Assembly (NCBI GenBank): GCA_015069465.1
Contig: SVIO01000007.1
Span: 1 to 64,000, forward strand
Length of the DNA stretch: 64,000 bases
Direction: 5' to 3'
From: Clostridiales bacterium
Lineage (GTDB): Bacteria > Bacillota > Clostridia > Christensenellales > Borkfalkiaceae
This document shows positions 1-64,000 of this stretch, piece after piece. Position numbers and translations under genes: made by a program. Numbering within the stretch: the stretch's first letter is position 1; every line of letters begins with the position of its first letter. The notes under the pieces are model-generated. The model saw nothing but the letters and a program-made list of their open reading frames with translations, searched no databases and was not told the origin of the DNA.

Positions 1-529
1 CCATGAAAGCAAGGTCAACGTCGTTAAAATAACCCCTTCTTATAAATTCAGGCTTACCTGATAGATACTTTATAATGCCTTTCTTTACAAGTTCTTTTCT
101 TCTGCTTTGTTCAATGCCTTCTTCTGCTGGAACAACGCAAAGTTTAATTCTGCCTGAAAGACCTTCTAAAACTTCTTTTTCTGTGAGCGCTGCAGCAATG
201 CCGAGCATTGTTGCGCATTGTACGTGGTGACCACAACAATGCACTGCACCTGTTTCTTTATCACATTCTGGGTGTGTTGGGCAAATGAGCGCATCGAGTT
301 CTGCTAAGATAAGAACTGTTGGTCCTTCCTTGCCTGTGTCAACAACTGTGTAAAAGCCTGTTATATCTTCTGCCTTTGTTAAGGTGTATCCCATTTTTTC
401 AAAGGCTTTTATCATATAGTCGTTTGTCTTGTATTCAAAAAAGCCCGTTTCTGGAATTTTCCATAAATCTCTTTCTGCCTTTAAGATTAAGTCAGAATAT
501 TTTTCAACAATTTTTTGTATGTTTTTCAT
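1..529 (-). CDS. M20-family amidohydrolase/peptidase, N-terminal part (runs off the window)
   Basis: Reading back from the ATG at 529, an open frame of 176 codons continues past the window edge, so only the N-terminus is seen. It carries ELDAL at residues 77-81 and the metal-binding motif HCCGHH at 97-102, which places it with M20D-type amidohydrolases (AbgB/hippurate hydrolase-like), cytosolic enzymes that split N-acyl or amide bonds with a binuclear metal centre. The substrate cannot be told. An AAGGA Shine-Dalgarno precedes the ATG and the gene starts 18 bases after the CapA-like gene, so the two are probably one operon. The absence of the dimerisation and second metal-ligand region is only because the window ends. 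Confidence 0.8.
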   Translation of the reverse strand, partial: MKNIQKIVEKYSDLILKAERDLWKIPETGFFEYKTNDYMIKAFEKMGYTLTKAEDITGFYTVVDTGKEGPTVLILAELDALICPTHPECDKETGAVHCCGHHVQCATMLGIAAALTEKEVLEGLSGRIKLCVVPAEEGIEQSRRKELVKKGIIKYLSGKPEFIRRGYFNDVDLAFM

Positions 530-547
530 TTTTTCTTTTTTCCTTTA

Positions 548-1858
548 TTATTTCTTCATTGTTAAAACGATTACATCGTTTTCAAGTTTAAGGTCTGTGC
601 CATAAGGGCGAGATAACCTATCCATAATGTCAAAAATCTTCTTTGCTTCTTCACCTTTTGCAATAAATGGAAGTCCGTTTAGGTCGCCTTCTCTTGTAAA
701 GCCCAAAGAGATTGGATACATCTTAAGTGAAACCATTGTGTCGCCATCATATTCAGCAATAGGAAGAATTGTTAAGAAACTACTTTCAAGTTTTTGAAGG
801 CCGTATTTATTGCCTTGTGAACGAGCCATAAGTCCTTCCCAAGCAGTTGCTGTCTCATCACAACCCCATTTATTTAAGAAGTCGGCTGGGAACATCTTAA
901 CTCTCATACCTTGATAGATAAAGTCGCCGAGCGAATAGAAGATTGGTTTGCCTTTATAAATTTCTAAAGGACGAAGTTGGTGCGTTCCACCACCTAGAAT
1001 ACCTGCACAACCTGCATCGATACAGTCTTTTGCAAGTTCGATTAAGTGGTCTGGCACGTTTTCTTGTGAATCGCCTTTCATTGTGTGGCAGTGAACGAAC
1101 AAGAATACGTAGTCACATTGTTCTTTTGCCTTTTTAATATCATTTATAATTCTTTCTTTATCTGCTTTTATGCATTGTGTTGTTGGTTTTGTTCCCTCAA
1201 GGCAGAAATTTAGAGTGCCCAAAACAAAAACCCCTTCTGGTGCTGGTTTTACATAACCCGTTTTAATATTCTTTTCACGAGTTGCATTTATATGAGTTTT
1301 TGCAGCAATTCTCTTTAAGTCTTCAATGTCTTTTTCATCAACTTGATAATATGTATTATAACCTGCATAGTTAACGCCCGGTCTACCCTTGATGTTTGGC
1401 GTTGGCTTACCTGCTTTTGATGCTTCTTGGAAAGCAGTGGTCACTGCAATGATGCCAACCTTTTTGCCGTTTATATTTAAGATTGCAGGTTTGCTTGCAT
1501 CTTCTAGGTCATAACCTGTGCCTGAGTGCGCATAGCCCCTTTTTTCAAGTTCTTTTATAGTGTCAAGCATGCCGTGATAAGAGTAGTCCATAACGTGGTT
1601 GTTTGCCGTGCCATAATAGTTAAAACCGTATTTTTCTAAATACTTAAAGTCCTTTGGCTCAGTGTTTAGCCAAGTTCCACCAGAATATGCGTTACCATAG
1701 TCGCCAAACTCTGAAAGGTTTGTTTCTAAGTTTGTGATTCTAACGTCAACTTCTTTAATCACGTCAGAGATTTCTTTTAAATCCTTGTCATAAGACTCTG
1801 GAAAGTCTGCAACAAAAAGTGAATCGCCTGTAAATGTCATCGTTAAATTCTTTTTCAT
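548..1858 (-). CDS. CapA-family metallophosphatase-like protein
   Basis: A 436-residue protein of the CapA (PGA_cap) family, a calcineurin-like fold implicated in poly-gamma-glutamate or capsule synthesis but often of unknown substrate. Conserved motifs are GD at 11-12, NLE at 43-45, ANNHVMD around 85-91, a VHCH motif mid-protein and the C-terminal pattern GGGTHQLRP...YSLGDF, which together supply the metal ligands of the family. There is no signal peptide or membrane anchor, unlike B. subtilis CapA, so a cytosolic role is more likely. It has a GGAG ribosome site, its own promoter (1930-1958) and an operator-like palindrome at the start of transcription. The M20 amidohydrolase follows, suggesting joint hydrolysis of an amide- or phosphate-containing compound (inference). 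Confidence 0.85.
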   Translation of the reverse strand: MKKNLTMTFTGDSLFVADFPESYDKDLKEISDVIKEVDVRITNLETNLSEFGDYGNAYSGGTWLNTEPKDFKYLEKYGFNYYGTANNHVMDYSYHGMLDTIKELEKRGYAHSGTGYDLEDASKPAILNINGKKVGIIAVTTAFQEASKAGKPTPNIKGRPGVNYAGYNTYYQVDEKDIEDLKRIAAKTHINATREKNIKTGYVKPAPEGVFVLGTLNFCLEGTKPTTQCIKADKERIINDIKKAKEQCDYVFLFVHCHTMKGDSQENVPDHLIELAKDCIDAGCAGILGGGTHQLRPLEIYKGKPIFYSLGDFIYQGMRVKMFPADFLNKWGCDETATAWEGLMARSQGNKYGLQKLESSFLTILPIAEYDGDTMVSLKMYPISLGFTREGDLNGLPFIAKGEEAKKIFDIMDRLSRPYGTDLKLENDVIVLTMKK

Positions 1859-1905
1859 ATTTTTCTCCTACATGCCTTTTGGCACCAATATTTTCGCATT
1901 TTATC

Positions 1906-1925
1906 ATAACAACTATGGTTGTTAT
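1906..1925. promoter_or_regulatory. Operator-like palindrome at the CapA-operon start site
   Basis: ATAACAAC and GTTGTTAT are perfect inverted 8-base arms around TATG. The site covers the predicted transcription start of the CapA-like operon, the usual place for a repressor to bind. No regulator gene lies next to it, so the cognate protein is unknown. Confidence 0.5.
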
Positions 1926-1929
1926 ATAG

Positions 1930-1958
1930 ATTATATAACAAAAAAATATTAAAATCAA
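1930..1958 (-). promoter_or_regulatory. Sigma-A promoter of the CapA-like/M20 operon
   Basis: TTGATT (1953-1958), a 17-base spacer and TATAAT (1930-1935) on the minus strand, placing transcription start near 1923, about 65 bases before the ATG. The inverted repeat at 1906-1925 overlaps this start. Confidence 0.75.
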
Positions 1959-2031
1959 CATTTTTAACAGCCATTTATATTTAATTTTACATTTATTAAA
2001 AATGGAATTTTGCTTTTAAAAGAAAAAAGCC

Positions 2032-2051
2032 CTTAACCGACCTTGGCTAAG
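2032..2051 (-). terminator. Terminator after the 28-codon ORF
   Basis: CTTAGCC and GGTTAAG pair (one G-U) around a 6-base loop, followed on the minus strand by GGGC and a run of six T. Confidence 0.6.
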
Positions 2052-2089
2052 AGTTCATAAGACTTTTTATTTGTCTTTAAGTTTTGATT

Positions 2090-2176
2090 TTAGCGAGCGT
2101 TTAATTCTAAACATAATGCTACATCATAGTTTGCTACTTCTGCAACTTTTTTGAAACTTAAGAAAAACTTTTTCAT
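2090..2176 (-). CDS. 28-residue small protein, unknown function
   Basis: An ORF of 28 codons starts at the ATG at 2176, seven bases after a perfect AAGGAGGT ribosome site (2183-2190). It encodes a peptide that begins MKKFFLSFKKVAEV and ends ELNAR, basic at the start and acidic near the end, with one Cys and no clear membrane segment. A fully consensus promoter (TTGACA, 17, TATAAT) precedes it and a terminator follows about 40 bases after the stop. Everything indicates strong, independent expression. I do not recognise the family. It could instead be a leader peptide for the CapA operon, but that operon has its own promoter further on, which favours a free-standing gene. Confidence 0.6.
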   Translation of the reverse strand: MKKFFLSFKKVAEVANYDVALCLELNAR

Positions 2177-2257
2177 TGTTTTACCTCCTTTTGCACAAAA
2201 CCCATAACCTTTTTTTTCTTTTTTGTGCCATTTAATTTATCTATATTTTTCGCCCAT

Positions 2258-2286
2258 ATTATAGCCACCAAAAATTTTATTGTCAA
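2258..2286 (-). promoter_or_regulatory. Perfect-consensus sigma-A promoter of the 28-codon ORF
   Basis: TTGACA (2281-2286), exactly 17 bases, then TATAAT (2258-2263). The start would be near 2251, giving a leader of about 75 bases. This is one of the two full-consensus promoters noted in the window. Confidence 0.8.
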
Positions 2287-2372
2287 CTGTTTTATGCCAC
2301 TTTTTTATAAATTTTTTAAATATTTTTTTAATGTTAAAAAAAACAACAAAATATGTTACAAATTAACAAAAA

Positions 2373-2404
2373 ATTGCCACTTGAACAAAAAATCAAGTGG
2401 CAAT
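2373..2404 (-). terminator. Terminator of the peptidase-proA operon
   Basis: A perfect 12-bp stem (ATTGCCACTTGA and complement) with an 8-base loop, followed on the minus strand by TTTTTTG, 18 bases after the proA stop. Confidence 0.9.
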
Positions 2405-2421
2405 ATGTTATTTTGTTTCAG

Positions 2422-3681
2422 TTATTTTCTTATTGCGCCGTCGCCTGAAATATAATATTTTGTGGTTACCAAAGCAGATAGTCCCATTGGACCACGAGCG
2501 TGAAGTTTTTGTGTGCTAATTCCAATTTCTGCACCTAAGCCAAACACAAAACCATCAGTAAATCTTGTTGAAGCATTATGATAAACTGAAGATGCATCAA
2601 TTTCGTTTAAGAATTTTTCTGCCCTTTCTTCGCATGATGTTATTATGCTTTCAGAGTGGCGAGTGTTATGCTCGTTAATATGCTCTATTGCTTCAGCAAT
2701 GCTATCAACTGTTTTAACAGATATTATTGCACTGCCATACTCTAAGTAAAAGTCTTCTTCGGTTGCCTTAGTTAAGTATGGATAATCTTTAATAGTTTCA
2801 TAAGCACGCTCATCTGCACGGATTTCAACTTGCTTTTCCTTTAAGGCTTTAGCAATCTTTGGCATTGCTTCATTTAACACTTTAGAGTGAATTACGAGTG
2901 ACTCGCACGCATTACACACGCTATAGCGCTGAGTTTTTGCATTAAATATTATCTTTGATGCCATATCTAAGTCTGCAAATTCATCAACGTAAACATGGCA
3001 GTTGCCTGTGCCTGTTTCGATGATTGGAATAGTTGAATTTTCTAATGCTGAATTTATTAGCGATGCACTTCCCCTTGGAATTAAAAGGTCAACATACTTA
3101 TTGAGTTTCATAAACTCGATAGTAGTTTGCCTTGAAGTGTCTTCTATAACAGAAATGCAGTTTTGGTCTATATCGCAACCTTTTAACGCTTCTTTAATAA
3201 CCTTTACTATTGCTACATTTGATATTAGAGAGTCGCTTCCACCTTTTAATATAACGGCATTCGCCGTTTTAAAGCAGAGTGCAAAAGCATCGGCTGTTAC
3301 GTTTGGTCTTGATTCGTAAATTATTCCCACAACGCCAAATGGCACGTTTTTCTTATTGACCAATATGCCTTGTTCTTGGTTTTTATATGAATAAACTATT
3401 TTTCCTAATGGATTTTCAAGTTCAGATACTTGTTCTAATCCTATAGCCATGCCTTCGATTACCTTTTCGCTTAAAAGAAGTCTATCTATAAAAGCATCGC
3501 TCATGCCCTTTTCCTTGGCATTTTTTATATCTATGCTATTTTGCTGAATTAAATACTCTTTATTATCCCTAAGTGCCTTTGCGCAAACTTTTAAGGCATT
3601 ATTTCTTTGCTCTTCGGTTAGTTTTATTAACTCTAAAGATGCTTTTTTTGAACTTTTGCCAAGCCCTATTAAATCAAACAT
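2422..3681 (-). CDS. proA: Glutamate-5-semialdehyde dehydrogenase (gamma-glutamyl phosphate reductase)
   Basis: ProA reduces gamma-glutamyl phosphate with NADPH to glutamate semialdehyde, the second step of proline synthesis, in the cytosol. The protein is a typical 419-residue aldehyde-dehydrogenase-fold ProA with the catalytic cysteine in QRYSVCNACES, the FGVVGIIYESRPNVT nucleotide-binding stretch and GLGAEIGISTQKLHARGP near the C-terminus. An in-frame TTG at 3699 extends the ORF, but the ATG at 3681 matches the usual N-terminus. That ATG overlaps the stop of the upstream S24/S26 peptidase by 8 bases (ATGTTTGA), so translation is probably coupled. Glutamate 5-kinase (proB), its usual partner, is not in the window. 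Confidence 0.95.
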   Translation of the reverse strand: MFDLIGLGKSSKKASLELIKLTEEQRNNALKVCAKALRDNKEYLIQQNSIDIKNAKEKGMSDAFIDRLLLSEKVIEGMAIGLEQVSELENPLGKIVYSYKNQEQGILVNKKNVPFGVVGIIYESRPNVTADAFALCFKTANAVILKGGSDSLISNVAIVKVIKEALKGCDIDQNCISVIEDTSRQTTIEFMKLNKYVDLLIPRGSASLINSALENSTIPIIETGTGNCHVYVDEFADLDMASKIIFNAKTQRYSVCNACESLVIHSKVLNEAMPKIAKALKEKQVEIRADERAYETIKDYPYLTKATEEDFYLEYGSAIISVKTVDSIAEAIEHINEHNTRHSESIITSCEERAEKFLNEIDASSVYHNASTRFTDGFVFGLGAEIGISTQKLHARGPMGLSALVTTKYYISGDGAIRK

Positions 3682-4153
3682 TTTTCTTTTTACCCCCAAA
3701 TATCCTTTTGAGTTTGTTTATTACACTTTTTCTAAGAAAGAAAAATTTAACCCTAAACCTTCTTAATTTTTTTCTTTTATACAAATTTTCAACTTGTTTT
3801 TTGTATTTTTCATCGTTACAGTCAATATACTTTTTGCCACGATAAAAACCTATCATTTTTCCAAAAATCTGGTCTTCAGTAACCCTTTCTAAGGTAAACT
3901 GACTGTCCCCACACATCATATATCCGCTATCCAAAACTTCCAAAACCCTATGCAAAACAAAGGTGTTTTGCCCACGAACATAAAGTGCAACATCATATTT
4001 TTCCAGTCTTTCTTCCTTAGCCTTAACAACCACCGACTGACCTTTGTTTTTTAGCGTTGGCCACATGCTGTTACCACTAGGAACAAATGCTAATATTTTG
4101 TTTTCATTAAGTTTGGCCTTGTAGTCCAAACCTTGAGTGTTTTTTGTTTCCAT
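3674..4153 (-). CDS. S24/S26-family (signal peptidase-like) serine peptidase
   Basis: A 159-residue protein with a compact S24/S26 peptidase core: PSGNSMWPTL (residues about 25-34) holds the nucleophilic Ser, YDVALYVRG and VLHRVLEV correspond to signal-peptidase boxes C and D, and CGDS to box E. The box D residue is His rather than the Lys of bacterial type I enzymes, as in SipW/ER-type peptidases. There is no membrane segment; instead the C-terminal 40 residues are strongly basic (many Lys/Arg). That argues against a normal preprotein peptidase and for a small cytosolic or membrane-surface processing peptidase of unknown substrate. It has no ribosome site and sits 7 bases from a consensus -10, so it is predicted leaderless. 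It is co-transcribed with proA. Confidence 0.7.
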   Translation of the reverse strand: METKNTQGLDYKAKLNENKILAFVPSGNSMWPTLKNKGQSVVVKAKEERLEKYDVALYVRGQNTFVLHRVLEVLDSGYMMCGDSQFTLERVTEDQIFGKMIGFYRGKKYIDCNDEKYKKQVENLYKRKKLRRFRVKFFFLRKSVINKLKRIFGGKKKNV

Positions 4154-4160
4154 AGCAATA

Positions 4161-4190
4161 ATTATACAATAAAAGGCTTTCTCTTGTCAA
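4161..4190 (-). promoter_or_regulatory. Promoter of the S24/S26 peptidase-proA operon (leaderless)
   Basis: TTGACA (4185-4190), 18 bases, TATAAT (4161-4166), then only TATTGCT before the ATG at 4153. The -35 lies in the loop of the terminator hairpin of the preceding lipoprotein gene, so the end of one transcription unit and the promoter of the next share the same bases. Confidence 0.8.
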
Positions 4191-4201
4191 CGAAAGCCTT
4201 T
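4172..4201 (-). terminator. Terminator of the NlpC/P60 lipoprotein gene
   Basis: AAAGGCTTTC pairs perfectly with GAAAGCCTTT around a 10-base loop. The following U-tract is short on the minus strand (TTATTG). The stem is embedded in the next promoter. Confidence 0.6.
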
Positions 4202-4258
4202 ATTTTTGAATAAAAATAATTTCACATGTTTTATTCTCTATACTTTTTCAATTTATAA

Positions 4259-5035
4259 TTACACAACTCGCCTTGCGTGTAAATAATATGACCATCTAGT
4301 GCTTGATATAGGCTCTATAACAGCATAGTCGCTTGCCGTGTGCAAAATGTAGTTGTTGCCAAAATAAATGCCCACATGCCCAACCTTTTCTATGCCAACC
4401 TTATCTTTTCTCGATGCGTTTGTAAAAAACATTAAGTCTCCCCTTTTAAGGTCGCTTTTTTCCACAAGTTTGCCCTCAACCGATTGGGCTCTACTTGTGA
4501 CATCAAGAAGAACGCCGTTTGTCTTATAGTATATATATTGAACAAAAGCAGAACAGTCAAACTCACCGTTTTTAAAGTTTTTATTTAATATGCCATTTCC
4601 CCAATGATAACGCTGACTTCCCCAAACATATGGATAGCCTAAAAGATTTGTGCCAAACTCAATGGCCTTTTCAATTTTTTGGCTTGATATATCAAACTTA
4701 ACGAGCGAGCAATAGTCTTTATGTATATACCCCGTTTGTTCTTTATATAATGTTATGTAATAATTACCCAAACTGCCTTGATATGAAAGTAAATCGTTTT
4801 TTTCGATATTACCTATCACTCTATAATTTGAGCCAGCACCACTTCTAATTCTAAGGCTATTTGCGTTTGACATTATGTATGTCTTTTTCCTTTCTTCCCC
4901 GTCTTCTTCTGGCACAAGTGGAAGATTTTGTGAAGGTTTATCCGTTAAGTCGCTAGAATTATCATTTTTTATGCTAGCGCATCCACTAAACATAGCCACT
5001 ATTAAACTAACTAATAAAATCAATATCTTTTTCAT
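4259..5035 (-). CDS. NlpC/P60 peptidase lipoprotein with SH3 domain
   Basis: A secreted cell-wall hydrolase of 258 residues. A lipoprotein signal ends in FSGC (lipidated Cys19), followed by a flexible linker, a bacterial SH3 domain (about 52-112, with LRIRSGAGSNYRVIG) and a C-terminal NlpC/P60 papain-like domain (about 120-258). The catalytic Cys161 is in FDCSAFVQY and the His in GHVGIYFG (His220), with a further His232. Such enzymes cut D-Glu-diaminopimelate-type bonds in peptidoglycan stem peptides and are bound to the outer membrane face by the lipid. No Shine-Dalgarno precedes the ATG; a TATAAT box lies 6 bases upstream, so the mRNA should be leaderless. Confidence 0.88.
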   Translation of the reverse strand: MKKILILLVSLIVAMFSGCASIKNDNSSDLTDKPSQNLPLVPEEDGEERKKTYIMSNANSLRIRSGAGSNYRVIGNIEKNDLLSYQGSLGNYYITLYKEQTGYIHKDYCSLVKFDISSQKIEKAIEFGTNLLGYPYVWGSQRYHWGNGILNKNFKNGEFDCSAFVQYIYYKTNGVLLDVTSRAQSVEGKLVEKSDLKRGDLMFFTNASRKDKVGIEKVGHVGIYFGNNYILHTASDYAVIEPISSTRWSYYLHARRVV

Positions 5036-5041
5036 GGTTAT

Positions 5042-5070
5042 ATTATACTAAAGTATAATATATTTTTCAA
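5042..5070 (-). promoter_or_regulatory. Promoter of the NlpC/P60 lipoprotein gene (leaderless)
   Basis: TTGAAA (5065-5070), 17 bases, TATAAT (5042-5047), six bases, ATG. The spacer and -10 form a near-perfect palindrome (arms TATATTATACT/AGTATAATATA, 5040-5063), which may be an operator. Confidence 0.8.
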
Positions 5071-5336
5071 TAGGAGATATTTGGTAACACTATTATATAA
5101 AAAAACCTAGTCTTGCTTTTATAAAAAATTTTGCATTTAAAAAGGCAAAACGCCTAAAATTAGACGCTTTACCTAAGGAAAAAGTTTATTGAGAGTGTGG
5201 GTTATGTAAAAAATCCTTGTTTGGATTTTATGACTAAAGTTTAACACGCAATACTTAAAGAAATCTTGAAAAAATTTAATTTTCAAAAATTTTTAATATT
5301 TTTTTAAAATCAAGATACTTTCAAGTTTTAATTTGG
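5071..5336. other. Intergenic region before the two-component system, no gene seen
   Basis: About 270 AT-rich bases between divergent genes. Weak hairpins are visible around 5145-5175 and at AAAATCC/GGATTTT near 5200-5220, but no ORF with a ribosome site, no recognisable RNA, and no clear terminator for either neighbour. Confidence 0.4.
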
Positions 5337-5342
5337 TATAAT
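5337..5342 (+). promoter_or_regulatory. Extended -10 promoter of the response-regulator gene (leaderless)
   Basis: TGGTATAAT (TGn extended -10) with the TATAAT at 5337-5342 and the ATG six bases later at 5349. No good -35 is visible, as expected for extended -10 promoters. No Shine-Dalgarno lies before the ATG. Confidence 0.75.
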
Positions 5343-5348
5343 GAACAT

Positions 5349-6023
5349 ATGAACATTTTATTAGTAGATGATGAACGTCAATTTGTTGAAGCAATTGCTG
5401 TTATTCTTAAACAGCACAAATATTCGGTTGACTGTGCTTTTGACGGCGAACAAGGTTTAGATTACATTAACTCTGGTATATATGACCTTATTATATTAGA
5501 TGTTATGATGCCTAGAATCGATGGCTTTTCTTTGCTTAAAATTATTAGGCAAAAAAAGATTGACGTGCCTGTTTTAATGCTTTCGGCTAAAAGTGAAATT
5601 TCAGACAAGATTGAAGGCTTAAATTCTGGCGCTGATGATTACATAACTAAGCCTTTCCACACTGATGAACTTTTAGCAAGAATCAAGGCGCTTTTAAGAA
5701 GAAAAGAAAAATTTACAGGCGACATTTTGTCTTTTAACGACATTTCTTTAGATAGAGATTCTTTTGAACTTGTTAGGGGCGAAAAAAGAATTGCGCTTGG
5801 CAAAAAAGAATTCCAAATTTTAGAAATGCTTATGCTTAATAGTGGCAGGAGTATTGATAAAGAGAGATTTATAGAAAAGATTTGGGGTTTTGACACCGAT
5901 GCCGAGTATAACACAGTTGAAGTGTATGTTTCTTTTCTTAGAAAAAAACTTTTGGCCGTTGGCGCTAAAACCGAAATCAAGTCTTTGCGTGGCATAGGCT
6001 ATACTCTTGGAGAAAATAAATGA
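5349..6023 (+). CDS. OmpR/PhoB-family response regulator
   Basis: A 224-residue two-component response regulator. The receiver domain (1-115) has the acidic pair Asp7-Asp8, phospho-acceptor Asp51 in LIILDVMMP and Lys101 in ITKPFH. The C-terminal winged-helix DNA-binding domain (about 125-222) has the OmpR-type end SLRGIGYTLG. Its stop overlaps the start of the histidine kinase by 4 bases (ATGA), so kinase and regulator are translated as a pair. The start codon is predicted leaderless. The nearest outward gene is the NlpC/P60 lipoprotein, divergent and possibly a target (inference only). Confidence 0.93.
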   Translation: MNILLVDDERQFVEAIAVILKQHKYSVDCAFDGEQGLDYINSGIYDLIILDVMMPRIDGFSLLKIIRQKKIDVPVLMLSAKSEISDKIEGLNSGADDYITKPFHTDELLARIKALLRRKEKFTGDILSFNDISLDRDSFELVRGEKRIALGKKEFQILEMLMLNSGRSIDKERFIEKIWGFDTDAEYNTVEVYVSFLRKKLLAVGAKTEIKSLRGIGYTLGENK

Positions 6024-7195
6024 TTAAAAAGGCACAAACAAGGTTTATTATTTTAACGCTTTCTTTGTTGCTTGTGGTGTTTGGCATTATTTTTGGGGCT
6101 TCTTATGTCTTAATGAGAGAAGTTCACGAGCGTGGCATTGAACACACCTTAAACGATATTGAAAGCCATTATCAAACAAATGATGAAATTAGTTCTCAGC
6201 ACGCTTTTATCGCTAAAGTTATTTTTTCATCTCAAGAAAATGTTGTTCTTAATATAATCAAAAGCGATAATACAAGTTTGTTAGATTCTAATATTGATAA
6301 CGTTATAAATTATGCCATGAAGAGTTCTTATAAAACAGGTTCTATCGGTAACATGTATTATAAAATTGTTGATAAAACTAATTTTTCACTTATTATCGCA
6401 TCGGATTTTGGCGACGTTAATTATGCTTTTGATTCAAATATTACTAACACACTATTCATGCTTTCTTTAATCTATCTTGGTCTTTCGATAATAGTTGTGC
6501 TTGTTTCCTTTTCTATTTTTAGACCAATTAAAGACGTTTTTAACAAGCAAAAACAATTTATTTCAAATGCTAGTCACGAACTTAAAACTCCACTTGCAAT
6601 AATTTCTGCAAATGCCGAAGTATTAAAATCACAAAATGGCAATAACTCGTTTATAGATAGCATAAACTCTCAGTCTGAGCGTATGGAACTGCTTATTTCA
6701 GACCTTTTGACCTTGGCTAAAATGGATGAAGAAAAAATGCCTTTATCAAGCGTTGTTTTTAATATATCCGAAGTTATTATAAACAACTCGTTAGCATTTG
6801 ATTCTATCGCTTTTGAAAAAGGAAAAACACTTAACCTTTTTGTTCAACCTGACGTTCAGTATAAGGGCGATATAAAAAGCGTAAACAACATATTAAACAT
6901 TTTGCTTGATAATGCTGTTAAACACGCTAAGAGTGGTGGCGAAATAAACGTTTATTTCAAAAAGGAAAACAGCAAACTTTCATTAACTATATATAATACG
7001 GGAAGCAACGTGCCTGAAAGTGATGTAAACAAGATTTTTGAAAGGTTTTATCGTGGAGATAGTTCTCGTTCTCGTGAGTCTGGTGGCAGTGGCTTAGGGC
7101 TTTCTATCGCAAAAAGCATTGCCGATAACAATAAGTGGAAAATTTCTGCTAAGTCAAAACTAAACGAATATATGGCAATTACTATTTTATTTTAA
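6020..7195 (+). CDS. Sensor histidine kinase (two membrane segments)
   Basis: A 391-residue membrane sensor kinase. Membrane helices at about 8-30 and 144-166 enclose an extracellular sensor loop of roughly 110 residues without a recognised domain. No clear HAMP is seen; the HisKA domain follows almost directly, with phospho-acceptor His186 in NASHELKTPLAI. The HATPase domain has N-box LLDNAVKHA, and the glycine-rich GGSGLGLSIAKSI. The kinase phosphorylates the upstream-encoded OmpR-type regulator. The protein ends shortly after the ATP lid, as usual for the group. Confidence 0.92.
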   Translation: MIKKAQTRFIILTLSLLLVVFGIIFGASYVLMREVHERGIEHTLNDIESHYQTNDEISSQHAFIAKVIFSSQENVVLNIIKSDNTSLLDSNIDNVINYAMKSSYKTGSIGNMYYKIVDKTNFSLIIASDFGDVNYAFDSNITNTLFMLSLIYLGLSIIVVLVSFSIFRPIKDVFNKQKQFISNASHELKTPLAIISANAEVLKSQNGNNSFIDSINSQSERMELLISDLLTLAKMDEEKMPLSSVVFNISEVIINNSLAFDSIAFEKGKTLNLFVQPDVQYKGDIKSVNNILNILLDNAVKHAKSGGEINVYFKKENSKLSLTIYNTGSNVPESDVNKIFERFYRGDSSRSRESGGSGLGLSIAKSIADNNKWKISAKSKLNEYMAITILF

Positions 7196-7214
7196 TCAAT
7201 AATTTCTTATATTA

Positions 7215-7244
7215 AAAAGCAGTCGAAAAGTATCGACTGCTTTT
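7215..7244 (+). terminator. Terminator after the two-component system
   Basis: AAAAGCAGTCGA/TCGACTGCTTTT, a 12-bp stem with a 6-base loop followed by TTG on the plus strand; the 3' arm supplies the T run. It can also end the feo operon transcript reading the other way. Confidence 0.88.
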
Positions 7245-7259
7245 TTGTTTTTAGTTATT

Positions 7260-7433
7260 TTATTTGTTTTTACCAGTTTTGGTTTTTTTATAAGCGCAAC
7301 CCGAACAAGATGAACAATTACATCCACAACCCGTCTTGCCTTTCTTTTTGTTTTTGATGGAACTTATAATTACATACGCGCCAAGCAAAACGCAACCTAT
7401 TATAACCAAAATGTCAATTAAACTTAAATTCAT
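7260..7433 (-). CDS. FeoB-associated Cys-rich membrane protein
   Basis: A 57-residue protein found by reading past the feoB stop: the TAA of feoB and the ATG share a base (TAATG). Residues 5-25 form one membrane helix, followed by a basic stretch (KNKKKGKTG) and a dense cysteine cluster, GCGCNCSSCSGC, then a lysine-rich tail. This is the hallmark of the FeoB-associated Cys-rich membrane protein family, which is encoded next to feoB in many Firmicutes and probably contacts FeoB or handles ferrous iron at the membrane; the biochemical role is unproven. Confidence 0.9.
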   Translation of the reverse strand: MNLSLIDILVIIGCVLLGAYVIISSIKNKKKGKTGCGCNCSSCSGCAYKKTKTGKNK

Positions 7434-9697
7434 TATTTTACTTTTGCCCTTTTATTGTGAATTTTTATACATATTGCCGACAAAATTGCAATTCCTATTA
7501 CTATAAATGATGTCCACCACCATGAAAGCACTAAATATACTATCGTGCTTGTCATGTATGAAGTTAAAACCCAAAACAAAATTGTCCATTTTGCCGTGCC
7601 CTTTTTAAGTTCGCCCCTTGCCGTTGCAACCGATGCAAAGCATGGAATTGTTGTCATGTTAAACACGATAAACGATATCATTGCTGGCCATAATGAATAT
7701 GCAGACACATTTATGTCACTAGCAATATATCTTATTATTTCAGCCACTTCAAAAGCGCCGTCTTCTGTTGCAATAAGCGTTGCACCAATGCACCCTGCAA
7801 GCGTTGCAAAGGTTGCTATAACGTTTTCTTTTGCTATTAAACCTGTAATCGCTGCAACCACGAATACCCAACCATAAGTGCCAAGTTGACTTCCAAAGCC
7901 GAGTGGTGTAAATATTGGTTGCATAAACTTGCCAATAGATGCCAAAATAGAACTATCGATTTCGCACATTTTCCAATCCCAACCAAAGTTAGATAAAAAC
8001 CAAATTAGTATTGTTGAAAATAGAATTATTGTAAATGCTTTTTCGATATAGTGCTTTGCTTTATCCCACATATGTATCATTAAGTTCTTAAAACTTGGTG
8101 CATGATATGCTGGGAGTTCCATGATAAATGGTGCTATTTCACCCTTTTGAGTTGTTGAACGCATTAAGATTATAGAAATTACTGCAACTGCTAATCCCAA
8201 AACATACATAGAATATGTTATTATGTCAGCATTGCCAAAGCCACAAGCCGAAACGATTGCACCTGCAACTGCAACTAAGATTGGCACTTTTGCACCACAA
8301 GTGAAAAATGGAATAACCCTTAAGGTCATTATCTTTTCTCTATCATCAGCAAGCGTTCTAGTGTTTATCATGGCAGGTACAGAGCAACCAAAGCCCATTA
8401 TCATAGGAATAAACGCTCTGCCACTTACACCAAATTTTCTAAAGAGTTTGTCGAGAATAAAGGCAACCCTTGCCATATATCCACTGTCTTCTAAAATGGA
8501 AATGAGAAGTAGCAAGAATACTATTTGTGGAATAAAACTGAGTATTCCACCAAGGCCTGCAAATATACCATCATTAAATAGTCCTATAACCCAACTTGAT
8601 GCGCCTAAACTTTCTATAAGTCCACCTAAATATTCAAATAAGGTTGAAGTTAAAAGTTCCATTAGGTTAAAAAGTATAACGCCCGGTGAATATATCACAC
8701 CATCATAAACGCAGGCGAGTAGCGATGTCCAAAAAGTGTCTGGCAAATTTAAACTTTCAATGGTTGGCAGATTAAATATGCTTCCAAGCCACAAAAAGTT
8801 TTCTGAAAAGGTTAAGTGGAATATACCAAAAAGTATTACTAAAAAGATAGGTATCCCCACCCACTTGTTTGTTAAAACCCTATCGGCTTTATCCGATTTA
8901 GAAAACTTTATCCCTTTATTACTTCTAACTAATAGTGGAGAATAGTACTTTGATATATGTTTATACCTTGCATCTGCAACGAGTGCATCGATATCACTGC
9001 CAAACACTTCGCTATCAAAGGTCTTTTTAAAATCATCAACCATCTTGACAGTTTGTGGGTGCATCTGCATCTCGATTTCGTCGTTTTCAACAAGTTTTAC
9101 TGCGTGAAAAAGCGAGTTATCCACCCCCTGACCTTCAAGTGCAATTCTTACGTCACCTATAAGGTGCTCTAGTTCGCCACCTTCTAACACCGAAACGCCT
9201 TTTCTATCATTTTTGCTGAACTCAATCGCCCTGTCCATAAGTTCATCTAAGCCTTCGCTCTTAAATGCCGAAATTTTTATAACAGGCACGCCAAGTCTTT
9301 TTTCCAACTGCTTTTCATCAATCTTGTCGCCTTGCCTTTCAAGCATATCCATCATATTAAGAGCAACCACGACAGGAACGTCTATTTCCATAATTTGCGT
9401 TGTTAAATATAGGTTGCGCTCTAAGTTTGTTACGTCAACAATATTGATAACGCACTCTGGCTTTTCATCTAATATGTAGTTCCTTGAGATTACTTCTTCT
9501 GATGTATAAGGCGAAAGCGAATATATCCCCGGCAAGTCAACAATTTCTACTTGTTCGCTTGCTTTTTTATAAACGCCCACCTTTTTATCAACGGTCACCC
9601 CCGGCCAGTTTCCAACGTGAGCCGTTGAGCCTGTTAAACTATTAAAAAGCGTTGTCTTTCCACTGTTTGGATTACCAACTAATGCAAACTTTCTCAT
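7433..9697 (-). CDS. feoB: Ferrous iron transport protein B
   Basis: The 754-residue membrane Fe(II) transporter. The cytosolic N-terminal GTPase has G1 GNPNSGKT (8-15), G3 DLPG (54-57) and G4 NMMD (114-117), followed by a GDI-like helical region to about residue 275. The rest is polytopic, with the paired Gate motifs and conserved Cys in MGFGCSVPAM and FFTCGAKVPI. Length and order are standard. The start overlaps the feoA stop by 4 bases (ATGA), and the FeoB-associated small protein follows with a 1-base overlap, making a compact three-gene iron-uptake operon. Confidence 0.97.
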   Translation of the reverse strand: MRKFALVGNPNSGKTTLFNSLTGSTAHVGNWPGVTVDKKVGVYKKASEQVEIVDLPGIYSLSPYTSEEVISRNYILDEKPECVINIVDVTNLERNLYLTTQIMEIDVPVVVALNMMDMLERQGDKIDEKQLEKRLGVPVIKISAFKSEGLDELMDRAIEFSKNDRKGVSVLEGGELEHLIGDVRIALEGQGVDNSLFHAVKLVENDEIEMQMHPQTVKMVDDFKKTFDSEVFGSDIDALVADARYKHISKYYSPLLVRSNKGIKFSKSDKADRVLTNKWVGIPIFLVILFGIFHLTFSENFLWLGSIFNLPTIESLNLPDTFWTSLLACVYDGVIYSPGVILFNLMELLTSTLFEYLGGLIESLGASSWVIGLFNDGIFAGLGGILSFIPQIVFLLLLISILEDSGYMARVAFILDKLFRKFGVSGRAFIPMIMGFGCSVPAMINTRTLADDREKIMTLRVIPFFTCGAKVPILVAVAGAIVSACGFGNADIITYSMYVLGLAVAVISIILMRSTTQKGEIAPFIMELPAYHAPSFKNLMIHMWDKAKHYIEKAFTIILFSTILIWFLSNFGWDWKMCEIDSSILASIGKFMQPIFTPLGFGSQLGTYGWVFVVAAITGLIAKENVIATFATLAGCIGATLIATEDGAFEVAEIIRYIASDINVSAYSLWPAMISFIVFNMTTIPCFASVATARGELKKGTAKWTILFWVLTSYMTSTIVYLVLSWWWTSFIVIGIAILSAICIKIHNKRAKVK

Positions 9698-9924
9698 GCC
9701 TTATCCTCCATTTCTATACACTCTGCTTCGGTTTTTCTAAGCGTTAATTCATATCCACGAAGGGTGATTTCAAGTGGGTCGCCAAGTGGGGCTTTCTTTC
9801 TTAAAAATATTTGAGTTCCTGGCGTAATACCCATATCAAAAAGTCTTCTTTTTATCCTGTTTTCACCATAGACCTTTTTTACATAACCTATTTCGCCTAT
9901 AAAAAACTCGCTAAGTTTTTTCAT
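9694..9924 (-). CDS. feoA: Ferrous iron transport protein A
   Basis: A 76-residue SH3-like FeoA domain protein with IKRRLFDMGITPGT and the C-terminal GYELTLRKTEAECI. FeoA binds FeoB in the cytosol and supports Fe(II) uptake. A GGAG ribosome site lies before the ATG. It is first in the feo operon, behind a strong promoter flanked by TGAAA-N4-TTTCA repeats. Confidence 0.96.
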   Translation of the reverse strand: MKKLSEFFIGEIGYVKKVYGENRIKRRLFDMGITPGTQIFLRKKAPLGDPLEITLRGYELTLRKTEAECIEMEDKA

Positions 9925-9956
9925 TTCTTTCTCCTTTTTTACACATCAATAAAATG

Positions 9957-9970
9957 TGAAATAAATTTCA
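9957..9970. promoter_or_regulatory. Operator-like palindrome 1 (feo leader)
   Basis: TGAAATAAATTTCA, the first of three TGAAA-N4-TTTCA repeats in the feo/tetR intergenic region, centred about +18 from the predicted feo start, a repressing position. Confidence 0.55.
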
Positions 9971-9987
9971 TCTTTTTTACAGTTCAT

Positions 9988-10016
9988 ATATTAACATTAT
10001 TTTTTTTGTTTGTCAA
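9988..10016 (-). promoter_or_regulatory. Promoter of the feo operon
   Basis: TTGACA (10011-10016), 17 bases, TAATAT (9988-9993). Start near 9981, leaving a leader of about 57 bases that contains one TGAAA-N4-TTTCA palindrome. Confidence 0.8.
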
Positions 10017-10025
10017 TCAAAAATA

Positions 10026-10039
10026 TGAAACATTTTTCA
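10026..10039. promoter_or_regulatory. Operator-like palindrome 2 (upstream of the feo -35)
   Basis: TGAAACATTTTTCA, the same 14-base pattern, ten bases upstream of the feo -35. Confidence 0.5.
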
Positions 10040-10055
10040 CTTTTTTTAAAAATTG

Positions 10056-10069
10056 TGAAATTTTTTTCA
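10056..10069. promoter_or_regulatory. Operator-like palindrome 3 (between feo and tetR promoters)
   Basis: TGAAATTTTTTTCA, 30 bases (about three helical turns) from palindrome 2 and 15 bases upstream of the tetR -35, so it could serve both promoters. Confidence 0.5.
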
Positions 10070-10083
10070 TATTTATATTTCGC

Positions 10084-10112
10084 TTGACATATAGTGCGCA
10101 GTATATTATAAT
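10084..10112 (+). promoter_or_regulatory. Perfect-consensus promoter of tetR (leaderless) with internal operator
   Basis: TTGACA (10084-10089), 17 bases, TATAAT (10107-10112), then six bases to the ATG at 10119. The spacer holds an 18-base near-palindrome, ATATAGTGCGCAGTATAT (10089-10106), mismatched at one symmetric pair, a good candidate for TetR autoregulation. Confidence 0.82.
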
Positions 10113-10118
10113 GTATGT

Positions 10119-10721
10119 ATGAAAAACATAGTTAGAGAACCTAGACAAGAGCGTTCTATCGAAAAAAAGAATAGAATTATAGATGCTGGATACGAACTTT
10201 TTAGTGAAGTTGGTTATTATGGCACAAACACAGCCGAAATTGCAAAAAGGGCTGGCGTTTCAACAGGCATTGTTTATGGTTATTTTCAAGATAAGCGTGA
10301 CATTTTAATAAGCGTTTTAGAAATTTATATAGGAAAGGTTTTTGACCCGATACTTAAACTTTTTGACAAACTTTCTGCACCACTCGATTATGCAAAACTT
10401 ATTCCAAACATTATTGATTTAATAATTAAAACACACAAAAAACATGCAAAAATGCACGAAGTTTTACATTCGCTTAGTAGCACCGACGAAGTGGTTAACA
10501 GCGAGTTTTTGGCACTAGAAGATTCTATTACAAACAAGATAAACGATAAACTGATTTTACTTGGCGAGAAAAAAGAAAATTTAATGGAAAAAATCCATTT
10601 TGCAATGAATATTATTCAGTCTTTCGCCCACGAATACGTTTTTGATAAGCACGAGTATATAGATTATTTCGTTATGCGTGAGATGGTCATATCTTCACTT
10701 ATCAATTTGTTTAAAAATTAA
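10119..10721 (+). CDS. TetR/AcrR-family transcriptional regulator
   Basis: A 200-residue TetR-type repressor. The N-terminal HTH spans about residues 17-62 (IIDAGYELFSEVGYYGTNTA, then AEIAKRAGVSTGIVYGYF). The C-terminal ligand domain is helical and not diagnostic. There is no ribosome site; TATAAT is 6 bases from the ATG, so the mRNA should be leaderless. It is divergent from feoA, and shares its regulatory region, so it may control iron uptake, itself, or a distant efflux gene. A terminator follows. Confidence 0.9.
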   Translation: MKNIVREPRQERSIEKKNRIIDAGYELFSEVGYYGTNTAEIAKRAGVSTGIVYGYFQDKRDILISVLEIYIGKVFDPILKLFDKLSAPLDYAKLIPNIIDLIIKTHKKHAKMHEVLHSLSSTDEVVNSEFLALEDSITNKINDKLILLGEKKENLMEKIHFAMNIIQSFAHEYVFDKHEYIDYFVMREMVISSLINLFKN

Positions 10722-10733
10722 CTTTAAAAGTTA

Positions 10734-10761
10734 AAAAAGCCAACGATTTAGTTGGCTTTTT
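10734..10761 (+). terminator. Bidirectional terminator between tetR and trhP
   Basis: AAAAAGCCAAC/GTTGGCTTTTT with a 6-base loop; T-rich on both sides, so it serves the convergent tetR and the RNase J-TrmR-TrhP operon. Confidence 0.88.
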
Positions 10762-10777
10762 CTTTTTTTTATTTATT

Positions 10778-11998
10778 CTACATCTTTTTTCTTAAAATGT
10801 CGCCTTCAGAAAGTTTTATATCAGTGAAAAGTCTGATTTTTTGTTGAACGAGTTTTGCATCGGTAATATCGCTTCCCTTTTCATCTTGCATTTTTGTTAC
10901 TTTTATAACCTTGTTAAAACTATCGGTTGGTGATAGCACTTCAAGTTCATCACCTATCATAAATCTGTTGCGTTGCTCGATTACTGCATAGTCGCTATTT
11001 TCATTTCCACTAATTACGTTTGCCATAAACTTAAAAGTGCCTTTACTTTGGCTATCATCATAGTTAACAGTTCTATCATTAAAGCCCGTGATATATGCCG
11101 TTGTAAACTCTCTATGTGCAGTCTTTTTTAGTTCTTCTTGGTATAGTGGGTTTTCTTTATATTTTTCGCCCATTTCATAATAAGCATCGATAGCACGCCT
11201 ATATGCATTTACAACGGTTGCAAGATAATACTCCGACTTCATTCTGCCTTCAATCTTAAACGAGCATACCCCTGCGCTATCTAACTTGTCAATATAGTCA
11301 AGAAGGTTAAGGTCTTTGCTATTCATTATGTAAGTGCCCCTTTCATCTTCAACCATTTCCATATAGCCACACTCGGAATCCTTTTCCTTTATCTCGTATT
11401 GCCAACGGCATGCTTGAACGCACTCTCCCCTATTGCTTGACCTGCCTGTACGATAATCAGAGAGCAAGCATCTTCCACTATATGATATACACATTGCGCC
11501 GTGAATAAATGTTTCAATTTCCATTTCTGGAACTTTATTTTTTATCTCGGCTATTTCATCAAGCGAAAGTTCTCTAGCGAGAATTACCCTTTTTAATCCT
11601 TGACTATGCCAAAACTCAACAGTTTTATAGTTTAATGTGTTGGCTTGGGTTGAAAGGTTTATGCTAAGGTTTGGTGCAACTTGTCTTGCAAGATAAATTA
11701 AACCTGTGTCTGACACTATTGCTCCATCTACTTTAGCACTTTCTAAAAACTTAAAATATTTTTCGGCCTGAGCGATATCATCGTTTCTGCCAAAAATATT
11801 TACTGTTACATAAACCTTTTTGTTTAATTTGTGTGCAAACTCAACTGCCTCTATAATTTCCTCATCGGTAAAGTTGCCTGCAAGCGCCCTTAAACTAAAG
11901 TGCTTGCCACCGATATACACGGCATCTGCACCAAAGTAAAAGGCTGTTTTAAGTTTGTTCATATCGCCTGCTGGCGACAAAAGTTCAATTTTTCTCAT
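10778..11998 (-). CDS. trhP: U32-family protein, tRNA uridine-34 hydroxylase (TrhP type)
   Basis: A 406-residue U32-family protein (formerly called collagenase/peptidase). The N-terminal barrel begins LLSPAGDMNKLKTAFYFGAD, and the family's four iron-sulfur cysteines are visible (FIHGAMC, SGRC, RGEC and QAC at about 168-199). In E. coli and B. subtilis such proteins use prephenate to hydroxylate U34 of several tRNAs. The directly upstream gene, overlapping by ATGA, is a TrmR-type methyltransferase that acts on the product, which strongly supports the tRNA role. B. subtilis has two TrhP subunits (TrhP1/P2); only one is found here. Confidence 0.85.
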   Translation of the reverse strand: MRKIELLSPAGDMNKLKTAFYFGADAVYIGGKHFSLRALAGNFTDEEIIEAVEFAHKLNKKVYVTVNIFGRNDDIAQAEKYFKFLESAKVDGAIVSDTGLIYLARQVAPNLSINLSTQANTLNYKTVEFWHSQGLKRVILARELSLDEIAEIKNKVPEMEIETFIHGAMCISYSGRCLLSDYRTGRSSNRGECVQACRWQYEIKEKDSECGYMEMVEDERGTYIMNSKDLNLLDYIDKLDSAGVCSFKIEGRMKSEYYLATVVNAYRRAIDAYYEMGEKYKENPLYQEELKKTAHREFTTAYITGFNDRTVNYDDSQSKGTFKFMANVISGNENSDYAVIEQRNRFMIGDELEVLSPTDSFNKVIKVTKMQDEKGSDITDAKLVQQKIRLFTDIKLSEGDILRKKM

Positions 11999-12579
11999 AA
12001 TATTTTTTCCGTTATGCTTATTCCATCTTCTATGTCTATAATTTGTGTTTTTAATGTTTTATCAGTCGTTATTGCATTTATAAAATTTTCCATACTGTGT
12101 TTTATCGTGTTGTGGCGTTTTGGTGCTTGTTTATCTTCGCCCACGTATCCACGAAAAAGCACGTTGTCTGCAAATAGCACCCCACCGACATTTAAAACTG
12201 CAAGTAAATGTGGCAAGTATTCATAGTAATGCCCTTTTGGTCCGTCTAGAAATATAAAATCGTATGTACCTGTAAGTATTGGTATTATTTCGGATGCATC
12301 GCCTTGAAAGATTTTGGCTCTATCTAAAAGGTCAAACTCTTTATAATTTTCTTTTGCAAGTTTTATTTTTTCTTCATCAATCTCAATGCCAGAAAGTTTA
12401 GCGTTTTTGCTTTTTAGTAGCATGGCTATGCCTGAAAGCCCACGATTAACGCCAATTTCCAAAATGCTTTTTGGCTGTTTCTTTTCAATTAAATCAAGCA
12501 AAATCTCGAACGATTTTTCCCTAAGTATAGGCTCGCCGTCAGCACTTGCTAATTTTCTCAAATTGTAAACTCGTTGCAA
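11995..12579 (-). CDS. trmR: tRNA 5-hydroxyuridine O-methyltransferase (TrmR type)
   Basis: A 194-residue class I SAM-dependent O-methyltransferase of the catechol-OMT fold: SAM motif ILEIGVNRGLSGI (about 39-51), acidic GIEIDEEKI, and metal/substrate region DFIFLDGPKGHYYEY with LFADNVLFRG. In B. subtilis YrrM/TrmR converts 5-hydroxyuridine to 5-methoxyuridine at tRNA position 34 and is encoded beside trhP. The start is TTG, immediately after the TAA of the RNase J gene (TAATTG), with GGTGAT as ribosome site; the stop overlaps the trhP start. An alternative call is a generic O-methyltransferase, but the context fits TrmR. Confidence 0.82.
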   Translation of the reverse strand: MQRVYNLRKLASADGEPILREKSFEILLDLIEKKQPKSILEIGVNRGLSGIAMLLKSKNAKLSGIEIDEEKIKLAKENYKEFDLLDRAKIFQGDASEIIPILTGTYDFIFLDGPKGHYYEYLPHLLAVLNVGGVLFADNVLFRGYVGEDKQAPKRHNTIKHSMENFINAITTDKTLKTQIIDIEDGISITEKIL

Positions 12580-14394
12580 TTAAATCACCATTACAACAGG
12601 TAAAATCATTGGATTTTTCTTTGTTGCCTTGAATAAATAATTTTTTATACTGCGCCTAATTATGCCCTTAAGTTCGTTTTCATCGCTAACTGCTTTTAAA
12701 TCGATTCTTTCAAGCGTGTGAACGACATTAGATTTTGCTTCTAAAATTATATCATCACTTAAAACTAAGCCCTTGCCTATTATTTCTAAAGAATTAAGTT
12801 TTGCACTTAGTTCATCAATACTTACAACAACCACAACTAAGCCGTCTTCCGAAAGGTGTATTCTATCCCTTAAGATAAAACTATCTGCCCCGTCAATACC
12901 AACGCCGTCAACAAACCTAGAGCCTGCGTGGAATTTTTCGCCAAACTTCATAGTGTTTGCCGTTAATTCGACCGTGTCCCCTATATCAGCAATCAAGATG
13001 TTGTGACCTTTCATGCCAACGCTTTCGGCAAGTCTTGCGTGTTTTTTTAAGTGTCTATATTCGCCGTGAACGGGAATAAAGAACTTTGGCTTAACTAAGT
13101 TATGAAGTAGTTTAAGTTCATCTTGACAAGCGTGACCTGATGCATGGATAGGCTCTAACGATTCGTAAATAACTTCTGCGCCAAGCCTATAAAGGTTGTT
13201 GATAACACCATAAATCATTTTTTCATTACCTGGGATAACAGATGCACTTATAACAACCGTGTCGTTATTGCCTATAACAACCCTATTAAATTCGCCACTA
13301 GCCATACGAGTTAAGGCACTCATAGGCTCGCCTTGTGTTCCTGTAGAAACTATTAAAATTTGCTTATCTTGATAGTTTTTGATTTTTTCTATATCGATGA
13401 TTAAATCTTGTGGGATTTTAAGTTCGCCGATTTTAGATGCTGCTTCGGCAATATTTATCATACTTCTGCCAGAAAAAGCAACCTTTCTTTTATATTTTTG
13501 AGCAATGTCTAAAATTTGTTGAAGCCTATGCACGTTTGATGCAAAGGTGGCAATTATTAGCCTTCTATTTATGTTGTCAGCAAAAACATGGTCTAAAGTG
13601 TCCTTAACAACCGATTCGCTTATGGTTGAGCCACTTATTTCAATATTTGTTGAGTCTGCCATCATAAGCAAAACGCCTTTTTTGCCTATTTCAGCAATTC
13701 TATTTAAATCCATGGTTTCGCTGTTAACAGGCGTATAGTCCACCTTAAAATCGCCCGAGTGGAAAACCACACCAACAGGCGTTGTTATAGACAATGCAAC
13801 TGCGCCTGCGATTGAGTGGTTTACATTGATAAATTCTATACCAAAACAGCCGAGTTTTATGTTGCTTCCTGCCTTTATACAATTTAGGCTAACTTCACTG
13901 AGTTTGTGCTCTTTTAGTTTGTTTTCAATTAGCGTTAAAGTTAGTTTTGTGCCAAAAACAGGGGCTGAAATCTCTTTTAAAATATATGGAAGTCCACCAA
14001 TGTGGTCTTCGTGACCATGAGTGATTACTATGCCACGGATTTTGCTTTGGTTTTCTTCTAAATACGATACGTCTGGAATAACTAGGTCAACGCCCGGCAT
14101 ATTATCGCTTGGAAAAGTGAGTCCAGCATCGATAATTATAATATCCTTGCCAAACTCTAGTGCAGTCATGTTCTTTCCTATTTCGCCAACGCCACCTAAA
14201 AACCTAACCTTTAACAACTTTTTGCTATCTTTTGTTTTAACTTTTATTTGTTGGATTTTTTCTATCTTTTGCTTTATTGATTTTGATGTTTTGCTAGATT
14301 TTTTGGTGATTTTTTCATCGGCTTTCTTGCCGTTATTTTTATCGGTCTTTTGTACGTTTTTCTTTTTTGAGTCTTCTTTCTTTAATGTCTTCAA
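12580..14394 (-). CDS. rnj: Ribonuclease J
   Basis: RNase J, a metallo-beta-lactamase/beta-CASP endo- and 5'-3' exoribonuclease of mRNA decay and rRNA maturation. The 604 residues include a Lys-rich, disordered N-terminal extension of about 60 residues, then the MBL core with THGHEDHIGG (HxHxDH) zinc ligands, HSGDFKVD, the beta-CASP region, PVHGEYRHL and the C-terminal dimerisation domain. The long basic extension is not present in B. subtilis RNase J1. The start is TTG at 14394, with AAGGAGA nine bases upstream; no ATG fits. First gene of the rnj-trmR-trhP operon. Confidence 0.93.
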   Translation of the reverse strand: MKTLKKEDSKKKNVQKTDKNNGKKADEKITKKSSKTSKSIKQKIEKIQQIKVKTKDSKKLLKVRFLGGVGEIGKNMTALEFGKDIIIIDAGLTFPSDNMPGVDLVIPDVSYLEENQSKIRGIVITHGHEDHIGGLPYILKEISAPVFGTKLTLTLIENKLKEHKLSEVSLNCIKAGSNIKLGCFGIEFINVNHSIAGAVALSITTPVGVVFHSGDFKVDYTPVNSETMDLNRIAEIGKKGVLLMMADSTNIEISGSTISESVVKDTLDHVFADNINRRLIIATFASNVHRLQQILDIAQKYKRKVAFSGRSMINIAEAASKIGELKIPQDLIIDIEKIKNYQDKQILIVSTGTQGEPMSALTRMASGEFNRVVIGNNDTVVISASVIPGNEKMIYGVINNLYRLGAEVIYESLEPIHASGHACQDELKLLHNLVKPKFFIPVHGEYRHLKKHARLAESVGMKGHNILIADIGDTVELTANTMKFGEKFHAGSRFVDGVGIDGADSFILRDRIHLSEDGLVVVVVSIDELSAKLNSLEIIGKGLVLSDDIILEAKSNVVHTLERIDLKAVSDENELKGIIRRSIKNYLFKATKKNPMILPVVMVI

Positions 14395-14451
14395 AAAACC
14401 ATCTCCTTAAATTTACACTTTACATGATAATGTTTATTTTTTCACCTTGAT

Positions 14452-14480
14452 ATTATACACTTTTTTTATCAAAATGTAAA
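14452..14480 (-). promoter_or_regulatory. Promoter of the rnj-trmR-trhP operon
   Basis: TTTACA (14475-14480), 17 bases, TATAAT (14452-14457); leader about 50 bases. Confidence 0.75.
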
Positions 14481-14530
14481 CGTTATTACTAAAACAAAAA
14501 AAATATTTACAATTTTAGCCTATAAAACAC

Positions 14531-14559
14531 TTGAAAATTTTGTAATATAAATGTATAAT
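14531..14559 (+). promoter_or_regulatory. Promoter of serC-serA
   Basis: TTGAAA (14531-14536), 17 bases, TATAAT (14554-14559), leader about 45 bases with an AAGGAG ribosome site. No riboswitch or T-box fits in so short a leader. Confidence 0.8.
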
Positions 14560-14610
14560 ATTAAGAAAAATATTATAGACACATTTAACTTTTTATAAGG
14601 AGAACATACA

Positions 14611-15684
14611 ATGAGAGTTTTTAACTTTGCGGCAGGTCCATCAACTTTGCCATTGCCTGTTTTAGAGCAAGCACAAAAAGAACTTCTTGACTACAACAAC
14701 ACCGGTATGAGCATTATCGAAATGAGTCACCGTGGCAAGCCTTTTATGGCTGTTAATGACGAGGCTAATCAACTACTTCGTGAACTTATGAATATCCCTG
14801 ATGATTATTCTGTACTTTTCGTTCAAGGTGGCGCAACTCAACAATTCGCTGCAGTTCCACTTAACCTTCTTAAAAACGGCAAGGCAGACTATATTTTAAC
14901 AGGTAACTTTGCTGCTAAGGCTTATGAAGAAGGCACAAAGTATGGCGATATGGCTATCGCTGCTTCTTCTAAGGATGCAGGATACACTTTTATACCTGAT
15001 ATGAAAGATGTTAAGTTTAGAGATGGCATTGATTATGTTCATACAACATATAACAACACTATTTTCGGAACAAGATACACAGAACTTCCAAAAACTGATG
15101 CAACACTCGTAACCGATATGAGTTCTTGCATTTTAAGTGAAGTGGTTGACGTTTCTAAGTTCGGTCTTATTTATGCAGGCGCTCAAAAGAACATCGCTCC
15201 AGCAGGTCTAACAATCGTTATCGTTAAAAAAGAATTGCTTGGCAATGCTTCACCTATCTGCCCTGTTATGCTTAACTATGCTGTTCAAGATAAAAACAAC
15301 AGCCTTTATAACACTCCACCTTGCTTCCCTATCTATATGTCACTTTTAGTGTTTAGATGGCTTAAGGCAATGGGTGGCGTTCCTGTAATGCAAAAAATCA
15401 ATGAAGAAAAGGCTAAACTTTTATACGGCTTTATTGATAACTCATCTTTCTATAAAAATAAGGTTGCAGTTAAAGACCGTTCTATCATGAACGTTCCATT
15501 TATCACACCAAACGAAGAACTCGATGCTAAGTTCGTTAGTGAAGCAACTAAAAATGGTCTCGTTTCACTTAAAGGTCACAGACTTGCTGGTGGTATGAGA
15601 GCATCTATCTATAACGCTATGCCTATCGAAGGTGTTAAGGCACTTATCGATTTCATGAAGAAATTTGAATTGGAGAATAAATAA
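14611..15684 (+). CDS. serC: Phosphoserine aminotransferase
   Basis: SerC transfers an amino group from glutamate to 3-phosphohydroxypyruvate, the second step of serine synthesis; it also serves in pyridoxal phosphate synthesis in some bacteria. The 357-residue fold-type I aminotransferase starts with FNFAAGPSTLP, has the phosphate-binding VQGGATQQFA, and the PLP lysine in IYAGAQKNIAPAG. Length is standard. It lies 2 bases upstream of serA, in one operon with a shared promoter. Confidence 0.96.
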   Translation: MRVFNFAAGPSTLPLPVLEQAQKELLDYNNTGMSIIEMSHRGKPFMAVNDEANQLLRELMNIPDDYSVLFVQGGATQQFAAVPLNLLKNGKADYILTGNFAAKAYEEGTKYGDMAIAASSKDAGYTFIPDMKDVKFRDGIDYVHTTYNNTIFGTRYTELPKTDATLVTDMSSCILSEVVDVSKFGLIYAGAQKNIAPAGLTIVIVKKELLGNASPICPVMLNYAVQDKNNSLYNTPPCFPIYMSLLVFRWLKAMGGVPVMQKINEEKAKLLYGFIDNSSFYKNKVAVKDRSIMNVPFITPNEELDAKFVSEATKNGLVSLKGHRLAGGMRASIYNAMPIEGVKALIDFMKKFELENK

Positions 15685-15686
15685 TA

Positions 15687-16850
15687 ATGAAAAACATTTT
15701 AACTCTTAATGCTATCAGCCCTGTTATCAACGATGTGTTCGATGCATCTTATAACGTGGCAAACGATGCAACAAATCCTGTTGGTATTATGCTTCGTTCA
15801 TTTAAAATGCACGATTATAAACTTGATGAAAACACTATCGCTATCGCTAGAGCAGGCGCTGGCACAAACAATATCCCTGTACAAGAATATGCTGAACAAG
15901 GCGTTGTTGTTTTTAATACCCCAGGTGCTAATGCAAACGCCGTTAAAGAATTAGTTCTCGCTGCACTTTTAATCAGTTCAAGAAATATTATAAACGCAAC
16001 TGACTGGGTAAAAACTATCAAAGGTCAAGGCGATGAAGTTGGTAAACTTGTTGAAAAAGGCAAGGCTCAATTTGCAGGTCAAGAAATCAAGGGCAAAACT
16101 TTGGGCGTTATCGGTCTTGGTGCTATCGGCGCACTCGTTGCTAACGCTGCGTTAGATTTAGGCATGAAAGTTTGTGGTTATGACCCTTTCCTTTCTGTTG
16201 GCGCTGCACTTAAACTTTCTTCTGAAGTTAAAGTCGTTAAAGAACTAAATGACATTGCTAAAAACTGTGATTATATCACTATCCATATCCCTTATATCCC
16301 AGACCAAAACAAGGGTTTAATCAATGCAGGGCTTATCCGTAAGATGAAAGACGGCGTTATCCTTATTAACTGTGCAAGGGGCGAAATTGTGGATAATAAC
16401 GATATAATTAAGGCAACTGAAAGTGGCAAGGTTGCTAAATACGTTGTGGACTTCCCTAGCGATGAACTCATCGGCGTGAAAAACGTTATTTGTATCCCAC
16501 ACCTTGGTGCTTCTACTGAAGAAGCAGAAGATAACTGCGCAGTTATGGCTGCAAAACAACTTATCGATTATATCGAAAATGGTAACGTTGTAAACAGTGT
16601 TAACTACCCAACTTGCTCTATGCCAAGAACAACTGAACATAGACTTGTTATTCTTCATAAGAATACAAAGAATATTCTTGCTCAAATTACAGGCACTGTT
16701 GGAAACGAAGGCATAAATATCTCTAACCTAACAAACCAATCTAAAGGCGACTATGCTGTTACTATTTTAGATATTGATAACAAGGTTTCAGAAGATGCAA
16801 TCAAAAACATCGCTCAAGTTGATAACATCATTAAAGTAAGAGTTATCTAA
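15687..16850 (+). CDS. serA: D-3-phosphoglycerate dehydrogenase
   Basis: SerA oxidises 3-phosphoglycerate with NAD+, committing carbon to serine. The 387-residue protein is the short form: a D-2-hydroxyacid dehydrogenase core with Rossmann motif GVIGLGAIGALVAN, NCARGEIVDNNDI, catalytic His in IPHLGASTEEAE, and a C-terminal ACT domain (about 315-387, KNILAQITGTVGNEGINISN) that usually allows serine feedback control. The extra intervening domain of long SerA forms is absent. Co-transcribed with serC. Confidence 0.95.
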   Translation: MKNILTLNAISPVINDVFDASYNVANDATNPVGIMLRSFKMHDYKLDENTIAIARAGAGTNNIPVQEYAEQGVVVFNTPGANANAVKELVLAALLISSRNIINATDWVKTIKGQGDEVGKLVEKGKAQFAGQEIKGKTLGVIGLGAIGALVANAALDLGMKVCGYDPFLSVGAALKLSSEVKVVKELNDIAKNCDYITIHIPYIPDQNKGLINAGLIRKMKDGVILINCARGEIVDNNDIIKATESGKVAKYVVDFPSDELIGVKNVICIPHLGASTEEAEDNCAVMAAKQLIDYIENGNVVNSVNYPTCSMPRTTEHRLVILHKNTKNILAQITGTVGNEGINISNLTNQSKGDYAVTILDIDNKVSEDAIKNIAQVDNIIKVRVI

Positions 16851-16871
16851 TTTGCGATATAAGATAAACAC

Positions 16872-16898
16872 AAAAGGTGGTAAACTTTACCACCTTTT
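16872..16898 (+). terminator. Terminator of serC-serA
   Basis: AAAAGGTGGTAAA/TTTACCACCTTTT, a near-perfect stem followed by ATTTTTGG. Confidence 0.88.
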
Positions 16899-16924
16899 AT
16901 TTTTGGTAAAATGCGAACATATGT

Positions 16925-16953
16925 TTGACTTTTTGTTTTTTTATATGTATAAT
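16925..16953 (+). promoter_or_regulatory. Promoter of the radical SAM/DUF4130 pair
   Basis: TTGACT (16925-16930), 17 bases, TATAAT (16948-16953), and an AAAGGTG ribosome site before the ATG at 16971. Confidence 0.8.
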
Positions 16954-16970
16954 ATAGTAAAGGTGAACTT

Positions 16971-18227
16971 ATGTTAGATTTGAAAAGACTTGAAATTTTA
17001 TCAGATGGTGCTAAATATGACGTTTCTTGTTCTTCAAGTGGGTCAAAGCGAAAAAACGTGGGTGGGATTGGCAACGCCTGTTTTTCTGGAATTTGCCACT
17101 CTTTTACGCAAGATGGTAGATGCGTTTCGCTACTTAAAATTTTGATGAGTAATGATTGCATTTATGACTGCAAGTATTGTGTAAACAGAGCATCTAACCA
17201 AACGCCGAGAGCCACGGCAGAGCCAAGAGAGATTTGCGAACTTGTTATTGAGTTTTATAAAAGAAACTATATTGAAGGCTTGTTTTTATCTTCTGCCGTG
17301 CTCAAAAACCCAAACTACACTATGGAAAAATTGTTTGAAACGGTTAAACTTTTAAGGACCGAATATCATTTTAACGGATATATTCACCTTAAAGGCATTC
17401 CGTTTGCCGACAAATTATTGATAGAAAGGGCTGGGTTTTTTGTGGATAGAATGAGTTTTAATATCGAACTACCTAGCGAAAAGAGTTTATCTTTGCTTGC
17501 CCCACAAAAGAGCAAAAAAGGCATTATAGAGCCTATGAAGATGCTTGCGCTTGACAAATATTACGATAACCCACTTAAACTTAATCGCAGAAAAGATTTT
17601 TTGCCTGCTGGGCAAACCACGCAAATGATTGTGGGGGCTTCACCCGAGTCTGATGCTGAGATTTTGAAACTGACCGAATTTATGTATAGGACTTATAAAC
17701 TTAAAAGGGTGTACTACTCTAACTATGTGCCAACTAACTTTAATACTTCCTTACTTCCCTACTCGCAAGCGCCACTGATTAGAGAGCACAGGCTTTATCA
17801 AGCCGATTGGTTACTTAGATTTTATGGTTTTTCTGCAAACGAAATAACCGATAATAGTGGAAATTTAAGCACTGAGTTTGACCCAAAGTGTGCGTGGGCA
17901 TTAAAGAATTTGGGGCTGTTCCCTGTTGAAATCAACTCTGCGCCTTTTGAAATGCTGATAAGAGTGCCTGGGATTGGCGTTAAAAGTGCAATGAGAATAG
18001 TAAACGCAAGAAAGCATGCAAAACTCGATTTTGAACACTTAAAAAGGCTTAGGGTTGTGCTTAAAAGAGCCGTGCATTTTATTACTTGTAGTGGTAAATT
18101 TATCGGCACAAAAAACGAATATTCTATAAAATCGCTTTTAATCGGTGCTGAATTGAGCCAAAACGAACAACTTTCTATGTTTAATTCTTCTTCGGCATCT
18201 CTATCTGCACTAACGGGGGAATTATGA
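16971..18227 (+). CDS. Putative DNA modification/repair radical SAM protein (TIGR03916 type)
   Basis: A 418-residue radical SAM enzyme with the iron-sulfur motif CIYDCKYC (CxxxCxxC) near residue 62 and the family signature CVNRASNQTPRATAEP. The C-terminus has a helix-hairpin-helix DNA-binding motif (IRVPGIGVKSAMRIVNAR). This family is known to be encoded together with the DUF4130 family, sometimes fused with a uracil-DNA-glycosylase-like domain, hence the suspected role in processing a damaged or modified base; no reaction has been established as far as I know. The stop overlaps the partner's start by ATGA. Strong promoter, no mobile-element context. Confidence 0.85.
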   Translation: MLDLKRLEILSDGAKYDVSCSSSGSKRKNVGGIGNACFSGICHSFTQDGRCVSLLKILMSNDCIYDCKYCVNRASNQTPRATAEPREICELVIEFYKRNYIEGLFLSSAVLKNPNYTMEKLFETVKLLRTEYHFNGYIHLKGIPFADKLLIERAGFFVDRMSFNIELPSEKSLSLLAPQKSKKGIIEPMKMLALDKYYDNPLKLNRRKDFLPAGQTTQMIVGASPESDAEILKLTEFMYRTYKLKRVYYSNYVPTNFNTSLLPYSQAPLIREHRLYQADWLLRFYGFSANEITDNSGNLSTEFDPKCAWALKNLGLFPVEINSAPFEMLIRVPGIGVKSAMRIVNARKHAKLDFEHLKRLRVVLKRAVHFITCSGKFIGTKNEYSIKSLLIGAELSQNEQLSMFNSSSASLSALTGEL

Positions 18228-18964
18228 AAATTTTTGTTATTGATAATAATATTAACGGCTTGCTTTCGGCTCTGTTTATTAGTTTTACCGAAAAAATCGT
18301 GCCTGATTTTGTTGTGGACAAAAGCGTTTATCAAGGGCGATTAGATTGCCTTGCAATTGATATTTTAACCGATATTTCACACGCTGAAAGGGTTAAAACT
18401 GCTCTTTATAAGTATGGTGGCGATGATATAATTTCTCACTTAAAGGTTTGCCTACTTTCTTGCGATAAAAATGCTTTGACCATTGCCTTTAATTATGCCC
18501 ACCTTATGCTTAAACGCAGACAAGATATTTGCGATATGCTAAGCGAAAAGGCTGTTTCAGACTTTTCTTTCTTGTTGCAAAAGGTTTTGCACGAAAGGCA
18601 CATTGTTTTGGGTTTTTTAAGGTTTGAACAAAGTGCTAAGGGGGTTATGTATGCAAAATATGTGCCTGATAACGATATTACCGAACTCGTTGCACCACAT
18701 TTTTTGAAACGCTTAGGCAGAACGCCTTTTATTATTCACGATGGAAAGCGAAATAAAATTGCCATTTCTAACGGGCAAAAACTTGAAATTAGACATACCG
18801 ACCTGCCTGCAAATTTTGTGCCTTCTGAAAATGAAGTTGAGTTTAATTTGCTTTGGAAAAAATATTTTCAGTCCATAAGCATTAAAGAGCGAAGAAACAC
18901 TGCTCAGCAAGATAGATACTTCCCTAGAAGATATAGAAAATATTGCTTTGAAACTTGGGAATAA
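18224..18964 (+). CDS. DUF4130/TIGR03915-family partner of the radical SAM protein
   Basis: A 246-residue protein of the DUF4130 family, the obligate neighbour of the radical SAM gene, with which it overlaps by 4 bases. Visible features are the N-terminal IFVIDNNINGLLSAL, a basic centre with LKRLGRTPFIIHDGKRNKIA, and the C-terminal PRRYRKYCFETWE. The family has a uracil-DNA-glycosylase-like relationship through fusions in other genomes. Function: probably base recognition or excision in a two-protein DNA-repair or modification system (inference). A terminator follows directly. Confidence 0.8.
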   Translation: MKIFVIDNNINGLLSALFISFTEKIVPDFVVDKSVYQGRLDCLAIDILTDISHAERVKTALYKYGGDDIISHLKVCLLSCDKNALTIAFNYAHLMLKRRQDICDMLSEKAVSDFSFLLQKVLHERHIVLGFLRFEQSAKGVMYAKYVPDNDITELVAPHFLKRLGRTPFIIHDGKRNKIAISNGQKLEIRHTDLPANFVPSENEVEFNLLWKKYFQSISIKERRNTAQQDRYFPRRYRKYCFETWE

Positions 18965-18969
18965 AAAAC

Positions 18970-18997
18970 AAAAAGTCGCTAAATTAAGCGACTTTTT
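18970..18997 (+). terminator. Terminator between the DUF4130 gene and SGNH hydrolase 1
   Basis: AAAAAGTCGCT/AGCGACTTTTT with a 6-base loop, T-rich on both strands, serving convergent genes. Confidence 0.88.
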
Positions 18998-19011
18998 TAT
19001 TATGCTTAAAA

Positions 19012-20085
19012 TTATTTTGTTAGTAGTTCTTTAATAACAGGGGTCATAACGTCTGCTATTCGCATTGCACCAAGGTCGTTTGGATGAGCGCCGTCAACCG
19101 TGCAACAATCCCTTTCAACAGTGCCATAAAACGACTTGCCTGTTATGAAAACGAACTTCGTATCACCGTCTGCAATTATTTTTTCAGCAGTATTAAGAAC
19201 AATCTCTTCCCTTTCTGGATTTGATGAATAATCGACATTTGGGAAATCCCACAATAAAATACCTGCATCTCTATGCTTTTCCCTTAACCTTTCATAAATT
19301 GAATATAATGGTGGCAAAACTTTTGGGTCTTTTTTAAACATGTAATAATTAAACGCAAAAATTGAGCCGTCAAACGAGTTAACGTAATCTATCATAGTTG
19401 CTTCTGCATTGCCGTTGCCTGAAAATCCAAGGTTAACATAATCTGCATTTAGCCTTCTTCCTATAATAGAAACAAAATCATTGCCTGGTCTTGACACACA
19501 CGCACCTTGCGTTATTGAACTGCCATAAAAAATTATTGGCTTTGTTATAGCATAGTCAGGTGCTTTTTCTATGATGCTTTCTGGTGCAACGCCGATATAT
19601 AACTCAGATACACCACCATAGAGTGGAAAGTATATTTCGATTAGTTTTTTACCTTCTGGTTTTAATAGATTTTTCTTGTCTGCAAAATAGATTTTTTCGC
19701 CTTTAACAAAAGTTTTTGCAAATGCTTTTGGCGTTGGCGAATATCTATTTTGGAAAAATCCGTCTGCATATACCGAAAATCCGTGGCTTGCCGTGATTGT
19801 CATATGTGACATTACCGAAAAATATGGAATTGATGCTTTTATTGCTATGTATGGGGAATCGGTCACAAAACGAATTCTGCCACCTGCTGTCATCTTTCCA
19901 AGTGCAACAACGTATTCGTTGGTTTTTATTGCAACTTCTTCTGGAACACGCCTATATAGACCTTCTTTTTCATCAAAGTAAACGCCGTGAAGTGAAATTC
20001 TTTTATCGTGCGCACTTATAAACTTAACCCCCTCGCAGTTGCCAGACACGGCGGCAAGATTGGGGTCCATTTTTTCTATATCCAT
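19012..20085 (-). CDS. SGNH/GDSL hydrolase, copy 1
   Basis: A 357-residue hydrolase with an N-terminal beta-rich GxDLY-like domain (about 20-165; HGFSVYADGF matches its signature) and a C-terminal SGNH domain. Catalytic Ser is in YGSSITQG, block II/III in GFSGNGNAEA, and the Asp/His pair in DGAHPNDLGA. Such enzymes deacylate or de-esterify carbohydrates or lipids. No signal peptide is seen. The longer ORF start at 20157 is rejected: copy 2 begins at the same MDIEKMDPN and an AGGAG site precedes it. The N-terminal two thirds are almost identical to copy 2, while the C-terminal third differs strongly. Confidence 0.82.
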   Translation of the reverse strand: MDIEKMDPNLAAVSGNCEGVKFISAHDKRISLHGVYFDEKEGLYRRVPEEVAIKTNEYVVALGKMTAGGRIRFVTDSPYIAIKASIPYFSVMSHMTITASHGFSVYADGFFQNRYSPTPKAFAKTFVKGEKIYFADKKNLLKPEGKKLIEIYFPLYGGVSELYIGVAPESIIEKAPDYAITKPIIFYGSSITQGACVSRPGNDFVSIIGRRLNADYVNLGFSGNGNAEATMIDYVNSFDGSIFAFNYYMFKKDPKVLPPLYSIYERLREKHRDAGILLWDFPNVDYSSNPEREEIVLNTAEKIIADGDTKFVFITGKSFYGTVERDCCTVDGAHPNDLGAMRIADVMTPVIKELLTK

Positions 20086-20128
20086 TTTTGCTCCTTTTTT
20101 ATTATATATAATTTGATTAGTTAGGCAA

Positions 20129-20157
20129 ATTATAGCATAAAAACTAATTTTTATCAA
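20129..20157 (-). promoter_or_regulatory. Promoter of SGNH hydrolase 1
   Basis: TTGATA (20152-20157), 17 bases, TATAAT (20129-20134). A 7-bp inverted repeat TAATTTG/CAAATTA covers the start region (20109-20132). Confidence 0.75.
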
Positions 20158-20162
20158 CTCTA

Positions 20163-20191
20163 TTGACTAACATCTAACTCTTTGATATAAT
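20163..20191 (+). promoter_or_regulatory. Promoter of the surface lipoprotein gene
   Basis: TTGACT (20163-20168), 17 bases, TATAAT (20186-20191), AAGGAG ribosome site before the ATG. It is back to back with the SGNH 1 promoter, the two -35 boxes only five bases apart. Confidence 0.8.
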
Positions 20192-20226
20192 ATTTTCATC
20201 ATATTAACATTATATAAGGAGATGTT

Positions 20227-21849
20227 ATGAAAAAATTTATATCATTAATTCTCTCTATACTTCTTGTTTTTTCATTAGCAATTTTTACGGGTTGCGAATG
20301 TGAACATGATTACGGAGAATGGGAAGTAACAACAGAAGCAACAACTTCTGCTGATGGGCTACAAACAAGAAAATGTAGTAAATGTGGTGACAAAAAGGAA
20401 AAAGTTATAAATAAAAAATACCTTCTTGATTTGTCGGTAAATGAACCTACATATGGCACAGTTACCCCAGAAGGAAATAACGAAATTTCTTGGGGAGAAA
20501 GCGTTACTATAACGGCACAACCTGAAGACATTGCAAGTTTTGAAGGCTGGTATAATGGTGAAACATTGGTTAGCGACCTTGCTTCTTACACATTTACAAT
20601 GCCTGAAGAAAACGTTACCCTTACAGCAAAGTTTATTTACACTGCTTGGCTTGGCGACGTGGCTGATAGTTTTGCTGGTGGAAACGGCTCAACTGATTCG
20701 CCATACCTTATTTCTAATGGTGCTGAGCTTGCTTATTTATCAAGCGTTCTTTCAAACCCAACCACAGCGCCAACATACAAGAACAAAAACTTTGCCTTAA
20801 CATCAAACATTTGTCTTGGTGGAAAGGAGTGGAAACCTATTGGCCCATTCAACACATCAAATGGCACTAATGGTGATTTAGTTTTCACAGGTAATTTCTA
20901 TGGTCAAGGTTATACTATAAGCAACTATAAAATTACTACGCTTCAAAACTCTAAGCACACTTACTTTGGTCTTTTTGGTATGGTAGAAGGCAATATTTAT
21001 AACCTACATATTGCAAAGGCTGTTATGAACCTTAATTTTGCATCAACTGGTGTTGTTCGTGCAGGACTTTTGGTTGGTCAAGTTCGTAATGGTGGCGTTT
21101 TTGATTGTTCTATTAAGGGCGAAGCTGATGTAAGAGTAAGTGAAAACTATGCACTCTTCCTTGGTGGTATCGCTGGTGCAACTTACCACTCTAACATTTA
21201 TAGATGCTCTTTTGAAGGTAAAGTTTCAGCAAGCAATAGTTACTATAACTCAATGTTATCTGGCCCTGCTGTTTACGTTGGTGGTTTGGTTGGCTATGGT
21301 GGAGCGCAATCTCCATCACCACAAACGCCTAATGAAATTAAAGATTGTTATGCTATTACAACATCGATTTATGGCAGTTCAAGTTCTGGCGATACTGACG
21401 TTGGTGGTATTTTAGGCAATGGCTATGAATACACCACAAACATTACTAATTGTTATCATATAGGAACTGTTGGTGGGGGTGCTAAAAGGTATCTTCGTGT
21501 TGGTGGTATTGCTGGACAAGCATTTATAACAAAGAACTGCTATCATAAAGGCAATATCAACGTTGGTGGTACTAGCACTTCTAAACAATATGCTTTAGGC
21601 GTTGCTTCTGTTAGAGGTTCTTATACAGCAAACATTTACGTTAATGGCATAAAATATAATGGTGGCTCACAAGACACAAGTATAAATAGTTTATATGAAG
21701 TTCTTACGGTGCTTGATGCAACTAACTACGTATCTTTCTTTACACAAACTATGGCACTTGATGCAAACGTTTGGGATTTAACAATGCTTGACTTTGAAAA
21801 CAGCGTTTATCCTACCCTTAAAAGTGCTAATCCAATAGTATTTGCTTAA
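20227..21849 (+). CDS. Surface lipoprotein with InlB-like repeat and GLUG repeats
   Basis: A 540-residue secreted lipoprotein. The signal peptide ends IFTGC (lipidated Cys23). Next is a short HDYGEWEV...RKCSKCGDKKE module common in clostridial surface proteins, then a bacterial beta-repeat (about 75-140; VTITAQPEDIASFEGWYNGE and MPEENVTLTAKF), then GLUG-type repeats with GGIAG, GGLVG, GGILG and VGGIAG cores and NCYH, the pattern of beta-helical adhesins or polysaccharide-binding proteins. No cell-wall sorting signal at the C-terminus. Placed between two SGNH hydrolases, it may bind the glycan that they deacylate (inference). Confidence 0.8.
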   Translation: MKKFISLILSILLVFSLAIFTGCECEHDYGEWEVTTEATTSADGLQTRKCSKCGDKKEKVINKKYLLDLSVNEPTYGTVTPEGNNEISWGESVTITAQPEDIASFEGWYNGETLVSDLASYTFTMPEENVTLTAKFIYTAWLGDVADSFAGGNGSTDSPYLISNGAELAYLSSVLSNPTTAPTYKNKNFALTSNICLGGKEWKPIGPFNTSNGTNGDLVFTGNFYGQGYTISNYKITTLQNSKHTYFGLFGMVEGNIYNLHIAKAVMNLNFASTGVVRAGLLVGQVRNGGVFDCSIKGEADVRVSENYALFLGGIAGATYHSNIYRCSFEGKVSASNSYYNSMLSGPAVYVGGLVGYGGAQSPSPQTPNEIKDCYAITTSIYGSSSSGDTDVGGILGNGYEYTTNITNCYHIGTVGGGAKRYLRVGGIAGQAFITKNCYHKGNINVGGTSTSKQYALGVASVRGSYTANIYVNGIKYNGGSQDTSINSLYEVLTVLDATNYVSFFTQTMALDANVWDLTMLDFENSVYPTLKSANPIVFA

Positions 21850-21868
21850 TAATTATTAAAACACAACC

Positions 21869-21901
21869 AAAAACTCCACTATTTTTTATAGTGGAGTTTT
21901 T
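21869..21901 (+). terminator. Terminator after the surface lipoprotein
   Basis: AAAAACTCCACTAT/ATAGTGGAGTTTTT, 14-bp stem with a 5-base loop and T runs; convergent with SGNH hydrolase 2. Confidence 0.88.
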
Positions 21902-21931
21902 TTGTTATAAATTAAATTTTTTATGGATAAA

Positions 21932-23008
21932 TTAAATACCCAATAACTTTTTAATTGCTGGGGTAAACGCATCTGCCATACGCATTGCACCAAGGTCATT
22001 TGGGTGCAAGCCATCGACAGTGCAACTATCTCTTTCCCCTACTCCAAATAGGTCTATTGCTGGAACGAGCGCAACATTTTTATCGCCGTTTGCAATCGCC
22101 CTTTCATAAGTATCTAAAATAGTTTGTTCCCTTTGAATATTCTTATCATAATCACAGCAAGGCTTGTCAGTTAAGAGTATGCCTGCCGTTGGGTGCTTTT
22201 CTCTTATCCTTTCATAAATCGAATAATGTGGTGGCAAAACTCTATCAGGGAAATTTGCATATAAGTTATAGTCAAAACAATAAATCGAGCCATCAAACGA
22301 GTTGATAAAGTCAACCATGTTAGCTTCTGCATTTCCATTTCCTGAAAACCCAAGGTTAACATAGTCTGCGTTAAGCCTTCTTCCAATAATAGAAATGTAA
22401 TCGTTACCAGGTCTTGATACACAAGCACCTTGCGTTAAAGAACTGCCATAGAACACCATTGGTTTTGTGATAGCATAGTCTGGCGCTTTTTCTATGATGC
22501 TTTCTGGTGCAACGCCGATATATAACTCAGATACCCCACCATAGAGTGGAAAGTATATTTCGATTAGTTTTTTACCTTCTGGTTTTAATAGATTTTTCTT
22601 GTCTGCAAAATAGATTTTTTCGCCCTTAGCAAAGGTCTTTGCAAATGCTTTTGGCGTTGGCGAATATCTATTTTGAAAAAATCCATCTGCATATACCGAA
22701 AAGCCGTGACTTCCCGTTATGGTCATATGCGACATTATAGAAAAATATGGAATTGATGCCTTTATTGCTATGTATGGCGAGTCTGTTATAAAACGAATTC
22801 TGCCACCTGCTGTCATTTTGCCAAGTGCAACCATATATTCGCTTGAAAGTTTTGCAACTTCTTCTGGAACACGCCTATATATTCCTTCTGTTTCATCAAA
22901 GTAAACGCCGTGAAGTGAAATTCTTTCATCGTGCGCACTTATAAACTTAACCCCCTCGCAGTTGCCAGACACGGCGGCAAGATTAGGGTCCATTTTTTCT
23001 ATATCCAT
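21932..23008 (-). CDS. SGNH/GDSL hydrolase, copy 2
   Basis: A 358-residue paralogue of the hydrolase at 19012-20085, with the same layout: GxDLY-like N-terminal domain, nucleophile in YGSSLTQG, GFSGNGNAEA and DGLHPNDLGA with the catalytic Asp/His. The first 230 or so residues differ from copy 1 at only a few positions, and the DNA is also near-identical, whereas residues 235-330 (after NSFDGSI) differ extensively. This step in similarity suggests gene conversion of the 5' part, or selection for divergent specificity in the lid region. Ribosome site AAAGGAG, own promoter at 23052-23081. Confidence 0.82.
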   Translation of the reverse strand: MDIEKMDPNLAAVSGNCEGVKFISAHDERISLHGVYFDETEGIYRRVPEEVAKLSSEYMVALGKMTAGGRIRFITDSPYIAIKASIPYFSIMSHMTITGSHGFSVYADGFFQNRYSPTPKAFAKTFAKGEKIYFADKKNLLKPEGKKLIEIYFPLYGGVSELYIGVAPESIIEKAPDYAITKPMVFYGSSLTQGACVSRPGNDYISIIGRRLNADYVNLGFSGNGNAEANMVDFINSFDGSIYCFDYNLYANFPDRVLPPHYSIYERIREKHPTAGILLTDKPCCDYDKNIQREQTILDTYERAIANGDKNVALVPAIDLFGVGERDSCTVDGLHPNDLGAMRMADAFTPAIKKLLGI

Positions 23009-23051
23009 TTTTGCTCCTTTATGATAAGATTTTATTTAATGAATTAAATAA

Positions 23052-23081
23052 ATTATATCATTAAACACCAAAAAAAATCAA
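23052..23081 (-). promoter_or_regulatory. Promoter of SGNH hydrolase 2 with downstream inverted repeat
   Basis: TTGATT (23076-23081), 18 bases, TATAAT (23052-23057). Just downstream, TTTATTTAAT and ATTAAATAAA (23031-23052) form a perfect 10-bp inverted repeat around GA, an operator candidate. Confidence 0.65.
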
Positions 23082-23099
23082 GGGGTTTTGATAAAATAA

Positions 23100-23128
23100 A
23101 AATATCCACTTCTAATAAGTGGATATTT
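23100..23128 (-). terminator. Terminator of the Mrr-type nuclease gene
   Basis: AAATATCCACTT/AAGTGGATATTT, 12-bp stem with a 5-base loop, T-rich on both sides. Confidence 0.85.
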
Positions 23129-23146
23129 TTTATATATTTATTCTCT

Positions 23147-23187
23147 TAATTATTTATTTAATGCTTACTAAGGTGCAACTGCGCATG
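23147..23187 (-). repeat. 41-bp direct repeat, copy C (fragment of the GGGtGRT gene 3' end)
   Basis: Forty-one bases identical to 24928-24968. They correspond to the last codons, stop and first bases after the GGGtGRT gene, but carry the mutations of decayed copy B (TTAGTAAGC instead of the functional end), so C was made from B and not from the intact gene. With copy B it brackets the Mrr-type nuclease gene. Confidence 0.9.
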
Positions 23188-23212
23188 ATATCAATTATAA
23201 CACCACTTTGTT

Positions 23213-24631
23213 TTATACTTCACTTATCTTTTCAATTAGTTTTTCTCTATCCCATAATATTACGTTATTTGCATTTGCAAGGGCGATTGCACTTTTTGTA
23301 AAATAATTGTTTGTCACAACATAGCATAAATTTGCATTATAAATTTTTGAACCTGCGACCACTTCCATTATTGCATGATTCCCAACAGGTTGATTATAAT
23401 GCTTTGCTTGAATTGCTATTTTTCTTCCTTTTCCTTCTGCAATAACATCTACACCTTGGTCACCACTCAATTTAGTGTGAGAAGTTGTATATCCCAGCAA
23501 AGAAAAAAGTTCTGTGACAAAATTTTCAAACTCTTGTCCGTCCATAGCATCAATTTGTGATATATTATATGTTTTTTTCTCAATGTGTTTTTGATTTTTT
23601 AGTGTTTCAATATAATCTTTTGCTTTAATCTTTTTTATTCTATTTTTTGTTTCGCATAGTATCATTTCTGCATATTGACATTTAAATTTAGCAAGAGTTA
23701 AACCTTTCTCATATTTTGAAAATACATAAAAAACAAAATACAACACATCTTGTAATAAAAACTCTTCATTCTCAATTTGTTGTTCCCTATCAAAAATATC
23801 TTTTATTATTCTAAATATAAATTCACGATTATCCATTGTTTCTGGTTTATCTATATTTATTTCTAGCCAGCTTTTGTTTTTTATAAACTTTTCATCTTTA
23901 AAATTTTCTATAATTAATGCATACCATATAAAACATATTGCAAAACAAAAAAACCATTGTTCTTGAGTGTTGTTTTCCACCACTTGTAATAACTCATCAC
24001 TACAAATTATAGAGTTTGCAAATTTTTTAAGTTCCTTTAACATTTGACCATATTTTTGCCAAGCACTTTTTTCATATTCACTTTTTGGAACAAAAGAATC
24101 GTTTTCTATTATACTTATTATTATTTTTCGAATAGCCCTTCCAACTAAAAAATCGTGACGAACCTCATCCTCTTCTTTTCTAATTATTATCGAATTCATA
24201 TTCTTTAATGCCTTAGTATAAATTGTATCATTTATATCGTCTGGAACATTGCATCTAAACATTATACGAACAGGCTCCGTTTCGCTTAAAATCTCCCATG
24301 CATCATATGGTGAAAAAACATAATCTAAATAAGATGGGAAAACTCTTTTAAATTTCGTATTACAAAATGCACATAAAACATCCAACTTTTCTTTATTTTT
24401 TAAATATTCAACATATTTACTTACGCTCAATATTTCCTGCTTAATTTTTTCTTGTTTATCAATCTTGCAAACTTTTTCTTCAGGCTTATCATTCTTTATG
24501 ACAATTGAAGAAGAATCTCTAAATGATTTCCTTACATTTATTTGTTTTCTTTTCGCCTTAGAACTTACAATAATTATTATTATAAGCATAACAATCACAT
24601 AAGTTATTGGAATTAATAAAACTCCCCACAT
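23213..24631 (-). CDS. Membrane-anchored Mrr-type restriction endonuclease-like protein
   Basis: A 472-residue protein with one N-terminal membrane helix (about 3-24, MWGVLLIPITYVIVML onward) and a basic stretch, so the rest should be cytosolic. The C-terminal 110 residues are an Mrr-like PD-(D/E)xK nuclease domain: DGQEFENFVTELFSLLGY, the active-site Asp in SGDQGVDVIAEG and QAK in IAIQAKHYNQPVG. The middle 300 residues, with one CAFC motif, match nothing I know. The ATG at 24631 follows AAAGGAG; the ORF start at 24649 includes that ribosome site and is rejected. Mrr proteins cut methylated foreign DNA, so antiphage defence is likely. It has its own promoter and is bracketed by 41-bp direct repeats. 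Confidence 0.78.
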   Translation of the reverse strand: MWGVLLIPITYVIVMLIIIIIVSSKAKRKQINVRKSFRDSSSIVIKNDKPEEKVCKIDKQEKIKQEILSVSKYVEYLKNKEKLDVLCAFCNTKFKRVFPSYLDYVFSPYDAWEILSETEPVRIMFRCNVPDDINDTIYTKALKNMNSIIIRKEEDEVRHDFLVGRAIRKIIISIIENDSFVPKSEYEKSAWQKYGQMLKELKKFANSIICSDELLQVVENNTQEQWFFCFAICFIWYALIIENFKDEKFIKNKSWLEINIDKPETMDNREFIFRIIKDIFDREQQIENEEFLLQDVLYFVFYVFSKYEKGLTLAKFKCQYAEMILCETKNRIKKIKAKDYIETLKNQKHIEKKTYNISQIDAMDGQEFENFVTELFSLLGYTTSHTKLSGDQGVDVIAEGKGRKIAIQAKHYNQPVGNHAIMEVVAGSKIYNANLCYVVTNNYFTKSAIALANANNVILWDREKLIEKISEV

Positions 24632-24708
24632 ATTCTCTCCTTTGTACATAAACTTAATATTAAAATAAAAAATATATATTTATTAGCAAACTATAGTTTT
24701 GTTAAATA

Positions 24709-24737
24709 AGTATAACATATCACAAAGCTTTATGCAA
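24709..24737 (-). promoter_or_regulatory. Promoter of the Mrr-type nuclease gene
   Basis: TTGCAT (24732-24737), 17 bases, TATACT (24709-24714). The -35 lies in the inverted repeat ATGCAA-GCCA-TTGCAT (24732-24747), and AAACTATAGTTT (24689-24700) is a second perfect palindrome in the leader; both are possible operators. Confidence 0.65.
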
Positions 24738-24794
24738 GCCATTGCATAATAATCACCCTACATCTTTAACTTTTTTATTGTCTAAATAATAAAG

Positions 24795-24830
24795 AACACA
24801 TCATCGTAGATTTTTCTAAAATGATGTGTT
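24795..24830 (-). terminator. Terminator, duplicate of the GGGtGRT gene terminator
   Basis: AACACATCAT/ATGATGTGTT with a 16-base loop. It is homologous to the hairpin at 26432-26465 (GACACATC...GATGTGTC) and belongs to the duplicated segment. Confidence 0.7.
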
Positions 24831-24870
24831 CAACTTTTTTATTATTATTTTTTGTTTTATAAGATTTTTA

Positions 24871-25060
24871 TAATAGAAATATTAGTTTCTTTAGATTTCA
24901 AAAGCCTTAAAATTGTTAGTGATTTACTAATTATTTATTTAATGCTTACTAAGGTGCAACTGCGCATGCAACTGTCATTTTAGCCTTGGGTTGTTACCAG
25001 CACCGATAAGTCCCATCATTTCTGTGCAATACGAAGTTGAACCAGCAAATTATAAGGGTG
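24871..25060 (-). pseudogene. Decayed copy of the GGGtGRT gene 3' end (copy B)
   Basis: From about 24890 to 25060 the sequence aligns with 26520-26695, the last 130 coding bases of the GGGtGRT gene plus the following spacer, e.g. a shared GGGTTGTTACCAGCACC and AAAAGCCTTAAAATTGTTAG. On the minus strand it still encodes EMMGLIGAGNNP but then frameshifts and ends early. It begins directly after the permease gene stop. It is a displaced or duplicated 3' end without function as protein. Confidence 0.85.
24928..24968 (-). repeat. 41-bp direct repeat, copy B
   Basis: Identical over 41 bases to 23147-23187. It lies inside the decayed 3'-end copy and marks the upstream boundary of the 1.7-kb nuclease segment. 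Confidence 0.9.
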
Positions 25061-25067
25061 TTTGCGT

Positions 25068-26327
25068 TTATACAAACCAGTTAAAGCAACCAATTAGCGC
25101 TATTAAAGCAGTAATTAATATCGAACATACCGACAATAAGAATAATTTAGAAAAAAGTTTATCTCTGCCTTTTTCGGTTGCAATTTTACTTGTAGAATAA
25201 GCCGAAAGCATAAGTCCACCACAACTAGAAAGTGGGCTAAACGCAGCAGCGTTTGCACCGATACAAATACCTGTTACAAGTGCCACTGGGTTTACACCAG
25301 CCGAAGCAGCAAGCGCAGGGACGGTTGGAATAAGTGTTGGCATAACCACACCTGATGCAGATGATACCCAAGACATAACGCCTGCCAATATAGTTATTAT
25401 AGCGGCAGCAGTCTGTTCCCCCATTAATAATCTAATACCGTCTGATAAAAGTTGCACACCTCCAAGTTCCTTTACAAGTGAAATAAGTATGCCTACGCCA
25501 GTTATCATAATAAGGGTATTCCAAGGAATTTTTTTCATTGCTTCAGTTTCATTACCAAAACCACATATACATAAGACTATTGCTACTAAAAATGAAATCA
25601 AGCCAATATCAATGCTAAAAATTGTTGAAAGTGCAGATACTAAAATAATACCTATTATAGTAAACAAATGCTTTATCTCAAACTTAATGTCATTAGAAAT
25701 TTCGGCTTTTTTGTTTTGACTATCATCGTATTTATGCCACTTGAACACAAAGAAATATAAGATTATGGCAATTAAAAGCATTATAATAAACATAAAAAAT
25801 GCAATAGAGAATTCAATGCCAACTATACCACTTTGTTCAGCTTTGGTTATTGCAACTATACCCGATGGAGTTATTGGCGAAAGCCCACCCGAAAAAGCAC
25901 CTAATCCACCGAAAAACAAGAATTTTATAGGCTCTACTTCTGCTTCAATGGCAAGCGCTATTGCAAGTACAGAAACAAGTGCAGTTGCAGAAATAAGTCC
26001 CGGACCAATAAATGAAATTATCGCTGAAAAAAAGAATAAAACAATAGGAATAAGTTTAACCTTTCCTCTGCATAGCAAAATTGCCTTTTTTGCTATAATT
26101 TCAAGGGTTTGGTTGTTTTGCGCAACGCAAAACAAAAACATAACGCCTAAAAGTTTTATAAATAGCGAACTATCAAATGCTTTTAATAGGAATTTATCAG
26201 GAACGCCTGCTATCCTTGCCAAAATTAATGCAAGTGCAATAGAAACAATCCCTGTGTTCTTCTTAAATATACAGCCAATCGCAATAGCAACGGCTAAAAA
26301 AACCAAAGACAATATAGGATATAACAC
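25068..26327 (-). CDS. Anion/dicarboxylate permease (SLC13/ArsB-NhaD superfamily)
   Basis: A polytopic membrane permease of 420 residues with about 11-12 hydrophobic segments. The two half-repeats carry the helical-hairpin motifs GLGAFSGGLSPITPSG and SSASGVVMPTLIPTVPAL, typical of the ion transporter superfamily that includes the MatC/DctM/SLC13 carriers; dicarboxylates are the likely substrate. The long ORF begins at a TTG inside the promoter, so it is not used; the GTG at 26327, after GCGAGG, is the best start. It has its own promoter. The gene lies between the intact and the decayed copy of the GGGtGRT 3' end, so it was probably inserted there. Confidence 0.75.
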   Translation of the reverse strand: MLYPILSLVFLAVAIAIGCIFKKNTGIVSIALALILARIAGVPDKFLLKAFDSSLFIKLLGVMFLFCVAQNNQTLEIIAKKAILLCRGKVKLIPIVLFFFSAIISFIGPGLISATALVSVLAIALAIEAEVEPIKFLFFGGLGAFSGGLSPITPSGIVAITKAEQSGIVGIEFSIAFFMFIIMLLIAIILYFFVFKWHKYDDSQNKKAEISNDIKFEIKHLFTIIGIILVSALSTIFSIDIGLISFLVAIVLCICGFGNETEAMKKIPWNTLIMITGVGILISLVKELGGVQLLSDGIRLLMGEQTAAAIITILAGVMSWVSSASGVVMPTLIPTVPALAASAGVNPVALVTGICIGANAAAFSPLSSCGGLMLSAYSTSKIATEKGRDKLFSKLFLLSVCSILITALIALIGCFNWFV

Positions 26328-26372
26328 AAGTTGAACCTCGCTGAGTATTTTGTACGAATCTACAACGCAATA

Positions 26373-26401
26373 ATTATACAATTAAAAAACATAAAAGTCA
26401 A
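26373..26401 (-). promoter_or_regulatory. Promoter of the permease gene
   Basis: TTGACT (26396-26401), 17 bases, TATAAT (26373-26378); leader about 40 bases to the GTG. The -10 context ATTGTATAATTATTGC is the same as that of the S24/S26 peptidase promoter at 4161. Confidence 0.75.
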
Positions 26402-26431
26402 GAAATTTGTTTTCTTTTTTGTTCATAAAAT

Positions 26432-26465
26432 ATTGGACACATCGCCATAAAATGATGTGTCCAAT
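26432..26465 (-). terminator. Terminator of the NifU-like/GGGtGRT operon
   Basis: ATTGGACACATC/GATGTGTCCAAT, a perfect 12-bp stem with a 10-base loop, followed on the minus strand by ATTTTATG. About 100 bases after the stop codon. Confidence 0.82.
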
Positions 26466-26562
26466 TTGTTTTATTATTATTTTTTGTTAATCAAGATTTT
26501 TACAATTCTACACTAAATAATTAGCCATTTCAAAAGCCTTAAAATTGTTAGTAAAAACCTAA

Positions 26563-27576
26563 TTATTTATTTAATGCTTCTTGAACAGCAACTGCGCATG
26601 CAACGGTCATACCAACCATTGGGTTGTTACCAGCACCTATTAAACCCATCATTTCTACGTGAGCAGGAACTGAACTTGAACCAGCAAATTGTGCGTCAGA
26701 GTGCATTCTTCCCATAGTATCTGTCATACCATAAGATGCAGGGCCTGCTGCCATGTTGTCTGGGTGAAGAGTTCTACCTGTGCCACCACCTGATGCAACT
26801 GAGAAGTAACTTTTGCCATTTTCGATAGCCCATTTCTTATATGTGCCTGCAACAGGGTGTTGGAAACGAGTTGGGTTTGTTGAGTTACCTGTGATAGAAA
26901 CGCCAACGTTTTCGAGTCTCATGATAGCAACGCCTTCTGGAACGCTGTCTGAACCATAGCATTTAACGTTTGCTCTTGCACCCTTAGAGAAAGCCTTTTC
27001 TTCTAAAACTTCAACTTCTTCTGTTGCTGGGTTAAACTTTGTTTCTACATAAGTAAAGCCGTTGATTCTTGAAATAATATATGCAGCATCTTTACCTAAG
27101 CCGTTAAGAATAACTCTTAAAGGTTTAATTCTAACCTTGTTTGCGTTAAGTGCGATTTTGATAGCGCCTTCAGCAGCAGCGAAAGATTCGTGACCAGCAA
27201 GGAAGCAGAAGCATTCTGTTTCTTCTGATAAAAGCATTTTGCCGAGGTTACCATGACCTAAACCTACCTTTCTGTTTTCAGCAACTGAGCCTGGAATACA
27301 GAAAGATTGAAGACCGATACCGATATTAGCAGCAGCTGTTGCAGCAGACTTGTCGCCTGTCTTTTCAGCAGCTTTCAAAGCGATTGCACTACCTACTGTG
27401 TATGCCCATTTAGCATTTTCAAAACAGATAGGTTGTGTTTCCCCTGCGATTGTATAAGGTGAAATGCCATATTTATCACAAATTTCTTTGCATTCATCAA
27501 TAGAGTTAATGCCAAATTCTTTTAACGTTGCAAGAATTTTGGCTTCTCTTCTTTCATAACCTTCAAATTGTGCCAT
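26563..27576 (-). CDS. GGGtGRT-family protein
   Basis: A 337-residue protein carrying the name-giving GGGTGRT at 263-269. The family is widespread in anaerobic Firmicutes and Bacteroidota, always encoded next to a NifU-like scaffold protein, as here (17-base gap); its function is unknown, with a role in iron-sulfur metabolism assumed from the partner. Conserved cysteines at positions 29, 33, 51, 93, 122, 124 and 206 and glycine-rich loops are visible. There is no signal peptide. The 3' end of this gene is repeated twice further downstream (copies B and C). Confidence 0.85.
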   Translation of the reverse strand: MAQFEGYERREAKILATLKEFGINSIDECKEICDKYGISPYTIAGETQPICFENAKWAYTVGSAIALKAAEKTGDKSAATAAANIGIGLQSFCIPGSVAENRKVGLGHGNLGKMLLSEETECFCFLAGHESFAAAEGAIKIALNANKVRIKPLRVILNGLGKDAAYIISRINGFTYVETKFNPATEEVEVLEEKAFSKGARANVKCYGSDSVPEGVAIMRLENVGVSITGNSTNPTRFQHPVAGTYKKWAIENGKSYFSVASGGGTGRTLHPDNMAAGPASYGMTDTMGRMHSDAQFAGSSSVPAHVEMMGLIGAGNNPMVGMTVACAVAVQEALNK

Positions 27577-27593
27577 AATTCATTCCCTCCCTA

Positions 27594-28295
27594 TTACTCT
27601 TTACGTGGGTCAATATACTTAACCACACCATCTTCTGGCTTAAAGCGACCATATGTGCCTTTTGACTTTTCGTATGCTTCGTTTGGTTCCATACCCTTCT
27701 TAATGAAGTCTGTCATTTTGCCGAGTGAAACGAATTCATAACCAACAACTTCGTTATTTTCATCAAGAGCCATCTTTGTGCAATAACCTTCTGTCATTTC
27801 AAGGTATCTAACGCCCTTTGCTTTTGTGCCGTACATTGTACCTACCATTGAACGAGCGCCCTTACCTAAGTCTTCCATACCTGCGCCGATTACTAAGCCA
27901 TCTTCTGAGAAGGCTGATTGTGAACGGCCGTATACGATTTGTAAGAAAAGTTCTCTCATTGCTGTGTTGATAGCATCACAAACCAAGTCTGTGTTTAATG
28001 CTTCGAGCAATGTTTTGCCTGGGAGAATTTCAGCAGCCATTGCTGCAGAGTGTGTCATACCAGAGCAACCAATTGTTTCTACAAGTGCTTCTTCAATAAT
28101 ACCATTTTTAACGTTTAATGAAAGTTTGCAAGCACCTTGTTGTGGTGCACACCAGCCTACACCGTGTGTATATGCAGAAATATCGCTAATTTGTTTAGCT
28201 TCTACCCATCTTCCTTCTTCTGGAATTGGAGCTGGGCCGTGTTTTGGGCCTTTGCATACACAGGTCATTTCTTTAACTTCAGTTGAATACTGCAT
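27594..28295 (-). CDS. NifU-like iron-sulfur scaffold protein, partner of the GGGtGRT protein
   Basis: A 233-residue protein with an IscU/NifU-like segment: HGVGWCAPQQGACKLSL, VETIGCSGMTHSAAMAAEIL, and LVCDAINTAMRELF, with Cys in the positions used for cluster assembly, and CVCKGP near the N-terminus. The C-terminal 90 residues are specific to this family. It is larger than IscU (about 130). It forms a two-gene operon with the GGGtGRT gene behind promoter 28340-28368, with a GGAGG ribosome site. Probably supplies or receives Fe-S clusters for its partner (inference). Confidence 0.82.
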   Translation of the reverse strand: MQYSTEVKEMTCVCKGPKHGPAPIPEEGRWVEAKQISDISAYTHGVGWCAPQQGACKLSLNVKNGIIEEALVETIGCSGMTHSAAMAAEILPGKTLLEALNTDLVCDAINTAMRELFLQIVYGRSQSAFSEDGLVIGAGMEDLGKGARSMVGTMYGTKAKGVRYLEMTEGYCTKMALDENNEVVGYEFVSLGKMTDFIKKGMEPNEAYEKSKGTYGRFKPEDGVVKYIDPRKE

Positions 28296-28339
28296 AAATT
28301 ATGCCTCCATAAATTTTATCTAAATTTTAATCTTTTTTT

Positions 28340-28368
28340 AGTATACCATAATCGTGCTTTTTTGACAA
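28340..28368 (-). promoter_or_regulatory. Promoter of the NifU-like/GGGtGRT operon
   Basis: TTGTCA (28363-28368), 17 bases, TATACT (28340-28345). Confidence 0.75.
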
Positions 28369-28398
28369 TTATTTTTTATCTTTTTTTATGCTTTTTTG

Positions 28399-29244
28399 TT
28401 ATTTTTGGCTAAGTCTTTTATGATAAAACAAGTATTGTTGATAATATCCTGCATTTTCTCCGAATCTAAGCATAAGTTCATCTGCAATCTTTGTTCTATC
28501 CTTAAGTTTTCCCTTAAAGTCTTCAATATAAACTTTTTCTATCCAAGTATCGACAGGAAAACTATCGCTTTTATGATAACCGAATAGAATTACACAATCT
28601 GCGACCTTTGTTCCCACGCCTAAAATTTTGGTTAGTTCTTTTCTTAACTCTTTGGTAGGAAGCGAACTGAAATTTTCTAAGTTAAAGCCGTTATTTAGCA
28701 TTTCGGCAAGATTTTTTATATACCTTGCTCTATACCCGAGCCCTATCTCTTGGTAAAACTTTAGGTCGATTTCAGCCATTTTCTTAGCAGTTGGAAAAGA
28801 ATAATATTCCATGCCCAAAAAATCTTTTCTTTCGCCTAAGCCTTTGCAAAGTTTTTCTATTATGCCTTTTATTCTTGGTATATTATTGTTTTGGGAAATT
28901 ATAAAAGAAAAAAGAGTTTCAACTTTATCTTGATTTAATATCCTTATGCCTTTAGAGTTATCAACGGCACTTGACAAAATCGAAATGTTTTCTTTTTTTG
29001 CACTCTCGCAAATAGTCTTATAATCCCTATCTAAGTCGAAAAAATTTATAAAATAGTCTTTATCTTGGGCGTGGCACTCAATAGTGGTTTTATTATTTTG
29101 AGTATAAACAACTGCGCCCTTATCTTTTGATAGGACTAAATAACCATTATCTATTTTTGTAAAACGAAAAATTTGACCACAATCAAGTGTTGATAGTGCA
29201 TCAAAATATTCGCTATCAAATACTATCTTTTCAATACTATCCAT
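28399..29244 (-). CDS. ogg: 8-oxoguanine DNA glycosylase/AP lyase (OGG1 type)
   Basis: A 281-residue bifunctional glycosylase of the HhH-GPD superfamily, OGG1 type, excising 8-oxo-guanine paired with C. The N-terminal OGG_N domain (1-105) includes DCGQIFRF; the HhH motif ILGVGTKVADCVILFG carries the catalytic Lys213 and FPVDTW the Asp232. The end HKRL lacks an iron-sulfur cluster, as usual for OGG1. OGG1-type enzymes are mainly eukaryotic and clostridial/archaeal; the gene takes the place of MutM here. It is downstream of rpmA beyond a terminator and has an AGGT ribosome site. Confidence 0.9.
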   Translation of the reverse strand: MDSIEKIVFDSEYFDALSTLDCGQIFRFTKIDNGYLVLSKDKGAVVYTQNNKTTIECHAQDKDYFINFFDLDRDYKTICESAKKENISILSSAVDNSKGIRILNQDKVETLFSFIISQNNNIPRIKGIIEKLCKGLGERKDFLGMEYYSFPTAKKMAEIDLKFYQEIGLGYRARYIKNLAEMLNNGFNLENFSSLPTKELRKELTKILGVGTKVADCVILFGYHKSDSFPVDTWIEKVYIEDFKGKLKDRTKIADELMLRFGENAGYYQQYLFYHKRLSQK

Positions 29245-29282
29245 GTTTATACCTGATAAATTTTTCTCTTAAATAAAAATTT

Positions 29283-29306
29283 AACGGACTGAATTTTCAG
29301 TCCGTT
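29283..29306 (-). terminator. Terminator of rplU-rpmA
   Basis: AACGGACTGA/TCAGTCCGTT with a 4-base loop, followed on the minus strand by AAATTTTTATTT. Confidence 0.78.
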
Positions 29307-29312
29307 TTAATT

Positions 29313-29591
29313 TTAGTTTTCTTTTGCGTAAACGCTAACTTTTTTGTCGTTTCTGCCCATTCTTTCGAACTTAACAACACCGTCAATCAAAGCGTATAAT
29401 GTGTCATCACTACCGATACCAACATTGTTGCCTGGGTGAATCTTTGTGCCTCTTTGACGAACAATTATGCCACCAGCAAGAATTTCTTGACCATTAACTC
29501 TCTTAACGCCAAGTCTTTTTGCGTTGCTATCTCTGCCGTTTTTGGTACTACCGCCACCTTTGTGGTGCGCAAATAATCTAAATAATATCAT
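29313..29591 (-). CDS. rpmA: 50S ribosomal protein L27
   Basis: L27 of the large subunit, whose N-terminal tail reaches the peptidyl transferase centre. The 92 residues begin with MILFRLFA before the mature [14 protein letters not shown]. In Firmicutes such an N-terminal extension is removed by the cysteine protease Prp at a site like LQFFA/S, so a cut after Ala8 is expected. The site is diverged (LFRLFA) and the second residue is His. The prp gene, which normally lies between rplU and rpmA, is missing: the gap is only 18 bases. Confidence 0.97.
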
Positions 29592-29609
29592 ATTCTATAC
29601 CCTCCGTCC

Positions 29610-29918
29610 TTACTTCGCAACGATTTCAAGAATCTTAACAGCCGTGAAAGGTTGTCTGTGACCTTGTTTCTTTCTTTCGTTTTTCTTTGCCTTGTATTTG
29701 AAGACGATAATTTTCTTATCTTTGCCTTGTTCGAGCACTTCACCTACAACTTTGAATGCCTTTGCTTCTTCAGCCACTTTAACGCCGTTTTCATCTGAAA
29801 CCATTAAAACGCTGAATTCTACTTTGTCGCCTACATTTGCTGAAAGTTTTTCAAATCTGATAACTTGACCAACTTCTGCTTTGTACTGCTTTGAACCGTT
29901 TTCTACGATTGCGTACAT
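29610..29918 (-). CDS. rplU: 50S ribosomal protein L21
   Basis: L21 of the large subunit, 102 residues, standard length, beginning MYAIVENGSKQYKAEVGQ and containing KIIVFKYKAKKNERKKQGHR, a typical rRNA-binding loop. It has a perfect AGGAGGT ribosome site. A structured leader of about 85 bases precedes it, probably the L21 autoregulatory leader. It is followed at 18 bases by rpmA. Confidence 0.97.
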   Translation of the reverse strand: MYAIVENGSKQYKAEVGQVIRFEKLSANVGDKVEFSVLMVSDENGVKVAEEAKAFKVVGEVLEQGKDKKIIVFKYKAKKNERKKQGHRQPFTAVKILEIVAK

Positions 29919-30002
29919 AATATTACCTCCTGCTAACCAGTCTCGCCGAATTTATTTTTTGGGGTGGATTACACACTTAAAAAACCCCTATCGAGCGGCT
30001 AC
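29919..30002 (-). promoter_or_regulatory. Candidate ribosomal protein L21 leader
   Basis: The rplU 5' leader can fold with an inner stem GGGGT(29961-29965)/ACCCC(29984-29988), enclosed by CTCG(29942-29945)/CGAG(29992-29995). The conserved-looking GCCGCTCGA and CGGCGAGACTGG blocks resemble what I recall of the Firmicute L21 leader family (Rfam L21_leader). Assignment rests on memory of the motif and context; a covariance search would decide. Confidence 0.55.
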
Positions 30003-30008
30003 TTCAGT

Positions 30009-30037
30009 ATTTTATACTATAAATTAAAAAATGTCAA
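30009..30037 (-). promoter_or_regulatory. Promoter of rplU-rpmA
   Basis: TTGACA (30032-30037), 17 bases, TAAAAT (30009-30014). Confidence 0.75.
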
Positions 30038-30105
30038 ACGTTTTTGCATATTTTTATTAACCTTTCACAAACTATTTTTATAAATTTTTATGTAGGAGTT
30101 TTATT

Positions 30106-30543
30106 ATGGAATTAAATGAATATAACCAAAAAGCAATTAACGATATTTACAAAAATGCACACATTGCTCTTCAAAGCATTTCTGACCTTATCCCTTCTGT
30201 TGAAGATGATGATATTAAAAACGAACTTAGAGAAGAATATGAAGGCTATGAAAAAATTATAGGCAAGATTTCAACCTTTATGGCTGAAAAAGGGATTGAA
30301 CCTAAGGACATTAACCCTTTTAAGAAGGCTATGATGTGGAGCAGTATTAAAATGAAAACGCTTTTTAACAGCAGTAAAAACCAAGTGGCTGAAATGATGA
30401 TTAACGGCACTGTTATGGGCATTAACGAACTTACTGCAATGAAAAATGAAGGAACTAACCTTGATGAAGGCGTTTTAGAATTACTTGAAGAATTGCTTGC
30501 TTTAGAAGAAAAGTATGAGCAAGAGTTAAAAAAATATTTATAA
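30106..30543 (+). CDS. Helical protein of unknown function, 145 residues
   Basis: An all-helical, acidic protein starting MELNEYNQKAINDIYKNAHI with GYEKIIGKISTFMAEKGIEP and an invariant-looking DINPFKKAMMWSSIKMKTL. The spacing of helices suggests a four-helix bundle like the DUF2383/ferritin-like group, but the metal-ligand Glu/His pattern is not evident. Similar proteins are frequent in gut Clostridia. It is monocistronic with an AGGAG ribosome site and a strong terminator. No function proposed. Confidence 0.75.
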   Translation: MELNEYNQKAINDIYKNAHIALQSISDLIPSVEDDDIKNELREEYEGYEKIIGKISTFMAEKGIEPKDINPFKKAMMWSSIKMKTLFNSSKNQVAEMMINGTVMGINELTAMKNEGTNLDEGVLELLEELLALEEKYEQELKKYL

Positions 30544-30568
30544 AATTATTTGTATTATAATATAGTTC

Positions 30569-30599
30569 AAAAGGCACAGCCGAGTGGCTGTGCCTTTTT
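30569..30599 (+). terminator. Terminator between the helical protein and upp
   Basis: AAAAGGCACAGCC/GGCTGTGCCTTTT, 13-bp stem with a GAGT loop and T run; convergent genes share it. Confidence 0.9.
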
Positions 30600-30615
30600 G
30601 TTTGTTTTTATAATT

Positions 30616-31254
30616 TTATTTTGTGCCGAAAATTCTATCCCCTGCGTCACCTAAACCTGGAAGGATATATCCTTTTTCGTTTAACTGACGGTCAAGTGTT
30701 GAAATAAAGATTTCAACGTCTGGGTGGTCTTCTGCCACCTTTTTAACGCCTTCTGGTGCTGCGATAATGCACATTAACTTAATTTTCTTACAGCCCCTTT
30801 TCTTTATCATTGTTATAGCGTCGCTTGCGCTTCCACCCGTTGCGAGCATTGGGTCGGTTACCATAACTACTTTATCTTCAATTCCCGTTGGTAATTTGCA
30901 ATAATATTCTTGTGGCTCTAAGGTTTCTTCATTGCGATAAAGTCCTATATGCCCAACTTTTGCTGCTGGGAATAGTGATAGTATGCCGTTTACCATGCCT
31001 AAGCCTGCCCTAAGAATTGGAACGATTGCAATTGAATTTTCTTTAACCACCGTTTGCTTTGTTGTTTCAAGTGGTGTTTCAATAACTATTTCTTGGGTTG
31101 GAACGTCTTTAAAACTCTCATACGCCATAAGTGTTGCTAATTCTTCAACAACTTCACGAAACTGTTTTGTGTTTGTGTTTTTGTCCCTTATGATAGCGAG
31201 TTTATGGCGAATAAGTGGATGGTCTAAAATATGTACGTTTTTATATTCTTTCAT
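30616..31254 (-). CDS. upp: Uracil phosphoribosyltransferase
   Basis: Upp makes UMP from uracil and PRPP. The 212-residue protein begins with [19 protein letters not shown], has [11 protein letters not shown] and the PRPP-binding [16 protein letters not shown], and ends [14 protein letters not shown]. It lies 14 bases after uraA with an AAGGTG ribosome site, so uptake and phosphoribosylation of uracil form one salvage operon controlled by the attenuator upstream of uraA. Confidence 0.97.
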
Positions 31255-31268
31255 ATTATCACCTTAAA

Positions 31269-32690
31269 TTAAGCGATTTCCTTTTCTTCTTCTGCCTTTG
31301 CCTTTTTTGACTTGATATTGCCAAGCAAGTTAACCAAAATACCAAGAATAAGAGCACAAGCAACGGCTGTTAGAGTTACTTTGCCGATATTTAATACTAA
31401 ACCACCAACACCTGCAATTAAAACTGATGATACGGTGAATAAATTACGATTATCGCCTAAATCTACGCCTTGAATCATCTTTAAGCCTGATACTGCGATA
31501 AAGCCATAAAGTGCAAAGCATACACCACCCATAACGCACGCTGGTATTGTTGCAAGAAGTGTAACAAATGGAGCAAAGAATGCTGAAATTACGCAAATTA
31601 TAGCAGCAGTTAAGATTGTGATAACAGATGCATTGCCTGAAATTGCAACGCAACCAACTGATTCGCCATAAGTTGTGTTAGGGCAACCACCAAAGAATGC
31701 GCCAACCATTGAGCCGATACCATCACCTAAAAGTGTTCTGTGTAGACCTGGGTCTTCAAGCAAATCATCACCGATGATAGATGAGATGTTTTTATGGTCT
31801 GCTATATGTTCTGCAAACACAACGAAAGCAACAGGGATATATGCAACTGCGATAGTTCCTAAATAAGAACCAAAATCACCTAAGTTTTTAAAGCCTTCAA
31901 ATGCTTTTATAAAAGTAAAGTCTGGGAGCCATTGCATATTTTCGAACAAGCCAAAGTTAATTAGCATAAGTTCTGGAACTTCTGCAAGAGTGCCGATAAC
32001 TGTAAAGATTGCAGCGAGCGCATAGCCTGCTAAGATACCGATAATAAATGGTATAATCTTAAGCATTTTTTTGCCATAAACAGAGCATATGATTATTACT
32101 GCGAGTGTTACTAAACCACAAAGTAATGCTATAAATGGTGATGCTGTTGGAACAAGCGTTGGCTCTAATACAACTTGACTGTTCTTAATTGTTTCTACCA
32201 TTTGAACAGCGTTATAACTACCCTTTGTTAAATCGCCAACTGCGTTGCCAGCAAGCGATAGTCCTATTACTGCAACTGTTGGTCCTATAACTGATGCAGG
32301 CATCAATTTTGTTATCCATTTAGTTCCTACTGCCTTAACTATAGCAGCAATTACAACATAAACTAAACCAGCCATAATTGCACCGATGATTATTCCTAAA
32401 TAACCAACAGAAACGCTAACTGCACCTGTAAATGCTGCACCCATAGAGCCGATAAATGCAAAAGAACTGCCTAAGAATACAGGGCTTTTGAATTTGGTAA
32501 ATAGTAGATATACTATTGTGCCCATGCCTGCACCAAATAGTGCTGCAGATTGACTCATACCGTTGCCCACTATTACAGGAACAACTATGGTTGCTGCTAA
32601 AATTGCCAAAACTTGTTGGAGAGCAAGAACTATTGTCTTCCAAAAGCCCGGCTTGTCTTTAACACCATAAACTAAATTAGTGTTTTTCAT
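31269..32690 (-). CDS. uraA: Uracil permease (nucleobase:cation symporter-2)
   Basis: A 473-residue NCS2 permease with about 14 membrane segments and the family motifs QQVLAILAATIVVP, PTTYGESVG-like NTTYGESVGCVAISG and PACVMGG. The neighbour upp indicates uracil as substrate. The open frame extends to a GTG at 32705, but the ATG at 32690 is preceded by GTGGAGG at eight bases, so that GTG is part of the ribosome site. A 175-base leader holds a promoter, a 22-codon leader peptide and an intrinsic terminator. Confidence 0.93.
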   Translation of the reverse strand: MKNTNLVYGVKDKPGFWKTIVLALQQVLAILAATIVVPVIVGNGMSQSAALFGAGMGTIVYLLFTKFKSPVFLGSSFAFIGSMGAAFTGAVSVSVGYLGIIIGAIMAGLVYVVIAAIVKAVGTKWITKLMPASVIGPTVAVIGLSLAGNAVGDLTKGSYNAVQMVETIKNSQVVLEPTLVPTASPFIALLCGLVTLAVIIICSVYGKKMLKIIPFIIGILAGYALAAIFTVIGTLAEVPELMLINFGLFENMQWLPDFTFIKAFEGFKNLGDFGSYLGTIAVAYIPVAFVVFAEHIADHKNISSIIGDDLLEDPGLHRTLLGDGIGSMVGAFFGGCPNTTYGESVGCVAISGNASVITILTAAIICVISAFFAPFVTLLATIPACVMGGVCFALYGFIAVSGLKMIQGVDLGDNRNLFTVSSVLIAGVGGLVLNIGKVTLTAVACALILGILVNLLGNIKSKKAKAEEEKEIA

Positions 32691-32748
32691 TTGTTTTTCC
32701 TCCACAAATATATTTTTCTATTAAGGCTATATATAAAGCCATTAAAAA

Positions 32749-32770
32749 AAGAAGCCACTAAGGGCTTCTT
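32749..32770 (-). terminator. Intrinsic terminator in the uraA leader (attenuator)
   Basis: AAGAAGCC/GGCTTCTT around a 6-base loop, followed by TTTTT on the minus strand, 60 bases before the uraA start. It lies directly after the leader-peptide stop codon and before the uraA ribosome site, the layout of an attenuator. Confidence 0.85.
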
Positions 32771-32839
32771 TTAAAAACTTATTTTATAGGCATGCGAAAA
32801 AGGCGTGTTTGATTTAGTTGATAAAAAACTTTTTCTCAT
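32771..32839 (-). CDS. 22-residue leader peptide of uraA-upp
   Basis: A small ORF starting at the ATG at 32839, seven bases after AAAAGG, encoding MRKSFLSTKSNTPFSHAYKI and two more residues. Its TAA (32771-32773) touches the base of the terminator stem. The coding region is rich in U runs (AGTTTTTT, CCTTTTTCG, AGTTTTTAA). A ribosome that reaches the stop would cover the 5' arm of the terminator, as in the E. coli pyrBI leader. The amino acid sequence has no codon run for an amino acid, which argues against classical amino acid attenuation. Confidence 0.6.
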   Translation of the reverse strand: MRKSFLSTKSNTPFSHAYKISF

Positions 32840-32872
32840 AACAAAACCTTTTCCTTAAACTTACTAATTATT

Positions 32873-32901
32873 ATAATATCACTTTTATAACAACATTTCA
32901 A
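32873..32901 (-). promoter_or_regulatory. Promoter of the uraA-upp operon
   Basis: TTGAAA (32896-32901), 17 bases, TATTAT (32873-32878). Start near 32866, so the leader is about 175 bases. I see no PyrR-binding AGAGAGGCU-type element in it. Confidence 0.8.
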
Positions 32902-32933
32902 GTCCTTTTTAAAAATTTTGTCGATTAAAAGTT

Positions 32934-34181
32934 TTATTTTTTAACTAATACCTTTTTAAGTTTTGCAAATCTTGGGAGTCCGTCTTCTTTAAGCATGTTA
33001 ACTTCGCCTTGGATAAGTGGAAGTGCATAATCAACGAATTGGTTAGAAATGCCTGTGCCGTTATTGATAATCCATTCTAGTGGAACGGTCTTTTCTGTGT
33101 TTGCTGCAAGTTCTAATGGTAAAAGTTTATATTCGCATTCATACTTAGCACCTTCTTTTCTTGCATAGCAAACCATTTTGTCTGTTTCGCCATTAACTGC
33201 TGCTCTAACTGCTTGCTTACCTGCTTCAAATGTTTCTTCAACGTCTGTTGCACTTGCGCAGTGTGCTGCACATCTTTGCATAAGTGAAAGTTCGATTGCT
33301 CTAACTTTTGAGCCTGTTTCAGCCTTAACGATGTTTGAAAGTGTTGCTGCAACGCCACCGAGTTGAGCATGTCCAAAACTATCACGAGCGCCTGTTTGAC
33401 CTAATGCTTCGCAAACTAACACGCCGTCTGCATTTTTAATGCCTTCTGAAACAACTGCAATACACTTGTTGTTATTCTTTGCCATAACGTCTTTAACGTC
33501 TGCAACGAACTTGTTTACATCGAAAGCAACTTCTGGAAGGTAAATAAGGTCTGCACCTAAGCCTTTAGCATTTGCAAGTTGAGCAGCTGCTGTAAGCCAG
33601 CCTGCGTTTCTTCCCATAACTTCGATAACGCAAATCATTGGTGTATCGTAAACCTTAGCGTCAAGGTTGATTTCCATGATAGATGTTGCGATATATTTTG
33701 CCGCTGAAGCAAAGCCTGGGCAGTGGTCTGTTCCATAAAGGTCGTTATCAATTGTCTTTGGAACGCCGATAACGTTCATTTCATAGCCAGATTTAGCCAT
33801 GTATTTGCTGATTTTGTTACATGTATCCATACTGTCGTTACCACCATTATAGAAGAAGTAACGAACGTTATACTTTTTGAATACTTCTAAAAGTCTTTTA
33901 TAATCTGTGTCATCAACTGATGCATCTTTGAGTTTATATCTAACTGAACCGAGTGCTGATGATGGTGTGTTTTTTAAGAGTTCTAATTCTTTGATATCTT
34001 CTTTAGACATATCGTAGAATTCTTCGTTAAGAATACCCCTTATGCCGTGTGCTGCACCATAAACTTCGGTTATCATGTCGTTATTTAAGCCTTCGATAAA
34101 TACGCCTGCTGCACTTGCGTTGATTACTGATGTTGGTCCACCTGATTGAGCAAACATCAATGCGCCTTTTAATCCTTTCAT
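32934..34181 (-). CDS. pfp: Diphosphate-dependent 6-phosphofructokinase
   Basis: A 415-residue phosphofructokinase. The residues that distinguish PPi from ATP enzymes are both the PPi type: Asp in GGNDS (113-117; ATP enzymes have GGDGT/S) and Lys in PKTIDND (141-147; ATP enzymes have PGTIDND), with catalytic Asp145. The first Asp of GGDDS is replaced by Asn, a variant seen in one PFK subfamily, which may alter Mg/PPi handling. MGRNAGW is the substrate motif. It reversibly phosphorylates fructose 6-phosphate with pyrophosphate. It is third in the operon pfkA, GH-like gene, pfp. Confidence 0.88.
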   Translation of the reverse strand: MKGLKGALMFAQSGGPTSVINASAAGVFIEGLNNDMITEVYGAAHGIRGILNEEFYDMSKEDIKELELLKNTPSSALGSVRYKLKDASVDDTDYKRLLEVFKKYNVRYFFYNGGNDSMDTCNKISKYMAKSGYEMNVIGVPKTIDNDLYGTDHCPGFASAAKYIATSIMEINLDAKVYDTPMICVIEVMGRNAGWLTAAAQLANAKGLGADLIYLPEVAFDVNKFVADVKDVMAKNNNKCIAVVSEGIKNADGVLVCEALGQTGARDSFGHAQLGGVAATLSNIVKAETGSKVRAIELSLMQRCAAHCASATDVEETFEAGKQAVRAAVNGETDKMVCYARKEGAKYECEYKLLPLELAANTEKTVPLEWIINNGTGISNQFVDYALPLIQGEVNMLKEDGLPRFAKLKKVLVKK

Positions 34182-34216
34182 TTTGTTTTCTCCTTTATGT
34201 AAAAAATGTTTATTTA

Positions 34217-35929
34217 TTAAAATTTAATGATTGCTATAGTTGCTGCTGGAACAAATATATCGTATGTTTTATCATCAACTTTTTTAATATCTAACTTACT
34301 TGATTCGTAAACGCTTTCAAGGTTTGGTGTTTCTTTAAATACAACTCTAACAGTCTTATCTGCTTCGTGATGGATAATGTCGCCAACGTTTTCATCTCTT
34401 TCGTTTCCTTCGTTATTGAAGATTGTAACAAAGTCATCGCCCTTATCGTTCTTAGAAACGATGTATGGAAGACCTTCTACATAGCAAGGCATAATTTCCT
34501 TTTCTAAATCTTTTAACGTCTTTTCAAGTTTTTTAATGTCAGAACTATCAATTACCTTAAATTCTTTGCCTTTCTTCTTTAAGAAGTTACCTTCTTTTGT
34601 TGCATCAATTAAATATTTATAGTTCTTAAGTGCTTGGTCTGGCGTATCATCATAAATAACGTCAAATAAATCGCCAAACTTAGAGTTAGTGAGTACAAAA
34701 CCTTCGTTTCCACAAACAGGGTCTGCATTTGCAAAGATGAGTTTTAGAACGTCTTCAACGTGACCAAAGAATTCGATTTCTTGCTCTGAAAGTGGACTTT
34801 CTAAGTGCGTTGTCTTATGTTCGCCAACTGTCCAAGGTGTGAAGATGTCTGGAAGTTCGATAACACTAAATTCTTGTGGCAACACGATAGCAAATGGAAC
34901 GTTTGCTTTGATGTTACCAAGTTGTTGTGTTCTATCGATAAATTCTTTCTTCAACTTGCCATAAGATGAAAGTGTGAATTCTTCACAGTCTTGATAACTG
35001 CAGTATGCACCCCATTCTTCTGACATATAGTCACAACCACTCATATAGCCGTGGTTATAAATTCTGTCTTGAAGAAGTCTTGAACTACCACCATTTTCGC
35101 CATACTTACTAATATATTCTACCTTTGGAAGACATCTTTCGTTGATACCCTTTAAGCAGTAGTTAGGCATAATATAGTCGCCTGGAATTTCTCTCCAGCA
35201 TTCATAATAAATACCCCAAGTTTTGTTGTAGCAAGTTGCAACGCCACGAGCAACTGCAACTGCTAAGCGCATAAGTGGGATTTGTGCGCCAACTTCTGGC
35301 ATGAAAGTTCTCATACCCAAGTCGTTTTGAATTTTTGTTGCTAAATAATAACTATCGCATGGGATAACGTTGTCATCAGTATCTTTTATTCTTCTTTCAA
35401 ACATTTCCTTTAGTTCTTCAACGAATTCTGGATATGTCTCTGCATAAGTTTTTGTTGCATAATACTCTAAACAATCTGTTGTGATTGCGTGAAGTGGAGT
35501 GCCATCTGGAAGTTTTGCAAACCTATGCACCATTTTTTCTTTCATTTCTTCAAGGTCGTATGGACCTTTGTGTCCCATTCTTCTTATAATTCCTTTCCAC
35601 TCTGACCTACGACGGTTAGAACCACTTTCGTGAACTTGGAAACCTAAGAACCAGTCGCCAAGCATTTCACGATATTCGTTTGCAAGTTCTAAGTCAAACT
35701 TATAATTATGCCATGTTGAACCACCACAAAGTCTATCAACGTACATAGGTGTTTTTGTTTCTTTTATGTAGTTGTAGAACTTGCTACCTTTTTTAGCATA
35801 TTCATTGAACTTGATGTTATCTGGGAATCTATAACTTTGTTGAATTCTAAGTCCAGAATCTTTGTTCAATAAGTTGTTCTTTATTAGACCTTTGATAAAG
35901 TGGTCATCATAAGCATGAAAAAACTTCAT
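34217..35929 (-). CDS. Glycoside-hydrolase-like protein of unknown function, 570 residues
   Basis: I do not recognise the family. There is no signal peptide, so it should be cytosolic. The N-terminal 370 residues look like a TIM barrel rich in aromatic and acidic motifs (DRLCGGSTWHNYKFDLELA, TWGIYYECWREIPGD, CDYMSEEWGAYCSYQDCEEF), where the two Glu could be acid/base and nucleophile. The C-terminal 110 residues look like a beta-sandwich (TVRVVFKETPNLESVYES, FVPAATIAIIKF), as found after barrels in GH families. It is co-directional between an ATP-PFK (46 bases upstream) and a PPi-PFK (35 bases downstream) with ribosome site GGAGAGAAGG, so a role in feeding sugar into glycolysis is plausible. 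Confidence 0.45.
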   Translation of the reverse strand: MKFFHAYDDHFIKGLIKNNLLNKDSGLRIQQSYRFPDNIKFNEYAKKGSKFYNYIKETKTPMYVDRLCGGSTWHNYKFDLELANEYREMLGDWFLGFQVHESGSNRRRSEWKGIIRRMGHKGPYDLEEMKEKMVHRFAKLPDGTPLHAITTDCLEYYATKTYAETYPEFVEELKEMFERRIKDTDDNVIPCDSYYLATKIQNDLGMRTFMPEVGAQIPLMRLAVAVARGVATCYNKTWGIYYECWREIPGDYIMPNYCLKGINERCLPKVEYISKYGENGGSSRLLQDRIYNHGYMSGCDYMSEEWGAYCSYQDCEEFTLSSYGKLKKEFIDRTQQLGNIKANVPFAIVLPQEFSVIELPDIFTPWTVGEHKTTHLESPLSEQEIEFFGHVEDVLKLIFANADPVCGNEGFVLTNSKFGDLFDVIYDDTPDQALKNYKYLIDATKEGNFLKKKGKEFKVIDSSDIKKLEKTLKDLEKEIMPCYVEGLPYIVSKNDKGDDFVTIFNNEGNERDENVGDIIHHEADKTVRVVFKETPNLESVYESSKLDIKKVDDKTYDIFVPAATIAIIKF

Positions 35930-35974
35930 TTCCTTCTCTCCTTGTTGTGTGACTTTTTGATACTCTTGTTTATT

Positions 35975-36937
35975 TTACAAGCCTAAAATATGGGCTATGT
36001 TATAAAGTTCTGTGTCAAATTTATCTCTAGTTCCTTGAACTTCGCTAAATGGAACGGTGATTACTTTATTATCCCTTATACCGATTGCACAACTTTCTTT
36101 CTTTTCTTTTAAAAGTTCAACTGCTTTATATCCAAACCTTGCGGCTAAAACTCTATCTGCCATATTTGGTGAGCCACCCCTTTGAATATGCCCAAAGTTT
36201 GTGACCTTTACCTCAATGCCACTCTTTTTGGCAATATACTCGGCAATCTCATCACGATTGCCTGCACCTTCTGCCAAAATTATCATGTTAGAAGTCTTTC
36301 CACGAAGATAACTCTTTTTTATAGAAGATGCTATTTTATCTAAGTTATATGGCACTTCTGGGACTAAAACGTATTCAGCGCCACCAGCAACGCCAGCGTA
36401 AACTGCAATGTCACCACAATTTCTGCCCATAACTTCAAGTAGTCCTACTCTATCGTGAGAGTGGAAGGTGTCTCTAAGATTATTGATTGCCCAAAGCACC
36501 GTGTTTACTGCCGTGTCAAACCCAACGGTATAATCGGTGTAAGATAGGTCGTTGTCAATTGTTCCCGGTATACCCATAACCCTAATACCAAAGTTATCTG
36601 ATAAATCTTTTGCTCCCCTAAAAGTGCCGTCGCCACCGATTACTACAAGACCTTCTATGCCATAAGCAGATAATGCTTCGACTGCTTGTCTCTGAACTTC
36701 TATATCCTTAAACTCAGGGCATCTTGCCGTACTTAAAAAGGTTCCACCCTTATGAATCATGTCTGAAACCGAACGAGTGTTAAGCCTTTTGATTTCTCCT
36801 TTAACGAGACCAGCATAGCCCCTTTCTACACCATAGATATCCATTTTATTGTTAAGTGCGCTGCGCACAACTGCCCTAATACAAGCATTCATGCCCGGAG
36901 CATCGCCACCACTTGTTAAAACAGCTATTCTATCCAT
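35975..36937 (-). CDS. pfkA: ATP-dependent 6-phosphofructokinase
   Basis: A 320-residue PfkA, standard length, with TSGGDAPGMNACIRAVVR (start), the ATP-type GGDGT (101-105) and PGTIDND (125-130, catalytic Asp128), and MGRNCGD. It makes fructose 1,6-bisphosphate and is allosterically regulated in most bacteria. In many clostridia pfkA follows dnaE, as here (96-base gap). Two phosphofructokinases of opposite donor type within one operon is unusual. Confidence 0.96.
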   Translation of the reverse strand: MDRIAVLTSGGDAPGMNACIRAVVRSALNNKMDIYGVERGYAGLVKGEIKRLNTRSVSDMIHKGGTFLSTARCPEFKDIEVQRQAVEALSAYGIEGLVVIGGDGTFRGAKDLSDNFGIRVMGIPGTIDNDLSYTDYTVGFDTAVNTVLWAINNLRDTFHSHDRVGLLEVMGRNCGDIAVYAGVAGGAEYVLVPEVPYNLDKIASSIKKSYLRGKTSNMIILAEGAGNRDEIAEYIAKKSGIEVKVTNFGHIQRGGSPNMADRVLAARFGYKAVELLKEKKESCAIGIRDNKVITVPFSEVQGTRDKFDTELYNIAHILGL

Positions 36938-37033
36938 TTTAGTCCACCCTTTTGCACTTTATTTTGTCAATAATATACTTTGTAGATTATTTTATCATAT
37001 CCACAATTTTTTATCCACTATTTTTAAGCGTTT

Positions 37034-40000
37034 TTATGTTTTTTTAGTGAAAAATATTATGTCTTTTTCTGGGATATAATTTTTGAGTTCACTAATCAAT
37101 CCGTCACATTTTCTTATTGCACAATTTGCGCTGTATTTTTTGCCACCGAGTGCAATGATTACAGGTATATCGCCCACATAACTTGTTAAGATGTCAAGTA
37201 TTTCATCTTTTTTGTCTATCTTGTCATCTGGCACTATTATACCCATGTATTCTTGCCCTGCTTTTGAATTTTCTTGTTCGGTTATTGTTAAAATTTCCAC
37301 GCTATCTGCAATGATTTGCGCTTCTTTTTCTTTTAGTTGTATTTTTCCAGAAACTTTTACTATTTGTTCTAACTTGAGTGCATCAATTGCCCTTTCGTAA
37401 ACTTTTGGAAAGCATATTACTTCAATTTGTCCGTTTATGTCTTCTACCTTTGTAAAAGCCATTGTTTGACCACTCTTTGTAACGAGTTTCTTAAATTCTG
37501 TGACAATGCCACCCATCACTACGTGTTCGCCGTCTTTAATTTCGGTATAAGTTCTATTTTCATCTTCATCTTCTTCATAATAGTCTAATACAGAAGTATT
37601 AAAACTAAACTTAGAGAACTGCTCTCTATAGTCAGAGAGTGGGTGACCCGATAGATATATGCCAAGCACTGTCTTTTCAAGCGTTAGTTTTTCTTTTGAT
37701 GAAAACTCATCAATCTTTGGATATTCAAGTTCTAAGCCTTCATCATCTGCAAGAAGAGTGCCAAACATAGAAATTTGTTGCTCGTTGCGTTTCTTTTCAA
37801 CTAGCGATACCCTTTCCATATAATCGCCGTACACCGTCATAAGCGTTCTACGATTTATCTTAAAGCAGTCAAAACCACCAGATAAAATTAAACTTTCAAC
37901 AAGCCTTTTGTTTATGCCAAGACCTATACACCTATTGATAAAGTCTTCAAATGACTTAAACTCCCCACCCGAATCTCTTTCTTTTATGATTTGTTCAACA
38001 ACGCCAAGTCCAACGTTTTTAAGACCTACAAGTCCAAAACGCACCCCACCATTTTCGCAAGAGAACATTGCCTTGCTCTTGTTTATATCTGGAGTTAACA
38101 CGCTTATGTTTTTAGATTTTAGGTATGATAGATATTTTGAAAGTTCTTCTATCTTGTCTATTCTGTTGTTTAAAAGCGAACAGAAAAACTCAACTTCATA
38201 ATACCTTTTAAGGTATGCCGTTTGATAAGCAAGCACGGCGTATGCTGCTGCGTGGGATTTGTTAAAGGCATATCTTGCAAAAGGTTTCATGTTATCATAA
38301 ATCTTGATTGCAACTTCTTCTGGAACGCCCCTTTTAATAGCACCATCAACAGGTTGACCTGTGCTTTCGTTTATACCACCATAAACGAATATGGCCTTTT
38401 GCGCTTCCATAATATCAAGTTTTTTCTTACCCATCGCCTTTCTAACGACGTCGGCATGCCCAAGCGTAAACCCACCAAGGCTTTGGCAGATTTGCATAAC
38501 TTGTTCTTGATAAACAAGTATGCCATAACTATTTTTAAGTATTGGCTCTAAAAGTGGGTGGTCATATTTAACTAGTTCTGGATTATGCTTATTCTTAACA
38601 TAATCGTCTATTGAGTCCATTGGCCCTGGTCTATAAAGCGATATTCCGGCTATAATATCTTCAAAGGTCGTTGGCTTTAAGTTTCTCATAAACCTTTTCA
38701 TGCCCGGACTTTCTAGTTGGAACACGCCGTCAGTTTCGCCTGAGCCGATAAGTTCGTATGCCCCCATGTCTTCATAGCCAAGTTTATGGAAGTCTATATC
38801 TATGCCGTGATTTTCTTTTACATATTGACAAGCAAGTTGTACATCGGTTAAAGTTCTTAAACCCAAGAAGTCCATTTTGAGCATACCTAATGCTTCGACT
38901 TCTATCATGTCAAACTGCGTGGTAATATCATCGCCGTTTCTTTGAAGTGGAACGTTTTCCATTATAGGCTTTTCGCATATAACAACGCCTGCAGCGTGCA
39001 TTGATGCTTGCCTAGGCAATCCTTCTATCTTGATTGCCATATCTATTATCTTTTTAAGTTGGTCGTCTGTATCGTAAATTTCTCTAAGTTCTGGAACGCC
39101 TACATTTGTGCCGTCTTTGGTTAGGTCTAAGCCTAAAGACTGACGGATTGTTGACTTTCCATCCATTAGTTTTGTTATCTTATCCACATTTGCATAAGGC
39201 ACTCTATACACCCTTGCAACGTCTTTGATAGCACCTTTTGCTGCCATCGTTCCAAAAGTGATTATTTGTGCAACCCTATCTGAGCCGTATTTCTTTCTTA
39301 CATATTCAACAACTTCGCCACGGCGAGCATCGGATATATCAACGTCAAAGTCGGGCATGCTTACCCTTTCTCTATTTAAAAATCTTTCAAAAATAAGTTG
39401 ATATCTAAGTGGCTCTACATCGGTGATTCCCACAGAATACGCAATGATACTAGATACGCCCGAGCCACGACCTGCACCCACAGGTATGCCCACGCTTCTT
39501 GCATAATTGATAAAGTCCCAAACGATAAGGTAATAGTCGCAAAAGCCCATTGAACTTATAACGTCAAACTCATATTCGAAACGCTCTCTTATCTCTGGGG
39601 TTATCTCGCTATATCTCTTTCTTAAACCGTCCTCGGCTAATCTTCTTAAGTATTCTTTTGATGTGCTTCCATCATCTGGAATGTATTTTGGAATAAGCGA
39701 ATCATCTCTTATTGGGTCGCCCTTTTTTGTTAGGTTAAACACTTCTTCTGTAACCTTATCGGCAATCTTTTTGGTGTTTTCTATTGCGTCTGGTATATGA
39801 GAGAAAAGTTTTGCCATTTCTTCTGGTGACTTTAGGTACGATTGGTCGCTTTCCATCTTTAGCCTTGTTGGGTCATCTATTGTTGTTTTCATGCTGATAC
39901 ACATAATAACATCTTGCATTTCAGCATCTTCTCTTTCTAAATAGTGAACGTCGTTTGTGGCTACGAGTGGAATATTTAGTTCTCTTGAAAGTTTTATTAA

Positions 40001-40555
40001 GAGTGGATTTATGCGTTTTTGGTCATCTAAACCATGGTCTTGAATTTCGATATAAAAATCTTCTTTGAAAATATCATAAAGCATAAGCGCAGTTTGTTTT
40101 GCGCCTTCATAATCATTTTCGAGTAGCCTTTTAGACACTCTACCAGCAAGGCATGCAGATAGGCAAATAAGTCCTTCGCTATGCTCTTTTATGGTTTTAT
40201 AGTCTATTCTTGGTTTATAGTGAAAGCCGTCGACATATGCTATTGAATCAAGTTTGATTAGGTTTTTATAGCCTTTTTTATTTTTACATAGCAAAATTAA
40301 GTGGTCATAGTTTTGCTTGCCACTTTTTTCTTTATAATCATCGCAAACATACATTTCGCAACCGATTATGCCCTTTATCCCTGCCTTTTTTGCTTCCCCA
40401 GCAAAGTAAAGCGAGCCGAACATATTGCCATGGTCGGTTATCGCAACGGCATCCATGCCCTTTTCTTTTAGGCTTTTGAATAGCTTGTCTATTCTCGTTG
40501 CGCCATCGAGCAAACTGTATTCTGTGTGTAAATGTAAATGTACAAAATCAGACAT
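37034..40555 (-). CDS. dnaE: DNA polymerase III subunit alpha, DnaE type
   Basis: A 1173-residue replicative polymerase. The N-terminal PHP domain (1-300) starts FVHLHLHTEYSLLDGA; the polymerase core has VGAGRGSGVSSI, PDFDVDISDARRGE (palm Asp) and a finger domain with AFNKSHAAAYAVLAYQTA; HhH and an OB-fold (about 1000-1085, VVMGGIVTEFKKL) follow. The C-terminal tau-binding part is short. No PolC is seen here, and in Firmicutes PolC is usually the leading-strand enzyme and DnaE the lagging-strand one. It lies between whiA (11 bases) and pfkA. Confidence 0.97.
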   Translation of the reverse strand: MSDFVHLHLHTEYSLLDGATRIDKLFKSLKEKGMDAVAITDHGNMFGSLYFAGEAKKAGIKGIIGCEMYVCDDYKEKSGKQNYDHLILLCKNKKGYKNLIKLDSIAYVDGFHYKPRIDYKTIKEHSEGLICLSACLAGRVSKRLLENDYEGAKQTALMLYDIFKEDFYIEIQDHGLDDQKRINPLLIKLSRELNIPLVATNDVHYLEREDAEMQDVIMCISMKTTIDDPTRLKMESDQSYLKSPEEMAKLFSHIPDAIENTKKIADKVTEEVFNLTKKGDPIRDDSLIPKYIPDDGSTSKEYLRRLAEDGLRKRYSEITPEIRERFEYEFDVISSMGFCDYYLIVWDFINYARSVGIPVGAGRGSGVSSIIAYSVGITDVEPLRYQLIFERFLNRERVSMPDFDVDISDARRGEVVEYVRKKYGSDRVAQIITFGTMAAKGAIKDVARVYRVPYANVDKITKLMDGKSTIRQSLGLDLTKDGTNVGVPELREIYDTDDQLKKIIDMAIKIEGLPRQASMHAAGVVICEKPIMENVPLQRNGDDITTQFDMIEVEALGMLKMDFLGLRTLTDVQLACQYVKENHGIDIDFHKLGYEDMGAYELIGSGETDGVFQLESPGMKRFMRNLKPTTFEDIIAGISLYRPGPMDSIDDYVKNKHNPELVKYDHPLLEPILKNSYGILVYQEQVMQICQSLGGFTLGHADVVRKAMGKKKLDIMEAQKAIFVYGGINESTGQPVDGAIKRGVPEEVAIKIYDNMKPFARYAFNKSHAAAYAVLAYQTAYLKRYYEVEFFCSLLNNRIDKIEELSKYLSYLKSKNISVLTPDINKSKAMFSCENGGVRFGLVGLKNVGLGVVEQIIKERDSGGEFKSFEDFINRCIGLGINKRLVESLILSGGFDCFKINRRTLMTVYGDYMERVSLVEKKRNEQQISMFGTLLADDEGLELEYPKIDEFSSKEKLTLEKTVLGIYLSGHPLSDYREQFSKFSFNTSVLDYYEEDEDENRTYTEIKDGEHVVMGGIVTEFKKLVTKSGQTMAFTKVEDINGQIEVICFPKVYERAIDALKLEQIVKVSGKIQLKEKEAQIIADSVEILTITEQENSKAGQEYMGIIVPDDKIDKKDEILDILTSYVGDIPVIIALGGKKYSANCAIRKCDGLISELKNYIPEKDIIFFTKKT

Positions 40556-40566
40556 AATTTCTTCCT

Positions 40567-41508
40567 TTATAGTTCATTTGCTATTGTCATAATCTTCCTT
40601 AGTCTATGGTTTAGACAACTTTTGCTAACATCTAACCTTTCTGCAAGTTCTAAAAGTGTGTCGTCTGGATATTCTATCCTTGTTCTTGCTGTGGTCTCTA
40701 AGTCTTTGCTTAAGGTATCTAAACCTATCGTTTCTTTTATCTTTTTGATTGCTAAAATCTGTTTTCTTGATGCTTCAACTTGTTTAGTAACATTTCCTAA
40801 ATCGCAATTTTTTTGTCTATTTATCTTATTTGCAAGTTCTCTATTTATCATAAGGTCGGTTATTTTAAGCACCGATATAGGCGCTGGCAAAAATGCAAGA
40901 AAGTCTTTTATTTCTTCTGCACTCTTAATGTAAATTATATAGCCTTCCCTTCTTTTAACAATCTTTGTCATTATGCCATACTCTGCGAGTTTAGAACTTG
41001 TTTCAAGTGCTGGAGAGTGGTGTGAAAAACTTATCTCTAAATGATAACTCGTGCTTGAATTATCATTTTCGTTTGGCAAAGTACATCTGCCCGTTGCAAC
41101 AAATAGCCCCCTTATAAATGCTTTTAGACAACACTCTTTTTTTGTAATGTCATTAAAAAATGTTAAATCTACCCCCACACCTTCTTCATCTGTTATGAGT
41201 ATGCCAAGTTCGGTCAGTATTTCAACTGCCTTTTCGCCACTTAAAGATAAATATAATTTGCTTTTGCTGTTTTGACCTTCACTTACTGAAACTTCCCTTA
41301 TTTCATAGTCAAATAGGTCATAAAAGGTCGTGGTTAAGGTCACCAGCGTTTGTTCATCAAAAACCTTAAACTCCACACCAAGTTCGCCATCTTTTTCATA
41401 TAGCACGCCAGAGCCACGAATAAGACCTGCTATAAATGCCTTTTTGCAGTGCGTTTCTTTTATAGGCTTTGATAATATTTCTTTTTTTATCTTATCTGTA
41501 AAATTCAT
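40567..41508 (-). CDS. whiA: DNA-binding protein WhiA
   Basis: A 313-residue WhiA, a nucleoid-associated protein that affects cell division and chromosome segregation in Firmicutes and sporulation in Actinobacteria. The N-terminal LAGLIDADG-like domain (about 20-210, AFIAGLIRGSGVLYE, KAFIRGLFVATGRC) lacks nuclease residues; the C-terminal HTH (about 245-310) has TLLELAERLDVSKSCLNHRLRKI. Its ATG overlaps the PHP gene stop (TAATG). Confidence 0.95.
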   Translation of the reverse strand: MNFTDKIKKEILSKPIKETHCKKAFIAGLIRGSGVLYEKDGELGVEFKVFDEQTLVTLTTTFYDLFDYEIREVSVSEGQNSKSKLYLSLSGEKAVEILTELGILITDEEGVGVDLTFFNDITKKECCLKAFIRGLFVATGRCTLPNENDNSSTSYHLEISFSHHSPALETSSKLAEYGIMTKIVKRREGYIIYIKSAEEIKDFLAFLPAPISVLKITDLMINRELANKINRQKNCDLGNVTKQVEASRKQILAIKKIKETIGLDTLSKDLETTARTRIEYPDDTLLELAERLDVSKSCLNHRLRKIMTIANEL

Positions 41509-42281
41509 TATGCCTTCTCCTTAAACGCCTTAAATCGCATTGTTGGAAGCCTGCCGTCTATATTTGCTATTTGGTCTTTATTTATTTTTATAGTGTCAAG
41601 CATTTTTTCAACTAAGGAAATTTCGCCAACCCTATCTGGCGTGTGTGCATCCGAATTTATTACAAACTTTACGCCCGTTGATGCCACTTGATATAATTCT
41701 TCTTCGGTTAGATGTGTCTTTTTAGAATTTAATTCTATATATGTGCCATAATCACTTGCTACCTTTGCCACTTCTTTTGCATTAGCAAAGCAACAAAAAT
41801 TTAGGTGTGTGATTATGTCTACAGGGTTGTTTTTGATTACATTTATAAAAGTTTTTGTGTTAGTATCAATCAAACTTTGTGGAATATTTTTTTTGTTAAA
41901 TGTAGAGCAAAAAAAGTTTCTTGCAAATAGCGAAAAAAGCGTGCCGAATTTATAAAGCACAAACTTATGCACGCCTGCTAAAAAAATATCAAAGTCATCG
42001 TACATGTTTTGCTTTAAGTCCACGCTTCCGTCCGTTCCTATTATGTTTGATTCTATGCCAAGAAGCACTTTTACACCCGTTTGTTCACTTGCTTTTTTGC
42101 AAAGTCCTTTCATCTTTGGCACTTTTCTTTTTGTAAGCCCAAAAGCAGGGTGCGAAAAGCCGTGGTCTGATATACCAAGTTCTCTTAACCCCTTTTCTTT
42201 TGCAACAAGTGCATTATCAATTATTTGACCCTTGCCGTGACTAAACACTGTGTGGGTGTGATAATCTGATGTAAGAATCAT
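41508..42281 (-). CDS. PHP-domain phosphoesterase/histidinol phosphatase-like
   Basis: A 257-residue PHP metallophosphoesterase with DYHTHTVFSHGKG and GISDHGF (metal ligands), LLGIESNIIG, DIFLAGVHKF and the closing INSDAHTPDRVG. The usual YcdX type hydrolyses small phosphoesters; the histidinol phosphatase of the same fold is a possible but unproven role. The ATG at 42281 overlaps the murB stop by one base (TAATG) and follows GGGGAG; the ORF start at 42299 inside murB is rejected. It belongs to the murB-PHP-whiA-dnaE cluster typical of Clostridia. Confidence 0.85.
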   Translation of the reverse strand: MILTSDYHTHTVFSHGKGQIIDNALVAKEKGLRELGISDHGFSHPAFGLTKRKVPKMKGLCKKASEQTGVKVLLGIESNIIGTDGSVDLKQNMYDDFDIFLAGVHKFVLYKFGTLFSLFARNFFCSTFNKKNIPQSLIDTNTKTFINVIKNNPVDIITHLNFCCFANAKEVAKVASDYGTYIELNSKKTHLTEEELYQVASTGVKFVINSDAHTPDRVGEISLVEKMLDTIKINKDQIANIDGRLPTMRFKAFKEKA

Positions 42282-43171
42282 TAAAACTCCCCTACGCACT
42301 CGACTTCTTCTATTAACTCCACGCCAAATGCGTCTTTAACTTTTTGTTTGATTGTTGTTATCAACTGATAAACATCTCTGGCCTTTGCCTTCGATGATGT
42401 TATTATAAAGTTTGCATGCCTTTCAGAAACTATTGCACCACCGATGCTATACCCTTTTAAGCCTGCTTGTTCTATTAGCGCCCCTGCCGAAAATGGTTTT
42501 GGGTTCTTGAACACCGACCCACAACTTTTTCCCGATGGTTGAACCAATCGCCTTAAGTCCTTATACGACTTTATGCTGTTATAAATCTTTTCCCTGTCGC
42601 CATTTGTTAAATTAAAGGTTGCTGATACAACAACTTCTTTGCCTTTTAAAAACCGACTTGTACGATACCCAAACTTGCAATTACTTTTGTCATAAACCTT
42701 TATCTTGCCATTACAAAGCGTTTCAACCGTTTCAATGTTGTCGCTTATATTATGCCCAAAAGCACCTGCATTCATAACTATTGCACCACCAACCGTTGCT
42801 GGTATACCTGCAAGGGCTTCTAAACCACTAAGTTTATTATCTAGGGCAAACTGCAAAAGTTTTTCTAGTTTTGCGCCTGCCATTGCCTTTACTTGTTCTC
42901 TTTTGAAAAACACGTCACTTAGCCGTTTAGTATCTATTATAAGCCCGTTAAAGCCAAGGTCTGAAACTAATATGTTCGTGCCACTGCCTATAACTTTATA
43001 CTTAACTTTATATTGTTTTGCTAAAGTAATAAGGTTATTCAGCGAGTAAAGGCTGTCTATTTGAGCATAGTATCTTGCACAGCCACCCACACCATAGCCA
43101 GTATGTTTTCTCATAGGTTCATCAAATGTAATTTTGGCATTTGTGGTCTCTAGCAGTGCATTTTTAAACAC
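42281..43171 (-). CDS. murB: UDP-N-acetylenolpyruvoylglucosamine reductase
   Basis: MurB makes UDP-MurNAc with NADPH and FAD in peptidoglycan synthesis. The 296-residue protein has GSGTNILVSD (FAD), the proton-donor Ser in SGKSCGSVFKNP, and the C-terminal Glu in LIEEVECVGEF. It lacks the extra loops of the E. coli type and matches the type II form of Gram-positives. First gene of the murB-PHP-whiA-dnaE cluster. RapZ and YvcK genes, usually between PHP and whiA, are absent. Confidence 0.95.
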   Translation of the reverse strand: MFKNALLETTNAKITFDEPMRKHTGYGVGGCARYYAQIDSLYSLNNLITLAKQYKVKYKVIGSGTNILVSDLGFNGLIIDTKRLSDVFFKREQVKAMAGAKLEKLLQFALDNKLSGLEALAGIPATVGGAIVMNAGAFGHNISDNIETVETLCNGKIKVYDKSNCKFGYRTSRFLKGKEVVVSATFNLTNGDREKIYNSIKSYKDLRRLVQPSGKSCGSVFKNPKPFSAGALIEQAGLKGYSIGGAIVSERHANFIITSSKAKARDVYQLITTIKQKVKDAFGVELIEEVECVGEF

Positions 43172-43219
43172 AAATTACTCCTTATATCATTTTACTATAT
43201 TTTAATTTTTTTTTCAAGA

Positions 43220-44200
43220 CTAAATTAACAAATTTTTCACATATTTTATTGCATTTTTGTCGCCTTTTATTGCAAGCATTGACATGCTGTGCATTTCACT
43301 TAAAACTTCTTTAGTGTTAAATGCTGAAATGGTTGAAAAACCACGGCTATTTTGCATTAAATTTAAGTTTTCTATGTCAAAACTAACATTTTTATATGGC
43401 GAAAGCATGTTTATTTTATTTAACCTTTCTTGCACCTTATCCGAGAGCAAATAGTCTATAAATCGCTTTGCTATAATACTTTTATTAGTGTCGCTTGCAG
43501 TAAGCGAAACATACTGATATAGGTCGTTAAAATTAGTTAGTGGAATTGCTGAAAAGTTACCCCCCCTATTAGTTAATCTCACCACATCTCGTTGCGTTCC
43601 CAACATAAACGCATTTTTGCCCAAAGTGAACTTTGTGTAGGCATCCATAGGGCTTAAAACTTCTATATTTTCAAACTCAAGGCCTTCTAACATCATTGCT
43701 AAAATCGGTTGAGTGTTTTGCCCTTTAGATACTATTAGTGGGGTCTCATCTTTACCTTCTAAATCTAGGTTTTTTATTAAGACATACCCACCACGACACC
43801 ATGCCGTTGCATAAACCTTTTCTCCAACCTTGCCACCCCCAACGCATCTAGAAGTATTTATTGGTGACATCTTTTTTATGTCTAAGCCGTTTGAATATGA
43901 AATTATGTCTGGATATATCCCTTTAGAAATGTTTTCTTCTGCACTAGTAAAAGTGTGATTTATAACCATGACAAGCGTGCCTTCATTTTGCTTTTCAAAA
44001 TCACGAGAAACGCTTAAAAGAAATTGCTTTCTTGAACCCGAACCACCTTCAAAGCCATCTATTTGCCAAATGGTGATTATTCCTTTAAATTCTTTTGGGT
44101 CTTTAAGTTTTTCTTCACCTATTTTTTTATAGCCAAAAGTTAAGGTGAAAACCGTGCTAAATATAATTAAACTTGCCATTATTATTCTAATTATTTTCAT
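43220..44200 (-). CDS. Extracellular solute-binding protein-like, membrane-anchored
   Basis: A 326-residue protein with an N-terminal hydrophobic anchor (6-24, IMASLIIFSTVFTLTFG) without lipobox. The rest has the fold pattern of family 1 solute-binding proteins (ITIWQIDGFEGGSGSRKQF; YATAWCRGGYVLIKN; IAKRFIDYLLSDKVQERL), as in sugar-binding ABC subunits. No permease or ATPase gene is adjacent, so it may sense or scavenge rather than transport, or work with an ABC transporter elsewhere. There is no ribosome site, and TATACT lies 6 bases from the ATG, which makes it a candidate leaderless gene, though the -35 is poor. Confidence 0.65.
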   Translation of the reverse strand: MKIIRIIMASLIIFSTVFTLTFGYKKIGEEKLKDPKEFKGIITIWQIDGFEGGSGSRKQFLLSVSRDFEKQNEGTLVMVINHTFTSAEENISKGIYPDIISYSNGLDIKKMSPINTSRCVGGGKVGEKVYATAWCRGGYVLIKNLDLEGKDETPLIVSKGQNTQPILAMMLEGLEFENIEVLSPMDAYTKFTLGKNAFMLGTQRDVVRLTNRGGNFSAIPLTNFNDLYQYVSLTASDTNKSIIAKRFIDYLLSDKVQERLNKINMLSPYKNVSFDIENLNLMQNSRGFSTISAFNTKEVLSEMHSMSMLAIKGDKNAIKYVKNLLI

Positions 44201-44206
44201 AATTTA

Positions 44207-44212
44207 AGTATA
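44207..44212 (-). promoter_or_regulatory. Possible -10 element of the solute-binding gene (leaderless)
   Basis: TATACT, then TAAATT, then ATG at 44200. No convincing -35 is seen 17 bases upstream, where the M16-gene terminator lies. Confidence 0.4.
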
Positions 44213-44229
44213 TTCTTATATATCAAAAA

Positions 44230-44257
44230 ATAGGACTTCTTAAATTAGAAATCCTAT
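44230..44257 (-). terminator. Terminator of the pnp-ylxY-M16 unit
   Basis: ATAGGATTTCT/AGAAGTCCTAT (one G-U), 6-base loop, followed on the minus strand by TTTTTTG. Confidence 0.88.
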
Positions 44258-44313
44258 CTGTTTTAGTCTGTTTTTATGGTTAAAAAATACTAAAATTATG
44301 TGCAAATTTTAAC

Positions 44314-45555
44314 TTAAATTTTTAGTGGAGAGCGTTTTGACCCAACCGTTGCAGTTGCCATTGTTTTTATATCAAAATACTTATCAATAACATCATTTAC
44401 GTCTTTCATACTAACGCTTTCTAACCTTTTAATTCTATCGGTTAAATCAAATTCTTTATCTAAAAGAATAAGGTGTTTTGCATACAAAAGCATTTGCGAT
44501 GCCGTGCTTTCTTGACCCATTATAAATGCGCTTTTTATTTGCGCTTTGCCACGGCTAAATTCTTGCTCGGTAATCTTGTTCTTTTTAAGCACTTCTATTT
44601 GCTCTAAAATTGCACTTACTGCTAAATCTCTAAGCGAAGTGTTTACGCCTGCATATATCTCTAAAATGCCGTTATCTTTATATCCAGAAGCATAAGAATA
44701 CACGCTGTATGCAAGCCCAAGTTCTTCTCTTATTTTTTGGAATAAACGACTGCTCATGCCACCACCAAACACTATGTTTGCAATAGCAAACGCATCGCTA
44801 TCTTTATCGTTTAGGCTTATGCCTTTCATTGCAAAACCAATGTGCGTTTGCTCTATTCTTTTGCTCCTTAATAGGTTTTGTGGGTTTGGAATTTGGGTTT
44901 TTGCTTGTGGCTGACTTTTTAATCTTGTAAACTTATCGGCAAAGTATTTTTCTACCAAACTTGTTGCCCTTTCTATATCAATGTTCCCTGCAACTGAGAT
45001 TACCACATTGTCGGCTGTGTAATACTTGTCCATATACTTAATAACGTCGTCACGAGTAAATCTTTTTATGTTTTTGCTACTTCCAAGAATAGTTTGTCCA
45101 AGCCCACTCTTTCCATAATAGCCTTGTGACAAAAGGTCTAAACAAACTTCTTCAGGCGTGTCTTCGCTCATTTTGATTTCTTCTATTACAACGCCCTTTT
45201 CCTTTTCTAGTTCTTCTTTGTCAAACTTAGAACTAAAGAATATGTCCGATAAAATTTCTAAGGCTTCTTCAGCATGTTCTCTTGTCGATTTTGTATAATA
45301 ACAAGTTAGTTCCTTTGACGTAAAGGCGTTTATTTGTGCGCCTATTCTATCGATATGGTCGGAAATTTCAAAGGCAGAACGCTTTTCTGTGCCCTTAAAC
45401 ATAACGTGCTCTATAAAATGGGATATGCCGTTATCTATATTGCTCTCGTTCATACTGCCCGTTTTTACAAGCACGCCTATGCTTACAGATAGCATGCCTT
45501 CCATTTTGTTTACAACAAGCCTTAGTCCATTTCCAAACTGTTTATATTTAACCAT
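44314..45555 (-). CDS. M16-family zinc peptidase (YmxG/MlpA type)
   Basis: A 413-residue M16B peptidase resembling the mitochondrial processing peptidase beta subunit, with the inverted zinc motif HFIEHVMF (HxxEH) and the second Glu in the EEIKMSEDT region. This is the B. subtilis YmxG/MlpA position, after pnp and ylxY. Its role is not settled; it has been linked to protease regulation and membrane fluidity in bacilli. The TTG at 45567 extends the frame but is part of TTGGAG, the ribosome site of the ATG at 45555. Confidence 0.9.
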   Translation of the reverse strand: MVKYKQFGNGLRLVVNKMEGMLSVSIGVLVKTGSMNESNIDNGISHFIEHVMFKGTEKRSAFEISDHIDRIGAQINAFTSKELTCYYTKSTREHAEEALEILSDIFFSSKFDKEELEKEKGVVIEEIKMSEDTPEEVCLDLLSQGYYGKSGLGQTILGSSKNIKRFTRDDVIKYMDKYYTADNVVISVAGNIDIERATSLVEKYFADKFTRLKSQPQAKTQIPNPQNLLRSKRIEQTHIGFAMKGISLNDKDSDAFAIANIVFGGGMSSRLFQKIREELGLAYSVYSYASGYKDNGILEIYAGVNTSLRDLAVSAILEQIEVLKKNKITEQEFSRGKAQIKSAFIMGQESTASQMLLYAKHLILLDKEFDLTDRIKRLESVSMKDVNDVIDKYFDIKTMATATVGSKRSPLKI

Positions 45556-45567
45556 TTTTTTCTCCAA

Positions 45568-46284
45568 TTATGTAACTAAAATATTTTGACTGACACTAAC
45601 GATATCAAACCCCACGCTTTTATAATAATCTATTATCGATGGCAAAACTTCTAAAGTATGCTTTTTTGGGTGCATAAGCACTAAGTCCCCACCAGCAAGG
45701 TTTTTTGTTGCCCTATTATATAATGTTGTTAAATTACTATCACGCCAATCAATAGTGTCTTTTGACCACATTATAACCTTGTAACCTAAGTCATAACTTG
45801 CCTTTAAGGTGTTTGGGGAAAAACTGCCAGATGGTGGTGCAAAAAGTTTCATTTCAGCGCCACATAGCGCCTTAACAACGCTATGCGTGTTTGATATTTC
45901 TTGTTCGTTTTCGTTATAACTAAGTTTTTTGTGGTCTTTATGAAAATAGCCGTGATTGCCTATTTCGTGACCACTATTTATTATTCTAACTAACGTTTCC
46001 CCATTGTCATCTGCCCAACAACCACCCACAAAAAAGGTTGCTTTTACGCCCTTTTCATCTAAAACATCTATTATAGAATTTACAATTTTTGTGTTTTCAT
46101 ACACATTAAACATAATAGATACATTGTTTTTTAATGGATTGCCGTTGTATATTGCACTAAGCGTGTCATTGCCATATGCTTCAAGTGTGGTTTTTGGCAT
46201 AAAGTTTATAATATACACAATAAATAAGGTCATAACTAGCATTGTGTTTATTATAAAAGTGTGTCTTTTACTTAGTTTTTTCAT
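45568..46284 (-). CDS. ylxY: Polysaccharide deacetylase-like protein (YlxY type)
   Basis: A 238-residue CE4 NodB-fold protein with an N-terminal membrane anchor (13-29), so extracytoplasmic. The zinc-binding His motif HEIGNHGYFHKDH is kept and KATFFVGG is the usual strand, but the first CE4 motif, normally TFDDGP, reads MFNVYEN, so both catalytic Asp are lost. YlxY of Bacilli, at the same place between pnp and mlpA, is similarly degenerate as I recall; it may therefore bind rather than deacetylate peptidoglycan. Its ribosome site is AGAGGTGG. Confidence 0.82.
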   Translation of the reverse strand: MKKLSKRHTFIINTMLVMTLFIVYIINFMPKTTLEAYGNDTLSAIYNGNPLKNNVSIMFNVYENTKIVNSIIDVLDEKGVKATFFVGGCWADDNGETLVRIINSGHEIGNHGYFHKDHKKLSYNENEQEISNTHSVVKALCGAEMKLFAPPSGSFSPNTLKASYDLGYKVIMWSKDTIDWRDSNLTTLYNRATKNLAGGDLVLMHPKKHTLEVLPSIIDYYKSVGFDIVSVSQNILVT

Positions 46285-46348
46285 TTTTTGCCACCTCTAT
46301 TCGTAGTTTATGCCGATAGAGAGCAATAAAATTACTATTTAAATCAAA

Positions 46349-46374
46349 ATATGCAAGGCGTTTGCCTTGCATAT
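46349..46374 (-). terminator. Hairpin between pnp and ylxY
   Basis: ATATGCAAGGC/GCCTTGCATAT with a 4-base loop, followed on the minus strand by TTTGATTT. The U-tract is weak, so it may be partial or an RNase-processing stem that separates pnp from ylxY. Confidence 0.65.
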
Positions 46375-46394
46375 TTTTCTTGCTTTATTATAGA

Positions 46395-48491
46395 CTAGTC
46401 ATTAACAATTTCTAAAAGTTTAAGGTCAATTCCCTTTTCACCGATTTTGATGATTTCTACCTTAACTTTGTCGCCAATATGCAATACTTCTTCTACACTG
46501 TCAATACGCTTTTCACTCATCTTGCTGATGTGGATAAGTCCGTCTTTACCAGGTGCAAGTTCGCAGAATGCACCAACTTTTGGAAGAATTCTAACAACTT
46601 CTGTTATGAACATATCGCCAACTTCTGGGTCTTTTGCAATTGAAAGAATAATTGCTTTTGCTCTTTCTGCATTTTGAACATCGCCAACTGTTGCGATATT
46701 AACTGTGCCGTTGTCATCAATATCAATCTTAACGCCTGTTTCTTCAATAATCTTGTTGATAACCTTACCTTGCTTACCAACAACATCGCCGATTTTTTCA
46801 GGGTTGATGCTAAATGATATAATCTTTGGAGCATATTTAGAAAGTTCTGCTCTTGGCTTGTCAATTGCTTCTAACATCTTAGACAAGATATGTTGTCTGC
46901 CAACGTTTGCTTGTGCAATTGCTTGTCTTAAAATCGCTTCATCTATGCCCTTGATTTTAATATCCATTTGGATTGCTGTGATACCCTTTTCTGTACCTGC
47001 AACCTTAAAGTCCATATCGCCAAGGAAGTCTTCTAAGCCTTGAATATCTGATAAAATTGATACCTTGCCACTTTCTGTGTCCTTGATTAAGCCCATTGCG
47101 ATACCAGCAACAGGGGCTTTGATTGGAACGCCTGCATCCATAAGTGCAAGCGTTGAACCACATACACTTCCTTGTGATGTTGAACCATTTGAACTTAATA
47201 CTTCTGATACGATTCTAATTGCGTATGGGAATTCTGTTTCGCTTGGAATAACAGGTTCTAATGCTCTTTCAGCAAGTGCACCGTGACCAATTTCACGTCT
47301 TCCTGGGCTCTTTAATGGTCTTGCTTCACCAGATGCATAACCTGGCATGTTGTATTGGTGCATATATCTCTTAGATGTGTCACCATCAAGACCTTCTAGT
47401 TTTTGTGCTTCGCTGAGCATTCCAAGTGTACAAGTTGACATAACTTGTGTCATACCTCTTGTGAACACGCCTGAGCCGTGTGCTCTTGAAAGAACGCCTG
47501 CTTCACACCAAATCTTTCTAATTTCATCAAGTTTTCTTCCGTCTGGACGAATACCTGTGTTTGTTATTTTTGCTCTGATTTTTTCTTTTGTCATGTAGTA
47601 AAGAGCATCTTTAATTTCTCTTGCTGAGTCTGGGAAGATTTCAGCAAAGTGATTTAAGCAGTCTTTTTCTACATTGTCTTGGCCAACTTGTCTTTCATGT
47701 CTATCAAATGTGTCAAGTGCTTTGTCAAGCATGTCGTTTGCATATGCTCTAACAGCGCTGTCGATTTCTTCTGGAACGTGATAGAGTTCAATTTCCTTCT
47801 TAGGCTTGCCGATTTCAGCAATGATTTGTTCTTGGAAAGCGCAAAGACGCTTGATTTCTTCGTGACCGAATAAAATTGCACCAACCATTTCGTCATCAGA
47901 GATTTCGTTTGCACCTGCTTCAACCATCATGATAGCATCTTTTGTACCAGCAAGGTTAAGTGTGAGCATGCTCTTTTCTCTTTGTGCCTCATCTGGGTTG
48001 ATGATATATTCGCCATCAACTAAACCTACAACAACGCTTCCTGTTGGACCTGCAAATGGTATGTCTGAAATGCTGATTGCAATTGAACTACCAAGCATTG
48101 CAAGTGGTTCTGGTTGAATGTCTGGTTCAACTGAAAGTGCTGTTGCAATAACAACAACGTCGTTGAAAAGTCCTTTTGGGAAAAGTGGACGAATAGGTCT
48201 GTCAATAAGTCTTGATGTTAAAATGGCTTTGTCAGACGCTCTACCTTCTCTCTTTTTGAAGCCCCCTGGAATCTTGCCGATAGAATACATCTTTTCTTCA
48301 AAGTCAACGCCGAGTGGGAAATAATCCATTCCATCACGAGGTTGTGGTGCCATTGTAACATTGACCATAACTTCTGTTTCGCCACATTTGATGATACATG
48401 AACCATTTGTTTGTTCAGCGTATTTACCTGTTTCAACAATGAGTTCTCTACCACCAACTGTAGTCTTAAATACTCTAAAATTTTCTGTCAT
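46395..48491 (-). CDS. pnp: Polyribonucleotide nucleotidyltransferase
   Basis: PNPase, the phosphate-dependent 3'-5' exoribonuclease of mRNA turnover, 698 residues. It has two RNase PH cores (about 5-225 and 315-545, the second with SGSSTSQ-like SSNGSTSQGSVCGSTLALMD), a KH domain (about 555-615, ISFSINPEKIGDVVGKQGKVI) and a C-terminal S1 domain (about 620-693). Length and order are standard. It lies 128 bases after rpsO, with a hairpin in between, as in Bacillus and E. coli. Confidence 0.97.
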   Translation of the reverse strand: MTENFRVFKTTVGGRELIVETGKYAEQTNGSCIIKCGETEVMVNVTMAPQPRDGMDYFPLGVDFEEKMYSIGKIPGGFKKREGRASDKAILTSRLIDRPIRPLFPKGLFNDVVVIATALSVEPDIQPEPLAMLGSSIAISISDIPFAGPTGSVVVGLVDGEYIINPDEAQREKSMLTLNLAGTKDAIMMVEAGANEISDDEMVGAILFGHEEIKRLCAFQEQIIAEIGKPKKEIELYHVPEEIDSAVRAYANDMLDKALDTFDRHERQVGQDNVEKDCLNHFAEIFPDSAREIKDALYYMTKEKIRAKITNTGIRPDGRKLDEIRKIWCEAGVLSRAHGSGVFTRGMTQVMSTCTLGMLSEAQKLEGLDGDTSKRYMHQYNMPGYASGEARPLKSPGRREIGHGALAERALEPVIPSETEFPYAIRIVSEVLSSNGSTSQGSVCGSTLALMDAGVPIKAPVAGIAMGLIKDTESGKVSILSDIQGLEDFLGDMDFKVAGTEKGITAIQMDIKIKGIDEAILRQAIAQANVGRQHILSKMLEAIDKPRAELSKYAPKIISFSINPEKIGDVVGKQGKVINKIIEETGVKIDIDDNGTVNIATVGDVQNAERAKAIILSIAKDPEVGDMFITEVVRILPKVGAFCELAPGKDGLIHISKMSEKRIDSVEEVLHIGDKVKVEIIKIGEKGIDLKLLEIVND

Positions 48492-48586
48492 TTTTTTCTC
48501 CTGTTTCTACTCTAATTTTTATTGAAGTTGGACGCAACCTACGCCCAAACATAATTACTTTTTAAAAATGGCATTTTAGAAAAATT

Positions 48587-48610
48587 AGGCGACAAAAAAT
48601 TATGCCGCCT
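48587..48610 (-). terminator. Hairpin between rpsO and pnp
   Basis: AGGCGGC/GTCGCCT (one G-U) with a 10-base loop, followed on the minus strand by AATTTTTC. It probably gives partial termination or an RNase III-type processing site, as between rpsO and pnp in E. coli. Confidence 0.6.
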
Positions 48611-48618
48611 TAATTTTT

Positions 48619-48882
48619 TTACTTTCTTAAATTTAAATCTGCAATAATCTTTCTGTATCTTTCAATATCGATTTCTTGCAAATACTTTAAAAGACCACGT
48701 CTTTCACCAACCATCTTCATAAGACCACGTCTGCTGTGATTGTCGTGCTTGTTTGATTGCAAGTGCTCATTTAAATGATTGATTCTTTCAGTCAAAAGTG
48801 CGATTTGAACTTCTGCTGAACCTGTGTCACCTTCGTGATGACCGAATTTTGCGATTATTTCTGCCTTTTTTGCCTTTTCCAT
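48619..48882 (-). CDS. rpsO: 30S ribosomal protein S15
   Basis: S15 of the small subunit, 87 residues, standard length, with [39 protein letters not shown] and RYRKIIADL, which bind 16S rRNA. AGGAGGT is the ribosome site. Its 110-base leader may hold an S15 autoregulatory structure. Confidence 0.98.
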
Positions 48883-48978
48883 ATTGTTTTTACCTCCTAT
48901 AATTTATGGATTAATTCGCTTTAAACAAAGCATTGGGTGGAGAACCACAAAACCTTGCCTAAAGTATCAAGCCTATTT

Positions 48979-49007
48979 AGTATATCAAAATTTTACCAGT
49001 TTGTAAA
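48979..49007 (-). promoter_or_regulatory. Promoter of rpsO-pnp
   Basis: TTTACA (49002-49007), 17 bases, TATACT (48979-48984). In the leader GTGG-TTCT-CCAC near 48935-48946 can form a small hairpin, a candidate for an S15-binding site. Confidence 0.7.
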
Positions 49008-49034
49008 CTACTTTTTATAGTAATTTATCAATTT

Positions 49035-50057
49035 TTAGTTGGCTTTTAGTTTTTTTCTTGCTATTGAATACACAATTTTGCTTAATCCAAGCATAAATTT
49101 GTTATTATACTTTGTTATTGAGGTGAACTTATGCTTACATTTCTTATATACATATGGCGCATTTTCTTTTAGATATTGCCATAATTCTTTCTTTTTTGCA
49201 AGCGCTTCAGGTGTACCTTCTAAAATTAAGAATATACTTGACAATACAACGATGATATAAGAATATTCCTTCATATAATGGCATAGTTTTGGGCGTTCTT
49301 TTTTTAATTCAGCCACATTATACTTGCTAACCATTATCTTTGCAACTCTAAGCATTTGGTCGTTTCTTTTTATTTGATTTTTTATATTTACTGATTGGTC
49401 TTCCCTACCTATAAAATACCTATATAAGTCAACATCTAAATAATAAAATTTTTCTATAAATGGTAGTGGTGTATAAACAAAGATGTTATCTACATAAAAT
49501 GTATGCTTTGGAAGTTCTAGGTTAATATCTTTTAAAATTTGCGTCCTATAAATTACGCTATGCATTGCCAAAAACTGACCAACGCCAAACTTTTTGCTCT
49601 CTTCAAAATTAAAGAGTCTATCTTTAGGCAATTTCTTTCTATAATGAACAACCCTTTGCGTATTGGTATATGTGTGTTCATATACATAGTTTGTTAAAAT
49701 TGCATCGGGAACTTCTTCTTTTCCCTCAAAAGAGCGAATAGTTTCCATAACCTTTTTTAAGGCTTCTTCATCTACCCAGTCGTCAGAGTCAACAACCTTA
49801 TAATACTTGCCTGTTGCATTTTTAATGCCTTCGTTTACAGCAGAACCATGTCCACCATTTTCTTTATGAATTGCTTTGCAAATATTTGGATACTCACTTT
49901 GATATTTATCTGCTATTTCTGCTGTATTATCTTTTGTTGAGCCGTCGTTTACTATCAAAATTTCGGCATCTTCGCCTGCCTTTAATAGTGAGTCAATACA
50001 TTTACCCATATACTCTGCCGAGTTATAACATGGTATTGCAAAAGTGATAAGTTTCAT
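49035..50057 (-). CDS. Family 2 glycosyltransferase
   Basis: A 340-residue GT2-fold transferase. The nucleotide-sugar domain has FAIPCYNSAEYMGKCIDSLL, VNDGSTKDNT and the metal-binding DSDD in YYKVVDSDDWVDEEAL. The C-terminal region from about 250 has one hydrophobic stretch (YSYIIVVLSSIFLILEGTPE) likely to be amphipathic. Such enzymes add sugars to cell-wall polymers or capsule; the substrate is unknown. It has an AGGAG ribosome site and starts 19 bases after hemZ, so it may close the secD-hemZ gene train. Confidence 0.85.
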   Translation of the reverse strand: MKLITFAIPCYNSAEYMGKCIDSLLKAGEDAEILIVNDGSTKDNTAEIADKYQSEYPNICKAIHKENGGHGSAVNEGIKNATGKYYKVVDSDDWVDEEALKKVMETIRSFEGKEEVPDAILTNYVYEHTYTNTQRVVHYRKKLPKDRLFNFEESKKFGVGQFLAMHSVIYRTQILKDINLELPKHTFYVDNIFVYTPLPFIEKFYYLDVDLYRYFIGREDQSVNIKNQIKRNDQMLRVAKIMVSKYNVAELKKERPKLCHYMKEYSYIIVVLSSIFLILEGTPEALAKKKELWQYLKENAPYVYKKCKHKFTSITKYNNKFMLGLSKIVYSIARKKLKAN

Positions 50058-50076
50058 TGCTATTCTCCTATCTCTT

Positions 50077-51450
50077 TTATTCTAAAAAGAGTTTTTCTTT
50101 ATCTTTTTTTATTATATCTAATTTGTTTAAATATGTCAAAACATCTTTTGGCGAAGCCGAGCGTTCTATTCTCTCCCCACCATTAAATATCCTTTTGCTT
50201 ATGGCGTTTGCGCCACAAGCAACGTTAGAAGAAATTTCTTCCATTATGTCTATATTATACACGCACGCTTTGTTAGGCTTTGTGTATCCCACGTTTTCTA
50301 AGTTGCCTGCCATGTATTTTTGGCGATATAAGTAGTATGGCATATAACCATTTTGTAATAGGCTTTGGTGCGCGTATTCTACCATATCCGAAACAACTTC
50401 ACTGCTTAAGCGTTGCTCCAACTCAGCAAGCCTTGAGCCTTTTTTAATGCATAGCGTATGCACCGTTATGTTTTCTGGGCTAAGTGATATTGCTTTATCT
50501 AAACTATACTTAAAGTCTTGATAACTCTCGCCTTCAAGCCCTGCTATTAAGTCCATATTTATGTCAAACATGCCTTTTGCCATATCGAACTTTTCTTCTA
50601 TATGCTTTGCTGTATGGTTTCTGCCAAGGCTTACAAGTGTTTTATCTATAAAAGTTTGTGGGTTTATGCAAATTCTTGTTACACCATGATTTTTAAGCAA
50701 CATTAGGTTTTCTTTGGTTATTGCATCTGGTCTACCTGCTTCAACGGTATATTCAACCCCTGTGTTTATGCTGTCTATTGCCGAAAGCACCTTGTCTAAT
50801 TGGCTGTTTGAAAGGGCAACGGGCGTGCCACCACCTATATAAATGCTTCTTAATTTTTTGATAAATTTTTTGCTAAAGTTAATCTCACCTACTAAAGCGT
50901 CTACATATTCATCAACGTGTTTTTGTGCGCTTTTTATGTCTGCACTGATAAACGAGCAATATTTGCACCTTGATGGGCAAAATGGAATAAATACAAAAAA
51001 GTCGGTGCTTTCTTCATCTATTTTATAAATACCCTTTTGACTAGCAAGCACATTCTTTATAAGGTTAGTTTTGTTTTCACTAACCTTCATGGTGTTAATA
51101 AAAAAATCTTCAAACTCGCCACTTTCTTTTATTTGTTGATAGGCAAGTTTTGTTGGTCTTATGCCTGTTAGCGCACCCCAAGGAAGTTCTTTTTCAAAAA
51201 ACTTTGAAAGGGCTTTATAAAGGGATAATTTTGCATATCTTTTAAGCAACCTTTTATGACAAATAGGGTCAGTTATTTCCCCCACGAAATTGCCATAAGC
51301 AAACACTTTTCCGTTTATGGTTATTGTGTTTACAAACTTACAATCACTTTCTTTGAATTGGTGTTTTACTTTTATATCATTGCCACTTTGAAATAAGTTT
51401 AATACTTCATTTAGGTCGCAATTTAAAAATTCTATATTTGTATCAATCAT
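50077..51450 (-). CDS. hemZ: Coproporphyrinogen dehydrogenase-like radical SAM enzyme (HemZ)
   Basis: A 457-residue radical SAM protein of the HemN/HemW superfamily, HemZ type. The CPSRCKYCSF motif has the three Cys at about 158, 162 and 165 and is followed by IYIGGGTPVAL and the GLEGESYQDF stretch. The N-terminal 130 residues are the HemZ-specific domain (LPWGALTGIRPTKL). HemZ has been assigned to coproporphyrinogen III oxidation, but this is disputed, as no other heme gene lies here. The ATG at 51450 overlaps the MBL stop by 8 bases; the ORF start at 51534 inside MBL is not used. Confidence 0.9.
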   Translation of the reverse strand: MIDTNIEFLNCDLNEVLNLFQSGNDIKVKHQFKESDCKFVNTITINGKVFAYGNFVGEITDPICHKRLLKRYAKLSLYKALSKFFEKELPWGALTGIRPTKLAYQQIKESGEFEDFFINTMKVSENKTNLIKNVLASQKGIYKIDEESTDFFVFIPFCPSRCKYCSFISADIKSAQKHVDEYVDALVGEINFSKKFIKKLRSIYIGGGTPVALSNSQLDKVLSAIDSINTGVEYTVEAGRPDAITKENLMLLKNHGVTRICINPQTFIDKTLVSLGRNHTAKHIEEKFDMAKGMFDINMDLIAGLEGESYQDFKYSLDKAISLSPENITVHTLCIKKGSRLAELEQRLSSEVVSDMVEYAHQSLLQNGYMPYYLYRQKYMAGNLENVGYTKPNKACVYNIDIMEEISSNVACGANAISKRIFNGGERIERSASPKDVLTYLNKLDIIKKDKEKLFLE

Positions 51451-52057
51451 ATTCTGCAAAAATGTTATATTTTCTTTCACGCTCAAGAGTGGTGAACCCA
51501 TCGTGCCCTGGATAAACGGTATAGTCGCCATCAAGGTTAAATAATTTCTTTATCGACATTACCATTTGCTCTCTATTGCCACTCTTAAAATCTGTTCTTC
51601 CAACACTGCCATAAAAGAGAGTGTCCCCTGTGAAAAGGCTATTGTCCACCATAAAACAAACCGAGCCATCAGTATGCCCCGGCGTTGCTATAACCTTAAT
51701 TTTTATTTCGCAAATATCTAATTCATCGCCATCACTAAAGGTATAGTCTGCAGTTAAATAATCAAACTTTCTTCCAAAATCACTACTTAAATTATCTTCG
51801 TTAAGAAGTTTTGGTGCATCTAGTTTACTTATATAAATTTTAGCACCGTCATCTTGCAACTTTTTTGCGTTGCCAGCATGGTCAAAGTGAGCATGCGTTA
51901 ATAAAACTGCCTTAACTATAAAGCCATACTGCTCGCATACTTGTTTTATTTTTTTATAGTTTTCGCCACTATCTATAACTACTGCTTGGCTAAAGTCATT
52001 TACTAAAAAATACGAGTTAACATTTAGTGGCCCCGACTGTAAATGATATAATTTCAT
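51443..52057 (-). CDS. MBL-fold metallo-hydrolase (glyoxalase II-like)
   Basis: A 204-residue metallo-beta-lactamase-fold hydrolase with THAHFDHAGN (HxHxDH), TPGHTDGSVCF and LFYGSVGRTDF, and the final His in YPGHDGFTT. It resembles B. subtilis YqgX and other bacterial hydroxyacyl-thioester hydrolases; the exact substrate is not known. The ATG at 52057 overlaps the relA stop (TGATG); a TTG directly before it is possible. It is second after relA in the recJ-relA-MBL-hemZ train. Confidence 0.87.
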   Translation of the reverse strand: MKLYHLQSGPLNVNSYFLVNDFSQAVVIDSGENYKKIKQVCEQYGFIVKAVLLTHAHFDHAGNAKKLQDDGAKIYISKLDAPKLLNEDNLSSDFGRKFDYLTADYTFSDGDELDICEIKIKVIATPGHTDGSVCFMVDNSLFTGDTLFYGSVGRTDFKSGNREQMVMSIKKLFNLDGDYTVYPGHDGFTTLERERKYNIFAEYD

Positions 52058-54189
52058 CAATTTGCCGTCCTAAATACATCTATTATCTTTGAATCTTGTT
52101 TTAGTTTTGTTATAAGGCTGTCTAGTTCATCTTTATTATTTAGCCTTATACTAAACTCAATGGTTGCTTGCTTAGCCTTGGTGTCCGTTCTGCCGTTTGT
52201 TGAAACTATATCGAGTTTTAGTTGTGCAACTGCTGTTGCAACAATGGTTAAAACTTCGGCTTGGGTGCTACCTATAACCTTTATGCTTGCGTTGTATGCA
52301 CCCACAGCATCTTCTGCCCAAGAAACTTCAATTAGCCTTTCATTTTCGGTGTTTGTTAGGTTAGGACAATTCTTTCTATGCACGGTAACCCCATGCCCAC
52401 GAGAAACAAAGCCAACGATTTCATCACCTGGAACAGGATTACAGCAACCAGCAAACCTAACAAGTAGACCTGCCATACCCTTTACTTTTACACCACTTGA
52501 TGATGACTTATTGCTCTTAAAGTATTTTGTAACTTCTTGCTGTGGTTGGCTCTTTCTTTGATAGTCAATAAGTTTAACGATAACTTGGCTTGATGAAACT
52601 GCACCATAACCGATTGAAGAAAACATTTCATCTTGGCTGTTAAATGCCATTTTGCTTGAGATGTGTTCAAAAGAATCATCGTTTAGAAGTTCACTTAGGG
52701 TGTACCCCCTACGCTTTGCCTCGGCATCGAGCATAACCTTACCTGTCTTGCCGTTTTCTTCTTTCATTTCACGCTTAAAGAATTGTCTTATCTTAACCCT
52801 TGCGCTTGAACTCTTTACTATTTTTAACCAGTCCCAAGATGGACCTTTAGAGTTTTGTGAAGTTATGATTTCAACAACGTCGCCTGCCGATAAAATTGTG
52901 TTTAGTGGCACTATCTTTGAGTTAACCTTTGCGCCCACACATTTATTGCCGACTGCCGAGTGAATATTATATGCAAAGTCGAGTGGCGTTGCTTCTTTTG
53001 GAAGGCTTATTACGTCGCCCTTTGGCGTGAACACTAAAACTTCAGAACTATATATGTCGCCCTTAAGCGAGTTTAAAAATTCCTTACTGTCTTTTAAGCC
53101 ACCTTGCCACTCCATAACTTCTCTTATCCAAGAAAGGCGTGTGTCAAGGTCATCGGCAACTTGCTTCTTTTCCTTATATTTCCAGTGCGCTGCGATACCA
53201 TACTCAGCAGCGTGGTTCATTTCGTATGTTCTTATTTGAATTTCAAAAATTTTGCCAAAGTTTGTGACTACCGTTGTGTGAAGTGAACGATACATGTTTG
53301 GCTTTGGTGTTGCTATATAGTCTTTAATTCTACCAGGGATAGGCTTCCATTTGTGGTGAATTTTTCCAAACACTTCATAACACTCATCAACGGTGTTTAC
53401 TAAAATTCTAATAGCGACAAGGTCATAGATTTGGTCAAGCGTTTTGCTACGCTCTTTCATCTTTCTATAAATGCTATATAAGTGTTTCTTTCTGCCATAA
53501 ACTTCGCCACTAACCTTAGAGTCGCTTAAAATTTGCTTAACTTCGGTTAGAACTTGGTCAACAAAGTCTGTGTTTGCTTTTACCCTTTCTTCAATGTTTG
53601 TTATTAAATATTCATAAAAGTCTGGCTCTAAATATTTTAAGCACAAGTCTTCAAGTTCGCACTTAACTTGAGAAATGCCTAGCCTATGCGCAAGTGGTGC
53701 GTATATGTCAAGCGTTTCTCTTGCCATTCTTTGTTGTCTTTCAAAAGACAAAAAGTTAAGAGAGCGCATATTATGAAGCCTATCGGCAAGTTTAATAATT
53801 ATAACCCTTATATCCTTTGCCATTGCAACGAATATCTTTCTAAAGTTTTCGGCTTGCTCTTCTTCCCTTGATGTAAATTGAATCTTGTCAAGTTTTGTAA
53901 CGCCAAGAACAAGTTCTAAAACTTCTTCGCCAAACTCTTTTTTGATATCACCTTCGGAAACAGCAGTATCTTCGATTACATCGTGCAAAAAGGCTGCAGC
54001 AACAGTTGCTGAGTCTAGCCCTAAATCAATCAAAATTTGTGCAACAGTACATGGGTGAATAAAATATTCTTCACCCGATGCACGCTTTTGGTTGGCATGT
54101 GCTTCTTTTGCAAAATCATAAGCACGCCTTAAAAGCGCTAAATCTTTGCCAATGTATTTTTCTTCAATACGCTTTAATATATCAAACAT
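52057..54189 (-). CDS. relA: Bifunctional (p)ppGpp synthetase/hydrolase
   Basis: A 710-residue RelA/SpoT homologue (Rel) that makes and degrades (p)ppGpp in the stringent response. HD hydrolase domain with HPCTVAQILIDLG and AAAFLHDVIEDT (HD at 69-70) and RLHNMRSL; synthetase domain with RIKDYIATPKPNMYRSLH; TGS (about 388-450), a zinc/helical region with RFAGCCNPVPGDEIVGF, and ACT (about 635-705). Both activities look intact. It starts within the recJ stop (8-base overlap, ATGTTTGA). The genes for apt and dtd, common neighbours in other Clostridia, are missing. Confidence 0.96.
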   Translation of the reverse strand: MFDILKRIEEKYIGKDLALLRRAYDFAKEAHANQKRASGEEYFIHPCTVAQILIDLGLDSATVAAAFLHDVIEDTAVSEGDIKKEFGEEVLELVLGVTKLDKIQFTSREEEQAENFRKIFVAMAKDIRVIIIKLADRLHNMRSLNFLSFERQQRMARETLDIYAPLAHRLGISQVKCELEDLCLKYLEPDFYEYLITNIEERVKANTDFVDQVLTEVKQILSDSKVSGEVYGRKKHLYSIYRKMKERSKTLDQIYDLVAIRILVNTVDECYEVFGKIHHKWKPIPGRIKDYIATPKPNMYRSLHTTVVTNFGKIFEIQIRTYEMNHAAEYGIAAHWKYKEKKQVADDLDTRLSWIREVMEWQGGLKDSKEFLNSLKGDIYSSEVLVFTPKGDVISLPKEATPLDFAYNIHSAVGNKCVGAKVNSKIVPLNTILSAGDVVEIITSQNSKGPSWDWLKIVKSSSARVKIRQFFKREMKEENGKTGKVMLDAEAKRRGYTLSELLNDDSFEHISSKMAFNSQDEMFSSIGYGAVSSSQVIVKLIDYQRKSQPQQEVTKYFKSNKSSSSGVKVKGMAGLLVRFAGCCNPVPGDEIVGFVSRGHGVTVHRKNCPNLTNTENERLIEVSWAEDAVGAYNASIKVIGSTQAEVLTIVATAVAQLKLDIVSTNGRTDTKAKQATIEFSIRLNNKDELDSLITKLKQDSKIIDVFRTAN

Positions 54190-56476
54190 AATTTCCCTTT
54201 AATAGTACAATTTTACTATATAGTTTGGAGTTTGTCAATGCGTTTTTAACTTTTTCGTTATAAGTAAATACTTTGTTATTTACTGAGAATATGCCAAGTT
54301 CGATAAACACTTTGAGAGCAAATAAGAAGTTTTCTTTTTCAAAACTTTCTGCATTAGTGTTTACAAAGTCGACAATATCGAAAAACGGCTTGTTTTTGAG
54401 AGAAACTAGATGTGCAAATACTTGTGAAAAATAAGTTCTTTCTACATCTAATTTTTTTATGAAGTCATACCCCACTAAGTCTTTTACAACATAAGTTTTT
54501 GCCAAAGTGTTTTGCACGGTTATTGGCTTATCTAGATATATTACCCTATCGTATCCTTGTGGAATAACTGCTGGGGCATATACGATTTCACTAATTAAAT
54601 TTTTACTTTCTGGTTTTGCAAAACTTACGCTTAAACCTGAAAGTTTATTATACTCTTTTAGATTTTTTAAGTCGCTTATAACATATAGTGTCCCCACCAC
54701 GTCGGTTGGTGGCAAGTTAGTTTTATCAAGCATCTTAAATTCGCCTTGCTCACTTAAAATGCTGTCTAATTGATTGTTTATTGCGTGTAAAGAAAGTTTA
54801 GACATGTCGCTAAAGTCTGCACTTACATTTCTTACATAACCTTTTATGTATTCTTTACCCTTAAAAGTAGATACATTAACTTCAAAAACAATCTTTTTAG
54901 GCACAGGTAGGCTTAATGTTGCAACATCTTTTTCGCCGTTAAAGTTAAGCATCTCCAAACACTCTGACCTAAACGAATAGTGTGGCGAGTTTTCTTTTAA
55001 TGGGTTTGCCTTAACCTTTGTTACTTCTGTGCTAAATAGTGGGCTTTTGTTTCCTACACCAAAAGGCTCTAAAAGTTCGATTTCTTTTGCAAATTGTTTA
55101 GGAAACTCTCCTTTTATCTCCCACTCAACATATATAGATTGCGAAACATCTAACGCCACATAGTGACTGCTAATATAGTCGTTTAGTGCACTTTCAAACG
55201 CCATGAAATTTTGTTTAGAAACAGACACGCCTGCCGCCTGAGAGTGACCACCAAAGCATAATAACAAATCTTTATTTGCATTTATCGCTTCGTGGATGTT
55301 TACACCTTCTATACTTCTTGCCGAACCTTTTAAAAAGCCGTCTTGTCCAGCAAAAACCACCACAGGTTTAGCAAAGTCTTCAACAAGCCTTGCTGCAACT
55401 ATTCCAACAAAACCCGTTTGCCAATTTTCGTCCTTAACTAAAATAACACTGCGTTTATTCAATGAATATTTTTGTATTTTTTCTTTTGCTTCACGATAAA
55501 TCTTGTCGCACCAAGTTTGCCTTTCGATATTATATCCGTTTAGTTTTACGGCAAGTTCATAAATTTCATTTGGGTTATTAGAAGTAAATAGTCTTAAAGC
55601 ACAGTTTGCATCACCCATTCTGCCCCCAGCATTGATGCGTGGTGCTATAGCATAAGCAAGGGTTTGCGCCACAACAGTTTTTGTGTTATCCCCAAGCAGA
55701 TATTTCATGCATAGGCGAAGTTTTTTAGGATTATTAAAGAGTTTTAAGCCTTCTGCAACAATGTCTCTATTTTCGCTAACAAGTTCCATGCTGTCGGCAA
55801 CGGTTGCAAGTGCAACAAAGTCTAAATAATCGTTTGCCTTTTCGCCAATAAGCGCATAACCTAGTTTATAAGCAACGCCTGCACCACAAAGCCCGTCAAA
55901 TGGATAGGCCCCACCACAAAGTTTTGGGTTTATCTTGATGCAGTCTGGTAAAATTTCTGGTGGTTCGTGATGGTCTGTGACAATTATGTCTATACCTAAT
56001 TCTTTTAACTTTTCTATCTTGTCATAATCACTTATACCACAGTCAACGGTAATTATAAGGTCAAAATTGTTTTTATCTCTTAATCTTTCAATAGTTTCTA
56101 AATTAAGCCCATAACCTTCACTGCGTTCTGGGATATACATAGATATTGAACTTATTCCAAAGTCTTTTAAGCAGTTATAAAGCACGGTTGTTGCACACAC
56201 GCCATCAGCATCGTAATCGCCAAAAATAAGCACGCTTTTAGAGAGAAATTTTGCGTTTTTAATCTTTTCAACAGCACTTGCCACACCACTTAGCATTTTA
56301 GGATTATAAAAACCTTTTTTGCTAGGATTTAAAAAGCGCTTAACTTTTTCTACCGTGTCTTGTTTACGGTAAAACAAAAGCCTTGCAGTATCAAATGTGA
56401 TATTGCAACTTAAAGCAATTTGTCTAATCAATTGCTCTTTTTCGCTATTTAGTTTTTCACCATAAACTATCTTCAT
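54182..56476 (-). CDS. recJ: Single-stranded-DNA-specific exonuclease RecJ
   Basis: A 764-residue RecJ, 5'-3' exonuclease on single-stranded DNA in recombination and mismatch repair. DHH-family motifs are ILIFGDYDADGVCAT, TVDCGIS, VTDHHEPPE and the DHHA1 end FGGHSQAAGVSV; an OB fold follows, and the C-terminal 200 residues are a Firmicute-type extension. The ATG at 56476 is preferred over that at 56530, because the stretch in between carries a hairpin (56496-56518). No good ribosome site precedes it. The stop overlaps the relA start. Confidence 0.92.
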   Translation of the reverse strand: MKIVYGEKLNSEKEQLIRQIALSCNITFDTARLLFYRKQDTVEKVKRFLNPSKKGFYNPKMLSGVASAVEKIKNAKFLSKSVLIFGDYDADGVCATTVLYNCLKDFGISSISMYIPERSEGYGLNLETIERLRDKNNFDLIITVDCGISDYDKIEKLKELGIDIIVTDHHEPPEILPDCIKINPKLCGGAYPFDGLCGAGVAYKLGYALIGEKANDYLDFVALATVADSMELVSENRDIVAEGLKLFNNPKKLRLCMKYLLGDNTKTVVAQTLAYAIAPRINAGGRMGDANCALRLFTSNNPNEIYELAVKLNGYNIERQTWCDKIYREAKEKIQKYSLNKRSVILVKDENWQTGFVGIVAARLVEDFAKPVVVFAGQDGFLKGSARSIEGVNIHEAINANKDLLLCFGGHSQAAGVSVSKQNFMAFESALNDYISSHYVALDVSQSIYVEWEIKGEFPKQFAKEIELLEPFGVGNKSPLFSTEVTKVKANPLKENSPHYSFRSECLEMLNFNGEKDVATLSLPVPKKIVFEVNVSTFKGKEYIKGYVRNVSADFSDMSKLSLHAINNQLDSILSEQGEFKMLDKTNLPPTDVVGTLYVISDLKNLKEYNKLSGLSVSFAKPESKNLISEIVYAPAVIPQGYDRVIYLDKPITVQNTLAKTYVVKDLVGYDFIKKLDVERTYFSQVFAHLVSLKNKPFFDIVDFVNTNAESFEKENFLFALKVFIELGIFSVNNKVFTYNEKVKNALTNSKLYSKIVLLKGNYV

Positions 56477-56495
56477 AATGCTTTTAAAATCGAAT

Positions 56496-56518
56496 AAGGC
56501 GAAAAAAGATTTCGCCTT
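56496..56518 (-). other. Hairpin between secF and recJ
   Basis: AAGGCGAAA pairs perfectly with TTTCGCCTT around five bases. No U-run follows, so it is not a simple terminator; it may stabilise or separate the secF and recJ parts of the message. Confidence 0.5.
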
Positions 56519-56572
56519 AAAAATCAACAAAATTTCCCTTTTCTGTTTTTAATATTATTGCAAGGCTGTTGA

Positions 56573-57490
56573 TTATTCTTTTTCAACTGCCTTTGCTTTT
56601 TTGTCTTTACCTTTAATCGCTGTCCAAATTAGTGGCGAAATAAAGTATGCACAAGCAACTGCTGCTATTCCTGCAATTAGAAGTTGACCACCAATTATTA
56701 ACATGTATCTCATAAAGAAGGCTGATACAGCCACGCTTGCTATCACAATAGCAACTAAAATGTAAAGATATTTTTTGCTTTCAGTTTTTGCAACCTTTTC
56801 TGCAATTTCATTAACTGAAAACTTATTTGATGTTGTGTTTTTGAGTTCTTCTCTATATCTACCAACAGTTGAAACAGCAAGTAATAAGCCAAGTATACCA
56901 GCAAACATTGCTGAAATTTCAAAATATGGAAGGGCTGGAATTCGTGTTAGTGCTATCATAGCAATAAACATTACAACCGATGCTATTGATGAACAAATAA
57001 CAGCCACTGCGCTTGCAAGTTTGTTCATTATTAACATATATACAAAAATTGTAACAACTGCTATGCCATATGCAAGCAAAATCTTAAGTGGTTGAACAAG
57101 ACTGCCTTGTGTTGCATATTTGCTAACTACAGTTACTTCATTTGTGCCCATTTGTGTGTTCAAACTTAATACTGCATCAAGCACAGATTTGAGTTCTTGC
57201 ACTTTTGATGTTTGGTCGGTTGTGAATTTATAAACAAGACTCATGCCATCTTCTTGGCTTTGGAAAGATGCATAAATAATACCATTTTCTTCAAAGTATT
57301 TGTCTGCTGTTTCTTTCATTTCTTGTTTTAACGAATCATCGTCGATAGCAATGCTAACGTTAATTTCATAACTATCGCTATAATCGATAGGTTTATTTAA
57401 TCCAAAAATTCCAAGCAGTGTCATGCCGACAACTAATATTACTAAAGAGGAGATTACAAAATATTTCATTTTATTCATTACGCTATTCAT
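56573..57490 (-). CDS. secF: Protein translocase subunit SecF
   Basis: A 305-residue SecF, part of the SecDF protein export motor that uses the proton gradient. Membrane helix at 12-30, a periplasmic domain to about 130, then five helices; the FVYMLIMNKLASAVA, AMFAGILGLLLAVSTVGRYREEL segment is the conserved SecF TM4-TM5 loop. The length is standard. It begins 2 bases after secD. Confidence 0.88.
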   Translation of the reverse strand: MNSVMNKMKYFVISSLVILVVGMTLLGIFGLNKPIDYSDSYEINVSIAIDDDSLKQEMKETADKYFEENGIIYASFQSQEDGMSLVYKFTTDQTSKVQELKSVLDAVLSLNTQMGTNEVTVVSKYATQGSLVQPLKILLAYGIAVVTIFVYMLIMNKLASAVAVICSSIASVVMFIAMIALTRIPALPYFEISAMFAGILGLLLAVSTVGRYREELKNTTSNKFSVNEIAEKVAKTESKKYLYILVAIVIASVAVSAFFMRYMLIIGGQLLIAGIAAVACAYFISPLIWTAIKGKDKKAKAVEKE

Positions 57491-57492
57491 AA

Positions 57493-58857
57493 TTACACCT
57501 CCTCGCTAACAATTTCTTCTTTTTTTATGCTAAAGAATTTTTCTTTATTACTAACAAGTGGCATAATCAAAGCATTGAACATTCTTGTGAATACTAGGCT
57601 TGCAATAAGTGATACTACCACGCCTATGCCAAATGTAATTGCAAAACTCTTTACTAATCCACTTGCAAAAATGAAAAGTAATAAACTTACTATACCAACT
57701 ACCACGTGCATGTTAATTGTTGGTAAAAGTGCTTCCTTAAATCCTTTACTAATTGATGCCTTAACTGTTTTTTGTGTGTTTTCAAAACTATCTTTAATCT
57801 TTTGCAAGAGTGAAAGCATAGCAAATATACAAATAACTGTTGCACCGATTATACCCATTATGCTACCCAAACTTACAACAATTCCTGGTACGCCAATGAG
57901 TAGCCATGTTTCTGCCAAGATAAAGATAAGTAAAGATAGTGCTGACATAATGCCAAGGCCTTTATAAACAACTATCATAAGTGCTAAAGCAACTACGATA
58001 AATGTTATGATTGCAACCATGCTCTTTAATGCTATATCTTCACCAAAAGCAGATGTGATTGTTATGCCTTTGCCATTGTTTGCGATATCATATCTATAAT
58101 CAATGCCACCATACTTAAAGAGCATTGCCATTCGCTTTGCTTCTTGTTCTGAGCCTGACTGTATACCTATTTCTCTATTATCACCATCAAATACTGATGT
58201 GTCAAATGGGTTTTGTTCCGTTGAGTTAAATAGTGGAATTTCTTGACCGTTTTCATATAACCCACAAGTTACCTTAAGGAAATATACCGAACCATCGATT
58301 ATATCAAGAAGTTCTTTTTTGCCTTGCTCTGTAAACTTTATTGTTAGTGCATAAGCACCATCGCCTGTTGCACCATAGAATGATGCATCTTCTATAACAT
58401 CAACGCCTTCAAGAATTTGAGTTGTTGGGTTTGCTTCAGTGCCACCATAAAATTTAAGTTCACCATAAGTCGCAACAGCAAGCATGTCTCTATCTATATT
58501 CAAATCACCTTCGCTACCTTTGACTTCTACCCTAATTTCATAGTCTTGAACATCTTTATCGGTGTTTTTAACAGCCTTAACCATATATGCTGTGTAACCT
58601 AAAACTTCAAGTCTTTGACCAATTTCCTTTGCAACTTCTTTTGTTTGTTCTTCGCTTACTTGTTGGTCTTCATCACTTTGGTTTAAGGTTAAGTTGTAAT
58701 AAACACCACCAGTCATGTCGTAATCTAACTCTATTGCACCAACTGCTGAGTTATAATCTTTTACGCCCATTTCAAAACGCAAAAAGGTCATAGTTAACAC
58801 TATAGCCAAAATCACGCTTATTATGGTCAATAAAGTAATCGACTTTTTCTTGCTCAT
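57493..58857 (-). CDS. secD: Protein translocase subunit SecD
   Basis: A 454-residue SecD with membrane helix 8-25, a periplasmic domain, including LDYDMTGGVYYNLTL and the TITSAFGEDIALKSM hinge, and five C-terminal helices. It forms SecDF with SecF and helps preproteins leave the SecYEG channel. The ATG at 58857 follows GTGGAGG, whose GTG is in frame at 58869 but belongs to the ribosome site. The protein is a little shorter than E. coli SecD (615), as in other Firmicutes. Confidence 0.88.
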   Translation of the reverse strand: MSKKKSITLLTIISVILAIVLTMTFLRFEMGVKDYNSAVGAIELDYDMTGGVYYNLTLNQSDEDQQVSEEQTKEVAKEIGQRLEVLGYTAYMVKAVKNTDKDVQDYEIRVEVKGSEGDLNIDRDMLAVATYGELKFYGGTEANPTTQILEGVDVIEDASFYGATGDGAYALTIKFTEQGKKELLDIIDGSVYFLKVTCGLYENGQEIPLFNSTEQNPFDTSVFDGDNREIGIQSGSEQEAKRMAMLFKYGGIDYRYDIANNGKGITITSAFGEDIALKSMVAIITFIVVALALMIVVYKGLGIMSALSLLIFILAETWLLIGVPGIVVSLGSIMGIIGATVICIFAMLSLLQKIKDSFENTQKTVKASISKGFKEALLPTINMHVVVGIVSLLLFIFASGLVKSFAITFGIGVVVSLIASLVFTRMFNALIMPLVSNKEKFFSIKKEEIVSEEV

Positions 58858-58927
58858 TTTTGCCTCCACTTTATAACTGATTATATTGCTTTCAATTCAA
58901 ATATAACAATTTTTGTCCTATTCTAAA

Positions 58928-58956
58928 ATTATACAGCATTACAGCCTTTAGGTCAA
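58928..58956 (-). promoter_or_regulatory. Promoter of the secD-secF-recJ train
   Basis: TTGACC (58951-58956), 17 bases, TATAAT (58928-58933), leader about 65 bases. Confidence 0.75.
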
Positions 58957-59054
58957 CAAAATAACCGAATTTTATAGAAAATTCTTGATAAACTTGCTCG
59001 TTTTTTTGCTATTTTTTGCCTTCAGTTATTTTTTTATTAACTTTAATAAAAGTT

Positions 59055-59081
59055 AAGGAACGATTTTTTGTATCGTTCCTT
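59055..59081 (-). terminator. Terminator of the DUF1858 gene
   Basis: AAGGAACGAT/ATCGTTCCTT with a 7-base loop; the following U-tract is moderate (AACTTTTATT). Confidence 0.7.
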
Positions 59082-59104
59082 ATTTGACCCTTTCTTTTTG
59101 TGAC

Positions 59105-59299
59105 TTAAAAGTTGTTTAATTCTTCAAGCATTTTTTCTAGGTCTGCACCGTGAACTTCTGCTGCTTCACCAACTGTTTCGCCGTGTGCAAGTGCGCAACC
59201 TAAACAGTGCATGCCATAAGACATCAATATGTCACCAGCATTTGGGTTAATTTGAATAGCTTCAAAAATTGTTGTGTTTTCTGTAATTTTCTTTTCCAT
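59105..59299 (-). CDS. DUF1858 domain protein (redox disulfide domain)
   Basis: A 64-residue protein made only of the DUF1858 domain, with the signature MHCLGCALAHGETVGEAA holding a CxxC pair. The family is often linked to hybrid-cluster proteins or used as a regulatory redox module (ScdA-N-like). Small, cytosolic, monocistronic, with an AGGAG site. Function unknown; a disulfide or Fe-S sensing role is plausible. Confidence 0.88.
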   Translation of the reverse strand: MEKKITENTTIFEAIQINPNAGDILMSYGMHCLGCALAHGETVGEAAEVHGADLEKMLEELNNF

Positions 59300-59371
59300 C
59301 TTTTTATCTCCTATACCTTTAAGTATTGCCCTTTACATGCTTTTTAAACATTTGGCATTTTTTACCCTTTT

Positions 59372-59400
59372 ATTATATATTTTTTTTACTATTAAGTCAA
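59372..59400 (-). promoter_or_regulatory. Promoter of the DUF1858 gene
   Basis: TTGACT (59395-59400), 17 bases, TATAAT (59372-59377). The leader contains TGCCAAATG and GGGCAATAC, possibly able to pair. Confidence 0.75.
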
Positions 59401-59442
59401 GGCTATTTGATGTTTTAGTAAAAAATGTAAAATAAAATGTAT

Positions 59443-59542
59443 TCTCTAACTTGTTTAGGTGATGAGCAGCATCTACGCTTGGCTACGATGGCAAAGCCGA
59501 ACCAAATTCGTTCTCGCTTTCGTCAATCCAAAGGAAAAGGGG
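59443..59542. repeat. Tandem-type repeat unit 1 near tRNA-Gly
   Basis: About 100 bases beginning TTCTCTAAC and ending CCAAAGGAAAAGG that recur, diverged, at 59564-59665. The core CTACGATGGCAAAGCCGAAC is identical in both. The unit is richer in GC than its surroundings. On the plus strand both units keep an open frame beginning MxSI with a shared LRWQSRTK, but the end of each differs and I do not claim that it is translated. Confidence 0.7.
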
Positions 59543-59563
59543 CATAATTATAGAATTTAATAT

Positions 59564-59665
59564 GTTCTCTAGCCTATGCAGTTGATGAGAAGCATCTCCG
59601 TTTCACTACGATGGCAAAGCCGAACCAAGTCCGTTCTCGCTACATCTTTCCAAAGGAAAGGGGGA
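59564..59665. repeat. Tandem-type repeat unit 2 near tRNA-Gly
   Basis: Second copy, 121-123 bases downstream of the first, with the same core (CTACGATGGCAAAGCCGAACC, GTTCTCGCT, TCCAAAGGAAA). Its beginning, GCAGTTGATGAGAAG, resembles the complement of the tRNA-Gly 3' part (GCAGGTGATGAGAATC), so the units may derive from tRNA-flanking DNA. Confidence 0.7.
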
Positions 59666-59693
59666 CACCAAAAGTGTCCCCCTTTCCTTTGGA
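59649..59693 (-). terminator. Long perfect inverted repeat at the tRNA-Gly 3' end
   Basis: Twenty-base arms (59649-59668 and 59674-59693) around a CAAAA loop. The upstream arm includes the encoded CCA of the tRNA. On the minus strand no U run follows the stem, so it may be a tRNA 3' processing or terminator-like structure; it is unusually long and perfect. Confidence 0.6.
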
Positions 59694-59763
59694 GCAGGTG
59701 ATGAGAATCGAACTCACAACCACAGCTTGGGAAGCTGTTGTTTTGCCACTAAACTACACCTGC
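59690..59763 (-). tRNA. tRNA-Gly(CCC)
   Basis: The minus strand folds as a tRNA: acceptor GCAGGTG/CACCTGC, discriminator T, encoded CCA, anticodon arm ACAGC-TTCCCAA-GCTGT with anticodon CCC (reads GGG), and T-arm loop GTTCGATTC. The length is 74 bases including CCA. It sits alone, just downstream of the chromate transporter genes. Confidence 0.93.
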
Positions 59764-59793
59764 TTTTTTCACAAAATCTCTTTTGTGAATTAT

Positions 59794-60375
59794 TTATAAT
59801 AGTCCATATAATATTAGGCCTAAAACGGCTGATATTATAATTAGAAGTATTGGCGAAATTGCCTTTTTAGTTTTCTTTTTTGTAAATATGCTAATCCCTG
59901 CAACTATTGCAAAGATTATAACTGCTTTATAGTCTATACTTATAGTGCTGATTTGTATGTTTTCAAAGGCAAAAACCACTTGCATTATTATAGTGATTGC
60001 CGTGCCTAAAATAAGTCCAACAACAACAGGTCTTAATCCATCTATAAAGGCTTTCACCCCTGCAAATTTAAGTAGCCCTTTTATAACAGATGCCACTATC
60101 AATATAATAACAAATGATGGCATTATTACGCCGAGCGTTGCACATATTGCACCTAAAATGCCTGCCTGACTTGAGCCAACAAAGGTTGACATATTTATTG
60201 CTATAGGCCCCGGTGTGCTTTCGGATACGGCTATAAAGTTTAAAATTTGTTCAGAGTTTAGCCAGCCGTTTGATATTACTTCATCTTGGATAAGTGGTAT
60301 CATTGCATAGCCACCACCAAATGACACTGCGCCGATTTTTAGAAAGGTTAGGAATAACTGTAAATAGATAAGCAT
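59794..60375 (-). CDS. Chromate transporter family protein, second half
   Basis: A 193-residue single-domain CHR protein with VSFGGGYAMIPLIQDEV, VSESTPGPIAINMSTFVG and about five membrane helices. In many Firmicutes two short CHR proteins replace the fused ChrA; the upstream partner overlaps it by one base (TAATG). The family exports chromate or related anions, possibly sulfate-like; actual substrates in gut bacteria are untested. Confidence 0.88.
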   Translation of the reverse strand: MLIYLQLFLTFLKIGAVSFGGGYAMIPLIQDEVISNGWLNSEQILNFIAVSESTPGPIAINMSTFVGSSQAGILGAICATLGVIMPSFVIILIVASVIKGLLKFAGVKAFIDGLRPVVVGLILGTAITIIMQVVFAFENIQISTISIDYKAVIIFAIVAGISIFTKKKTKKAISPILLIIISAVLGLILYGLL

Positions 60376-60983
60376 TATTCATCCCCCTTCTTTTCATTTT
60401 TTTCTTGTTCTTTTTTTCTAAAAGAAGTTATGAGATATGTAATTACACCGACCACCCCACCTGCCAAGATATAATAAATTGAAGAAAAACTAAGTTGTGG
60501 GAAAAACAAAGTAAACGCCACTATGCCTAAAATGGTAAGGCTAAATAAAATGATATTAAAAGCCGTTTTTTTAATCTTTTTAAGCATTTTTATGCCAGCA
60601 GAGAGTATTAAAAAACAAACGCAGGCTTGTATGCCCTTAAAAGCATAATTTACTGCTTGGATTTTAATAAACGCATCATAAAAAAGGGATATTAAAAAGA
60701 TTATGATAAAAGATGGCATTGCAACGCCGAGCGTTGCAAAAACCGAGCCTATTACCCCACACCTTTTATATCCAATATATGTTGAACTGTTGATTGCGAT
60801 AGGCCCTGGAGTGCTTTCTGCAATGGCAATTAGGTCGATAAACTCATCATGCTCAAGCCATTTTTTACGCTCGACAAGTTCACGCTCTAATATTGCTATC
60901 ATTGCGTAGCCACCACCAAAGGTAAATAGACCTATCTTAAACATTGTCCAAAATAATAGTAATGCCGTTTTTAACTTTTTCAT
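60375..60983 (-). CDS. Chromate transporter family protein, first half
   Basis: A 202-residue single-domain CHR protein with GLFTFGGGYAMIAILERELV and IAESTPGPIAINSSTYIG, and about five membrane helices plus a basic C-terminus. It pairs with the following CHR gene. No ribosome site is visible; TATAAT lies ten bases from the ATG, so the 5' leader is at most a few bases long. Confidence 0.88.
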   Translation of the reverse strand: MKKLKTALLLFWTMFKIGLFTFGGGYAMIAILERELVERKKWLEHDEFIDLIAIAESTPGPIAINSSTYIGYKRCGVIGSVFATLGVAMPSFIIIFLISLFYDAFIKIQAVNYAFKGIQACVCFLILSAGIKMLKKIKKTAFNIILFSLTILGIVAFTLFFPQLSFSSIYYILAGGVVGVITYLITSFRKKEQEKNEKKGDE

Positions 60984-60993
60984 ATCAAAACTT

Positions 60994-61022
60994 ATTATAA
61001 ATAATTACTTGGTTTTTTGCAA
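60994..61022 (-). promoter_or_regulatory. Promoter of the CHR pair (very short leader)
   Basis: TTGCAA (61017-61022), 17 bases, TATAAT (60994-60999), ATG at 60983; predicted leader of about 3-4 bases. Confidence 0.7.
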
Positions 61023-61110
61023 GTGTTTTTATATCTTGTTTTATTTATACTAAAATTTTGTCAAGATTATATGACACTTTTTTAAAAACTTTTTCATTTT
61101 GTGCAAAAAA

Positions 61111-61137
61111 AATCTCCACCAAAAATTGGTGGAGATT
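61111..61137 (-). terminator. Terminator of the SIS-TIM-YjbQ operon
   Basis: AATCTCCACCAA/TTGGTGGAGATT with a 3-base loop, followed on the minus strand by TTTTTTGC. Confidence 0.9.
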
Positions 61138-61156
61138 CTTGATTTTTAATTAACTA

Positions 61157-61780
61157 TTATCTTTTCCAGTTTAAGTCGTAATGAACGTCGTAAGCCTTTT
61201 CTTCATCTGTATATTTACGAACTGTTGTGTCAACAACCTTGCCGTCGTTATACTTTCTGTCGTTGATAGATTCTGTTGTACCCATAACTGTTACGTTAAG
61301 TTGACGATGTCTTGCACGAACTTGGTCCCAGTCAATGAAATATACGTGAGCGAATTCACCACCATCTAAAACGCCGTCTTTAATAGTCATTGTTTCGCTT
61401 CTGCCAAAGAATACTGAACGAAGGTGCCCGTCTGTGTTAAGACTTGTGTGGTCGCCTGGTTCGTTTACGTAACGGCCGAATTGTGAGTGGATTGGACCTG
61501 GGTGCATATATTCGTTTGTTTCTGAATAGTCAGGAACGATTTTTTGCATGATTTTTAAAAGGTCGTGTTGTAAATACTCTAAATCATAAAGGTCGATATC
61601 GTGTGAGCATTCTTGAACCATAACTGAACAAGTTGTGTGGTGTGATGCGATTGCAACTGTACCATTTTTAATGCCTGATTCCTTAACGATAGCAAGAATA
61701 TCACTTGTTACATCGTGGAAAGTTGGTCTCCAACCCTTTGATTGAAGTTCGATTTCTTTTTGAAATACTTTGAATTCCAT
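61157..61780 (-). CDS. YjbQ/UPF0047-family protein
   Basis: A 207-residue protein of the YjbQ (secondary thiamine-phosphate synthase) family: SHHTTCSVMVQECSHDI, MHPGPIHSQFGRYVNEPGDHTSL and the closing ARHRQLNVTVMG. It is longer than the usual 135-140 residues, with extra N- and C-terminal segments. E. coli YjbQ shows weak thiamine phosphate synthase activity, but the operon with a TIM homologue and a SIS protein here suggests a sugar-phosphate function (inference). Confidence 0.85.
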   Translation of the reverse strand: MEFKVFQKEIELQSKGWRPTFHDVTSDILAIVKESGIKNGTVAIASHHTTCSVMVQECSHDIDLYDLEYLQHDLLKIMQKIVPDYSETNEYMHPGPIHSQFGRYVNEPGDHTSLNTDGHLRSVFFGRSETMTIKDGVLDGGEFAHVYFIDWDQVRARHRQLNVTVMGTTESINDRKYNDGKVVDTTVRKYTDEEKAYDVHYDLNWKR

Positions 61781-61817
61781 AATTTTTCTCCTTAAATTTG
61801 TTTATATTTTTATAAAA

Positions 61818-62519
61818 TTATTTTCTTGTTTCGTCATAAGCACGGCGAACTGCTGCAATCATTTCTTCTGCGAGTGCAAGTGGGTTTTCTGCCTTTGCAA
61901 TTGCTGATGAACAGCCTGATGCTGATGCGCCTGCCTTAATAATGTTATAGCAATCTTCACCCTTAGAGATACCTGCTGATGGGAAAGGTTTGATGTCTGG
62001 GTTGATTTCTCTAATAACCCTAATAACTTCATCAACGTATTCTTTATCTGCTGGCTTTCCTGTGCCGATAAGTTCAGATGGCTCTGCAACCAAAATGTTT
62101 GGTCCGAGTTTTGCAATGGCTTTAACTTCTTCTATTGAGTCTGCACATACCATTGTTGCAAGTCCTAGTTCATCTGCCCTTTTGATTGCCTTTTCGATTT
62201 CTTCTAATGTAAGTTTTCTTTCTGCGTGGTTAAGCATAACGCCAACAGCCCCTGCCGCTTTAACTGCTTCTGGAAGTGTTCTGCCCATACCCCTGCCCAC
62301 AGGGATACTATCCATGTGTTGTGAATATACGTGAACTCTTTTAACGTTTTTCGCAACGTTATAGATTTCTGTGTCTGGAATATCCAAAACAACGTCAACA
62401 TCATATTTTTCTGCAAGTTTATCTAAACCTTTTGCCATTTCAACTAAAGTTTCGCCATACATATAGCATTTTGGGCCATATTCAAAAAATGGTTCGCTAA
62501 TTTTATAATCTTTTACCAT
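61818..62519 (-). CDS. Triosephosphate isomerase-like sugar-phosphate isomerase
   Basis: A 233-residue TIM-barrel protein of the archaeal-type TpiA lineage. GPKCYMYGE holds the likely catalytic Lys, HVYSQHMDS the His and VAEPSELIGTG the Glu; GVMLNHAERKLTLEEI is diagnostic. The phosphate end is AGISKGEDC...GCSSAIAKA. A housekeeping TpiA would normally sit with gap/pgk, so this one, with a SIS protein and YjbQ, is more likely a dedicated isomerase of another sugar phosphate, as with EryH for erythrulose phosphate (inference). SD motif GGAG precedes the ATG. Confidence 0.75.
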   Translation of the reverse strand: MVKDYKISEPFFEYGPKCYMYGETLVEMAKGLDKLAEKYDVDVVLDIPDTEIYNVAKNVKRVHVYSQHMDSIPVGRGMGRTLPEAVKAAGAVGVMLNHAERKLTLEEIEKAIKRADELGLATMVCADSIEEVKAIAKLGPNILVAEPSELIGTGKPADKEYVDEVIRVIREINPDIKPFPSAGISKGEDCYNIIKAGASASGCSSAIAKAENPLALAEEMIAAVRRAYDETRK

Positions 62520-62563
62520 GATTTTTCTCCGTTATATTTTTTATTTTAATCCATTTCGCTCTT

Positions 62564-63169
62564 TTAGAAAAGTGCTTTTTCGTTTAGTCTTTCGCCAACA
62601 GCGCCACCTGGGTGAGTTACTGCAAACTGCTCGATTTGGAAGTTTGTCTCTTCTAAAATTGCAGTTTGGATTGCATGTGAAATCATGCAAAGTGAAGTTG
62701 TTGATGTTGTGCCTTGTGCGTTATACCTATCGCACTCTTTATTTACATATTGTTTAATAACTACATCTGCACCGAGAGCGAGTGGTGAATCTAGGTTTTC
62801 TGTAATAGAAATAACCTTAACGCCTTTCTTCTTACAAATATCAAGAATTGGAAGAAGTTCTTTTGTTTTGCCACCACGAGATGCAAACACCATTGCATCG
62901 CCTTTCTTAAAATAGCCCGTGCCACCGTGAACTGCTTCTGCTGGAGAAACAAACTTTGCAGGCTGGTCTATACAGCAAAGAAGGTGTGATAAGTGTTGCA
63001 TGATAATGCCTGAGTGACCACAACCCGTTGTGCCAATACGCTCTGCACTGATTAAAATTTCAATAGCCTTAGCAAACTCTTCTTCATCGAGATAGTTAAG
63101 CATTTCTGTAATGCATTCTGCTTCGGTTTTATATGCGTTTTTTACCCACTCTAAAGTTTCTTTTTTCAT
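62564..63169 (-). CDS. SIS-domain sugar-phosphate isomerase-like protein
   Basis: A 201-residue SIS protein of the KpsF/GutQ-like type without CBS domains: RIGTTGCGHSGIIMQHL, HGGTGYFKKGDAMVFASRGG and HPGGAVGERL at the end. Sequence pattern suggests an aldose/ketose isomerase on a phosphosugar (arabinose-5-phosphate- or 3-hexulose-6-phosphate-type). First gene of the operon with TIM-like and YjbQ. It has an AAGGAAA ribosome site and its own promoter. Confidence 0.8.
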   Translation of the reverse strand: MKKETLEWVKNAYKTEAECITEMLNYLDEEEFAKAIEILISAERIGTTGCGHSGIIMQHLSHLLCCIDQPAKFVSPAEAVHGGTGYFKKGDAMVFASRGGKTKELLPILDICKKKGVKVISITENLDSPLALGADVVIKQYVNKECDRYNAQGTTSTTSLCMISHAIQTAILEETNFQIEQFAVTHPGGAVGERLNEKALF

Positions 63170-63201
63170 AAATATTTCCTTATTTTGTTAATGTTGCTTT
63201 T

Positions 63202-63230
63202 ATTATAAGATATACCAACCCTTTTGTCAA
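63202..63230 (-). promoter_or_regulatory. Promoter of the SIS-TIM-YjbQ operon
   Basis: TTGACA (63225-63230), 17 bases, TATAAT (63202-63207). Confidence 0.82.
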
Positions 63231-63267
63231 CCCCAAAAGGATAAAATGGCAAGGCAAAAACTATATT

Positions 63268-63687
63268 TTAGTCATTTGCCTTTGTTTCGCAATAAATGCA
63301 ACGATATATCTTGTTTTCTTTGTCGGTAAGTTTAAAAATATGCTCAATTCCTTGCTCTACACTCGTTATACACCTTGGATTTTTACACTTGATAACATTT
63401 TTAAGCATTTCAGGAAGTTCAATCTTTCTCTTATCGCAAATTTTTCCGTCTTTGATTGTGCTGACAGTTGCTTCAGGTGTCATATAGCCTAAAACATCAA
63501 CATCGATATTTATAATTTCATCGATTTTTATAATGTCTTTTTTGCCTGTCTTTTTGCTTGGTACATTTTTTATTAAGGCAACCGTGCAATTTAATTCATC
63601 GAGCTGTAAAAAGTCGTAAATCTCTTTGCCTTTGCCTGCTTTTATGTGGTCTATTACTATTCCATTTTTGATAGGGTCTATAATCAT
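63268..63687 (-). CDS. pyrI: Aspartate carbamoyltransferase regulatory chain
   Basis: A 139-residue PyrI, the zinc-binding regulatory subunit that ties catalytic PyrB trimers and mediates CTP/ATP control. The allosteric domain is 1-97; the four zinc Cys are in CKNPRC (about 104-109) and CIYC near 131-134. It lies 10 bases after pyrB, so the cell has an E. coli-type ATCase. Confidence 0.95.
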   Translation of the reverse strand: MIIDPIKNGIVIDHIKAGKGKEIYDFLQLDELNCTVALIKNVPSKKTGKKDIIKIDEIINIDVDVLGYMTPEATVSTIKDGKICDKRKIELPEMLKNVIKCKNPRCITSVEQGIEHIFKLTDKENKIYRCIYCETKAND

Positions 63688-63697
63688 AATCTATCTC

Positions 63698-64000
63698 CTA
63701 AATCAAATTCAACAACTTGAGTATAAGTGCCATTCTTATAAGCCTGCCGTTATACACTTGCTTAAAGTAGCATGCTCTTTCATCGCTATCCACTTCGATT
63801 GAAATTTCGTTTACCCTTGGCAATGGGTGGAGTATGCTTAAATCTTTTTTAGCACTTGAAAGTTTGTCCATATCGAGAATATAACTATCTCTAAGTCTTA
63901 AATAGTCATCTTCGTTAAAGAATCTTTCTTGTTGAACTCTTGTCATATAAAGTACGTCAAGGGTTGGCATTGCCTTTTCTAGACTATCCGTTTCAACATA
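63698..64000 (-). CDS. pyrB: Aspartate carbamoyltransferase catalytic chain, C-terminal part
   Basis: The last 100 codons of PyrB; the start lies beyond the window. The frame runs in from the edge as [21 protein letters not shown] and contains the aspartate-binding HPLPRVNEI motif. It ends [15 protein letters not shown]. It catalyses the first committed step of pyrimidine synthesis together with the downstream-encoded PyrI. Confidence 0.93.

Follow-up and report, generated by a model that had tools for sequence, protein, structure and literature searches.

Probable site-specific accretion of two integrase-less, single-gene segments at the 3' end of a GGGtGRT gene in gut Clostridia

The elements e14 and phage 21 integrate in the 3' end of icd, where they supply an alternative end of the gene and displace the old one. 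CALIN are integron cassette arrays without an integrase, in which each gene is followed by a cassette-borne attC. CIMEs derive from conjugative or mobilizable elements and are usually much larger than the segments described here. A CIME is an element that has lost its integration and transfer genes and keeps attL and attR, as in the ICESt1-related elements of Streptococcus (PMC5704250). The published scheme for the stacking of such elements runs by site-specific integration, decay to a CIME with only attL and attR left, and further integration at an att site (PMC5704250). The ssrA islands of Dehalococcoides lie in tandem behind one gene and are bounded by direct repeats of part of that gene; those treated in detail are about 12 kb, with the tmRNA gene as target and a serine recombinase, and 15 islands without an integration module were proposed to be cis-mobilizable (PMC3146451).

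The window, i.e. the whole stretch of 64,000 nucleotides that was analysed, is part of a 1.21-Mb genome (labelled G000 in the comparisons; genome-wide copy counts are from sequence search). Two segments lie behind the 3' end of its GGGtGRT gene (Table 1). Like CIMEs, these units form a tandem stack behind the end of a single gene and contain no integration or transfer genes, the only ORFs in both segments being a permease and an Mrr nuclease. They are bounded by putative att sites, formed by locus-specific hairpin left ends and a right arm found across species, and autonomous elements with an integrase were found at the same att site, on a phage contig and at bacterial loci. The window appears to fit the published CIME accretion scheme at a very small scale. 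The units differ from CIMEs in their size (1.6-1.8 kb), their single gene, their phage-type integrase relatives and their target, GGGtGRT. No conjugation genes were seen at the locus, and the integrase relatives are in phage and prophage-like contigs.

The tandem arrangement and the repeats of a gene part are shared with the Dehalococcoides islands, and the lack of an integrase with 15 of them. The window differs from these islands in its target, in the tyrosine type of the related recombinase and in its conserved hairpin, a feature that the passages on the islands do not mention. As with e14 and phage 21, the window elements would supply the 3' end of the gene, with the old end at the other junction. 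However, e14 and phage 21 are full prophages with an integrase, whereas the window units are single-gene, and no integrase lies beside the att sites in the window segments as it would in a prophage or satellite with an integrase of its own. CALIN also have tandem single genes, each with a recombination site (putative in the window) and no integrase nearby, but the site in the window is a copy of the host gene end at one locus and the related recombinase is a phage-type integrase. Integron attC sites appear unlikely: single RYYYAAC-like words occur in some displaced ends, no paired GTTRRRY was seen by eye, and the site is the host gene end.

Table 1. Features of the GGGtGRT locus in the window, in the direction of transcription of the GGGtGRT gene
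Feature	Position	Strand	Description
GGGtGRT target gene	26563..27576	-	PF14057 E=4e-184, 337 aa; single full copy in genome
Restored attL-side gene end (putative), intact copy	26563-26700	-	3' end of GGGtGRT gene
Left end, segment 1	26430..26562	-	UTR and hairpin 26437-26460 (ACACATCATTTTATGGCGATGTGT); terminator-like
Permease promoter, sigma-70-like	26373..26401	-	TTGACT-17-TATAAT, 11/12 matches
Cargo 1, CitMHS/MatC-like carboxylate permease	25068..26327	-	PF03600 E=1.3e-24, PF07158 E=4e-20
Displaced gene end no. 1	24931..25051	-	Right junction for segment 1 and left junction for segment 2; non-functional, with in-frame stops
Right arm, segment 1	24974..25028	-	55-bp gene-end mimic with AACCCAAGGCTAAAATGAC, identical to displaced copy in G044
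Left end, segment 2	24795..24930	-	UTR and hairpin 24796-24829 (ACACATCATTTTAGAAAAATCTACGATGATGTGT)
Cargo 2, membrane-anchored Mrr-type nuclease	23213..24631	-	Mrr_cat PF04471 E=1.5e-27
Displaced gene end no. 2	23147..23187	-	Right junction of segment 2; 41 bp
Bidirectional terminator hairpin after last displaced end	23098..23130	.	Terminator scan

The first-pass annotation described three successive ends of the GGGtGRT gene, and these were found in that order as direct repeats. An 84-bp block is present at 26527-26610, 24895-24978 (86%) and 23114-23197 (core of 41 bp), with start-to-start spacings of 1,632 and 1,781 bp. In the entire genome, no copies of the gene end were significant other than those of the window locus (E=5.5e-36 for 24895-25051 and 7.5e-7 for 23147-23187); they align well above the next best match, at 0.06. 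Among the 52 window ORFs of at least 100 aa, displaced end copies were found for GGGtGRT alone, the other matches in this screen being two paralogous esterases and one 28-bp match. The perfect match of the 41-bp fragment to the altered middle copy was borne out by alignment: 23147-23187 is 100% identical to the corresponding 41 bp (about 24928-24968), the derived letters GCACCTTAGTAAGC are present in both, and several of its letters differ from the intact gene and agree with the middle copy. The middle copy had been read as a decayed end duplicated together with the terminator. Duplication of the terminator stands, as shown by the two left-end hairpins, but mere decay does not, because part of the copy is an element arm common to other species. 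The hairpin after the last displaced end is probably the older terminator of the GGGtGRT gene. An Rfam scan of 22900-27600 gave no match.

As annotated, each interval contains one gene, the permease alone between the first two ends and the Mrr_cat nuclease alone between the last two. The permease probably starts with GTG at 26327 (ORF open from 26381) and the nuclease with ATG at 24631 (ORF open from 24649). A promoter had been assigned to each gene. That of the permease is strong; for the nuclease an extended -10 (TGTTATACT) was seen by eye only and was absent from the scan output. In PADLOC the nuclease matched the Mrr-like C-terminus of ZorD and the candidate family PDC-S02 (E=1.6e-15), making it a candidate defence gene. 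In the 43 other genomes of the genus, no match to the permease was found, and none to the nuclease save a 43%-identical homologue of its C-terminus in G053. The order of permease and nuclease is therefore not fixed among the relatives.

The left ends have a common layout, consisting of the stop codon, a UTR of about 20-140 bp and a hairpin that typically reads ACACATCATTTT-N-TGATGTGT. By pattern search, no further copy of the two window hairpins was found in the G000 genome. In genomes searched singly, the hairpin was present only at the GGGtGRT locus, twice in G000 and once each in G018, G006, G056, G053, G331, G377 and G315, and a reversed pattern used as control gave 0 matches in the 16 genomes so searched. 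The pattern occurred in 17 of the 398 genomes of the family, where some matches are unrelated GC-rich hairpins; the match in G337 is 1.7 kb away from the GGGtGRT gene. G018, G006, G331, G315 and others have a left end homologous to that of segment 1. Taken with the gene end next to it, the left end of segment 2 is 81.6% identical to the G018 left end over 271 bp and only 78% to segment 1 over 245 bp, i.e. less than to G018. In hairpin units without an integrase, similarity drops to background within about 15 nt past the hairpin.

At the right side, AACCCAAGGCTAAAATGAC is common to the displaced copies of G000, G044 (two copies) and RGIG8497, a water-deer MAG, and at this position the intact genes of the genus almost all have a sequence like AACCCNATGGTTGGTATGAC. 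A derived arm of 19 bp is identical in several species. The left part of the displaced copies is 100% identical between G000 and G044, with 80-83% identity to their own genes. In RGIG8497 the left part is 84-86% identical to the other displaced copies and 80% to its own gene, and the right part 89% identical to its own gene versus 57% to the displaced copy of G000. The switch point is ATGAC: to its left the displaced copies are more like one another than like their own genes, and to its right RGIG8497 is of the host type. An element-like left part followed by a host-type right part is what one would expect where an element arm has been joined to the end of a host gene, and the crossover would lie near -45 to -34 from the stop. 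In the phage-type lineages, arm and gene are too alike to place it. All gene-end matches in the genus were at the GGGtGRT locus, except one weak match of 26 bp; an exact scan of IMG/VR for the mimic core gave no match. The word RCCTWA or its complement (GCACCTTAG, GCCTAAAG, ACCTAACG, AGGCTAAAA) recurs in displaced ends and nearby phage arm DNA (G000 24931-25051, the displaced ends of G044 and G018, L116 of RGIG8497 at 5590-5710, and L145 at 800-870) and is possibly an arm-type integrase site.

Integrase genes were found at the same gene end elsewhere. A 32-kb IMG/VR contig (IMGVR_UViG_3300018878_002442) contains two tandem units of gene end, hairpin and integrase beside phage-like genes; one integrase is full length (312 aa) and the second is 69% identical. 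The order GGGtGRT, hairpin, integrase is present in G427 and G563, and G631 has an integrase behind the GGGtGRT end. In two prophage contigs of the viral collection (L152 and L158), the whole GGGtGRT gene is directly followed by an integrase with 50-51% identity. The intact members thus carry the gene-end copy, in most cases the hairpin, and then the integrase. Directly behind GGGtGRT and the hairpin, G331 and G315 contain a truncated tyrosine recombinase (about 153 and about 205 aa, respectively), and in G377 the start of an integrase lies at the contig end. The longer truncated protein has a Pfam Phage_integrase domain (E=4e-11) and a phage SAM-like domain, and the 312-aa protein is 75% identical to the truncated integrase over the shared part. 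The GGGtGRT C-terminus was present in 29 IMG/VR loci, some of which may be untrimmed host flank. Three further IMG/VR hairpin matches (L141-L143), without a GGGtGRT end, were taken as chance, and a search of the phage GenBank collection gave one weak match only. Judged from these sequences, the tyrosine integrases of one family appear to use the GGGtGRT gene end as a phage attachment site. We found no paper naming it as such; papers on GGGtGRT, by title, concern proteome, transcriptome and microbiome.

The absence of an integrase, reported for the window, holds for the G000 genome, whose sole tyrosine recombinase above the threshold is Xer-like (356 aa, on another contig, with length and rank as across the genus). 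No intact integrase of the GGGtGRT-end type was found in G000 or the 398 family genomes, in which the matches were truncated or cut by a contig end. The acting enzyme therefore has to be deduced from other families and from phages: the integrase found elsewhere, which is the likely cognate, or a close relative would have made the window junctions.

Comparison of the locus among related genomes, mostly draft MAGs in which many contigs end at the GGGtGRT site and several exactly there, revealed variable cargo and species with an empty site. A NifU-like gene lies upstream of GGGtGRT in nearly every genome of the genus whose contig reaches it, and the downstream gene is different in nearly every species. 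In G003 and G019 the gene pair F4/F5 begins 76-151 bp past the GGGtGRT stop. In G000, F4 starts 7.6 kb further on and base 7591 aligns to base 136 of G003, indicating that a block was gained or lost between them. Within this block, two paralogous GxDLY/SGNH esterases (19012-20157 and 21932-23008, minus strand) flank an InlB-like/GLUG-repeat protein (20227-21849, plus strand); the trio is missing from G003 and G019 and is not bracketed by GGGtGRT end copies. Empty sites were available for G000 (G003 and G019), G018 (G050) and G331 (G335), and G015 has the neighbourhood of G044 without inserts.

Displaced ends with other cargo were found within the genus in G018, G006 and G044 (twice), and displaced ends outside it in G297, G299, G331, G336 (25 bp only) and RGIG8497. 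Cargo differed between G018, G006, G044 (both units), RGIG8497, G345 (two units) and G299, and included metNIQ with a GH3 glycosidase, a rhamnosidase and an RNase-like protein. In G345 two units are stacked, a metNIQ-like transporter operon and a glycosidase, both named by eye from the sequence. The unit of RGIG8497 (L116, 4994-6553) contains a PBECR4 RNase-like protein and is followed by a second hairpin and a nucleotidyltransferase/HepT-like pair, cargo resembling toxin-antitoxin or defence genes.

We consider it very probable that site-specific integration at the GGGtGRT end produced the tandem, integrase-less, CIME-like accretion in the window. The 3' end of the gene would be the chromosomal attB of tyrosine integrases on phages and related elements, each of which would bring a copy of the last bases of the gene, a UTR and a hairpin terminator. 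Integration would restore the GGGtGRT reading frame and move the old gene end to the far junction, and repeated integration would stack units behind the gene. The window would then hold two tandem insertions, of about 1,632 bp for the permease unit and about 1,781 bp for the Mrr nuclease unit, neither with an integrase, each bounded on the left by a restored or displaced gene end, UTR and hairpin and on the right by an altered gene-end copy. Stepwise insertion by elements that restore the gene end, as proposed in the first-pass annotation, agrees with the integrases at the same end and hairpin, the recombinant displaced copies, the variable cargo and the empty sites. Points against it are that no intact cognate integrase was found in G000 or the family, that the displaced copies vary in length, and that the mimic reaches about 50 bp to the left of the likely crossover, which is unusual for a plain attP. 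The annotation had also placed the permease before the nuclease. The 41-bp identity, which is very unlikely to result from independent decay, fits a nuclease unit that entered the already altered displaced end; this order is plausible and somewhat preferred, but at best moderately probable, because the two displaced copies could also have been made equal by gene conversion.

Homologous recombination (Campbell-type) of incoming linear or circular DNA with a related gene end would require no integrase. Direct repeats of 40-350 bp would suffice, cargo could be swapped between conserved ends, and the displaced copies start at varying positions, between about -20 and -350 bp relative to the stop, with at least 350 bp at 97% identity in G297. 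However, the conserved UTR and hairpin are unique to this site in the genomes searched singly, integrases lie exactly at this gene end in phages and bacteria, and the same 19-bp arm is found in several species, and we therefore regard recombination without an integrase as improbable. If the gene end had been copied by an ordinary segmental duplication and had then decayed, with cargo inserted independently, the degraded, non-coding copies in the window would be accounted for. Yet displaced copies across species share derived letters that are missing from their own genes, which refutes duplication unless the sharing is otherwise explained; the same architecture recurs with differing cargo in several species and genera, and GGGtGRT is the only window gene with such copies. 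Duplication is accordingly given next to no weight.

Within the preferred explanation, site-specific integration, the units would be either larger elements shrunk until one cargo gene was left or minimal cassettes that relied on an integrase in trans. The former, in which a prophage or satellite was stripped to one accessory gene by internal deletion and has since been immobile, is somewhat favoured. The truncated integrases of G331 and G315 are fused to unrelated sequence and look like deletion intermediates. The Mrr nuclease, the PBECR4 protein and the HepT/nucleotidyltransferase pair are genes of an accessory type, kinds known from phages and islands. Decay to a CIME followed by new integration at att is also part of the published accretion model (PMC5704250). 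On the other hand, the permease, metNIQ, the GH3 glycosidase and the rhamnosidase would be unusual cargo for a phage, and the hairpin-bearing units without an integrase retain no trace of one, falling to background so soon after the hairpin. That the one-gene units are live minimal cassettes, spreading among gut Clostridia by means of integrases from phages with the same target gene end, is a tentative and rather unlikely reading.

The findings suggest where phages attach in the chromosome of an uncultivated family of gut Clostridia, provide the integrase family concerned and a hairpin diagnostic of the site, and point to accretion in single-gene steps. Should the units be mobile in trans, such a docking site would also be a site of capture for nutrient and anti-phage genes; if they are live cassettes, one housekeeping gene would act like an integron landing site for metabolic and defence genes. 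The combination of hairpin and gene end provides a simple search tool for more such cargo.

Two versions of the GGGtGRT 3' end were present in G006 (C117:22465-23454 and C167), one of which stops at the contig end and has many synonymous changes in the last 60 bp; this could be a strain mixture or a recoded end. For the displaced copies, a homing or recoded-gene idea was dropped, as they are in direct repeat and an integrase explains them. In the tRNA-Val region of G335 and G331, a tRNA-containing piece is repeated in tandem 0.4-0.8 kb and 1.9-2.4 kb downstream of the gene, with matches of 88-97% at steps of about 114 bp.
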